Shown: piece after piece, positions 1 through 44,303 of the stretch | Layout of the letters: each line of letters begins with the position of its first letter | Numbering within the stretch: position 1 is the first letter of the stretch | NCBI GenBank assembly: GCA_025055035.1 | Contig: JANWZB010000011.1 | Coordinates: 1 to 44,303 of the forward strand | Source: Candidatus Kapaibacterium sp. | GTDB lineage: Bacteria > Bacteroidota > Ignavibacteria > Kapaibacteriales > UBA4661 | Length of the DNA stretch: 44,303 bases | Direction: 5' to 3' | Program-made: the position numbers and the translations under genes | The notes under the pieces: generated by a model | The model's input: only the letters and a program-made list of their open reading frames with translations | Told to the model about the DNA's origin: nothing | Databases searched by the model: none

Positions 1-120
1 TGTATTTTTCTACAAACAAAATCTGCCCTGTGATTGGGAACATATACTCTACTACTTGTACTTGTAGTGTTAAGCACTGTATCCTTGCCTTGTTTTCAAG
101 CACTATTCCATATTCTATGA

Positions 121-363
121 ATGGGTATGAATACTATCATTCTCTTCGCACGCTTTGCTGTAATTGGCGCACTTGGTGGTGCTCTTTTTGGCGTGGTATT
201 TGGTCTTATCGCTTCAATTTTCAGGAACGGTCCGCCTCCGCTCGTGGCTATTCAGCAGTCATGGTGGTGGTTTGCCATTAGTGGTATGTGCATGGGTTTG
301 GCGTGGGCAGGTGGACAATATGCCGACACACACAATCCCCACAACACCATAAGACAACCATAA
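121..363 (+). CDS. small two-helix membrane protein, unknown function
   Basis: An 80-residue protein I do not recognise. Two hydrophobic stretches are visible, at about residues 4-33 (rich in Ala, Gly, Val and Phe) and 46-64 (starting at a WWW cluster), which suggests a two-helix inner-membrane protein. The C-terminal tail is polar and contains two histidines. It ends 243 bases before a FtsX-like permease on the same strand, so the two may belong to one transcript that begins left of the window. The start at 121 is one of two nearby ATGs (the other is the third codon); no good ribosome binding site decides between them. An overlapping frame at 30-281 has a far less protein-like composition. 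Whether this is a real gene rests on its hydrophobic pattern only. Confidence 0.55.
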   Translation: MGMNTIILFARFAVIGALGGALFGVVFGLIASIFRNGPPPLVAIQQSWWWFAISGMCMGLAWAGGQYADTHNPHNTIRQP

Positions 364-521
364 TAAAGCACTGAAGGCTCTACTTCAGCAACAAGAGTGT
401 TATAAGTTTGTTACAACTAGTAATGAGCATAGCTAGCAGCAACAGGCTATATACTTTTGCACGACTTGCACATGCACATGCTTGCACCACAGAGTGCTTA
501 GCAGGGAATATTTTTTGTAGA

Positions 522-551
522 ACAGATTGAAAGCGTTATGTTGCAATCTGT
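522..551. repeat. 8-bp inverted repeat upstream of the permease gene
   Basis: ACAGATTG (522-529) and CAATCTGT (544-551) form a perfect 8-bp inverted repeat with a 14-base loop, 55 bases before the permease start. No T-run follows on either strand, so it is not a standard terminator. It could be an operator or a leader hairpin; nothing shows which. Confidence 0.3.
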
Positions 552-606
552 CTAGGGTCGTGTGTACACATGTTGAACAAGCGTATCAATAGCGATACCA
601 CGTACT

Positions 607-1989
607 ATGCGCATCTCTACTCTCTTAGTACGCTTTCTCCAACAACGGGCTTTTGCAAATACTCTGACGGGTACAGCTATTGCTATGGGTGTTGCACTTA
701 CAGCAAGCATTCTCACCTTGCGAATTGAAACAGAACACGCTTTTTCGCAAAAAGACACAGGATACGAAATTATTATTGGGGCGAAAGGCAGCCCACTCCA
801 GCTTGTGCTCAATACTATATATCACATCGGCGCCCCAGTAGGGAACTTTCCCCTTACTGACTGCGAGCGCCTACAAGCCGACAAACGTGTCAAATTCAGC
901 CTTCCTATGGTCTTTGGCGATAACGTTGCTGGATACAAAGTCATAGGCACAACACCAGAGCTCTTTACTGCCTTCGAGTACCGCAAAGGAGCACGTGTCT
1001 CTATAGCAAAAGGGAGACCGTTTGGTAAACACTTCGAGGCAGTGCTAGGTGCAGAAGTCGCAGCAAATCTTCGGCTTAGCGTTGGTGATTCTGTTGTCAT
1101 GCGTCATGGCATAGACATACACGAGCAAGGCACTCACGAACATGGGACAATACCAATTGTTGGTGTCCTTGCTCCTACAGCAACAGCTCTTGACCGAGCA
1201 GTGTACATGACTATGTGGACTATATGGGATGTTCACTATCATGAATACCAAGAAGCTCAGGAGGCTGCACAGCAAGCACTTGAACAGAGCAACGGTGACG
1301 CGCGTACCGAGCCGGCAGCAGACTCAACAATACAATCCCATGAACATCATGGGGAGCATCATCGCACGAGTGCGAAAAACCATACTCATGCAGAAACAGC
1401 AGAAGCGCGAGCAGAACACCATCATGCTCTTCCTCCCGAATTTACAACAGTTACAGCGCTAGTTGTTAGGCTCAAGAGTCCAGTCTTCTACGACAGCTTT
1501 GTACGAAATGTCAATGAGAATACAGCAGTACAAGCCGCAGTACCTATGCGTGAAATTGCTGGACTTTTTCAAGTAGTAGGTAATATCAGTGGAATCTTGC
1601 TTAGCGTGTCATATATCAGTATCATTCTCGGAGCAATATCCATTATTGTTGCACTCTACACATCGCTCAACGAGCGTCGCCGCGAGATTGCTATTCTTCG
1701 CTCGCTCGGTGCTCACCGCTATTCTATTGTTGCACTGATTGTAGGAGAAGCTTCTGCTATTAGTGTGCTTGGTAGTATTGTTGGAATCCTAGTTGCGCGT
1801 TTTGGCTTGATACTCGCACAACCCTTCGTACAAAATCAAATAGGAGTACAGCTTACATTTTCTCTCTGGTACAATATTGATACGGGTGTAGTGTTTGGTG
1901 TTGTGGGGTTAACGATTCTTGTTTCTCTGCTTCCAGCATGGATAGCGTATCGCACTGATGTTGCAAAAAATCTTGCCCCTATTGCATAG
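607..1989 (+). CDS. FtsX/MacB-like ABC transporter permease with histidine-rich loop, probably metal-related
   Basis: A 460-residue inner-membrane permease of the FtsX/LolC type. One N-terminal helix (about 18-40) is followed by a periplasmic domain of about 280 residues and three C-terminal helices (about 326-355, 374-405, 422-449). The segment RRREIAILRSLGA (357-369) is the usual FtsX coupling region that contacts the ATPase. The periplasmic domain contains a histidine-rich stretch at about 244-273 (HEHHGEHH, then HHH), with further histidines at 168-179 and 209-212. Its N-terminal part (GYEIIIGAKGSPLQL, 52-66) resembles permeases found beside zinc-starvation genes in proteobacteria, for example the PA4063-PA4066 group as I remember it. 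A role in metal handling is therefore inferred. The partner ATPase is not in the window and may lie to the left. Confidence 0.85.
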   Translation: MRISTLLVRFLQQRAFANTLTGTAIAMGVALTASILTLRIETEHAFSQKDTGYEIIIGAKGSPLQLVLNTIYHIGAPVGNFPLTDCERLQADKRVKFSLPMVFGDNVAGYKVIGTTPELFTAFEYRKGARVSIAKGRPFGKHFEAVLGAEVAANLRLSVGDSVVMRHGIDIHEQGTHEHGTIPIVGVLAPTATALDRAVYMTMWTIWDVHYHEYQEAQEAAQQALEQSNGDARTEPAADSTIQSHEHHGEHHRTSAKNHTHAETAEARAEHHHALPPEFTTVTALVVRLKSPVFYDSFVRNVNENTAVQAAVPMREIAGLFQVVGNISGILLSVSYISIILGAISIIVALYTSLNERRREIAILRSLGAHRYSIVALIVGEASAISVLGSIVGILVARFGLILAQPFVQNQIGVQLTFSLWYNIDTGVVFGVVGLTILVSLLPAWIAYRTDVAKNLAPIA

Positions 1990-2107
1990 GCATGCCCTAG
2001 CAATCATGTACTCTGTGTGCATATGCTATTTGCAAATTCAAGAAAAAAGGTACATATTTGTCACTCCCTTGCATCTTTATGGTATGGCTTTACTCTCCTC
2101 CTAGCAT

Positions 2108-2192
2108 GCCCGGGTGGCGGAATGGCAGACGCACAGGACTTAAAATCCTGGGTCTTGTATAAGACGTGCGGGTTCAAGTCCCGCTCCGGGCA
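2108..2192 (+). tRNA. tRNA-Leu (anticodon UAA)
   Basis: An 85-base class II tRNA with a long variable arm. The acceptor stem GCCCGGG (2108-2114) pairs with TCCGGGC (2185-2191), with one G-U pair. The anticodon stem CAGGA/TCCTG encloses the loop CTTAAAA, giving anticodon TAA at 2141-2143. The T-arm contains GGTTCAAGTCC. The discriminator base is A, as expected for leucine. CCA is not encoded (CAAG follows), so it must be added by the CCA enzyme. The gene stands alone and lies only 17 bases from the end of the convergent penicillin-binding protein gene. Confidence 0.95.
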
Positions 2193-2209
2193 CAAGTTTT
2201 CAGGCTATT

Positions 2210-4432
2210 CTATTCTCGCACACAGTCAAGAATACATAGTGGCTCTTTGCCACCGCGAAACTCCTGCCGCACAACTACTCCCCCGTGCCCAATAACTTTG
2301 GTCTTGATGCCTGCTGCATGCAATAGCGTTAATGCTCTACGGACACTCATACCACGAACATTGGGAATCGTAGCAGCACTGACCTTTTCGCTCAGAAAAT
2401 CCGGTTGCAAGACATCCACAGCAATTACTGTTCCTACCTTTACTAGAGTACCGGCGTTCACTCTCTGTCCGCTGATAACGATTTCGCCAGTTTTTGCATA
2501 TGCATTTGGCATAGCAATTTTGAGTCCTACGTGCTGAGCGACATCCAGCGCATCATTCCACAGCAATCCCCGAAAGTCTGGAACTTCCACCAATGTGCCT
2601 TGGCGTTGTGCTATGCCCGAAGGTGTCTTGCTAGGAAGCACTTTGCCCTTGCTTGTGTCGGCCGCTTGTTCTGAGGCTAGCATTCCACGACTGCCCGTAG
2701 AAACAAGTCCAGAAGAGACAAACTTCTGGGCTATGCGCTGAAATACAGGTGCTGCAACGTCAGCGCCATAGTATCCTTTGCGCGGCTTGTCTATGCGAAC
2801 AACAATTACAACTTCAGGCTTGTCAGCTGGGAAATATCCTGCAAACGAAGCATTGTAATCGCGCTTTGAGTATTTCCCCCCAATAATTTGTTGCGATGTA
2901 CCTGTTTTTCCCGCAATTGCTAGTCCGGGAACGCGTGCCGACATCCCGGTACCACGCTCAACAACACCACACAGAATATGCGTGAGCGTCGTTGCAGTAG
3001 CTTCAGAAATAACACGCCGAACGCGCTGCGGCTCAAATACCTGTACATCCTTTCTTTCGGCATCTATGATACGCTGCACAAGGTATGGCTTCATCATGAC
3101 GCCGCCATTCGCTATTGTTGCATATGCATTGGCAAGTTGAAGAACGGTAACCGAAAGCTCATAGCCATGCGCCATATACATTTTTGTTGTATAGTCAAAT
3201 TCTGCAGGTTTTTTGACTGTACCACGTACTTCGCCGGGTACATCAATGCCAGTGAAAATGCCAAAACCAAAATCCCGTGTATACTTGTAAAATTTAGGTG
3301 TAGAAAGGCGCTGGGCAAGGGTGGCAATTACAACATTACTTGATTTTTCCAACGCTTGCGCAAATGTAACTCGCCCGACTGGGTGCTCATCCCGAACAAC
3401 AACCACACCGTCGCGTCCAGAAATCTTTTCTGCTCCTACAACAATATCGCCTGGAGACACCTTATGTTCCTCTAGCAACGCTGCAGCGGTGATAGCTTTA
3501 AAGGTCGAGCCGGGCTCATAGGTATCGGTAAAGCAGGAATTACGTGTCAGTTCAGGCGTTGCACCGAAAAGGTCATTAGGATTGAAGCTTGGATAGCTGG
3601 CCATCGCTAGAATAGCCCCTGTTGCAGGCTGGAGAACAATTGCCGACCCAGACACTGCCTCCGCGTACTCCACGCCTTGGCGCAGTTCACTCTCGACAAT
3701 TGTTTGCATGTCCATATCCAATGTCAGGACAAGGGAGTATCCTGCTTGTGGGGCAAGCATCGGCGCTTCAGGAACAGGGCGTTTTCTACCGCGACCGTCG
3801 CGCTGAAGAAACATGTATCCGTTCCTTCCCGATAACACTGAATCCCATCCAAGCTCAATACCACTCGCACCTTTCCCTTCAGCATTTGTAAAACCAAGTA
3901 TTTGCGCAGCCAGCGAACCATAGGCAAAACTACGGCGGGGCTCTCGAACTTTGATAAGGCCACTATCTTCGAGTGTATCGAGTGCTTTCATCAGAGCAGC
4001 AGACGGCACATCTATTGCCCGTTCGAGCCATACAAAGCGTGAGCGTGCACCACGAATCTTTGCTATGTAACGTTCGATGGGCTCACCAGTGATAACTGCT
4101 AGGGTGCGTAGAATCCCTAGTGTATCCTTAAGCATTTTTGGATCGACAGCAAGGGACAGTTTCTCCACCGTTGTAGCAACTAAGCGATACTTGCGGTCGA
4201 ACACTTTGCCACGTTCTGCAGGGAGTTCAATTTTTGATTCATACTGACGGCGTGCAATATCTTGATAGTACTCCGCCCAAATAATCTGGATAACAAACAA
4301 CTTCACCGCAATAATGCTGAACCCCGCTAAGAACGCCAGAAAGACATACTTTACCTTGCTATTCATGCGTCGGGTGATGTGCTCATCATCGTACAGTGCT
4401 GTCTTTGAATCTTGAACATGAGGCGTAGTCAT
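2210..4432 (-). CDS. ftsI: penicillin-binding protein 2 / FtsI-like transpeptidase with PASTA domains
   Basis: A class B penicillin-binding protein that cross-links peptidoglycan, probably at the division septum. Visible in order: a cytoplasmic tail, one membrane anchor (about 28-52), the dimerisation domain, and the transpeptidase domain with SxxK as STFK (309-312, catalytic Ser309), SSN (364-366) and KTGT (509-512). Two PASTA domains follow at about 614-676 and 687-740. At 740 residues it is longer than E. coli FtsI because of these domains, which are also seen in Chlorobi and Gram-positive homologues. It follows glyQS by 44 bases and is probably co-transcribed with it, outside any visible mur/fts cluster, so it might be a second class B PBP rather than the division-essential one. 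A shorter start at Met23 (4366) is possible. The gene ends 17 bases from tRNA-Leu on the opposite strand with no visible terminator. Confidence 0.93.
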   Translation of the reverse strand: MTTPHVQDSKTALYDDEHITRRMNSKVKYVFLAFLAGFSIIAVKLFVIQIIWAEYYQDIARRQYESKIELPAERGKVFDRKYRLVATTVEKLSLAVDPKMLKDTLGILRTLAVITGEPIERYIAKIRGARSRFVWLERAIDVPSAALMKALDTLEDSGLIKVREPRRSFAYGSLAAQILGFTNAEGKGASGIELGWDSVLSGRNGYMFLQRDGRGRKRPVPEAPMLAPQAGYSLVLTLDMDMQTIVESELRQGVEYAEAVSGSAIVLQPATGAILAMASYPSFNPNDLFGATPELTRNSCFTDTYEPGSTFKAITAAALLEEHKVSPGDIVVGAEKISGRDGVVVVRDEHPVGRVTFAQALEKSSNVVIATLAQRLSTPKFYKYTRDFGFGIFTGIDVPGEVRGTVKKPAEFDYTTKMYMAHGYELSVTVLQLANAYATIANGGVMMKPYLVQRIIDAERKDVQVFEPQRVRRVISEATATTLTHILCGVVERGTGMSARVPGLAIAGKTGTSQQIIGGKYSKRDYNASFAGYFPADKPEVVIVVRIDKPRKGYYGADVAAPVFQRIAQKFVSSGLVSTGSRGMLASEQAADTSKGKVLPSKTPSGIAQRQGTLVEVPDFRGLLWNDALDVAQHVGLKIAMPNAYAKTGEIVISGQRVNAGTLVKVGTVIAVDVLQPDFLSEKVSAATIPNVRGMSVRRALTLLHAAGIKTKVIGHGGVVVRQEFRGGKEPLCILDCVRE

Positions 4433-4476
4433 GGTTCTTGCACAAGGTCTATTATATCGCTGCTCGAGAATGATGC

Positions 4477-5901
4477 TTACAAAATGCGTTGCAGTATGTA
4501 CTCTTTTACCTTGTCAGCAGCAAGACGAATTTGTTGCATAGAATCACGTTCACGCACCGTTACTGTGCCATCGCTCAGGGATTCTCCATCGATAGTGATA
4601 CAGAATGGTGTTCCGATTTCATCCTGACGGCGATAGCGGCGACCAATAGCGGCAGATTCATCATACTGTACATTGAAGGACTTTTGTAAGTCTCGGTATA
4701 ACTTTTCTGCAAATTCTGGCATTCCGTCCTTTTTGACTAAAGGCAGCACAGCAGCCTTAATAGGAGCAAGTTTTGGGTGGAATTTCAATACTGTGCGCTC
4801 GGCATCGTCGCCTTCGGCATCAGGAACATGCTCCACGGTGTAGGCGTGACACAAAAATGCCATAAATGAACGAGAAGCGCCTATCGACGTCTCAATCACA
4901 TAGGGCACGAAACGCTCTTTTGTTCCTGTATCCACAAATTCCAACTTTTTCCCTGAATACTCCTCATGGCGCGAGAGGTCGAAATCTGTGCGCGAATGTA
5001 TGCCTTCGATTTCTCCCCACCCGAAAGGAAATTTGAATTCTATATCCACAGCCGCAGCAGCATAGTGCGCAAGCTTATCATGAGGCTTGAAGCGCAAAAC
5101 ATCGGTCGTCATACCAAGCTCCAGAAACCACTGAAAGCGCTGCTCACGCCAATACTCAAATTGCTCCACATGCATGCCCGGCTTAATAAAGTATTGCATT
5201 TCCATTTGCTCAAACTCTCTTGTGCGAAAGAGAAAATACTTGGTATTGATTTCATTGCGAAATGCCTTGCCAATCTGAGCAATACCAAACGGTATCTTCT
5301 GGCGCGATGAATCAAGGACATTACGGAAGTTTACAAAGATACCTTGCGCTGTTTCAGGGCGCAAATACACTACGCTATTGGCATCCTCTACCGAGCCGAT
5401 AAAGGTTTTAAACATAAGATTGAAGTACCGCACTGGTGTCCAATCCCTCGAGCCACTTGCTGGGTCAGCAATTTCTTCATCTATGATAATTTGGTAGAAG
5501 TCCTCAGGCTCGCGAGCTGCAGAAAGCCGCGCAGCAAGATTACGCGCACGCTCGTGCTTGCCATTTTTCTCAAGTTTTGCAATATGCTCTTCTATCAAGT
5601 TATCGGCACGATAGCGTGCTTTGCTGACCTTATTGTCAATCATTGGATCTGTAAAGTTCGCCACATGCCCGCTTGCTTCCCACACACGCGGATGCATAAG
5701 AATTGCAGCATCTATGCCTTCAATATCATCGCGATAGGTCATCGATTTCCACCATGCATCTTTAAGATTGCGAAGAAGTTCTACACCAAGCGGACCGTAA
5801 TCCCAACAACCATTGAGTCCACCATAAATTTCCGACGACTGAAACACAAAACCACGGCGCTTTGCAAGCGATACTATCGTTTCTAGTGTTACCTGTTGCA
5901 T
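4477..5901 (-). CDS. glyQS: glycine--tRNA ligase, homodimeric type
   Basis: A class II aminoacyl-tRNA synthetase that charges tRNA-Gly in the cytoplasm. The N-terminus has the typical GlyRS segment SSEIYGGLNGCWDYGPLG (about residues 22-39). The middle carries motif 2 (AFRNEIN, then the REFEQMEM segment), and the C-terminal part has a motif-3-like GASRSFMAFL preceded by VIETSIG. The C-terminal anticodon-binding domain includes RRYRRQDEIGTPFCITID. The length of 474 residues fits the single-chain alpha2 form rather than the alpha2beta2 GlyQ/GlyS form. There is no Shine-Dalgarno sequence before ATG 5901. It is the first gene of a probable two-gene unit with the downstream penicillin-binding protein. 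Confidence 0.96.
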   Translation of the reverse strand: MQQVTLETIVSLAKRRGFVFQSSEIYGGLNGCWDYGPLGVELLRNLKDAWWKSMTYRDDIEGIDAAILMHPRVWEASGHVANFTDPMIDNKVSKARYRADNLIEEHIAKLEKNGKHERARNLAARLSAAREPEDFYQIIIDEEIADPASGSRDWTPVRYFNLMFKTFIGSVEDANSVVYLRPETAQGIFVNFRNVLDSSRQKIPFGIAQIGKAFRNEINTKYFLFRTREFEQMEMQYFIKPGMHVEQFEYWREQRFQWFLELGMTTDVLRFKPHDKLAHYAAAAVDIEFKFPFGWGEIEGIHSRTDFDLSRHEEYSGKKLEFVDTGTKERFVPYVIETSIGASRSFMAFLCHAYTVEHVPDAEGDDAERTVLKFHPKLAPIKAAVLPLVKKDGMPEFAEKLYRDLQKSFNVQYDESAAIGRRYRRQDEIGTPFCITIDGESLSDGTVTVRERDSMQQIRLAADKVKEYILQRIL

Positions 5902-5954
5902 ACGTTTTTGCGAAATGTGTGATACTCACGTTAGTCTTCGACTATGAACATACA

Positions 5955-5990
5955 AACGGCAGCCCCGCAAAGATACGCGGAACTGCCGTT
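5955..5990 (-). terminator. hairpin, probable terminator of the giant T9SS gene
   Basis: AACGGCAG (5955-5962) pairs with CTGCCGTT (5983-5990), and an inner CCGC/GCGG (5965-5968/5977-5980) extends the stem. Read on the minus strand, the hairpin follows the stop codon of the giant gene at 6060 and is followed by TTTGTATGTT, a poor U-tract. It lies between that gene and glyQS, which are both on the minus strand. Confidence 0.55.
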
Positions 5991-6059
5991 GTATCAAACA
6001 GTTTTATAGATTCGGTAGATTCTCGCCCTGCAAGAACCATACCGAAAGCAAGAATAAGC

Positions 6060-9000
6060 CTAGTACTTCATGATTTTTTGGACGAACCGACGCGCTCCAT
6101 CGCTTACCTCTAAAATATAGCTACCCGATGGCAATCCTGCAAGATTAATTTGCCGGCTGTACGCACCAGAAACTTGCTGATCACTCAAGATAAGCACACG
6201 CTGACCAAGAATATTGCTTACGCTGACAACAACATTCGATGGACGCTCGAAGCCACCTTGAACTGTGATTATGTCATGCACTGGACTTGGGTATACGCTA
6301 AATCCAGGAAGCGTACTCTCAAGAACAGCCACAGGCGCCGACACAAGCAAAATTGCTGCAGCAGTTGCTTGTCCATCACTGTTTAAGACTACCACGGTAT
6401 TCTCAGCAGGAATAAAGTTCACTACTGGTGGCCTATTCGATGGCACGATTGCAACAATCGTTGTTGCTGTCTGCGACACAATTTGCAGCGGGCGTCCATT
6501 GAGCAGGACTGTAGCGTTGGTTGTAAAGTTCGTTCCGCTTACAGTCAGAGTGAAGGCGCGCCCTTCAGTTGTCGCGCGAGTCGTCATAGGTGTAATACTA
6601 CTGATGACAGGTGCTGGGAGAGGCTGCCCGACATTAATACGCGCTGTAACAAACTGCAAGTCAGGGTTCTGTATGACAATATCGAGCGGCTCAGGTGTAT
6701 TGAGGTTTGAAGGAACTTCAACAACGTAGCGGTTCGTATCGCGGCTTATCGGTGTTACGATATTACCACGAACGCTTACAAGGGCATTGAGACTAAAGTT
6801 ACTTCCTGTCAGAACAACGGTGAAGGCTCTACCAGTTGCTGTCGTTGTGCTTGGTGTAAAGCTTCTCAACACAGGTGTCGGACCTAGTGGAGCGCGCTCA
6901 AGAATTGAGAAGACATAACCAATAGACTGACCGTCGGAATTTGTGATGATAATCGATGGGAAGCCAACTCTTGTCAGCAAACTTGCTGGTACAGTCACCG
7001 TCAAGCGAGTCGAGCTAACAACATTAACAGGCAGTTGCGTATTGCCGAAGAACAGGGTTAGGAAGTTGCCTGGAAAGAATCCTGAGCCATCAATTGTTAT
7101 TGTTACACCATCCGTTCCTGCAAACACTGCTCTCGGCGCAACATTTTCAATAAACGGTCGCGGTGCTTGACCAATCGTATATGTAATACTTGCAGTCTGG
7201 CCATCTGTATTACGAACGGTAAATGTTATCGTGTTTGCAGTGTTGTTGAGTGTTGCAGGCACTTCTAATGCAACAGACGTCGCCGTCGTAGCACGCATAA
7301 CGCGTGCAGCAGCACCATTGACTGTAAAGACCGACTGTGCCAAGAAGTTCGTACCGGTAAGTGTTACCGTAAAAGGTCGCCCTGAGGCTGTTGTCGTTGC
7401 AGGACTTACAGCTGTCAGCGTAGGACTGGAAATAGGTGTAATTGTCAAGTTCGCCGTTGTAAATCCGGGCATTGTAGCATTTGTCAAAGTAATTTGAACT
7501 GTACCAGCAATACCCCGCACGATACCGGGGAAATTTACTGTTAGCAGCGATCCGGAAATATCTGTGATCGTTCCAGGAACTTCAGCATTACTATTAAGAT
7601 TACGTGCAGTAACACTACGAATGTTGCCAAGATTGACGCCGAAAAACTGTATTGTAAATGGATCGTTGCTTACTGGCAAACTTGTAGGATTGATGCTAGT
7701 AACAACCGGTTGAATAATCATTGGCGGTGGGATTACAACACGCGAGTATGCTACCAGCGGCGTATTATCAAATGTTGCGGTGAAAGCACCATTCGGAGCC
7801 GTCACAAGACCACTACCAACGCTAATCGAAGCACCTGTTGCTGTCAACACATAGTTGTTATTAACAAACACACCCAGCCCGACAGCGTTTATATTGAAGT
7901 TCGGACCTTGTTGATTCGCCGCTGCCCATTGTGGAGCAACACGTATACTACGAGCACCTGTACCTGCTTGTGTAATCAGCCATTCAACATTCACAAAATT
8001 CGGGAATGTTGCTGGGCTATTTGTGATACCTGAGCGCACGCGTACAGTGAAAACATCCGACGCACCAGCATTAACAAGTGCTAGTGGTGTGTATGAATCT
8101 GCTGACCTGCCAATCGGATAGAAGAAGGACGTTGCTGATGGATTGTTCAGCGTAAGACCACCTGTGCTATTCGTAATTACGTATGCCGTAGCACTAGTAT
8201 TGCGTATAGGATTCACGACCGAAAGGTTTGCTGTTCCAAGTGTCAGTTTATTTCCTCCGCCTCCGATATCGAGAATACCTGTAGGTCCGAGTGTCAGCGA
8301 ACCATTCAAGTTCATCGAGGAGGACATATTCAAGACACCATTATAGTTCGCAAAGTTCGCACTTGGAATCGATGAGCCATTAGCATTGATACCAAGCGTA
8401 ACAGTCGAGGAAGCAGCGGCAGCAGTAAAGATACCTGTTCCAGAAATTGTGTTAGCACCAGACATAGCCAAAAGAAGCGCTGTGTTTGCCGGTATTGTCA
8501 AGTTACCGCCAATACTCAGCGATGATGGTGCTCCAAAGACCATCGTTCCACTAAGTGTCATCGCCCCTTGTGTTTGCAAGCAGCCATTAAACGGATTCGC
8601 AAAGCGTGATGCGGGGATCTGACCACCATTAAATCCAGCAGCTAGAACAATGCACGCTGTGTTATTGGCACCGTTTAATAAGCCTGTGCCTTGTACAGAA
8701 TTGACCCCGCCAGCAAGCGTTAGTGATGACCCAGCATTAACATTGAGGTTACCATTGAGCAGCAAGATGCTGCTTGGACCCATTGTGGGGCTGCCACTCA
8801 GACTTAGACCACCTGAAGGAATAATGACTTGCCCAACAAATGGACTAGCAAGTATTGCTCCCGGCAGTGTACCACCATTGAACCCATTGCCAAAACTAAT
8901 AACGGAGGTGTTATTTTGTCCTTGGATTGTTCCTGTACCCGGACCCGTCGCAGGCGAATTTGTCGTGTTGAGTGACAGTGTTACTCCAGCATTCACCAGA

Positions 9001-11759
9001 AGTTGTGCTCCTGTCTGAATATTCAATATTGCAGGCTGGTTAATAGCAGTATTGGCAGTAATTGCATACCCTGTGCCAATAGTCAAGCGCCCACCAAACT
9101 CTGACATCATAGAGCCAGTTTGGATGCGCGACGGTATTGGAACTTGTCCACCAAGCGCGCCACTTGCAAGAACAATTTCTGGGCTATTCCCACCACTAGG
9201 TTGCCCTACAAGAAAAAATGATCCTGGCAGTGCAGTAGTAGGTACAGCATTCATACCTAGTGTGAGAGAAGCAGTAGGTGCAATTGTTAGATTACCACCA
9301 AGAGCGAGAACACTTGTTCCTCCCATGTTCAAGCTGCCTGTTAAGGTCATTGGCCCGTTCGTTGTTATTTGTCCAATATACGGACTGACAAAGTTGTTGC
9401 CAGGAACTATACTATTATTAGCACTTGAATTAAAAACGACTTGGCTTGTTGGTGCCTGCGCCGATAGCCGACCCGATCCTGTAAGGGAATTTGCTGCCAT
9501 GTTATTGATAGTTAGCGTAACGCTAGCATTAACTCGACTTGTACCATTGAGCTGCAAAACAGTTGTACTATTTAGCAAATAGTTATTTGCAAAATTGACA
9601 TTATCCCCAAGAATAATGCGTCCACTAAAATTCATTGGACCCGTGCCACTTGGCACAGCAGCATCAGGGAACACTCCACCAAGTGCATTATTTCCAAAAA
9701 ACAGTGTACCTGTACCAGTAAATGTACCTGTACCAGCATCTAGGCCATTTACAGCAGTTTGATTGAAAAACAGCGTGTCAGGGGTGTTAACAACTGTCTG
9801 CACCGTTGCACGGTTATAGATAGCATTTGGTCCCATACGCAAGCTACCTGATAACTGGAAGGGCGATGTTACACCAGTAATATTAAGCTGCCCATCAAAG
9901 TTTGGCGTGCCAAAGTTTGCTCCGGGCAGACGATGGATACCCGCTGGATCGAGGAACGTGGCAGTGAGAGTAACAGTTGCGGTATTATCTTGCCCGTTGA
10001 TTCTACCTGTACCCAAGATTCGCCCACTAAGCGTAAGTGTACGGTTTGATGCAACTTGCAATACTGCATTTGGCTGTAGGAAGAGGAATGTACCACTGTT
10101 AAACGTGTAGTTTGCATTCAATGCTGATGCTCCATGAATAAACAAGTTTCCGCCATTCCAGTTCGTTCCAGTTCCCAGACGTGCTGCTGGAACGAATCCC
10201 ACAAAGGTATTCGGACCAATCGCAACACGCCCTCCAGGACCTCCACCGGTACTTGGTCCGCCCGCAAGCGCAGTAATGAGGCCACCACTGGGAAATACTG
10301 TTGCTTCATTTTGCGTACAGTTGAGTGCCAGACTATCATTAATTTGAAGGGTATTCGCATTAAGGTCAAATATTGCATTTGGACCTGCGTTAAAGACAGT
10401 CGATCCCGCCATACCAACATTTTGACCGATTTGGAGATTACCATCAATTCTTAAACGCCCATTCCATGGATTCGAAAATACAGAGCCCGGCACGGCACCA
10501 CCATTAGCAGCACCAACAAACCGCACTCCTGCCGTATTGTCAGCAGCAGCAAATCTTCCTGTTCCGGGCAATGCACCTGCTGTTGTGTTATTGATATAAA
10601 TACGCTTTCCTGAGGCTATAGTAAGCGTCCCGGTAATGTTAAAAATACTTCCTGTGCCAAACTCGATAACATCGGGAGCTGCGGTTCCCGTCGCTGTAAG
10701 ATTACCACCTGTGTTCAGTGTTCCTGCAATGGGACTAACAAAGCGGTCGAAATCGAGTGTACCAGCATTGAATCCAGGACCTAGTGTCACCGTAACACCT
10801 GCAATAAGGTTAATTTTCCCTGTTCCTCCACCAGTAAGTGAGTTTGCAGCTGTGTTATTAAGAATAATATTTGCTCCTGCAAAAGGGTTAAGCTGGTTGC
10901 CAAGATTGAGGACGCCTGTTGAACCAATCGTTAGGGTACCTGTAAGCGTCGAAGCCATTGCCGTAGACGTTAGCAATGTACCATTGAACGGATTAGCAAA
11001 CCACGTTCCTTGCAACGCTGTCGGTCCGCCAGTCATGTTGACAATGGCATTTGCTGCAGCACCTTGCAGATTTCCGCCGCCTGTAATTGCTGTGGGAGCG
11101 TTGTTATTAATTGTCAGCGTTACACCAGAAGCTACCGTCATTGTAGCTGCAAGGTTTAAGACACCACTCATACCCATTGTTAAGCTCGATGTTAGAGTCA
11201 GTGCACTCCCCGTTTGAATTATCCCTAGAAATGGGCTTTGGAAAACGGCACCCGGAAGGCTTGTAACACCTGTTCCAAGCTGCACTGTAGCACCCATAAC
11301 AGCAGTAATCGAACCACTTCCCGACTGCGTTATCGGACCATTAAAGATAACCTTGCTTGTTGCGCTAGGCAACGATAGCGTACCAGCAATGACCGAACTA
11401 CCATTGACAACGAGTGTTGCTCCAGCAGGAATAGTCAGCGTTGTGCCCGCACCAAGATTAAAGTTACCAGTTACTGTGAGCGTTCCCATTCCCAGCTGAA
11501 CACTAGCCGTACCACCAATTGTCAGCGAAGAAATAGGGAATGCCGGTGGAGAATCTGCAAATGTTACCGTTGAAGATATCGTAACATCACCGTTATTTCC
11601 TACTTGTCCCGGAAACCCACTTGCACCCATGCCAAGGGTCCACGTCATAGAACTTTGCCACGTAGTCCCCATGCTGTAAGTAAAGGTCTGCGACCAAGCC
11701 GTTCGTGCTGCAAATGCTACGAGCAGCACAGCGAGCAGAAAGGAAAATTGTCGTTTCAT
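6060..11759 (-). CDS. giant secreted modular protein with IPT/TIG domains and T9SS type A sorting domain
   Basis: A 1899-residue exported protein. Residues 1-23 are a signal peptide (MKRQF, hydrophobic core, cleavage near AWS-QT). Residues about 24-1230 are low-complexity beta-strand sequence rich in Gly, Asn, Thr, Ser and Leu. They are made of about twelve degenerate ~100-residue modules anchored on a P-[FWY]-x-G-x-[LI] motif followed by LTLTGSLxMG-like strands, suggesting a beta-helix or beta-solenoid. A linker domain (about 1230-1350) follows. Then come five IPT/TIG (immunoglobulin-like) domains at about 1351-1445, 1446-1534, 1535-1628, 1629-1716 and 1717-1809. The last 80 residues (FSVYPSPVHD to the end, with GLPSGSYILEV) are a T9SS type A sorting domain, so the protein is expected to cross the outer membrane through T9SS and be attached or released there. 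AAGAGGTG (11765-11772) five bases before ATG supports the start. An adhesin or surface-layer role is inferred only; no catalytic motif was seen. Confidence 0.92.
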   Translation of the reverse strand: MKRQFSFLLAVLLVAFAARTAWSQTFTYSMGTTWQSSMTWTLGMGASGFPGQVGNNGDVTISSTVTFADSPPAFPISSLTIGGTASVQLGMGTLTVTGNFNLGAGTTLTIPAGATLVVNGSSVIAGTLSLPSATSKVIFNGPITQSGSGSITAVMGATVQLGTGVTSLPGAVFQSPFLGIIQTGSALTLTSSLTMGMSGVLNLAATMTVASGVTLTINNNAPTAITGGGNLQGAAANAIVNMTGGPTALQGTWFANPFNGTLLTSTAMASTLTGTLTIGSTGVLNLGNQLNPFAGANIILNNTAANSLTGGGTGKINLIAGVTVTLGPGFNAGTLDFDRFVSPIAGTLNTGGNLTATGTAAPDVIEFGTGSIFNITGTLTIASGKRIYINNTTAGALPGTGRFAAADNTAGVRFVGAANGGAVPGSVFSNPWNGRLRIDGNLQIGQNVGMAGSTVFNAGPNAIFDLNANTLQINDSLALNCTQNEATVFPSGGLITALAGGPSTGGGPGGRVAIGPNTFVGFVPAARLGTGTNWNGGNLFIHGASALNANYTFNSGTFLFLQPNAVLQVASNRTLTLSGRILGTGRINGQDNTATVTLTATFLDPAGIHRLPGANFGTPNFDGQLNITGVTSPFQLSGSLRMGPNAIYNRATVQTVVNTPDTLFFNQTAVNGLDAGTGTFTGTGTLFFGNNALGGVFPDAAVPSGTGPMNFSGRIILGDNVNFANNYLLNSTTVLQLNGTSRVNASVTLTINNMAANSLTGSGRLSAQAPTSQVVFNSSANNSIVPGNNFVSPYIGQITTNGPMTLTGSLNMGGTSVLALGGNLTIAPTASLTLGMNAVPTTALPGSFFLVGQPSGGNSPEIVLASGALGGQVPIPSRIQTGSMMSEFGGRLTIGTGYAITANTAINQPAILNIQTGAQLLVNAGVTLSLNTTNSPATGPGTGTIQGQNNTSVISFGNGFNGGTLPGAILASPFVGQVIIPSGGLSLSGSPTMGPSSILLLNGNLNVNAGSSLTLAGGVNSVQGTGLLNGANNTACIVLAAGFNGGQIPASRFANPFNGCLQTQGAMTLSGTMVFGAPSSLSIGGNLTIPANTALLLAMSGANTISGTGIFTAAAASSTVTLGINANGSSIPSANFANYNGVLNMSSSMNLNGSLTLGPTGILDIGGGGNKLTLGTANLSVVNPIRNTSATAYVITNSTGGLTLNNPSATSFFYPIGRSADSYTPLALVNAGASDVFTVRVRSGITNSPATFPNFVNVEWLITQAGTGARSIRVAPQWAAANQQGPNFNINAVGLGVFVNNNYVLTATGASISVGSGLVTAPNGAFTATFDNTPLVAYSRVVIPPPMIIQPVVTSINPTSLPVSNDPFTIQFFGVNLGNIRSVTARNLNSNAEVPGTITDISGSLLTVNFPGIVRGIAGTVQITLTNATMPGFTTANLTITPISSPTLTAVSPATTTASGRPFTVTLTGTNFLAQSVFTVNGAAARVMRATTATSVALEVPATLNNTANTITFTVRNTDGQTASITYTIGQAPRPFIENVAPRAVFAGTDGVTITIDGSGFFPGNFLTLFFGNTQLPVNVVSSTRLTVTVPASLLTRVGFPSIIITNSDGQSIGYVFSILERAPLGPTPVLRSFTPSTTTATGRAFTVVLTGSNFSLNALVSVRGNIVTPISRDTNRYVVEVPSNLNTPEPLDIVIQNPDLQFVTARINVGQPLPAPVISSITPMTTRATTEGRAFTLTVSGTNFTTNATVLLNGRPLQIVSQTATTIVAIVPSNRPPVVNFIPAENTVVVLNSDGQATAAAILLVSAPVAVLESTLPGFSVYPSPVHDIITVQGGFERPSNVVVSVSNILGQRVLILSDQQVSGAYSRQINLAGLPSGSYILEVSDGARRFVQKIMKY
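8270..11700 (-). repeat. about twelve degenerate ~100-residue coding modules
   Basis: Within the giant gene a recurring unit can be read by eye. The anchor phrases include SPFLGII, NPFNGTL, SPIAGTL, NPWNGRL, PNFDGQL, NFSGRI, SPYIGQI, SPFVGQV, NPFNGCL and NYNGVL. Each is followed by a stretch like MTLTGSLNMG and then GVLxLGGNLTI. Copies are roughly 90-120 residues apart and well diverged at DNA level, so this is old duplication rather than recent tandem expansion. Boundaries are approximate. Confidence 0.6.
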
Positions 11760-11764
11760 AACTA

Positions 11765-11772
11765 CACCTCTT
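11765..11772 (-). promoter_or_regulatory. Shine-Dalgarno sequence of the giant T9SS gene
   Basis: On the minus strand AAGAGGTG lies five bases before ATG 11759. It is one of only a few clear ribosome binding sites in this window and fixes the start of the signal peptide. Confidence 0.7.
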
Positions 11773-11880
11773 TGTAAAAGTGTAAAAGTTTATAAAGGAC
11801 TAAAACAATGTTCTGCATCATGTTGTTCTAAGAGCGCACTGGCTCTTTGTCCGCTCGATTGATGATTAGTGTACACGATT

Positions 11881-11908
11881 CAAAAATACGTATCCACAGC
11901 GTTGCAAA
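11881..11908 (-). promoter_or_regulatory. possible Bacteroidota-type promoter of the giant T9SS gene
   Basis: On the minus strand TTTG (11905-11908) and TATTTTTG (11881-11888) match the Bacteroidota -33/-7 pattern TTTG / TAnnTTTG with a 16-base spacer, slightly shorter than usual. A leader of about 115 bases would follow. This is motif matching in AT-rich DNA and is weak evidence. Confidence 0.3.
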
Positions 11909-11932
11909 ATAGTACCAAGAAGTCAAGACAAG

Positions 11933-11951
11933 CTATGACTAAAAGTCATAG
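11933..11951. repeat. perfect short palindrome CTATGACT-AAA-AGTCATAG
   Basis: An 8-bp stem with a 3-base loop lies about 70 bases after the stop of the thioredoxin-fold gene and upstream of the giant gene. It has no T-run on either strand. It could be a weak terminator on the minus strand (CTTGTCTTG follows) or a protein-binding site. A similar palindrome lies at 34210-34226. Confidence 0.45.
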
Positions 11952-12022
11952 TATAGCACCGCATCAGATAATTTTCGGATTTCGGACAGCCTACTATACC
12001 ATAGGCAGCGTAGCATTTCCCG

Positions 12023-12628
12023 TCACTTCTTCCATTTGATGCTACAGCCGACAGCTTTTGTGGTTGTTGTATACGGTGTTCCCTTAGTTAGTCCTTCTAT
12101 CGCCTTTTCTACGTACTTTTCTTTCACCGCCTGAGCATTTTCGCTATTGTCGTCAATTGCTCCAATGTAGGCTACTTCGTACGTATCAGCGTTTCTTTTC
12201 AGCAAAAATACATGTGGGGTTTTCGTAGCGCCGTAGGCTTTAGCAACTTCTTGCGTTTCATCAACTAGATATGCAAAAGGGTATGCCTTTTCTTTAGCAC
12301 GCTTCACCATATTTTCAAACGAATCTTCTGGATATGCTGCTGGATCATTCGGATTGATAGCCACAACAGGATAACCTTGAGGAGCAAAATTTTTATGCAA
12401 AGCAATTATGCGGCTTTCATACGCTTTCGCATACGGGCAGTGATTGCACGTAAATATCACAATGATACCTTTAGCATCGGGATAGCTTTTCAAAGAAATC
12501 ATCGTTCCGTCAACATTCTTTAGGCGAAAGTCTCGCGCAATATCACCAACTTTGTACCCATCGTTTGCATGTACTGTTAGGTTGAGCCACAGAAGGCTGC
12601 AAATCACAGCAGATAGTATGTTGTTCAT
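12023..12628 (-). CDS. exported thioredoxin-fold / peroxiredoxin-like protein
   Basis: A thioredoxin-fold protein of about 201 residues from ATG 12628. A hydrophobic N-terminus (residues 4-20) ending LTVHAND is a probable signal peptide, so it should act in the periplasm. The core contains IVIFTCNHCPYAKAYE with a CxxC at residues 61 and 64, the pattern of the AhpC/TSA-related PRX-like family, and YGATKTPHVFLL, the usual cis-proline region. The frame stays open to TTG 12655 and ATG 12634 is also possible; I chose 12628 because it gives the most compact signal peptide. It follows the TlpA-like gene by about 40 bases and probably shares its transcript. Substrate unknown; a thiol-disulfide or peroxide-linked role is inferred from the fold. 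Confidence 0.85.
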   Translation of the reverse strand: MNNILSAVICSLLWLNLTVHANDGYKVGDIARDFRLKNVDGTMISLKSYPDAKGIIVIFTCNHCPYAKAYESRIIALHKNFAPQGYPVVAINPNDPAAYPEDSFENMVKRAKEKAYPFAYLVDETQEVAKAYGATKTPHVFLLKRNADTYEVAYIGAIDDNSENAQAVKEKYVEKAIEGLTKGTPYTTTTKAVGCSIKWKK

Positions 12629-12667
12629 TGGCATAGTCCAAGTTGTGTGAAACAAAAGCTTGCAAAT

Positions 12668-13225
12668 TTACGGGAAAATATACATTTTCACCAAGTTTTC
12701 TAGCTCTTCGAAGCTGAGCTTTTTCTCCAAGAATTGTCGTTGTCCTTCGCGTGTCCCAACAATTATCGTTGCTGGTATTGCTCCTGTCCATTGAGTATCC
12801 ACAGCCTCTATCTCTTCACTCTTTGGCGTGCCCCAGAACACTACCTTTGCTGTTAATCCATGCTTTTGTACAAAAGGAATAACCTTTGCCTGAACATCAC
12901 GTGCGAAGTCTAGACTCACCAAAACAACCTGCACAGGCTTTGCTTGCCCCACTGGAATGGCGTATGCACGGTATATCCGCTCAAAATATGGCAATTCCTC
13001 GACACATGGACGACACGTCGTTGCCCAAAAGTTTATTATTCGCACAGTATCGGGATTTGGTCGTATAAGACTCAGTACATCCTGTACCGTGACATGCTGC
13101 ATCCTATACCCAGTACCGCGAGATTGTCGCGATGCATGCGTGTGAGTTTGACAGTATAATGATAATGCAGCTACAGCAAGAGTACAACATGCCGCAAAGC
13201 ACGCACCAAGAGCATATCGCATCAT
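12668..13225 (-). CDS. TlpA-like thioredoxin, exported
   Basis: A 185-residue protein with a signal peptide or membrane anchor at about residues 5-25 and a thioredoxin domain. INFWATTCRPCVEELPYFE gives the redox-active Cys71-Arg-Pro-Cys74, and TGAIPATIIVG supplies the cis-proline loop. This is the ResA/TlpA pattern: a periplasmic thiol-disulfide oxidoreductase, in other bacteria often used for cytochrome c maturation or for reducing partner proteins. It begins 30 bases after the PafA-like phosphatase stop and is followed by a second thioredoxin-fold protein, so the three probably form one minus-strand operon. No cytochrome or Ccm gene is nearby, so the client is unknown. Confidence 0.88.
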   Translation of the reverse strand: MMRYALGACFAACCTLAVAALSLYCQTHTHASRQSRGTGYRMQHVTVQDVLSLIRPNPDTVRIINFWATTCRPCVEELPYFERIYRAYAIPVGQAKPVQVVLVSLDFARDVQAKVIPFVQKHGLTAKVVFWGTPKSEEIEAVDTQWTGAIPATIIVGTREGQRQFLEKKLSFEELENLVKMYIFP

Positions 13226-13255
13226 AGGATCTTCGTGTAGAGAGGTACTCCTAGA

Positions 13256-15073
13256 TTATTTCCAAGGCAACACTGTACCATCAAGACGCGCCATCACAAT
13301 CCCCAAGATTTGAGCAAGCGATGGTGCAATGTCAGCCGGTGAGACTTTGGCATCGCGATAGTATCCGGGCTTGACACCAGCTCCCATAAGCATTAATGGG
13401 ACATGACGGTCGTAGTCATGGGGAGTGCCATGTGTTGCTGTAACGCTACCCGTTATCCAAAATTTCGCTGGATAGAACACAATATCACCTGTTCGTTGAG
13501 CAAAAAAATCATGACGGACAAGCGCAAACTGCCATGCAGAAAGATATTCAGGACATCTATTGTCCTCGAGTTGTTGCTTTGTGAGCACAATTCCTACACC
13601 GGGCATACGTAGTAAGAATGCAGCAAGTGAGTCAAGCACTTCTACTGACGTTGGCAGTGAATGCCGCGTACCAAATGGCGTTGTGGTAACAAGTCTTATG
13701 GCTTCTGGATTGAGAAAGAGTGATGGTGGTTCGTAAAATTCCACCCACTTCATCGCTGCACCTACTGGGAATGTCTGACGCATGTATGTATCGATTGCTT
13801 CAATGACATCCAGCGCTTTCAGACGCCCTGCATCAGCACCCGGCACAGTATGGCGCACATATTCTGGAACAGGAGCAACACCGTGATCGGATGTAATTAC
13901 AAGCGTATAGTTCTTGCGCCCAACGTGTTCATCAAGGAAATCAATCCAATCAGCAAGCATCCTGTCAACATGCACATAAAGTTCTTGAAGCTCACGGCTA
14001 TCAGGTCCAAAGGCATGTCCACAATAGTCGGTCGAGGAAATGCTAAGACACAAGATATCGGGTATAGTGTCTCGCGCAAGGTGCTCTTCTTTGAAAACTG
14101 CCTTAGCAAACTTGAAGAAATGCTCAACTGCTTGAGGCATTACCATAAAGTTCGATGTGTAGGCACTCAGTGTGGCGCTTGTGTGCATATCGCTCACAGT
14201 ATGGGGGAAGATATTCCGCATTCTCCCGAAATTCCCTTCCCATCGAGCAGTATCAGGAAGTGCATATTCATCGCTAATTTCAGCGTTCCATACTTTCCCA
14301 GAGTATGTGCGGAAATCGTTCTGTTCATTCCATCTCTTTAGCCATGCAGGGAACTCTTGCACATAATACTCTGATGTTGTATAGCCTCCTGCTTCAAACT
14401 CGAACCAGTATGCAGCATCGGCGTTGTGCCCTGCCATCAGTATGGCTGCACGATCTTTCTGAGAAATACCAACAACCCGACTCTTTGGGGAGAGGGTTTT
14501 CAGATAATCGCCAAGTGTTGGCACTTGTAAATTGGCAGGTGAGCACCATTCTTCAGGATTCGATATACCGAATGTCTTGTGTACAGTATCTTGTACACAG
14601 TATAGCTTGCGTCCCGCTAGGCGGTCATAAAAATCATTCCCAACAATCCCGGATTTCCAAGGATATACGCCCGTAAGATGCACAGAGTGTCCGGGCGCAG
14701 TGATATTGGAAGCATGGTTAAAGTAGCATTCAGGAAAATACGCACCTTGACGTATGATACGATTAAAGCCTTGCTGCGACCACAAGTGCCCCCAGCGGCG
14801 AGGATAATCCCCCCGCATTTGGTCAAACGACATAATAACAATAAGCTTTGGCGCATCTGGTCTCAGTGTTCCTTGCGTTGCGACAGGAGCACGAATGGTT
14901 CTTTGTAGGAAACCCTGCGGCGTTACGTCGGTTATACGCTTGTTATTGTTCTGTGGTGTTGTCTTACCACGTCGTATAGATTGTGCTCGTGCCTCATGAG
15001 TATGCGCAATGTACCCTAATTCTATACACACTGTACACACTACTACACACCACAAGGCAATACTACGCTGCAT
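13256..15073 (-). CDS. PafA-like alkaline phosphatase, exported
   Basis: A 605-residue enzyme of the alkaline phosphatase superfamily that hydrolyses phosphate monoesters in the periplasm or at the cell surface. A hydrophobic N-terminus (4-20) is a signal peptide. Visible catalytic features are Asp84 (SFDQMRGDY, metal), the nucleophile Thr125 in NITAPGHS, Asn146 in VGNDFYD, and Lys206/Arg208 in SQKDRAAIL. Metal ligands are also seen in STDYCGHAFGPDS and TSDHGVAP. Thr, Asn, Lys and Arg match the PafA set from Bacteroidota in residue type, and the Thr-to-Asn spacing of 21 is the same as I recall for PafA. This favours a monoesterase over a diesterase. A purine-rich GAGGTGG precedes ATG 15073. 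It is the first gene of a probable operon with two thioredoxin-like genes. No Pho box was recognised. Confidence 0.92.
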   Translation of the reverse strand: MQRSIALWCVVVCTVCIELGYIAHTHEARAQSIRRGKTTPQNNNKRITDVTPQGFLQRTIRAPVATQGTLRPDAPKLIVIMSFDQMRGDYPRRWGHLWSQQGFNRIIRQGAYFPECYFNHASNITAPGHSVHLTGVYPWKSGIVGNDFYDRLAGRKLYCVQDTVHKTFGISNPEEWCSPANLQVPTLGDYLKTLSPKSRVVGISQKDRAAILMAGHNADAAYWFEFEAGGYTTSEYYVQEFPAWLKRWNEQNDFRTYSGKVWNAEISDEYALPDTARWEGNFGRMRNIFPHTVSDMHTSATLSAYTSNFMVMPQAVEHFFKFAKAVFKEEHLARDTIPDILCLSISSTDYCGHAFGPDSRELQELYVHVDRMLADWIDFLDEHVGRKNYTLVITSDHGVAPVPEYVRHTVPGADAGRLKALDVIEAIDTYMRQTFPVGAAMKWVEFYEPPSLFLNPEAIRLVTTTPFGTRHSLPTSVEVLDSLAAFLLRMPGVGIVLTKQQLEDNRCPEYLSAWQFALVRHDFFAQRTGDIVFYPAKFWITGSVTATHGTPHDYDRHVPLMLMGAGVKPGYYRDAKVSPADIAPSLAQILGIVMARLDGTVLPWK

Positions 15074-15195
15074 ACCACCTCAGCAATTCTTGGCAAATCG
15101 AACAATCAATACTGTACCATTTGTAGACAGCACAATCTACAAATTTGCTATGTTATATTGTGCATTCCCCGGCATAAAATTTATATAGCATAAAA

Positions 15196-15222
15196 AATGC
15201 AGGCGAAATTCCCACCTGCATT
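15196..15222 (-). terminator. Rho-independent terminator of the 238-residue gene
   Basis: On the minus strand AATGCAGG...CCTGCATT forms an 8-bp stem with an 11-base loop and runs straight into a T6 tract (15192-15197 on the plus strand as A6). It lies 45 bases after the stop at 15267 and insulates this gene from the phosphatase operon downstream. Confidence 0.88.
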
Positions 15223-15266
15223 CCATACATGCTTCTCTGCTTAGTTACAAGCAGACATCATCTTAT

Positions 15267-15983
15267 CTAAGAGTATAAGTGCCTTAAAAGACGACGCTTT
15301 GCTACAGGCAAAATGGTTTCATAAAACGGAAACTCTAGATCTGTTTCGAAGGCATATGTTGCAGGATTAGGCATCTCGGGAAACTCTCGGACAAGGTCGA
15401 GCTTAATGCTTTGAATTGGCTGCATAATTGGCGTTCGACGCAGTGTTTTAATAACTGAGGTTTTTAGGCTACGATACTGCTCATTCGCTCCGGTGAAAAT
15501 TGATACCTCAAACTTCAGCAAATACAGCACCGATGACGTGTTGTCGGGAACGAAAATATAGCCTTCTTCCAAATACGAAGGGAGAATACCAACAACCTCC
15601 ATTGATAAATTCTCGTCAACGAACTCGAACATGGTTTTGCCTTCTTCAATAGCATCTTGAATCAACGGCAATGCCCATGTAATTAACTCACGTATTTGCT
15701 CAAAATCATGGTCTGCAATAGGTGTCTCTTCATACACAACCTTGCGTTCCTCTATGTCTATGTCCTTGACGCTTTTGTGAGCTTTGGTGCGCACACTCTC
15801 CGCGTTCTGCATGATAGACTGCAACCCTTCAAAAAGCTCTACCAACGTGCTGAGATCAGGATAAATTTTGTTGTGATGAAAATTCGAGCGAATCATTTTT
15901 AAACCATTCAAAACTTCAAACCGTGTTCGCTCCATATCATTGATTGCCCGAATAAACGTACTAAGGGAAAGTGCCGGTAGCAT
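15267..15983 (-). CDS. conserved-looking hypothetical protein, cytoplasmic
   Basis: I do not recognise this 238-residue protein. It has no signal peptide or membrane segment. The N-terminal half (about 1-125) reads as amphipathic helices with many charged residues (SLSTFIRAINDMERTRFEVL, LFEGLQSIMQNAESV). The C-terminal half (about 126-238) looks like mixed alpha/beta with runs such as EGYIFVPDN, SSVLYLLKFEVSIF and TDLEFPFYETILPVAKRRLL. The start is well supported: AAGGAGG lies six bases before ATG 15983, the strongest Shine-Dalgarno in the window. A strong terminator follows. It is therefore a monocistronic, probably well expressed gene between a phosphatase operon and ilvA. Function cannot be inferred from context. 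Confidence 0.85.
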   Translation of the reverse strand: MLPALSLSTFIRAINDMERTRFEVLNGLKMIRSNFHHNKIYPDLSTLVELFEGLQSIMQNAESVRTKAHKSVKDIDIEERKVVYEETPIADHDFEQIRELITWALPLIQDAIEEGKTMFEFVDENLSMEVVGILPSYLEEGYIFVPDNTSSVLYLLKFEVSIFTGANEQYRSLKTSVIKTLRRTPIMQPIQSIKLDLVREFPEMPNPATYAFETDLEFPFYETILPVAKRRLLRHLYS

Positions 15984-15989
15984 AGCAGT

Positions 15990-15996
15990 CCTCCTT
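15990..15996 (-). promoter_or_regulatory. strong Shine-Dalgarno sequence
   Basis: AAGGAGG on the minus strand, six bases before ATG 15983, is close to the perfect anti-16S complement. It stands out because most genes here have none. Confidence 0.8.
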
Positions 15997-16086
15997 CGGT
16001 GTACGTGGAACTAGCAATTATGAAATGTGCAGATTGCCCTTGCTTTTCTATACGATTGTACAGCGCATAGGATTCGTTATTCTCAT

Positions 16087-16130
16087 GGTTCAATACATAT
16101 GACTTGCACGATACCCAAAAGGTTCAATAC
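16087..16130. repeat. two direct copies of GGTTCAATAC
   Basis: GGTTCAATAC occurs at 16087-16096 and 16121-16130, 34 bases apart, just after the ilvA stop. It is too short to classify and could be chance. Confidence 0.3.
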
Positions 16131-16142
16131 TGTACGCATAAG

Positions 16143-17420
16143 CTACACAATATACCGTAAGAGTTCTGGTCTATCGTTCAGATATTCGTATCTAATGTTG
16201 CGAGCTTTCATGCGCTCTATGAGAGCATGGAAATCCTCACGGTGTTGCAGCTCTAAACCAACAACCGCCGGACCTCGCTCACGGCTTGTCTTCTTGGAAT
16301 ACTGGAAGTATGTAATATCATCTGTCGGTCCGAGCACGTCGGATAAAAACTCGCGTAAGGCACCAGCACGCTGCGGGAAGCTTACAATGAAATAGTGTTT
16401 CAATCCCTCGTACAGCATAGACCGCTCTTTGATTTCTTCTGTGCGAGTGATGTCATTATTACTGCCACTCAAAATACACACAACATTTTTGCCTCGAATA
16501 TTCTCACGGTAGTGCTCTAATCCTGCAATCGAGAGCGCTCCAGCCGGCTCAACAACAATTGCTTCCTCATTGTATAGGCGTAAAATCCTTGTACAAATTT
16601 GCCCTTCGGGAACAAGAACGATATCATCAATATACTCCTGACAGATAGCAAACGTTAGGTCGCCCACGCGCTTTACAGCAGCGCCATCGACGAACTTATC
16701 GATTTTCTCCAGCATGACATTGACACCTTGCTTGCGCGATTCGTACATTGCTGGAGCACCCATTGGCTCAATACCTATAAGTTTTGTAGACGGACTAAGC
16801 GCCTTGAATACACTTGCTACGCCAGCAGCTAGTCCACCACCGCCGATAGGAATAAACACATAGTCTATTGGTATTTCAGCGTCATCGAGTATTTCCAGAC
16901 CAACAGTTGCCTGCCCCTCAATAATTTTAGGGTCGTCGAATGGATGAATAAATGTTTTACCGTGCCGTGCGCAATCCTGCATAGCTTCTTTGTATGCATC
17001 GTCAAACGTGTCGCCAGCTAAAACAATCTCTGCAAATTCTTTGCCAAACATAGCGACCTGTCGTACTTTCTGTTGCGGTGTTGGCACAGGCATATAGATT
17101 TTTCCATGAACACGAAGCTTGTGGCACGACAACGCTACCCCTTGCGCGTGATTCCCAGCAGATGCACAAACAACCCCTCGTTCTAGCTCGCTTGGCGATA
17201 AACTTGAAATCTTGTTGTATGCACCGCGAATTTTATAGGAGCGAACAACCTGAAGATCCTCTCGCTTAAGGTAGATGTTTGCAGCGAACTCTTCCGAGAG
17301 ATTCACGTTGTGCTCTAATGCCGTTTGGCGCACCACACTACGCATTCTAAGCTCTGCTGCTTTGACATGCTCAATACTTGGAATGCATCCAGAATATGAT
17401 GCCACAGCACTCATACGCAT
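16143..17420 (-). CDS. ilvA: threonine ammonia-lyase (threonine deaminase)
   Basis: A PLP enzyme that converts threonine to 2-oxobutanoate, the first step to isoleucine. SYKIRGAYN places the PLP lysine at Lys63, SAGNHAQGVA (88-97) and GGGGL (193-197) bind the cofactor phosphate, and LSGSNND (317-323) is the late PLP-contact loop. A single ACT-like regulatory domain covers about 340-425 (HYFIVSFPQRAGALREFL), so the 425-residue length fits the shorter regulated form rather than the two-domain E. coli IlvA. Feedback control by isoleucine is expected from the family. ATG 17420 or ATG 17414 could be the start. It lies downstream of leuA on the same strand but a terminator separates them. Confidence 0.95.
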   Translation of the reverse strand: MRMSAVASYSGCIPSIEHVKAAELRMRSVVRQTALEHNVNLSEEFAANIYLKREDLQVVRSYKIRGAYNKISSLSPSELERGVVCASAGNHAQGVALSCHKLRVHGKIYMPVPTPQQKVRQVAMFGKEFAEIVLAGDTFDDAYKEAMQDCARHGKTFIHPFDDPKIIEGQATVGLEILDDAEIPIDYVFIPIGGGGLAAGVASVFKALSPSTKLIGIEPMGAPAMYESRKQGVNVMLEKIDKFVDGAAVKRVGDLTFAICQEYIDDIVLVPEGQICTRILRLYNEEAIVVEPAGALSIAGLEHYRENIRGKNVVCILSGSNNDITRTEEIKERSMLYEGLKHYFIVSFPQRAGALREFLSDVLGPTDDITYFQYSKKTSRERGPAVVGLELQHREDFHALIERMKARNIRYEYLNDRPELLRYIV

Positions 17421-17534
17421 ACTCTACAAGGGAAACAATGGAATACTCATACGCCGATTATGCTTTCTTCGTACCAGCATACAGCACAAGCTATAACATT
17501 TCTACCGAAGAACATTCTGCTGAAGAACAAAAAG

Positions 17535-17567
17535 CCCTGACATGCCTTACTATGGCATACATCAGGG
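17535..17567 (-). terminator. Rho-independent terminator of leuA
   Basis: On the minus strand CCCTGA...TCAGGG (17562-17567/17535-17540) with an inner ATGCC/GGCAT (17554-17558/17542-17546) forms a long hairpin followed by CTTTTTGTTCTTC. It begins 20 bases after the leuA stop and separates leuA from ilvA. Confidence 0.88.
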
Positions 17568-17586
17568 TCTTGTACAAGAGCAGTGT

Positions 17587-19230
17587 TTATGCCGTTCTCA
17601 GCTCAAGTGTCGACGTTACATCCTGTTTGCTTGTACCTTGTGCAGCAAGCATTCGATTAAGAGCCGACAAGTATGCTTTTGCTGATGCAACGATAATGTC
17701 CAAATCTGCCCCATGTCCACCGAATGTACGGGGCTTTTCTTCAATTGTTTCGAGGCGTACTGTTACTTCCCCAAGAGCATCCATACCCTCTGTAATAGCA
17801 TGAACTGCAAATTCCAGAAGGTTCGATGGGGCTTTCACAATCTCATCAATTGCTTTAAACACTGCATCAATCGGACCTGAACCAATCGCTGCCACAGTTG
17901 TTTTGCGTCCCATAGCATCGCGCAAGCAAATTGTTGCTGTCGGCATACCTGCTTTGCCACAGATAACCTGCATATCTTCGAGTGTGAAAAATTCGCGAGG
18001 CTGGTAGAGCTCGTCGGACACAATTGCCTCCAAATCTGCATCGGTAATAGTTTTTTTCTTATCCGCCAGCTGTTTGAATCGAGCGAATGCCTTATCAAGC
18101 TCGTCATCATGCAAGGGGTAGCCCATTTCTTTAAGGCGCATTTTGAAAGCGTGGCGACCGGAATGTTTGCCAAGAACAAGACGAGAAGCAGTCCAGCCAA
18201 CTGTTTCTGGTTTCATGATCTCATACGTCTGCCAGTGCTTAAGCATACCGTCCTGATGAATGCCTGCCTCATGCGCAAAAGCATTTGCCCCAACAATAGC
18301 CTTATTAAACTGAACGCTCAAGCCCGTATAATGCGACACCATTTGCGATGTACGCGCGATATGCTGTGTGTGAATACCAGTAAACACTCCATATTGTGAT
18401 GAACGCGTATGCAGTGCCATTACTACTTCTTCCAACGACGTGTTACCTGCGCGTTCACCAATACCGTTGATAGTTACTTCAACTTGCCGTGCACCATTGC
18501 GGATTCCAGCAAGGGTATTTGCTGTGGCAAGCCCCAAGTCATTATGGCAGTGTGTTGAAAATATTACATTCTTTGCCCCTGGTATATGCTCGCGCAGGTA
18601 CGCAATAAGAGCGCCATATTCTTCTGGTGTGCAGTAGCCAACGGTATCTGGAATATTGAGTGTTGTAGCGCCAGCTTCTATGGCTGCTTGAAGCACATAC
18701 ACTAGAAATTCTCTATCTGAACGCCCAGCATCTTCAGGAGAAAATTCAACATCTGGCGCGAGCCCCGCATTTGTAAAGTATGCAACAGCGTAGGCAACCA
18801 TCTCGCGAACTCTATCAATCACTTGTTCGCGTGTCATCATCAGTTTGTACTGCAGATGAATATCGCTTGTAGCAAGAAATGTGTGAATACGCGGCTTTGC
18901 AGCATAGCGTACTGCTTGCCAGCATTTATCAATATCACCCTTCGTTGCCCGTGCTAGCCCAGCAATAACAGGTATATGCAATGGATAGTGCTCTCCCGCT
19001 GCTGGATTACCAACTTCAACAGCGATACGGCGCACTGCTTCTAAGTCATCGGGCGAAGCCGCAGGAAACCCCGCTTCGATAATGTCCACTCCCAACACTG
19101 CTAATTGTCGTGCAATTTCAAGCTTTTCCACACTCGTCATAGATGCTCCTGGCGATTGCTCACCATCGCGAAGCGTCGTATCGAATATCAACACCCTATT
19201 GGCGTTGATAACATTGGATTCTTCATTCAT
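17587..19230 (-). CDS. leuA: 2-isopropylmalate synthase
   Basis: Condenses acetyl-CoA with 2-oxoisovalerate, the committed step of leucine synthesis. From ATG 19230 the protein has 547 residues. [13 protein letters not shown] (about 16-28) supplies the catalytic Arg/Asp, [15 protein letters not shown] the metal-binding His pair, and [13 protein letters not shown] the C-terminal catalytic histidines. The last 120 residues match the LeuA allosteric dimer domain, with leucine feedback expected. The related enzymes citramalate synthase and homocitrate synthase share much of this; full length and the neighbouring ilvA favour LeuA, but citramalate synthase cannot be excluded by eye. The frame is open to ATG 19290, but the conserved part begins near the ATG at 19230, before which ACGAGAG offers a weak ribosome binding site. 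Confidence 0.92.
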
Positions 19231-19267
19231 ACTGTACTCTCGTAGATAGTGAAAACAACAAACCCTT

Positions 19268-19299
19268 GTGTAGCCGCTCTCTGAATGCATGTGCTACAC
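19268..19299 (-). other. hairpin in the leuA leader
   Basis: GTGTAGC (19268-19274) and GCTACAC (19293-19299) form a 7-bp stem in the predicted leuA leader, about 40 bases before the start codon. No clear T-run follows on the minus strand (AAGGGTTTGTTGTTTTC), so an attenuator role is uncertain. Confidence 0.3.
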
Positions 19300-19358
19300 T
19301 CTGCAATCTTCCTATCATCATACAAACTACTGTGCAGGATAGGCAAGGCCTTATGAGG

Positions 19359-19387
19359 AATATACAAACTTTGCTTTTCAAAAGCAA
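19359..19387 (-). promoter_or_regulatory. candidate leuA promoter with overlapping palindromic operator
   Basis: On the minus strand TTGCTT (19382-19387) and TATATT (19359-19364) are separated by 17 bases, a good sigma-70-like layout. The -35 region is embedded in the perfect palindrome TTGCTTTT-C-AAAAGCAA (19371-19387). The predicted transcript would start about 120 bases before the leuA ATG. A repressor covering the -35 box is a reasonable inference; no regulator is identified. Confidence 0.45.
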
Positions 19388-19522
19388 CACATGTAGCCTG
19401 TACAGCGTAGAGTTCATGACTTCTTCATGGTGCATTCATCGAAAATTCATGAGCGCCCTACCTATGCTAATAAGCTTTTGGTTTAGAACATCGAATACCG
19501 TCTGCAGTATGCTATCGAGAGT

Positions 19523-21142
19523 CTAAAACTCAATCTTTTCAAGAAGCATGAACTGAAGCTCCGATATTTGTGCTTTGTGTGGAGAGTAGTAGATGTTGTT
19601 ATTTCCTCGGTCTGTATCTTCCCAGAATGTCGGTTCAGCACTTTCAATACGTTTGCAGATAACATCCACCATACCAGCAGCTCTCATTGGGTCGAGTCCC
19701 TGTAAATCTTCTGCAATATCATCGACCACCATACCCGCAAGCTCGTAATCCTGCTGCGAGATGTAAAATAGAGCAAGTCCGGCTTGTAGTGTTCGCACGC
19801 CAGAATTAAATACTGTGTCGTAACTTGCGTTTGGGTCTTTAATGAGAGAGTCATCCATCTCTAATAATTCACACAGCAAAAGTCGTTGTAAATCCCGCTC
19901 CCACCCTAACTCTGAAACAAGAATCAATACTTCTTTCATCTCGTAGGTGAACACATCATTGATAAAGGCAAGCGTTTGCTGGGTCTGGCTATTGAGAAAA
20001 ATTTCCGAGCCATACATTTTCAGGTAGCGCATGGCTTTTTTTACTGTGTCCTTGCGATCATTGAGGGCAAGTTGCTTAACATATGTACCATAGTGAAATG
20101 CAAGATTATAAAGATTGCGAGCTTCCTGCTGCGTAATACCATGCTTAAAAGCAGAACGCATCATCGTATTGAACCGTACTAGCATATACTCCATCATGAC
20201 CTCATCGCCATACTCCATTGCTGTTTCGGCTATCAGATTGAGTTCTGCCCCACAGAGAGATGCTAAATCGAATGCATTGTCATTCAAAAATTTATTGTAG
20301 GCATCACCGATGATACGCAAACATTTCAACTCATAAAATGTTTGGTTTTGCTCAATCTCTCGAAACTGTATTTCGAGCGTTTGAAAGGAAATATCCGTTG
20401 CAACTTGATGGCTTATTTTGAAAAAATCAGGATGGAGCAGTACTTTTACTTTGCTGTATTCTCGAAGAATCGCGCCCACATTGATTACAATTTGGGCTTG
20501 CAGCTCTTTGAACGACACGAAGTATAGAATATTATCAAGCTGGTTTAAATAGCGAAAGAGTTCTTCTTGTACCCATGCCGTGTTTTGCCGCAAGCGTAGC
20601 CATCGGCGTACACTCGCTGATGCAAGGCTCTGCACAAGCCGAATATTTTCGACATAGATTTTCCGAATGATAGTCGAGGGCTTGGTCATCGCAAGGATGT
20701 AGTAAATGTATGGGAATGTCAGCACGATACTTAGCGACATGAGTATAAACGTATTGTAAAAGGCACTGGAGGGTCGAATCGCTGTAAACTTATATGCTAC
20801 AATTGCATGCGATGCCGATAGCACCAGAAACCATGCGTATAGAAGACTGCGCCAATCGTTCATGTACACATCAATCATGCGCGGCACAACCTGCGAAGCA
20901 ATAGTGATAATTACTACGAGTGTCCCAATAATCAGACTCACTATACCGAGCCACGTCTCCGGAGCAAATGACACGTCTTGCATTACCTCACTCTTAACAG
21001 GTAGTGCGATAAAGGGAAAGACAAAGTACGTACCAATATCACCCAGCACAATGCATGCACCAACAAGCAGAAATGCTATAGAGAAGCGATGTTTACGTAC
21101 GTACAGCACTATCGCATAGTATATGTTAAACAGCCTTATCAT
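19523..21142 (-). CDS. DUF2254-like integral membrane protein, unknown function
   Basis: A protein of about 539 residues with four membrane helices in its first ~160 residues: FSIAFLLVGACIVLGDIG, LGIVSLIIGTLVVIITIASQ, LLYAWFLVLSASHAIVAYKF and FILMSLSIVLTFPYIYYILA. The remaining ~380 residues are soluble, helical and rich in charged residues. The segment ASQVVPRMIDVYMNDWRSLL after helix 2 resembles the QFSPRLL region of the DUF2254 family; this is recognition by eye and not certain. The start at ATG 21142 is chosen because GAGAAGG (21150-21156) lies seven bases upstream; a TTG at 21160 is also in frame. It stands alone on the minus strand, divergent from the rimP superoperon. No enzymatic motif was seen. 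Confidence 0.82.
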   Translation of the reverse strand: MIRLFNIYYAIVLYVRKHRFSIAFLLVGACIVLGDIGTYFVFPFIALPVKSEVMQDVSFAPETWLGIVSLIIGTLVVIITIASQVVPRMIDVYMNDWRSLLYAWFLVLSASHAIVAYKFTAIRPSSAFYNTFILMSLSIVLTFPYIYYILAMTKPSTIIRKIYVENIRLVQSLASASVRRWLRLRQNTAWVQEELFRYLNQLDNILYFVSFKELQAQIVINVGAILREYSKVKVLLHPDFFKISHQVATDISFQTLEIQFREIEQNQTFYELKCLRIIGDAYNKFLNDNAFDLASLCGAELNLIAETAMEYGDEVMMEYMLVRFNTMMRSAFKHGITQQEARNLYNLAFHYGTYVKQLALNDRKDTVKKAMRYLKMYGSEIFLNSQTQQTLAFINDVFTYEMKEVLILVSELGWERDLQRLLLCELLEMDDSLIKDPNASYDTVFNSGVRTLQAGLALFYISQQDYELAGMVVDDIAEDLQGLDPMRAAGMVDVICKRIESAEPTFWEDTDRGNNNIYYSPHKAQISELQFMLLEKIEF

Positions 21143-21495
21143 ATCGCTGCCTTCTCGCAAATAGTATTGTGAGAAATACTTGGAAACAGTTCACTGCATT
21201 CCTGTCACTCTTTGCAGTACTGCTATGACAACGGCGCGGCTATGTACTAAGTTGCCACCTAATATATCCTTCGCTGGTAAACAGCTTAACTTTAGCAAAG
21301 ATAACCACACAACAACACTCGAACAAGTCATTTGTAGTATCACCGCAGTATAGATAATACAAGTACAGCATATCATCTTCCGAGAAATCTTGGAAAACAT
21401 TTTGGAAAACATATTTTTTTTCACTAGCTTAGCGAGTTGTTCAGAATTACTCACCATAGCGCTATGGGCTTTCAAACGAAAAGCCCATTTTTTGT
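21143..21495. other. 353-base divergent intergenic region (DUF2254-like gene / rimP)
   Basis: Holds the upstream region of the membrane-protein gene on the minus strand and the leader of the rimP superoperon on the plus strand. The notable elements are at its right end: a 14-base palindrome and a terminator-like hairpin overlapping it (listed separately). TTGTAG (21332-21337) and GATAAT (21353-21358) could be a promoter but are only 15 bases apart. A 94-codon minus-strand frame at 21191-21475 was judged spurious. Confidence 0.5.
21454..21493 (+). promoter_or_regulatory. candidate attenuator in the rimP-nusA-infB leader
   Basis: ATGGGCTTT (21464-21472) pairs with AAAGCCCAT (21480-21488), giving nine base pairs followed by TTTTTTG, a textbook intrinsic terminator on the plus strand. 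It ends three bases before the rimP ATG at 21496, with no plus-strand gene upstream that it could serve. The perfect palindrome CCATAGCGCTATGG (21454-21467) overlaps the left arm and could form a competing hairpin. This looks like transcription attenuation or a start-masking structure. In E. coli the homologous operon is autoregulated by NusA, which makes attenuation plausible here but not shown. Confidence 0.6.
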
Positions 21496-22065
21496 ATGAT
21501 TATGGCAAACGCAGCACATAGTCTTTCAGAAACTGATTACAAGGAACTGCACAATATCATTATGCAATGCTGTCAGCAGCATGGTGTTACTCTTATTGCT
21601 TTAGAGCTACGTGGCAGCGCAAGGCGACGTGTTGTGGAAGTGTATATTGATAAACCTGAAGGAGTTTCGCTTCGCGAGTGTGCTGACGTCTCGAATGCAA
21701 TAGGAAGTGCTATAGATAGAATACCCGCATTTTCTTCGACATATCGTCTAGATGTCTCCTCACCGGGTATTGATAGACCACTCGTACACACATGGCAATA
21801 TATCCGCAATATTGGACGCATTCTGAACATTAAGCTAGCAAATGGCACAACAATCAAAGGTCGCTTAAGCAGTGCTGATAATGCCGTGCTCACACTGAGC
21901 GAACCCTATGATTCCTCACAGTCTCACGCTCACAGTACACCTGTTTCGCGAAAAATAGCTTCCCCCCCACTGAAGCAGAAATTTGGTGGCACTACTATGC
22001 TTTCATTTCCCCTTGTTATTCCATATGACACAATCAAGCAAGCAACAGTAGAACTTGAGATGTAA
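21496..22065 (+). CDS. rimP: ribosome maturation factor RimP
   Basis: Needed for 30S subunit maturation in the cytoplasm. The 189-residue protein shows the RimP N-terminal domain: helix DYKELHNIIMQCCQQHG, then LIALELRGSARRRVVEVYIDKPEGVSLRECADVSNAIG and LDVSSPGIDRPL, the family signature, at about residues 93-104. The C-terminal SH3-like domain (about 110-189) includes GRILNIKLANGTTIKGRL and carries a longer than usual Ser/His-rich insertion (about 137-160). It is the first gene of the superoperon and lies against a terminator-like hairpin. Starts at 21496 and 21502 are both possible; neither has a Shine-Dalgarno sequence because the U-tract occupies that position. Confidence 0.93.
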   Translation: MIMANAAHSLSETDYKELHNIIMQCCQQHGVTLIALELRGSARRRVVEVYIDKPEGVSLRECADVSNAIGSAIDRIPAFSSTYRLDVSSPGIDRPLVHTWQYIRNIGRILNIKLANGTTIKGRLSSADNAVLTLSEPYDSSQSHAHSTPVSRKIASPPLKQKFGGTTMLSFPLVIPYDTIKQATVELEM

Positions 22066-22138
22066 ATAGTAAACACAGTACAGCACAAAACATATACATA
22101 GTTCCTCATAACGCACTATATCTATACGTCAACTCGTC

Positions 22139-23569
22139 ATGCCACGAAAAGCAAAACCTAAACTCGACAAAAGCGTTATTGTCGAAGCGTTCACTGAAAT
22201 GGCACGCGAGCGCGGTATTGACCGCGAAACGCTTCAGGGTATTGTCAAAGATACGCTTTCCATGCTTGTTCGCAAGAAGTATGGCGACCGAGCTGTCTTT
22301 GATATTGTTGTGAACATGGACAAAGGCGACATTGAAATCTACCGCATTCTCACAGTTGTGGACAGCGTCAAGGACCCGGTGCTTGAAATTTCTCAGCATG
22401 AAGCAAATCAAGGCACAGATTACTACGAAGTTGGCGACGAGTTTCTCGAAGAGATTACTCTAGACAACATTGCTGAGAACTTTGGTCGCCGCCTTGTCAA
22501 CACTGCCGGGCAAACGCTCAACCAGCGCATTCGCGACGTGGAGCGCGAAAACATCAGCACATATTTTTCTGAGCGCATAGGAGAAATTATTGTCGGTGAG
22601 GTCCACCATATCCGCCGCTCCGATGTATTCATCATGCATAATAATGTAGAAATGCGCTTGCCACGTGAGGAGCAAATTCCTCGCGAACGCTATAGAAAAG
22701 GCGAACCGATACGTGCTATCATCAAAGAGGTACGCAAGCAGGGCGTTGCAGGAGGAGGGCCAGACATTATCGTTTCCCGTGCTGATAATGCCTTTCTGGC
22801 AAAGCTCTTTGAAATTGAAATTCCAGAAATTTATGACCGCCTCATCGAAATTAAGGCAATTGCTCGCGAACCTGGTGAGCGTGCAAAGATTGCTGTGCAG
22901 TCATACGACGACCGCATCGACCCCGTCGGTGCATGCGTCGGCATGAAAGGCATTCGCATTCATGCAATCGTTCGCGAGCTTTCCAATGAAAACATTGATG
23001 TTATCAACTATTCTGACGACCCAGCAACGTTCATTGCTCGCGCACTCTCGCCTGCGAAAGTCAAAAGCATACAAGTTTCACCAGAAACCCGTTCATGTAC
23101 TGTACTGGTAAGCGATGATCAGGTATCTCTTGCAATCGGCAAAAATGGACAAAACGTTCGGTTAGCTTCGCGCCTGACAGGATACTCCATCTCGCTCGTG
23201 AAAGAAGGAATCGAAGACATTGAGCTTATCGAATTCCGAGATGAGCTCGGCAAAGACTTATATATGCAGATTATCGAAGCAGAAATTGATACAGCACGAG
23301 AGTTCCTGAATGCTGATCCCAAACGCCTATTGGCTATTCCCGGTATGACACCTGAATTTCTTCTCGAAATGCGCCGCATCATGCTTGATGAATTCGATGA
23401 GCCTGAAAATCCAGAAATACGTGATTATATCTTATCGCTCGGCTCTAGTATGCAACCTGATAAACAGCCGAAGACCTTGGATGGTAGCGAACTGCTGCAT
23501 ACGCATTCTCCAGTAGACATAGCAGCTGCAACAATAGAATCGCCTGCGCACTCTTCTTTGAGCAGATAG
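22139..23569 (+). CDS. nusA: transcription termination/antitermination factor NusA
   Basis: Binds RNA polymerase and controls pausing, termination and antitermination. Domains in order: N-terminal polymerase-binding domain (about 8-135), S1 (about 147-203), KH1 with GACVGMKGIR (264-273), KH2 with AIGKNGQNVR (332-341), and a C-terminal tail. The 476-residue length matches NusA without the acidic repeat pair of E. coli; the last 50 residues are Ser/Pro-rich and probably disordered. There is no Shine-Dalgarno sequence before ATG 22139. It sits between rimP and infB as in most bacteria and may regulate its own operon. Confidence 0.97.
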   Translation: MPRKAKPKLDKSVIVEAFTEMARERGIDRETLQGIVKDTLSMLVRKKYGDRAVFDIVVNMDKGDIEIYRILTVVDSVKDPVLEISQHEANQGTDYYEVGDEFLEEITLDNIAENFGRRLVNTAGQTLNQRIRDVERENISTYFSERIGEIIVGEVHHIRRSDVFIMHNNVEMRLPREEQIPRERYRKGEPIRAIIKEVRKQGVAGGGPDIIVSRADNAFLAKLFEIEIPEIYDRLIEIKAIAREPGERAKIAVQSYDDRIDPVGACVGMKGIRIHAIVRELSNENIDVINYSDDPATFIARALSPAKVKSIQVSPETRSCTVLVSDDQVSLAIGKNGQNVRLASRLTGYSISLVKEGIEDIELIEFRDELGKDLYMQIIEAEIDTAREFLNADPKRLLAIPGMTPEFLLEMRRIMLDEFDEPENPEIRDYILSLGSSMQPDKQPKTLDGSELLHTHSPVDIAAATIESPAHSSLSR

Positions 23570-23637
23570 ATACATATTTTCGAGTTTTCGAAGCACTCTG
23601 GGCTTAGCTTTACTCGCGTACTCACATTTCTCTTTCT

Positions 23638-26600
23638 ATGGCAAGCATCGGAACAAAACTGTTCAAAATCGCCTCGCAGATTAATGTCGGCAAAGAAACT
23701 ATCGTCGAGTTTCTTCAGGCAAAGGGCTTCTCTATTGAGAACAAAGCAACCTCGACACTCACTGATGACATGGTTGAGCTTGTTCTCAAAAACTTCCAGA
23801 AGGAGGCTGCTGCTGCATCGAAATACCGTGCAAGAACATCTGGAGAAAAAGACCATGCTTCGCATTCCCACGAAGAACATGCGCAGCGCTCTGGCACACA
23901 ACAGACAACTTTCCATCATGACCAAGTAGAGCATACTCATAGCCCAGATAATAGCAATGAGCTACGCTTAGCCACAGAAGCGCATACAGCTTCTTCCGAC
24001 AGTGCCTCTACTCTTCATACACCCTTAGCACAACCTCAGGGTGCTACAGAATCTGACATTCCTGTTGGCACGGTTATTCAGCTTGATGAGCCAGTTTCGC
24101 GGAAGAAACCTAAAAGGAGTAAAACTGTACCTTCGGAAAAAAGCAGCCAAGTGCAGACTACGCAGCGGCCTCATGATACACTTTCTAGCGAACCTGAGCA
24201 TAGCACATTTATTTATCAGACAGAAGCGGCATCTAAAGAAATTACGGCATCGCTACACAAGCAGCGAAGTGCAGAAGAACCTCATGAAGAGCACGTATTA
24301 TCACCCGAACACTTAGATACTAGCATCGAGCTTGTCTCCCCCTCATCAGAGGAATTCATACCACAGCCCATACGTGAAGCAGCAGAGCATGTTCTGATGG
24401 AAGAACATGAGGTTATGCGCGAATCTGATGAATTGACAGCCGACGACGATGAAAGCATAGATGCTCTTGCACACGATGACAAGGCAAATAAGCGTAAACG
24501 CAAGAAGCGCATCGGCGAAGTCGAGTATTTTGTGGACAATACGCCCTATACGATACCATCGGGGCTAACAATTTTAGGGAAAATCGATCTTGGCAGTACC
24601 CGTCGTGAGGCAAGCTCTCGCCGAAGTGAAAGACGCTCTAAAGAATCCCATCGCGATGATAGCAAAGAGGAGCAACTCGTGCGTATTAAGGGCGCTTCTT
24701 CCAAGATGAAAGACTGGATCAAAGAAGATGCACCGATTCCTGCGAAGAAATCTCTAGGCGGTAGCTCGAAGAAGAAGCGTAAGAAAAGCAAAAGGGAACA
24801 AGTTAGTGCCGAAGAAGTAGAAAAGGCAATTCGTCGTACTCTCGCTGGTCAGGAAGAATCTCAGCTTGCAATGCGTAGCCGTCTGCGCCAGCGTCGGAAA
24901 CAAGAGCGTGCCGACGAACTAGAACGGCAAGCAGAACTACGAGAACTCGAAAGCACAATACTGCGTGTTACAGAATTTATCACAGTTGCTGAACTTGCTG
25001 ACCTTATTGGTGTTCCAACCAACGAGATTATCCTCAAGTGTATGGGGCTAGGTCTTATGGTTTCGATTAACCAACGCCTTGAAAAAGATACTATTACCCT
25101 GATTGCCTCAGATTATGGCTTGGAAGTGGAGTTTGAAGATGCCTTTGCTGAAGAAGCACTCGAAGAGGATGACGACGAAGATGAATCTTTACTCGAACCA
25201 CGCGCTCCGATTGTTACAGTTATGGGTCATGTTGACCACGGCAAAACATCTCTACTCGATTATATCCGAAAAACAAGCGTTGCTAGTGTAGAGTCTGGTG
25301 GTATCACACAGCATATCGGGGCGTATAGTGTCAAAACTGGTCTCGATGGGAAATGTATTACATTCCTTGATACCCCCGGACACCAAGCATTTACAGCAAT
25401 GCGTGCTCGTGGTGCACAACTTACCGACATTGTTGTGCTTGTAGTGGCAGCAGATGACAACGTTATGCCTCAAACAGTTGAGGCAATTAGTCACGCACGT
25501 GCCGCTAACGTGCCTATTATTGTCGCTATCAATAAAATCGACAAACCCGAAGCAAACCCTGACAGAATACGTCAGCAACTTGCAGAACATAATGTCCTTG
25601 TAGAAGAGTGGGGTGGCAAAGTACAGTCAGCACTCATCTCAGCCAAAAAAGGCACAAACGTTGACCAGCTGCTCGAAAAAATCCTTTTGGAGGCAGAAAT
25701 TCTCAACCTTCGTGCTAATCCTCATCGCAAAGCACGTGGAACAGTAGTCGAATCCAAAATAGACAAGGGCAAAGGCGCTGTAGCAACAGTCATTGTACAG
25801 AAGGGTACGCTTCACGTGGGAGACCCATTTTTGTGTGGTATCCACGCAGGGCGTGTTCGCGCTATGTTTAACGAAAACGGTGAGCGCATGGAAAAAGCTA
25901 TACCGTCTACACCAGTTCAAATTCTCGGATTCGACGGTGTCCCGCAAGCAGGTGATTCATTTATTGTAATGGACAGCGAAGTACAAGCACGTGAAATTGC
26001 AAGCGCACGTCAGCAGATTAAGCGTGAGCAAGACTTCAAGCGTATACGCCATGTTACACTTGATGATATTGCAAGCCGCATTAAGGCTGGAGCGCAAGAA
26101 TTAAAAATCATCCTCAAGGGTGACACCGATGGTTCTGTCGAAGCACTCTCAGATGCTCTGCAAAAGCTCTCCACTGAAGAAGTCAAGGTATCAATTATTC
26201 TGCGTGCTGTCGGACCTATCTCAGAATCCGACGTTATGCTTGCCGCTGCCTCAGACGCCGTTATTATAGGTTTTCATGTTCGACCCACTGCGCAAGTTCT
26301 AAAGCTTGCCGAAAGTGAGGGTGTCGATATTCGCCTGTATCGCATCATTTACGACTGCATCAGCGAAGTCAAGCTGGCACTGGAAGGTATGCTCACCCCA
26401 GAGATTAAGGAAGAAGTCGTTGGTGTTGCTGAAATTCGCGAGATATTCAAAATAAGCAAGGTTGGAAACATTGCAGGCTGCTACGTATTAGAGGGCAAAA
26501 TTAACCGTAATGATTCTGTACGCCTGCTGCGCGATGGATTTGAGATTTTCACAGGCAAGCTTGCCTCGCTGAGACGCTTGAAAGATGACGTTAGAGAAGT

Positions 26601-26706
26601 AGATGCGGGATTTGAATGCGGTATGGCAATCGAAGGCTATAACGATATCAGAGTCGGCGACCTCATAGAAGCAGTGCGCAAAACAGAAGTCAAGCGCAAG
26701 CTCTAG
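23638..26706 (+). CDS. infB: translation initiation factor IF-2
   Basis: A GTPase that brings initiator fMet-tRNA to the 30S subunit. The 1022-residue protein begins with an IF2 N-terminal domain (about 5-55, [20 protein letters not shown]). A long, charged, probably disordered linker with many Glu, Lys and Ser follows (about 60-430). A second IF2_N domain lies at about 445-505. The G domain starts near 522, with GHVDHGKT (530-537), DTPGHQAF and NKID. Domains II, III and IV (fMet-tRNA binding, to residue 1022) follow. Length and long linker are normal for this phylum. The start ATG 23638 lacks a Shine-Dalgarno sequence. Confidence 0.97.
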
Positions 26707-26764
26707 TTCACTGCACAGCATTCTCACACATACCTTCTTGTGCAGCCGTCAACAGTGTATTCTT

Positions 26765-27148
26765 ATGAGTACTATGCCATCTATCCGCACCGAACGTGTT
26801 GCTAACGAGATACGTCAGGCACTTGCCCGTCCCCTTACAGAACTTGCGTCAGAGCTTTCTGCTGGATTCATTACCGTTACCCACGTGCGCATGTCGCCCG
26901 ACCTACGCATCGCGCGTGTGTATCTAAGTGTCTTCGGTGGTAAGCTCTCTCCTCAACAGGCTATTGAGAAAGTTCGTGAACATGCCTCGATACTCCGCAA
27001 GCACGTCAATACACACGTGCGTCTACGCTTCTCGCCAGAGCTTCACTTCTACCTTGACGACACACTCGACGCTATGCAGCGCATTGAAACTCTGCTTAAG
27101 AATGTTCCACCTGCTTCTCCATCACAGTCTGAAGATTCCTCTATCTAG
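26765..27148 (+). CDS. rbfA: ribosome-binding factor A
   Basis: A small KH-fold protein that binds the 30S subunit during 16S rRNA maturation. From ATG 26765 it has 127 residues: RTERVANEIRQALARPL, then FITVTHVRMSPDLRIARVYL, and the closing LRFSPELHFYLDDTLD with MQRIETLL, all typical of RbfA. The frame extends upstream to a TTG at 26738, but 26765 (ATG AGT ACT ATG) is nearer the family's usual N-terminus; ATG 26774 is a further choice. Its place between infB and truB is the usual one. Confidence 0.94.
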   Translation: MSTMPSIRTERVANEIRQALARPLTELASELSAGFITVTHVRMSPDLRIARVYLSVFGGKLSPQQAIEKVREHASILRKHVNTHVRLRFSPELHFYLDDTLDAMQRIETLLKNVPPASPSQSEDSSI

Positions 27149-27162
27149 CTTTCTGTAGACGT

Positions 27163-27942
27163 ATGAAGTCGTTCGAACTATCACCTCTACTAACACGCGC
27201 AGTTCTAGACTCACCAGAACTCTACGCCGCATGGCTTGAGAAAGCACGCGAGCATGGAGGAATTGCTCTTGTGGATAAGGCTTCGGGATGGACATCGTTT
27301 GATGTTATCGCTAAACTTCGTGGATTGACGCGTATCCGCAAGGTTGGACATGCTGGCACACTCGACCCTTTAGCAACAGGACTCTTAATTCTTTGCTTCG
27401 GTGCGTGTACGAAATCTCTTCACAAGTTTCAAGAATATCCGAAAGTGTACGATGCTGTTGTGAAACTTGGTGCAACAACACAAACTGATGATGCCGAGGC
27501 ACCTGAGGAAAACATTCGCTGTGTCGAACATCTCCATATTGAGCATGTGCGTCATGTGTTACAGTCCTTTGTTGGTGATGTTGTACAGATTCCTCCTATG
27601 TTCTCTGCAGTAAAAAAGAACGGTGTTCGTCTCTATAAGCTTGCCCGTAAAGGAGCCATCATTGAACGAGAAGCTCGCCATGTCAAGATAGAACACATCG
27701 ACCTCCTAGCATTCTCTCCACCGTACTGTAAACTACAGGTCATATGCTCCAAAGGTACATATATCCGTTCCCTAGCACGAGATATTGGTGCATCTCTTGG
27801 TGTAGGAGGATACCTTTTCGAACTTCGTAGAACGCGCATTGGGATGTACTCGACTGACAGTGCACTGACAGTTCATGAGCTTGAATCTTTGCACCACACT
27901 GCGCTGCACCAACAGCATATTCTACTGCTCTCGAATACTTGA
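27163..27942 (+). CDS. truB: tRNA pseudouridine(55) synthase
   Basis: Makes pseudouridine 55 in the T-loop of tRNAs. The catalytic aspartate is Asp68 in [26 protein letters not shown] (36-49), [21 protein letters not shown] (around 143-163, the tRNA-contact KxxG-Y region) and [15 protein letters not shown] are also typical. At 259 residues it has the short bacterial C-terminus without a full PUA domain. It begins 14 bases after rbfA. Confidence 0.96.
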
Positions 27943-27999
27943 TACAGGGCTTTCTCTCACTACTCTTGTTTTTTGTTTTCTTTCGTGGTAGTCATACCT

Positions 28000-28608
28000 A
28001 TGAAAACACGGCTGATTGCACTCACAATATTCTGTACTACACAAGCAACGCTGCGCGCGCAACAAGAGCAAGTACCTTTCTCATCCTCTGCAACAGCAAC
28101 GATGTCAACGGCAACGGTTAGCAGCACGACCTCATCTGTTGTACCCAAACCACAGAAACCATCTCCCCCAGAACCTAGCAAAGCTTTACGAATCTTTCTG
28201 GAATCGCGCCATGGTGTTGCTCGCCCTGAGCCTTATGAATCACTGCTCACAATTGAGGAAGATGGTCGCATGAAATTCGAATTTCACACAGCAGTCTCAA
28301 ACCGACGTGATAGCATCCGTGCGAAACTTAAGCCTCACGAGCGTGCAATACTTTTGCGTTCGCTTGACATCAAGAAGTTCTTTGCTGCTGAGCCAGAGCA
28401 GAAAATTGTTTATGCTGATGTCATGCAGATGCTGACGGTGGAAAAAGACAGGAAATCAAAGACCATACGCTTCATGATTGATATACGCAAGCCTTCAGAA
28501 GAAGCAGTCGAGCAACACATTCAACAGCAACTCGGTCCGAAGGCAACAAAAGACATCTGGCTTTTTGTACAGATTGTACGCGCACTGAATAAGCGCTTCC
28601 GCTTCTGA
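28000..28608 (+). CDS. exported hypothetical protein inside the translation superoperon
   Basis: I do not recognise this protein of about 202 residues. From ATG 28000 it starts with a signal peptide (MKTRLIALTIF to about LRAQ). A Ser/Thr/Pro-rich linker follows (about 25-60, with TATMSTATVSSTTSSVV), then a folded-looking domain of about 140 residues containing EPYESLLTIEEDGRMKFE, LKPHERAILLRSLDIKKFF and ADVMQMLTVEKDRKSKTIRF. The frame continues to a TTG at 27973, but the ATG gives a proper signal peptide. It lies 57 bases after truB and about 100 bases before ribF on the same strand. Its cellular location makes a direct link to translation unlikely. Confidence 0.8.
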   Translation: MKTRLIALTIFCTTQATLRAQQEQVPFSSSATATMSTATVSSTTSSVVPKPQKPSPPEPSKALRIFLESRHGVARPEPYESLLTIEEDGRMKFEFHTAVSNRRDSIRAKLKPHERAILLRSLDIKKFFAAEPEQKIVYADVMQMLTVEKDRKSKTIRFMIDIRKPSEEAVEQHIQQQLGPKATKDIWLFVQIVRALNKRFRF

Positions 28609-28711
28609 CACTGTGCAGCACTCAAATTTTTCATGGTAATGTCCACAGTTCTTTGTAGATTTGAGGCTTTGAAATTTTTGTACTCACGCATTACCCTCAG
28701 CGCTCTTAGGC

Positions 28712-29668
28712 ATGCTAGTCTATCACTCATTTGATGAAGTTCCGTACAATCAAGCTACTGTCCTTACAATTGGGACATTCGATGGCTTGCATAAAGGGCA
28801 CATAGCGCTTATCAATCTGATGAAAGAGCGAGCAAAGAAACTAAATGCAAAAACCCTGCTCATCACCTTTCATCCGCACCCTCAGATTGTTTTACAAAAG
28901 CCCGATCGTCCTCCAGTGGAGCTTCTCACAACTATCAAAGAGCGCATCGAGCTTTTGAGCCAGCTTGGCATTGATGCTGTACTTGTCGTTCATTTTACTA
29001 AGGAATTCTCACAAATTCATGCTGAGCAGTTTGTCCGAGAATACCTTGTGGGCAAGCTAAATATGAAGCATATTGTCATTGGCTATGACCATGCATTTGG
29101 GAAAGACCGTCAAGGCTCCGAAGATCTACTCACAACGCTCAGCGGCGAACTGCGATTCAGTGTCGAGAAGGCACCAATTGTGGATCTGGATGGTGAAGTT
29201 ATTAGCAGTACCAAGGTTCGCCGTGCAATTGCTGCTGGCGATATTGCTCGCGCAAACCAACTGCTTGGTTTTCCGTATCTTGTTGGTGGGAAAGTTGTTG
29301 CCGGTGATGGTCGTGGCAGGAAGCTTGGGCTTCCAACAGCAAACATTGAACCGAGTGAGCCACAAAAGCTCTTGCCCAAAAACGGAGTATATCTTGTCTC
29401 CTCACTCATTGATGGAAGAAACGTATTTGGCATGGCGAACATCGGTATTCGCCCAACATTTACCGACGACATTCATCCGCGTCTCGAAGTACACTTTTTC
29501 GACTGGAATACAATGCTGTACGACCGAGAACTAATGATTGCTTTTTTAAAATTCATTCGCAGCGAACGTAAATTTGAAAGTACCGGGTTATTCTTTGAGC
29601 AAATAGTCGCCGACCGCGACGCCTGTATGGAAGCAATTGAGAATATTAAGCAAGGTAAGCCTTTCTAG
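28712..29668 (+). CDS. ribF: bifunctional riboflavin kinase / FAD synthetase
   Basis: Converts riboflavin to FMN and then FAD. The N-terminal nucleotidyltransferase domain has [12 protein letters not shown] (about 19-30) and [10 protein letters not shown] (about 52-61). The flavokinase domain starts near 190, with [15 protein letters not shown] (about 203-217), and continues with [19 protein letters not shown] and EVHFFDW. The 318-residue length is standard. A truB-ribF-rpsO neighbourhood is common in bacteria. Confidence 0.96.
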
Positions 29669-29724
29669 CCTATCACAATCCAACTCATACAATGCATCGC
29701 TTTCACTATTTTCACAGTACACCA

Positions 29725-29991
29725 ATGGTAACACACGAACGAAAAGTAGAAATTATCCGACAATTTGGTGGCTCAGAAAAAAACACTGGCAAAACCGAAG
29801 TGCAAATTGCTCTGCTTACCGAGCATATCAATGACTTATCCCGACACCTCGAAAAGCACAAAAAGGATAATCATTCTCGGCGTGGCTTACTCAAGCTAGT
29901 AGGACGACGTCGTAAAATGCTCATGTATCTGCAAAACACCGACATCGAGCGCTATCGCGCTATTGTTACAGCGCTCTCATTGCGCAAGTAG
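29725..29991 (+). CDS. rpsO: 30S ribosomal protein S15
   Basis: An 88-residue primary 16S rRNA-binding protein of the 30S platform. The family pattern is seen from [21 protein letters not shown] through [26 protein letters not shown] to [12 protein letters not shown]. The start ATG 29725 gives the standard length; the open frame reaches back to 29692. In E. coli S15 represses its own mRNA through a 5' pseudoknot; the 56 bases between ribF and this gene show no obvious equivalent. A clear terminator follows. Confidence 0.97.
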
Positions 29992-30029
29992 CATACAACA
30001 GCAATGCACCTATTCAGAGTATGATTTGC

Positions 30030-30073
30030 GTGTAGCCTGCTGTTTCTCAGCAGGGGCTACACGCTTGCTTTTT
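30030..30073 (+). terminator. Rho-independent terminator of rpsO
   Basis: GTGTAGCC (30030-30037) pairs with GGCTACAC (30055-30062), and TGCTG/CAGCA (30038-30042/30048-30052) extends the stem with a 2-base bulge. The T-run CTTTTTGG lies at about 30068-30075. It is 39 bases after the rpsO stop and would partly separate rpsO from pnp, as in E. coli. Confidence 0.85.
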
Positions 30074-30165
30074 GGTTGTGTTCCAACGCGCATGGGTACA
30101 GCTTAAGCCTAATTACACATATAACAAACGAAAACATGCATAAATTCCTCTCCCGCACTTGTCAG

Positions 30166-30274
30166 AAACGCCCCGCGTTCCGACTGTTTGTAGGTACAGA
30201 TGCCTCTATGCAATCAGAGAGCATGAGCATTGCATGAGTTTTCGGGAACGCGATAGTCGGTACGCGGTTCGTTT
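30166..30274 (+). promoter_or_regulatory. long hairpin in the pnp 5' leader, candidate RNase III-type autoregulatory element
   Basis: AAACG (30166-30170) pairs with CGTTT (30270-30274). After a 2x2 internal loop, CCGCGTTCCGACT (30173-30185) pairs with AGTCGGTACGCGG (30255-30267), 12 of 13 positions matching. Inside, CTC-T-ATGCAAT (30204-30214) pairs with ATTGCATGAG (30229-30238) with one bulged T. An alternative CGCGTTCC/GGAACGCG pairing (30174-30181/30245-30252) would compete with the outer stem. The whole element lies 51 bases before the pnp start. In E. coli a long leader hairpin cut by RNase III is the basis of PNPase autoregulation; the same logic here is inferred. Confidence 0.65.
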
Positions 30275-30325
30275 TATGTCAAGCATGCGGGAGGATTTCT
30301 TCTCACTTAATTATTGTGGCTTGAT

Positions 30326-32596
30326 ATGGCTCAACACACAGTTTCAATGGAACTGAATGGCGCACCATTTTCTCTCGAAACTGGGCGCTTTGCCAAGCTT
30401 GCCGATGGCGCTGTTATGGTGCGCCACGGCGACACAATGGTGCTTGTTACGGCAGTATGTGCCGAGCAAGATAGTGCTCTAGATTTTATGCCTCTAACTG
30501 TAGAGTATCGCGAAAAATCTGCCGCTTCCGGGAAAATTCCCGGTGGCTTCCTGAAACGCGAAGGTCGCCCGACCGACCATGAAATTCTTATCTCTCGCCT
30601 TATTGATCGCCCTATACGCCCGATGTTTCCTGAGTTTTGGCGACGCGAAACACAGATTATTGCTACTGTTTTCTCATTCGACCAGCGCTACGAAAGCGAT
30701 GTGATTGCTATGGTTGGAGCATCAGCAGCTATGATGATTTCTTCGATTCCCTTTAACGGTCCAGTGTCAGAGGTACGAGTAGTGCGCAAGCATGGCGAAT
30801 TCATTTGCAACCCAACCTTTGAACAAATTGAAGATAGCGACTTAGAAATCGTTGTTGCCGGAACCGACGACTCTATCGTGATGGTAGAAGGTGAAGCGCG
30901 CGAAATCTCGGAAGAGCTTTTTGTCGAGGCACTTGCTTTCGCTCATCATCATATTCGTGCACTGAACGATTTGCAGCGCCGACTTACAGCACTTATTTCT
31001 AAACCCAAAATTGACGTACAGCCCCCACCGCGCCCCCAAGAAATTGTTGATTTCGTTGTTCAAGAAGCCTCACCTATTGTTCGCCAGCAGGTGCGCTCAC
31101 AATCTTCCAAGGAGGAACGCTCTGCTCGGCGTAAAGAGCTCAAAGAGCTACTCATTGTAAGAGCGCAAGAGCAGTTCACTCAAGAATGGCTTGCTGAGCG
31201 CTATCCAGAGTTTAGCTCTGATCACGTCGCATTGCTCGTGACACAAGTTCTCTCAGACGTTGAGTATAGCGAGATGCGTGAAATGATTCTTAGCGAGAAT
31301 CTCCGCCTCGACGGACGCACTTCTACCCAAATTCGCCCCATCTCTATCGAGGTCGGGATTTTGCCTCGAACACATGGTTCAGCCCTATTCACACGTGGCG
31401 AAACGCAGAGCCTTGGAACAGTCACACTCGGCACAAAATCCGATGAACAGATGATTGATGGCTTACTGCCAACCTACGACAAAAAATTTATTCTTCACTA
31501 TAATTTTCCACCGTTTAGTACAAACGAAGTAAAGCCGATTCGTGGCGTAAGTCGCCGTGAAATCGGGCACGGGAATCTCGCTGAGCGTGCTTTCTATGCT
31601 GTTCTTCCTCCCGAAGAGGAATTTGGCTATACAATTCGTGTCGTTTCCGATGTCCTTATGTCCAACGGCTCTTCCTCAATGGCTACTGTATGTTCGGGCT
31701 CGCTTGCACTCTTCGATGCTGGCGTACCAATACGCAAAGCCGTCTCAGGTATCGCAATGGGGCTGATTAAAGAAGGTGATCGTATAGCGATTCTCAGTGA
31801 TATTCTGGGAGATGAAGACCATTTGGGTGACATGGACTTCAAAGTCTGTGGCACGAAAGATGGCATTACAGCATGCCAAATGGACATGAAAATTCAGGGT
31901 TTGTCCCTTGAAACTGTCCGCCAAGCCCTTGAACAGGCACGCGAAGGCAGACTCGCCATTCTCGAAAAAATGAACGCAGTCATTGCTGAACCGCGCCCAG
32001 AACTGTCGCCCTATGCACCACGCTTTACAGTTATTGAAATTCCTGTTAGTGCTATTGGAACAGTTATCGGACCCGGTGGCGAGACTATCCGTCAGATTAC
32101 AAAAGAAACAAACACAGATATAGAAATTGAAGATGATGGCACAGTACGCATTGCTGCCACATCGCAAGAAGATGCAGATAAAGCCGTTGCTGCTATTCGC
32201 CAGCTCACACGTAAACCAGAAGAAGGCGAAGTATATAGCGCAAAAGTTGTCGAAATTCGTGAGGGTCTTGGTGCAATTGTTGAGTTTTTACCCAAAACAA
32301 AAGGTTTGCTTCATGTTTCTCAGCTCGACCACAACCGTGTTGAGTATATTGGCGATGTTCTCAAGGTTGGTGATAAAGTTGATGTGAAGCTTGTCGAAAT
32401 TCAGCCCGATGGAAAGTTTCGTCTTAGCCGCAAAGCCATTCTTCAAGCACCCGAAGGACATTCGGATGATATAGCGCGCCGGGAGCGCCCAGGAGGGCAT
32501 CACCGTTCGTCAGGACATCGTGGCAGTGGACGCGATACAACCTATCGAGGTAGTCATCAACAGCAACATCGCGGTGGTGGTCATCATCGGCGATAG
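30326..32596 (+). CDS. pnp: polyribonucleotide nucleotidyltransferase (PNPase)
   Basis: A 3'-5' phosphorolytic exoribonuclease, usually trimeric, central to mRNA decay. From ATG 30326 the protein has 756 residues. It has the first RNase PH domain (about 10-230, with KIPGGFLKREGRPTDHE), a linker helix domain, the second catalytic RNase PH domain (about 310-545, with FPPFSTNEVKPIRG, HGNLAERAF and GDEDHLGDMDFKV), a KH domain with GTVIGPGGETIRQI (near 580) and an S1 domain (about 630-705). The last ~40 residues are an unusual Gly/Arg/His-rich tail (GGHHRSSGHRGSGRD, then HRGGGHHRR). The frame extends to ATG 30314; 30326 matches the family start. No Shine-Dalgarno sequence was seen. Confidence 0.97.
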   Translation: MAQHTVSMELNGAPFSLETGRFAKLADGAVMVRHGDTMVLVTAVCAEQDSALDFMPLTVEYREKSAASGKIPGGFLKREGRPTDHEILISRLIDRPIRPMFPEFWRRETQIIATVFSFDQRYESDVIAMVGASAAMMISSIPFNGPVSEVRVVRKHGEFICNPTFEQIEDSDLEIVVAGTDDSIVMVEGEAREISEELFVEALAFAHHHIRALNDLQRRLTALISKPKIDVQPPPRPQEIVDFVVQEASPIVRQQVRSQSSKEERSARRKELKELLIVRAQEQFTQEWLAERYPEFSSDHVALLVTQVLSDVEYSEMREMILSENLRLDGRTSTQIRPISIEVGILPRTHGSALFTRGETQSLGTVTLGTKSDEQMIDGLLPTYDKKFILHYNFPPFSTNEVKPIRGVSRREIGHGNLAERAFYAVLPPEEEFGYTIRVVSDVLMSNGSSSMATVCSGSLALFDAGVPIRKAVSGIAMGLIKEGDRIAILSDILGDEDHLGDMDFKVCGTKDGITACQMDMKIQGLSLETVRQALEQAREGRLAILEKMNAVIAEPRPELSPYAPRFTVIEIPVSAIGTVIGPGGETIRQITKETNTDIEIEDDGTVRIAATSQEDADKAVAAIRQLTRKPEEGEVYSAKVVEIREGLGAIVEFLPKTKGLLHVSQLDHNRVEYIGDVLKVGDKVDVKLVEIQPDGKFRLSRKAILQAPEGHSDDIARRERPGGHHRSSGHRGSGRDTTYRGSHQQQHRGGGHHRR

Positions 32597-32635
32597 CAAC
32601 TTTTCGAGATACCTTTGTACGCGGAAAATAGGCAA

Positions 32636-32664
32636 GCAGGGTACGCAACGTGCCAGTACCCTGC
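32636..32664. terminator. hairpin between convergent pnp and phosphohexomutase genes
   Basis: GCAGGGTAC (32636-32644) and GTACCCTGC (32656-32664) form a perfect 9-bp stem with an 11-base loop, 40 bases after the pnp stop and about 80 bases after the end of the convergent mutase gene. Neither strand has a good T-run (TTGCCTATTTT on the minus strand is closest). It is probably a shared terminator or 3'-end stabiliser. Confidence 0.55.
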
Positions 32665-32742
32665 CTGCGCCGTATATGATTCATGCAACATTCTCGCTAT
32701 CCCCACCCAGTAGAAGCTGGCACAAAGTCTCGTTTAGCTCAC

Positions 32743-34140
32743 CTATTTTAGTTTCAATCCCTCTTCGAGTAGCTCATTCACTTTGTTCATAGAATCTGCT
32801 TCAGCGTAGTAGCGCAGCAGTGGCTCAGTACCCGAAGCACGGATAAGCAACCAGCCGTTGTCAATAAAGAACTTATAGCCATCAGTTGTATCTATAGAAA
32901 CCACCTTGTAGCGACCAAGTTGTTTTGGTTTCTTCGCACATGCTTTTAAAATGTCTTGTTTCATCTTCTCTGTTGTGCGTACATCGCGCCGGCGATAGCG
33001 ATGTACACCAAATTCCTCTTCTAGCTCCTCCACAAGTTCACTCAGCTTCTTTTTCCGTTTCGCCATCATTTCCAGAAGCAGCATACCATTAAAGATACCG
33101 TCGCGCTCAGGAATATGAATGATTGTACCCAAGCCTCCTGACTCTTCACCCCCAATAAGAATTTTTTCTGTTGCCATCAACTTACTCACATGCTTAAAGC
33201 CAATTGGCAGCTCGTAGAGCTTAATGCCATGCTTTTCACAGTATTTATTCACCATCGAGGTCAAAGCAATAGTTTTTGCGACAGCACCACGCTTTTTCTT
33301 GTCTTCATACAGGTACTTCATTATCAGCATAAAGACTTTATGCGAGTCCACAAAGTGACCATTTTCATCGACAGCACCAAGGCGGTCTGCATCGCCATCT
33401 GTTGCCAGCCCTATATCGTATTTCCCCTCTTTCACTTTTTCAATAAGGGTAGGCAAGTATTCTGCCATAGGCTCGGGATGATGAATTTCGCCAAATGAGG
33501 GGTTATACTCACCATGAATTTCGTCTGCGCTAGGCAAAAGGTCTTTGATTGTATTAATCCCAGCACCATGCATAGGATCGAACAAAACTTTAATGCCTGC
33601 TTTCGTAATTGCTGTCATGTCAATCTTGCGCTTAACATATCGCAAATATGATTCCTTCGCGCCGAAAGGACGAATGATTTTATCCTTCACGTAATCATCG
33701 AAGCTTTTGAATTTTATCACAGGTCGCTTTCTCTCAATAGCGGCAAGCTCCTTCTCCAATTCAGCAATTTGCTCTGGAAATGCAGGTCCCCCAGTGTTGC
33801 TTTTGAGCTTGTAACCATTATATTCAGCAGGATTGTGGCTCGCCGTAATAACAACGCCTAGTGTTGCTTTTTTCTGCTTTGTTGCAAACGACACTTGAGG
33901 CGTAGAAGCTATAGTTTCTGTAATGTGAACAACTACACCCTTCGATGCAAGCACACATGCTGCTTCCTGAGCAAACTCTTTAGATAAAAAGCGTGCATCA
34001 TACCCTATAACAACACTTGCCTTCTTTTTGTCAATTCTCAAGGCATACTGTGCAGTTGCTAACGCCACAAGTTGAACATTCTCAAAAGTAAAGTCGCGGG
34101 CAATAATTCCACGCCAGCCGTCAGTACCAAAAACTATCAT
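32743..34140 (-). CDS. phosphoglucomutase / phosphomannomutase family enzyme
   Basis: An alpha-D-phosphohexomutase of 465 residues that moves phosphate between C1 and C6 of a hexose. The active-site serine is Ser101 in ITASHNPAEYNGYK. The metal loop is DGDADR (248-253), the sugar-binding loop GEESGG (331-336), and the C-terminal phosphate loop RASGTEPLLRYYAEA. The start FGTDGWRG (4-11) resembles archaeal-type and GlmM-like members, so substrate (glucose, mannose or glucosamine phosphate) cannot be decided from sequence alone. It is followed on the right by enolase on the same strand, 176 bases away; both fit central carbohydrate metabolism. Confidence 0.92.
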   Translation of the reverse strand: MIVFGTDGWRGIIARDFTFENVQLVALATAQYALRIDKKKASVVIGYDARFLSKEFAQEAACVLASKGVVVHITETIASTPQVSFATKQKKATLGVVITASHNPAEYNGYKLKSNTGGPAFPEQIAELEKELAAIERKRPVIKFKSFDDYVKDKIIRPFGAKESYLRYVKRKIDMTAITKAGIKVLFDPMHGAGINTIKDLLPSADEIHGEYNPSFGEIHHPEPMAEYLPTLIEKVKEGKYDIGLATDGDADRLGAVDENGHFVDSHKVFMLIMKYLYEDKKKRGAVAKTIALTSMVNKYCEKHGIKLYELPIGFKHVSKLMATEKILIGGEESGGLGTIIHIPERDGIFNGMLLLEMMAKRKKKLSELVEELEEEFGVHRYRRRDVRTTEKMKQDILKACAKKPKQLGRYKVVSIDTTDGYKFFIDNGWLLIRASGTEPLLRYYAEADSMNKVNELLEEGLKLK

Positions 34141-34209
34141 ATCGGTACACCATAGTAAGAATGAAACATGAGGAATAGTCGATGCTCTCTACAAACTGCT
34201 TGATAGTGC

Positions 34210-34226
34210 CTATGCGAAACGCATAG
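34210..34226. repeat. perfect short palindrome CTATGCG-AAA-CGCATAG
   Basis: A 7-bp stem with a 3-base loop between enolase and the mutase gene. No T-run follows on either strand. It shares the CTATG...AAA...CATAG layout with the palindrome at 11933-11951, and both lie between two minus-strand genes. Confidence 0.45.
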
Positions 34227-34316
34227 TGTACTCAGTAACGAGTGCTAGGTCTGTGCAAATACGCTTGTTCGCAACATGTACACCAAACCGTCATGTGCTA
34301 CATATTCAGGGTATTA

Positions 34317-36229
<1,913 letters not shown>

Positions 36230-36491
36230 AAAGCGGGTGAATTGTTTATACGCACGCGCACTCTCGTTACATTGTTGCGCACTATTACATGCTACACACT
36301 TACTTCGTACACGGTCATACACCGCACGGTATGCAATAGAAACGCAAATGCATTTTATGAAGCGCAACATAGCGCATTACAGCATCAATTGCAAGCGAGT
36401 TTTGTAACAATCTACCAGGTGTTGATTCAACTGCTTGCATCAAGCACAGTCTATATGTATTGAGTTCTCTCGGAATAGTTCACACAGTGCG

Positions 36492-37214
36492 TTATTTCTG
36501 CATTTTATCAACCACTTGACTATCCGACGATTCAGCGTTTGTAGGAACTTCTCCAAGAAGCTGTGCAGCAAGCTCCGGACTGAGGTGCTCAGCAACGCGT
36601 TCAACAATAGGATGGGGATCGTTTGGGTCGAACAGCATTCCTGTGCACAAGCACATTTTTCGCTGAGTTCGTTTGAGAATATCAACATTTGGACAGGAAT
36701 TGCACCCTTCCCAAAAGGTATCATCCTGGGTTAGTTCTGAAAAGTGCACAGGTACATAGCCAAGCTCTGTGTTAATCTTCATTACGGCTTGACTTGTTGT
36801 GATGCCGAATATCTTTGCGTTGGGATATTTTTCACGCGATAGTTCAAAAATACGCCGTTTGATGCGCTTTGCTAGTCCGACATGGCGAAATGGTGGCGCA
36901 ACAATTAGTCCAGAGTTTGCAACAAACTCCTTTCCGCTCCATGTCTCGATGTAGCAAAACCCTGCAAAGCGACCGTCTGTTGTTGTGGCGATAACAGCTT
37001 TTCCCTCTCGCATCTTCTCAATGATATATTCAGGCTTACGCTTCGCGATGCCTGTTCCGCGTACCTTTGCTGAAGCCTCCATCTCATCGCATATTTCCTG
37101 CGCATAGCAAGCGTCGGATTCCTCGGCAACACGTACAATAAACATCTCATTACCATGCTCGCTGTCCGGCTGAATCACGGGAAGTTCCATGAAGGCAGTA
37201 GTAGCAGTATGCAT
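36492..37214 (-). CDS. GNAT acetyltransferase, candidate N-acetylglutamate synthase
   Basis: A 240-residue protein with a GNAT fold at about residues 24-180. GKAVIATTTDGRFAGFCYIE is the central beta-hairpin, and VAPPFRHVGLAKRIKRRIF holds the acetyl-CoA pyrophosphate loop in divergent form (RHVGLA). ITTSQAVMKINTELGYVPV is the late strand/helix. A conserved cysteine cluster follows (EGCNSCPNVDIL, KMCLCTGMLFDP, about 178-205). From memory, the same architecture occurs in Bacteroidota genes placed directly beside argG and used as an arginine-pathway acetyltransferase. Here it follows carA by 72 bases, and CarA feeds arginine and pyrimidine synthesis, so acetylation of glutamate is a reasonable inference but not shown. 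ATG 37214 and ATG 37190 are both possible starts. Confidence 0.82.
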   Translation of the reverse strand: MHTATTAFMELPVIQPDSEHGNEMFIVRVAEESDACYAQEICDEMEASAKVRGTGIAKRKPEYIIEKMREGKAVIATTTDGRFAGFCYIETWSGKEFVANSGLIVAPPFRHVGLAKRIKRRIFELSREKYPNAKIFGITTSQAVMKINTELGYVPVHFSELTQDDTFWEGCNSCPNVDILKRTQRKMCLCTGMLFDPNDPHPIVERVAEHLSPELAAQLLGEVPTNAESSDSQVVDKMQK

Positions 37215-37286
37215 TGACTTCTGAGGAAAATGTTTGCAGAAATTTCCAAGTAGGATTACTCTCCTTGCTTACACTTGCAGACTCTT

Positions 37287-38456
37287 TCATGCAACAGCAA
37301 GAGCAATGCGCCTATGCTCGACCATTGCTTCAACAAATTGCCGAAACAAGTAGTCAGAATCATGGGTTCCGGGAGCTGCTTCTGGGTGATACTGCACACA
37401 GAAAATCGGTAGCGTGCGATGGCGAAATCCTGATACAGTGTTGTCATTCAAGTTGATATGTGTTAGCTCTATCTCTGGGGGCATAGACGCTGCGTCAATA
37501 GCAAATCCGTGATTCTGTGAAGTGATTTCAATCGTGCCAGTGAGCAGATTCTTTACTGGGTGATTAACCCCTCGATGACCAAACTTCATTTTATACGTTG
37601 CGGCACCGAGTGCAAGCCCTAAAATTTGGTGTCCCAAGCAAATTCCAAATATAGGCTTTTCGGTAAGTACTTCGCGTACAGCATCAATATTGACAACAGC
37701 GGGGTCTCCCGGTCCGTTCGAAAGAAATATACCATCGGGATCGTAAGCGCGGATGTCATCAGCATGGACTGTCGAAGGAAATACCATAATCTCGCAGCCA
37801 TAGCTTGCTAGGCGGCGGAGAATATTTTTTTTGATACCGTAGTCAATCGCTGCAACCCGTAACTTCCTTGGAAGACGGTATTCATGTGTGCTAAGTATGT
37901 ACGGCTCTTCTTGCTCTTCGAATAAAAATGGCTCTTTACACGACACATATTCGGTCAGGTCTAAACCATTCATGCTTGGCAGATTGCGCGAACGTTCTAT
38001 TAGTGCATCGGGTCTTTTTTCTTTCGCTGAAATAATTCCCCGCATTACACCTTCACTTCGCAATACTCTTACCAGTGCCCGTGTGTCAATGCCTTCAATA
38101 CCAATCTTGCAATGCTCCTGCAAGAACTCTGCAAGAGACCGTGTAGCACGCCAGCTAGAGTATGCTTTTGAATATTCGCGCACGATAAGCCCCTCCGCCT
38201 GCATGCTGCCTGATTCTCCATCATAGGGATTGACACCGTAGTTCCCGATATGAGGATAGGTAAACGTCAGGATTTGACCATAGTAACTTGGGTCTGTCAG
38301 GGCTTCTTGGTAGCCCATCATTGCAGTATTAAAGATCACTTCACCTTCTGCCTCTGCCTCTACATCCCCAAAAGCAAAGCCACGAAATATCATACCATTT
38401 TCAAGAGCAAGAAGAGCAGGCTGAGAGTTCAAAAAGGGAGGCTGTGATGGTGTCAT
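37287..38456 (-). CDS. carA: carbamoyl-phosphate synthase small (glutaminase) subunit
   Basis: Provides ammonia from glutamine to the large subunit for carbamoyl phosphate, used in arginine and pyrimidine synthesis. The 389-residue protein has the CarA N-terminal domain (FNTAMMGYQEALTDPSYYGQ, 42-61; EGIDTRALVR, 121-130). The class I glutaminase domain has Cys273 in FGICLGHQ and His357/Glu359 in VQYHPEAAPG. All catalytic residues are present. carB is not in the window. It is followed by the GNAT gene in a probable two-gene operon. Confidence 0.97.
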   Translation of the reverse strand: MTPSQPPFLNSQPALLALENGMIFRGFAFGDVEAEAEGEVIFNTAMMGYQEALTDPSYYGQILTFTYPHIGNYGVNPYDGESGSMQAEGLIVREYSKAYSSWRATRSLAEFLQEHCKIGIEGIDTRALVRVLRSEGVMRGIISAKEKRPDALIERSRNLPSMNGLDLTEYVSCKEPFLFEEQEEPYILSTHEYRLPRKLRVAAIDYGIKKNILRRLASYGCEIMVFPSTVHADDIRAYDPDGIFLSNGPGDPAVVNIDAVREVLTEKPIFGICLGHQILGLALGAATYKMKFGHRGVNHPVKNLLTGTIEITSQNHGFAIDAASMPPEIELTHINLNDNTVSGFRHRTLPIFCVQYHPEAAPGTHDSDYLFRQFVEAMVEHRRIALAVA

Positions 38457-38508
38457 TGCTATGTGCAGTGGTTCTAGAAATATGTGGATCAGTACGGCAT
38501 CAGCTGTT

Positions 38509-38544
38509 GGTTGTTATTGTGCTGGAAATCTATGAGTAACAACC
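38509..38544. repeat. 8-bp inverted repeat between hflX and carA
   Basis: GGTTGTTA (38509-38516) and TAACAACC (38537-38544) form a perfect stem with a 20-base loop, after the hflX stop and 53 bases before the carA start. No T-run follows. It may be a terminator remnant or part of the carA regulatory region. Confidence 0.3.
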
Positions 38545-38617
38545 TCTGATTACTGCTAGTATGTACCACGTGCAAAATACGCAAATTGCCTAATTTTATC
38601 AATGAGCAAATCGACTT

Positions 38618-39910
38618 CTATGGCTTTTGTAGAGGGTTCTCTATGATCCATTGGCGAACGCGATGCAAGGCTTCCGGCAATACACGAACAATAAGTTCAA
38701 TTCCCATGTCAGTATCCACGCGTTCTATAATCGTGCTAGTTCGGTAGAGTTCTGTAAATTCTTTCATAGCACTGTACGGTATCATCAGGCGTAGCACTGT
38801 AGAACGCTTATCAATCATTGCAAGCATTATATCTTGAAGTGCCGGTATGTTAATACCACGTTGCGCAGAAATTCCAACACTGTGTGGATATATTTCCTGT
38901 AAATGATGAACAATGCTACGGTCTGCAAGGGCATCAATTTTATTGAACACCATAATTGTAGGCTTACCGCTTGCACCAATATCTTCTAGGGTTTCTGCAA
39001 CAGCTTGGATATGCTCACGGAACTGCGGGTGAGATATATCAACAACATGCAGTAACACATCAGCTTCGAGAGTCTCAGCTAGGGTGCTGCGAAATGATGC
39101 CACAAGCTGTGCAGGAAGCTTACGAATAAATCCTACAGTATCGGACAACAAAACAGTCCGGTGCGTTGTATGGTCGCTACCTGTAAGTTCCATTGTACGC
39201 ACAGTTGTATCTAACGTCGCAAACAGTTTATCTTCTATAAGCACCTCGGCACCGGTGAGTGCGTTCATGAGCGTGGACTTTCCAGCATTAGTATATCCTA
39301 CCAGTGCAAACCGTTCCATTTCGGTGCGTCCTTTCCGCTGTTCAGCTTTCTGCACAGCAACATACTCAAGCTTTTCTTTGAGCAGCGCTATTCTATCACG
39401 CACCAGGCGGCGGTCTGTTTCAATCTGTGTTTCGCCCGGTCCCTTTGAACCGATACCCCCAAACTGCTTAGATAAATGCGTCCACATGCGCGAGAGTCGC
39501 GGAAGCAAATACTGAAGCTGTGCAAGTTCCACCTGTAAACGAGCTTCGCTTGTGCGAGCACGCGAAGCAAAAATATCCAGAATTAAACCTGTGCGGTCAA
39601 GTACCTTAATGCCCAGCTCACGAGAAAGATTGCGTAGCTGTGCAGGAGTGAGTTCATCATCAAAAATGGCAATATCTATTGCATCACCTTGGATTATCCG
39701 CTTGATTTCCTCAAGCTTCCCTTTGCCGACCACAGTCGCTGCATCAGGGCGATCACGGTCTTGAAATATCGTGTATACAACTTCTGCTCCCGCCGTTTCT
39801 GCCAAGAACGACAGCTCCTCAAGATGCTCTAATGATTGTTCTCTTGTGTATGCACGGCTTCCTACACCGATAGCAAGAGCACGTTCGCGAGGAACACTAA
39901 GGCTATGCAA
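38618..39910 (-). CDS. hflX: ribosome-associated GTPase HflX
   Basis: A GTPase that splits stalled 70S ribosomes in other bacteria. The N-terminal HflX domain shows TVVGKGKLEEIK (59-70) and LSRELGIKVLDRTGLILDIFA (about 95-115). The helical linker has GPGETQIETDRRL (157-169). The G domain starts near 200, with P-loop GYTNAGKS (205-212), DTVGFIRKLP and FNKID. The start is TTG at 39910: no ATG or GTG exists in frame between the valS stop and the conserved N-terminus, so a TTG (or a rare ATT further upstream) must be used. It is 40 bases after valS, probably co-transcribed. Confidence 0.94.
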   Translation of the reverse strand: MHSLSVPRERALAIGVGSRAYTREQSLEHLEELSFLAETAGAEVVYTIFQDRDRPDAATVVGKGKLEEIKRIIQGDAIDIAIFDDELTPAQLRNLSRELGIKVLDRTGLILDIFASRARTSEARLQVELAQLQYLLPRLSRMWTHLSKQFGGIGSKGPGETQIETDRRLVRDRIALLKEKLEYVAVQKAEQRKGRTEMERFALVGYTNAGKSTLMNALTGAEVLIEDKLFATLDTTVRTMELTGSDHTTHRTVLLSDTVGFIRKLPAQLVASFRSTLAETLEADVLLHVVDISHPQFREHIQAVAETLEDIGASGKPTIMVFNKIDALADRSIVHHLQEIYPHSVGISAQRGINIPALQDIMLAMIDKRSTVLRLMIPYSAMKEFTELYRTSTIIERVDTDMGIELIVRVLPEALHRVRQWIIENPLQKP

Positions 39911-39950
39911 GGCTTTCTCAATACAAACGTGGGCAATACGTAGTATAATA

Positions 39951-42746
39951 TTATGCCAATTCTTGGATATTTGCGCGTAGCTTCTCTATAGCGTCTTGTG
40001 CATTTACCAGCTTTTCGCGTTCGTACTGTACAATTTCTGCAGGAGCATTTGCTATAAACTGCTTATTTGCGAGCTTTGCTTCAAGAGATTGGGCAAAGCT
40101 TTCAAGCCGTTCTAGCTCCTTGCGTAAGCGCTTACTTTCTTGAGCAACGTCCACCACTCCCTTCACAGTCAGAAATACCTGAATGCCTTGAACAAGGGCT
40201 GACACACTCCCTTCAGGCTTAAGCGCTGCCACAGCTATACTTAGTTCAGAAGCACGCGTCATTGCTCGAATGACAGGTTCTTGGGTTTGCATAAGAGTGC
40301 AGAGTTCTTCTGTTGAACAAGAAAGTGTTAGAGGGAGCTTCTCCGATGGTGGTATATTCATCAAGCCACGCAACGCTCGTCCCTGTTCAATAACCGCCTG
40401 CACCATCGCAAAACGCTCTAATGCCGTTGCATTTTCTGGTTCTAATGGCTCAGGTATAGGAGCTATACAAATGCTCTCCCCTTCTTGACGCTGCTCAAGC
40501 GATTGCCAGATTTCCTCTGTAAGAAACGGCATGATGGGGTGCAGAAGACGCAAAATACCATCAAAGAGTGAGACAGCAAAGTTTATAAGAGCCTGGTTAT
40601 AGCGTTTATCGGAGCTAGCATTCATGCGAATTTTTACTATCTCGACATACCAATCACAGAAATCGCTCCAAATAAAATGGTACATTGTGCGAGCGTAGTC
40701 GTGGAGTTTGTATTGTTCTAGCTGCTGTTGCGTTTCCCGAACTGTTAGCGCAAAGCGCGATAGAATCCATGCATCCGAGAGGCTCCGAGCAGAGTTCTGA
40801 AGAATACTCACGGACAAGGCACGCTGCGTAGGGTCAAGCTCTGCATACACTTCCTCGCGCTTTAGCAGAAGGAACCGTGCAGCATTCCATACCTTATTTG
40901 CGAAATTGCGACCTAGTTCCAGAGATTCAATATCTTGTGTTTTTTCGTTGATTTGAAGGCGGACATCTTGCCCGATAGGTGCAGCATTGATCATCGTAAA
41001 GCGCATCGCATCTGCGCCATACTTTGCGATAAGAGGCAGCGGGTCAGGAGAATTTCCCAGAGACTTCGAGAGCTTGCGCCCTTTGCCGTCGCGAATGATA
41101 CTTGTAAAGTACACTTCCCTAAATGGAATTTCTTTGCGAAACTTTAGGCTGAACATAATCATGCGTGCAACCCAGAAAAAAATAATATCAGGACCTGTCA
41201 CAAGAAGGTCTGTTGGGAAAAACTTCTGCATTGTGGGCGTGTTTAGTGTTGCATCTGTGCCATCCCAGCCCATTGTTGTCAGAGGCCAAATATTCGAAGA
41301 GAACCATGTGTCAAACACGTCCTCGTCTTGGCGCAGCGGTGTGCCTGTATCAAGACCAAGCTTTTGGCGTGCCTCATCCTCTGACCGTGCTGCTACTACT
41401 CTGCCATCCTCAGTATAGTAGGCAGGAATGCGAATACCCCACCATAGCTGGCGCGATATGCACCAGTCCTTTACATTATTCATCCAATGTTCATATGTCT
41501 TTACCCAGTGTTCGGGATAAAATTTCACACGACCTTCTTGTACCGCTTGTAGTGCTGGCTCAGCTAACGGTTTCATACGCACAAACCACTGGTCGCTGAG
41601 ATATGGTTCAACAGGCTCTCCACCACGTTCAGAATATCCAACATTATGTGTGTAGTCCTGTATCTCCTCAACTAAATCAAGTTCTTTAAGTTTCTCGACA
41701 ATCGCCTTACGTGCTGCAAAACGCTCCATGCCCTGAAATTCGCCTGCACACTCGTTGAGTGTTCCATCAGGGTGAATTGTATTAACTATGGGTAGCTGGT
41801 GGCGCTCTCCAACTACAAAGTCGTTGGGGTCATGCGCTGGTGTAATCTTGACACAGCCTGTACCGAACTGCGGGTCGGCGTATTCATCGGCGATAATAGG
41901 CACAACCTGTCCAGCGATCGGCACGCGCACACGCTTTCCTATGAGATGCTTATAACGCTCATCATCTGGATGAACTGCCACTGCAACATCACCAAACAAC
42001 GTCTCGGGTCGAGCTGTTGCAACAGCAAGATACCGCACGCGCTCAGGTAATGAGCTCTCACATTGCATGCCATTTTGACACTGCTTTACAACAGGACGCC
42101 GCCGCTCGATTGTTGTATCATCTTCGAACATGTAGCGCAGCACGTACATATGTTCTCTTACTTCGCGCCATTGCACTTCCTCATCCGACAGTGCAGATTG
42201 TGCTGCAGGCGACCAGTTAATAATACGCTTTCCACGATAAATGAGTTCTTCATCAAACAAGCGTATAAATACTTCTTGCACAGCTCGATACGATGTCGCG
42301 TCCATAGTAAATAGGCTACGCGACCAATCACTCGAGTTTCCTAACGCACGCAACTGTTCGAAAATGATGCCGCCGTACTCTTCCTTCCACTGCCATACAC
42401 GCTCCACAAATTTTTCTCGCCCTAGCTCTTGCCGTGTTATTCCTTCCTTACGAAGCTGCTGCACAACTTTCGATTCAGTCGCTATTCCTGCATGATCTAT
42501 CCCCGGAAACCAGCATACTTCTTTACCTTTCATGCGATTCCACCGAATGTAGATGTCCTGAATAGTGTGATTCAAAATATGCCCAAAGTGTAGCATCCCT
42601 GTAACATTTGGCGGAGGCATAAGAATGCTATATGCAGGCTTGGATGATGTATCCGATGCAGCAAAAATGTTGTGCTCCATCCAGTACTGATACCACTTTT
42701 TCTCAGTATCTGCTGGAGAGTATGCTTTCGGCAGTTCACGAGTCAT
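39951..42746 (-). CDS. valS: valine--tRNA ligase
   Basis: A class I aminoacyl-tRNA synthetase of 931 residues. PPPNVTGMLHFGH (44-56) holds the HIGH-type motif as HFGH, and KLSKS (558-562) is the KMSKS motif. The editing domain (about 200-340) has TARPETLFGDVAVAVHPDD, and WFPGIDHAGIATE is a typical ValRS stretch. The C-terminal coiled coil (about 865-931, with ESKRLRKELERLESFAQSL) is the usual ValRS tRNA-binding arm. It begins at ATG 42746 with no Shine-Dalgarno sequence and is the first gene of a minus-strand unit with hflX. Confidence 0.97.
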   Translation of the reverse strand: MTRELPKAYSPADTEKKWYQYWMEHNIFAASDTSSKPAYSILMPPPNVTGMLHFGHILNHTIQDIYIRWNRMKGKEVCWFPGIDHAGIATESKVVQQLRKEGITRQELGREKFVERVWQWKEEYGGIIFEQLRALGNSSDWSRSLFTMDATSYRAVQEVFIRLFDEELIYRGKRIINWSPAAQSALSDEEVQWREVREHMYVLRYMFEDDTTIERRRPVVKQCQNGMQCESSLPERVRYLAVATARPETLFGDVAVAVHPDDERYKHLIGKRVRVPIAGQVVPIIADEYADPQFGTGCVKITPAHDPNDFVVGERHQLPIVNTIHPDGTLNECAGEFQGMERFAARKAIVEKLKELDLVEEIQDYTHNVGYSERGGEPVEPYLSDQWFVRMKPLAEPALQAVQEGRVKFYPEHWVKTYEHWMNNVKDWCISRQLWWGIRIPAYYTEDGRVVAARSEDEARQKLGLDTGTPLRQDEDVFDTWFSSNIWPLTTMGWDGTDATLNTPTMQKFFPTDLLVTGPDIIFFWVARMIMFSLKFRKEIPFREVYFTSIIRDGKGRKLSKSLGNSPDPLPLIAKYGADAMRFTMINAAPIGQDVRLQINEKTQDIESLELGRNFANKVWNAARFLLLKREEVYAELDPTQRALSVSILQNSARSLSDAWILSRFALTVRETQQQLEQYKLHDYARTMYHFIWSDFCDWYVEIVKIRMNASSDKRYNQALINFAVSLFDGILRLLHPIMPFLTEEIWQSLEQRQEGESICIAPIPEPLEPENATALERFAMVQAVIEQGRALRGLMNIPPSEKLPLTLSCSTEELCTLMQTQEPVIRAMTRASELSIAVAALKPEGSVSALVQGIQVFLTVKGVVDVAQESKRLRKELERLESFAQSLEAKLANKQFIANAPAEIVQYEREKLVNAQDAIEKLRANIQELA

Positions 42747-43106
42747 TGAACACGGAGGAGAAAGTGGATAAACAGTTCAACTAGCTAGACGTGTATTGTA
42801 CACAGGAAACAAATTTGCAAAAAACACACAATGCATCAAAATACAGCACCATGTAGTCTGGATCTGCACACTATGCATCCATGTATTTGGGAACTTTGTA
42901 CACCGCAACAGTGTTCTCCATGCTATAAGCAATTTCTAACGTGCAGAGAATCTTTGCGCGAAATACCTGAAAACCGTATTTTAGTTGCCGTCTTGCACAG
43001 CTACCATGCTGCTTACTGCTCATTGCAGCACACCCCACGAATGCTACAGACAAAATAGCAGATTTCCTACAACCCCCTTTTTTACTCGTCATTTTCCACT
43101 GACACT
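42747..43106. other. 360-base divergent intergenic region (valS / sdhA)
   Basis: Must hold the promoters of valS (minus) and the succinate dehydrogenase gene (plus). I see no convincing promoter or terminator hairpin. The plus-strand 5' leader next to sdhA is pyrimidine-rich (CCCCCTTTTTTAC) and lacks a Shine-Dalgarno sequence. A 75-codon frame at 42831-43058 looks spurious (Cys/His-rich, no ribosome binding site). No cytochrome b subunit gene fits here. Confidence 0.5.
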
Positions 43107-44303
43107 ATGGCAACAGTTCTCGACTCTAAAGTTCCTAGCGGCCCGCTTGCTGAGAAATGGGACAAGCACAAGTTTGAATGCAAACTCGTTAATCCAGCAA
43201 ACCGCCGAAAGTTCTCGGTTATCGTCGTTGGAACAGGCTTAGCAGGTGCCTCGGCAGCTGCCACACTCGGCGAAATGGGATACAAAGTTAAGGCTTTCTG
43301 TTTTCAAGACTCACCTCGTCGCGCACATAGCATTGCTGCTCAAGGTGGTATCAATGCTGCAAAAAACTACCGTAATGACGGCGACAGCATTTACCGCCTT
43401 TTCTACGATACTATTAAAGGCGGCGACTATCGTGCCCGCGAAGCTAACGTGTACCGCTTGGCACAGGTGAGCGTGAACATCATTGACCAATGTGTTGCAC
43501 AAGGTGTTCCTTTTGCTCGCGAGTATGGCGGCTTACTCGATAACCGCTCGTTTGGTGGAGCGCAGGTATCACGCACATTTTATGCGCGTGGGCAGACAGG
43601 ACAACAGCTGCTTCTTGGTGCATATTCAGCACTCGAACGGCAGATTCACCTGAAAAATGTCGAAATGCACAGCCGCACTGAGATGCTCGACCTTGTTGTT
43701 ATCAATGGCAAGGCACGCGGAATTATAACACGGAACCTTGTTACAGGAGAAATAGAACGCTATGCTGCCGATGCTGTCCTACTCTGTACGGGTGGCTACG
43801 GAAATGTCTTCTTTCTTTCTACTAATGCACAAGGCTGCAATGTTACAGCCACATGGCGTGCCCACCGCAGAGGCGCCTTCTTTGCGAATCCTTGTTTTAC
43901 CCAAATTCATCCAACCTGCATACCTGTTCACGGCGAAGACCAATCGAAGCTCACCCTTATGAGTGAAAGTTTGCGCAACGACGGTCGTGTTTGGGTACCT
44001 AACAAAGCAGGCGACACACGCCGCCCCGAAGATATTCCCGAAGACGAACGCGACTATTTTCTTGAGCGCAAGTATCCTGCTTTTGGCAATCTTGTTCCGC
44101 GTGACATTGCTTCGCGTAGTGCCAAGGAGGTATGCGACGAAGGACGTGGCGTAGGCGGCGGTCAAGCCGTGTACCTTGATTTCAGCGATGCTATCAAGCG
44201 CTTAGGAGAAAAAGTTATCCGCGACCGCTACGGTAACCTCTTCGATATGTACGAACGCATTACAGCCCAGAATCCGTATAAAACCCCAATGATGATTTAT
44301 CCG
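43107..44303 (+). CDS. sdhA: succinate dehydrogenase / fumarate reductase flavoprotein subunit, partial
   Basis: The first 399 codons of the catalytic FAD subunit; the frame is open to the right edge. It oxidises succinate to fumarate, or the reverse, at the inner face of the cytoplasmic membrane. Visible: the FAD dinucleotide-binding motif [19 protein letters not shown] (about 38-56), the flavin-attachment region [14 protein letters not shown] (about 78-91), [10 protein letters not shown] (about 226-235), a substrate-site region [11 protein letters not shown], and RDIASRS with the catalytic arginine region. The N-terminus and the long insertion resemble the Bacteroidota/epsilon-type (SdhA with single cytochrome b) form. 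Starts at ATG 43107; sdhC is not directly upstream as it usually is in Bacteroidota, and sdhB would be expected to the right. Confidence 0.95.

Follow-up and report, generated by a model that had tools for sequence, protein, structure and literature searches.

The leader of the rimP-nusA-infB operon in the window, by which we mean the whole analysed stretch of 44,303 nucleotides from Candidatus Kapaibacterium sp., contains a hairpin followed by a T tract. The hairpin is conserved, occupies a fixed place after the promoter and is associated with nusA. Our main reading, which we consider about 75% probable, is that it represents a promoter-proximal intrinsic terminator that is stimulated by NusA and thereby provides feedback on its own operon. 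RNA polymerase would initiate near 21437 at a Bacteroidota-type promoter and produce a short leader RNA; at the hairpin and T6 tract it would either release an RNA of roughly 57 nt or continue into rimP, nusA and infB. Release would be stimulated by polymerase-bound NusA, such that high levels of NusA would lower the transcription of its own operon and low levels would raise it. Judged by its location, core motif and U stretch, the element is a Bacteroidota-lineage member of the known rimP-leader that falls outside the reach of the Rfam model RF01770. Leader attenuation as such, the core idea of the original prediction, has already been described (PMC2965389, PMC12288461). What is new is the spread of the element across the Bacteroidota, its compact promoter-terminator geometry and its retention at nusA after the loss of rimP, none of which we found reported in the literature searched, which included few subscription papers.

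The leader hairpin in the window

The coordinates originally given for the hairpin, the T6 tract and the rimP start codon proved correct when the sequence was re-read and folded (Table 1). The 9 bp stem (ATGGGCTTT/AAAGCCCAT) has a GGGC/GCCC core, and 2 nt separate the T6 tract from the ATG at 21496. The RNA fold of positions 21464-21495 has an energy of -11.2 kcal/mol (z = -3.6), and none of 200 shuffles was equally stable. The pattern GGGCN{2,20}GCCCWTTTTT has a single forward match in the window's own genome, which is the rimP-leader hairpin, and no reverse match; searched over the genomes of the order, the GGGC...GCCC-T pattern also matches the terminators of other genes and is thus by itself unspecific in the relatives. 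The claim that no plus-strand gene precedes the hairpin holds, as the neighbour at 19523-21160 is divergent and located on the minus strand. This neighbour encodes a protein of 545 amino acids that has no Pfam matches.

Table 1. Positions of the promoter, leader and operon features in the window.
Feature	Position	Strand	Basis or remark
Candidate -33 TTG element	21402..21404	+	20 nt before the -7 element; spacing recurs in genus relatives G001, G002, G003 and G006
Candidate -7 element TAGCTTAG	21425..21432	+	Aligns with TAATTTAG / TATATTTG of relatives; consensus TAnnTTTG
Predicted short leader RNA, about 57 nt	21437..21493	+	Assumes a start 5 nt downstream of the -7 element and a stop at the T tract
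Palindrome CCATAGCGCTATGG	21454..21467	+	Judged to be outside the mechanism
Terminator hairpin ATGGGCTTTCAAACGAAAAGCCCAT	21464..21488	+	Stem read and folded; conserved in the order
T6 tract of the terminator	21488..21493	+	Sequence; T tract conserved in relatives
rimP	21496..22065	+	PF02576 RimP_N, E = 3e-17; ATG 21496 or in-frame ATG 21502
nusA, proposed feedback regulator	22139..23569	+	PF08529 NusA_N, PF13184 KH_5
infB (IF-2), downstream operon gene	23638..26706	+	PF11987 IF-2

The 14-base palindrome CCATAGCGCTATGG had been suggested to act as an alternative fold. It is present at its proposed site, but this role was not borne out: none of eight relatives from the same genus or family has a palindrome at the equivalent place, and the window contains five perfect 14-base palindromes compared to 2.7 expected under uniform composition. 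Being unconserved and near the chance number, it was rejected as an antiterminator. The statement that the hairpin replaces the ribosome binding site was misleading, since no Shine-Dalgarno signal is apparent among the genes in the window (3 of 30 upstream regions, compared to 2 of 30 controls), and masking of such a site is therefore not expected.

The -7 consensus in the Bacteroidota is TAnnTTTG (PMC7366714, PMC9723704), and in Flavobacterium psychrophilum this box spans -12 to -5 (PMC9723704). By applying the same placement to the window, we infer a start site near 21437 and a leader RNA of 57 nt. The -7 element of the window is an imperfect match to the consensus, and its leader is longer than most. 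A scan for sigma-70-type promoters identified seven, compared to 4.3 expected, and was uninformative. A short tandem duplication, TTGGAAAACAT/TTTGGAAAACAT, covers the candidate -33 region at 21387-21412.

Conservation and geometry of the element

RimP was detected in 49 of 61 relatives, and a unit consisting of promoter, hairpin and T tract lies ahead of rimP in 43 of these 49 genomes of the order by a simple GGG...CCC-T4 rule. By a stricter, sequence-neutral rule, which overlooks 4-bp stems and interrupted T tracts, the hairpin was recovered in 38 of the 49 order leaders and in 70 of 83 leaders from other families of the class; some order leaders have stems of only 4-5 bp. The same rule gave shuffle means of 0.2 (order) and 0.4 (class), and one hit among 86 leaders of other divergent genes, drawn from 40 stretches of 20 kb (800 kb) of the order genomes. 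Since the hairpins were found by complementarity, their pairing cannot count as independent evidence, whereas the enrichment relative to shuffles and to divergent-gene leaders can, and it indicates that the hairpin is not due to chance. Among 76 named loci, mostly from other classes of Bacteroidota, a looser rule identified the hairpin in 63, with other stem sequences, and several of the remaining loci, read by eye, contain GAGGGGAC...GTCCCCTC followed by TTTCATT.

The stem is variable in sequence. Within the order, the inner pair beside the GGGC core can form in 40 of 47 distinct leaders, compared to a shuffle mean of 25, and thus covaries. GGG/CCC is found in all 55 distinct hairpins compared, a set that was itself selected on the GGG/CCC core. 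Between the families of the class the stems change from GGGC/GCCC to GCCC/GGGC (TAGCCC...GGGCTA), CGCCC...GGGCG, GTCCC...GGGAC, GGGT...ACCC and GACGCT...AGCGTC. The stem is thus inverted or replaced from one family to another, and yet a hairpin before a T tract persists. No leader hairpin was found in family f6/g8 (G014, G023, G030, G036, G041, G046; L030, L173, L175, L177-L179), in which rimP, nusA and a promoter resembling TATTTTTG are present; the retention of both genes without the hairpin indicates that the element is dispensable. In family f13 (L090, L092, L095), a long stretch of about 180-200 nt separates the hairpin from the RimP match downstream, unlike in other families. Several Bacteroidales loci (L119, L131, L136, L138, L155, L159, L163, L169) have a tRNA-Gln(TTG) just upstream of the rimP leader, an arrangement reminiscent of E. 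coli, where the tRNA gene metY is located ahead of rimP.

In 30 of 42 order leaders, the last T follows the -7 element at a distance of 37-46 nt; the rest range up to 61 nt, the value in the window, apart from three at 83, 84 and 108 nt. The spacing between the T tract and the first start codon is 0-89 nt across the order leaders, and the hairpin lies 26-176 nt from the start codon in most leaders of two families, f3 and f22, a wider spread than that of the promoter distance. By these spacings the element is tied more to the promoter than to the start codon. A narrow promoter distance combined with a variable start-codon distance is more readily explained by premature transcription termination than by translation control.

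The hairpin at nusA in families without detectable RimP

Neither f3, which belongs to the same order as the window, nor f22, which belongs to the same class, has a RimP that could be identified by protein, profile or PF02576 searches. No RimP_N match was obtained in 35 near-complete genomes, of which 30 are from f3 (a subset of G011-G098) and five from f22 (G113, G122, G140, G155, G205); as a control, PF02576 matches the window's own genome and 10 of 14 control genomes. The profile of the RimP C-terminal domain (PF17384), with which a search was also made, misses even the RimP of the window's own genome and was therefore uninformative. RimP, a ribosome maturation factor, seems to have been lost from entire families.

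In both families, the promoter-hairpin-T unit is placed directly before nusA. In f22 the hairpin was found in all nine leaders. In f3 it was found in 23 of 28 by rule, and additionally in G011 and G039 by eye, where the stems are 4 bp. One of the 23, G044, owes its score to another hairpin upstream, and its leader also has the GGGC form AATGGGCATTTGCCCATTTTTT. Among the exceptions, G088 and G092 are unreadable (contig edge, truncated locus) and the T tract of G082 is interrupted. Named matches to f3 are RIFOXYC2_FULL_35_21 and RX1_metabat.bin.17, which are 100% identical to f3 members over 4.3 kb, and Ignavibacteria BIN7 shows about 80% similarity to f22.

In the NusA tree, f3 is placed within the order of the window and f22 is the sister of the RimP-bearing family f15 with 100/100 support, far apart from f3. 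Two separate losses of rimP are the simplest reading of these placements. The hairpin is kept before nusA where rimP is missing, which suggests that the element follows nusA and makes NusA a more likely feedback factor than RimP. The description from 2010 left undecided whether RimP or NusA is the factor sensed (PMC2965389), and the persistence of the hairpin at nusA in two lineages that appear to have lost rimP independently provides comparative evidence on this question as well as ready test cases.

Known leaders and alternative explanations

The rimP-leader attenuator was described by Naville & Gautheret 2010 as a GGGc...gCCC stem followed by a U stretch, with the terminator 4-130 nt from the gene start (PMC2965389). 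The window hairpin resembles it in its location 5' of rimP-nusA-infB, in the GGGc(...)gCCC stem core (here ATGGGC...GCCCAT), in the U stretch directly after the stem, in having no visible conserved antiterminator and in NusA being the proposed effector. The window terminator is 2 nt from the ATG at 21496 and 8 nt from the ATG at 21502, and the relatives fall within 4-130 nt. The element differs from the rimP-leader in its Bacteroidota-type promoter, in the core, which other families of the class have inverted or exchanged, and in its placement before nusA where rimP is absent. In B. subtilis, NusA is known to autoregulate via attenuation in the nusA operon leader (summarised in PMC12288461); an intrinsic terminator in this leader is shared, with stimulation by NusA being shown experimentally there and predicted here. 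The B. subtilis nusA leader is about 180 nt (PMC2965389), compared to the predicted 57 nt in the window. In the rimP leader of S. agalactiae, RNA-seq evidence places termination 31 nt downstream of the start site, and the short RNA and long mRNA have a common start (PMC4448216). This distance is similar to the 33-42 nt that we predict for most order leaders, although the promoter is of the Firmicutes type, unlike here.

A structured 5' element without any Rfam hit has been reported upstream of rimP in F. psychrophilum, thus in the same phylum and at the same gene, in a paper whose main text gives neither sequence nor mechanism (PMC9723704). It may correspond to the Bacteroidia hairpin GAGGGGAC...GTCCCCTC observed here. 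RF01770 (rimP), a model of 102 positions named for the rimP leader, has no match in the window's own genome and none in 21100-21700 up to E = 10; among 14 control genomes it matches only E. coli. A phylum-wide element in the Bacteroidota is thus invisible to the current Rfam model and overlooked in annotation.

The proposed feedback by NusA through a leader terminator is favoured by the conservation in the phylum, the position fixed to the promoter and the fact that the hairpin stays with nusA where rimP has been lost; these observations also bear on the alternatives. The terminator might be a constitutive brake that holds read-through at a fixed low level irrespective of any signal. A hairpin with a T tract can terminate alone, and we found neither a conserved partner nor an alternative fold. 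However, a weaker promoter would achieve the same, and conservation across the phylum specifically ahead of nusA, together with the B. subtilis precedent (PMC12288461), argues for a response to NusA, which leaves the brake rather improbable. That attenuation is real with RimP as the feedback factor, acting by binding to the leader, was raised as a possibility by Naville & Gautheret (PMC2965389) and agrees with rimP being the first gene in most genomes. We regard it as unlikely, given that two separate lineages without detectable RimP retain the hairpin before nusA and that the stem changes wholesale between families, as would not be expected of a conserved site to which a single protein binds.

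Translation control, the second possibility in the original prediction, would have the hairpin at the start codon govern ribosome access or mRNA stability, as the 2 nt between the T tract and the ATG in the window might suggest. It is very unlikely in view of the variable distance from the hairpin to the start codon and the narrower promoter distance, the lack of a Shine-Dalgarno signal to mask and the conservation of the T tract. A promoter with a terminator some 40-60 nt further on would also yield a discrete short RNA, and the unit could in principle be a separate trans-acting small RNA, its place ahead of rimP or nusA being incidental. This is extremely improbable, as the sequence from promoter to stem and the loop are unconserved between families and the unit remains with nusA even after rimP loss.

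Returning to termination stimulated by NusA, we tentatively propose, as a reading that is more doubtful than plausible, that the element is a gauge of NusA on the early-elongation polymerase and not a sequence motif. The stem would then be free to drift or invert, with the terminator kept at roughly 33-42 nt downstream of the start site, a point at which the polymerase would only just be swapping sigma for NusA. If so, the efficiency of termination would report, throughout the Bacteroidota and regardless of the gene that follows, how far newly escaped polymerase is occupied by NusA.
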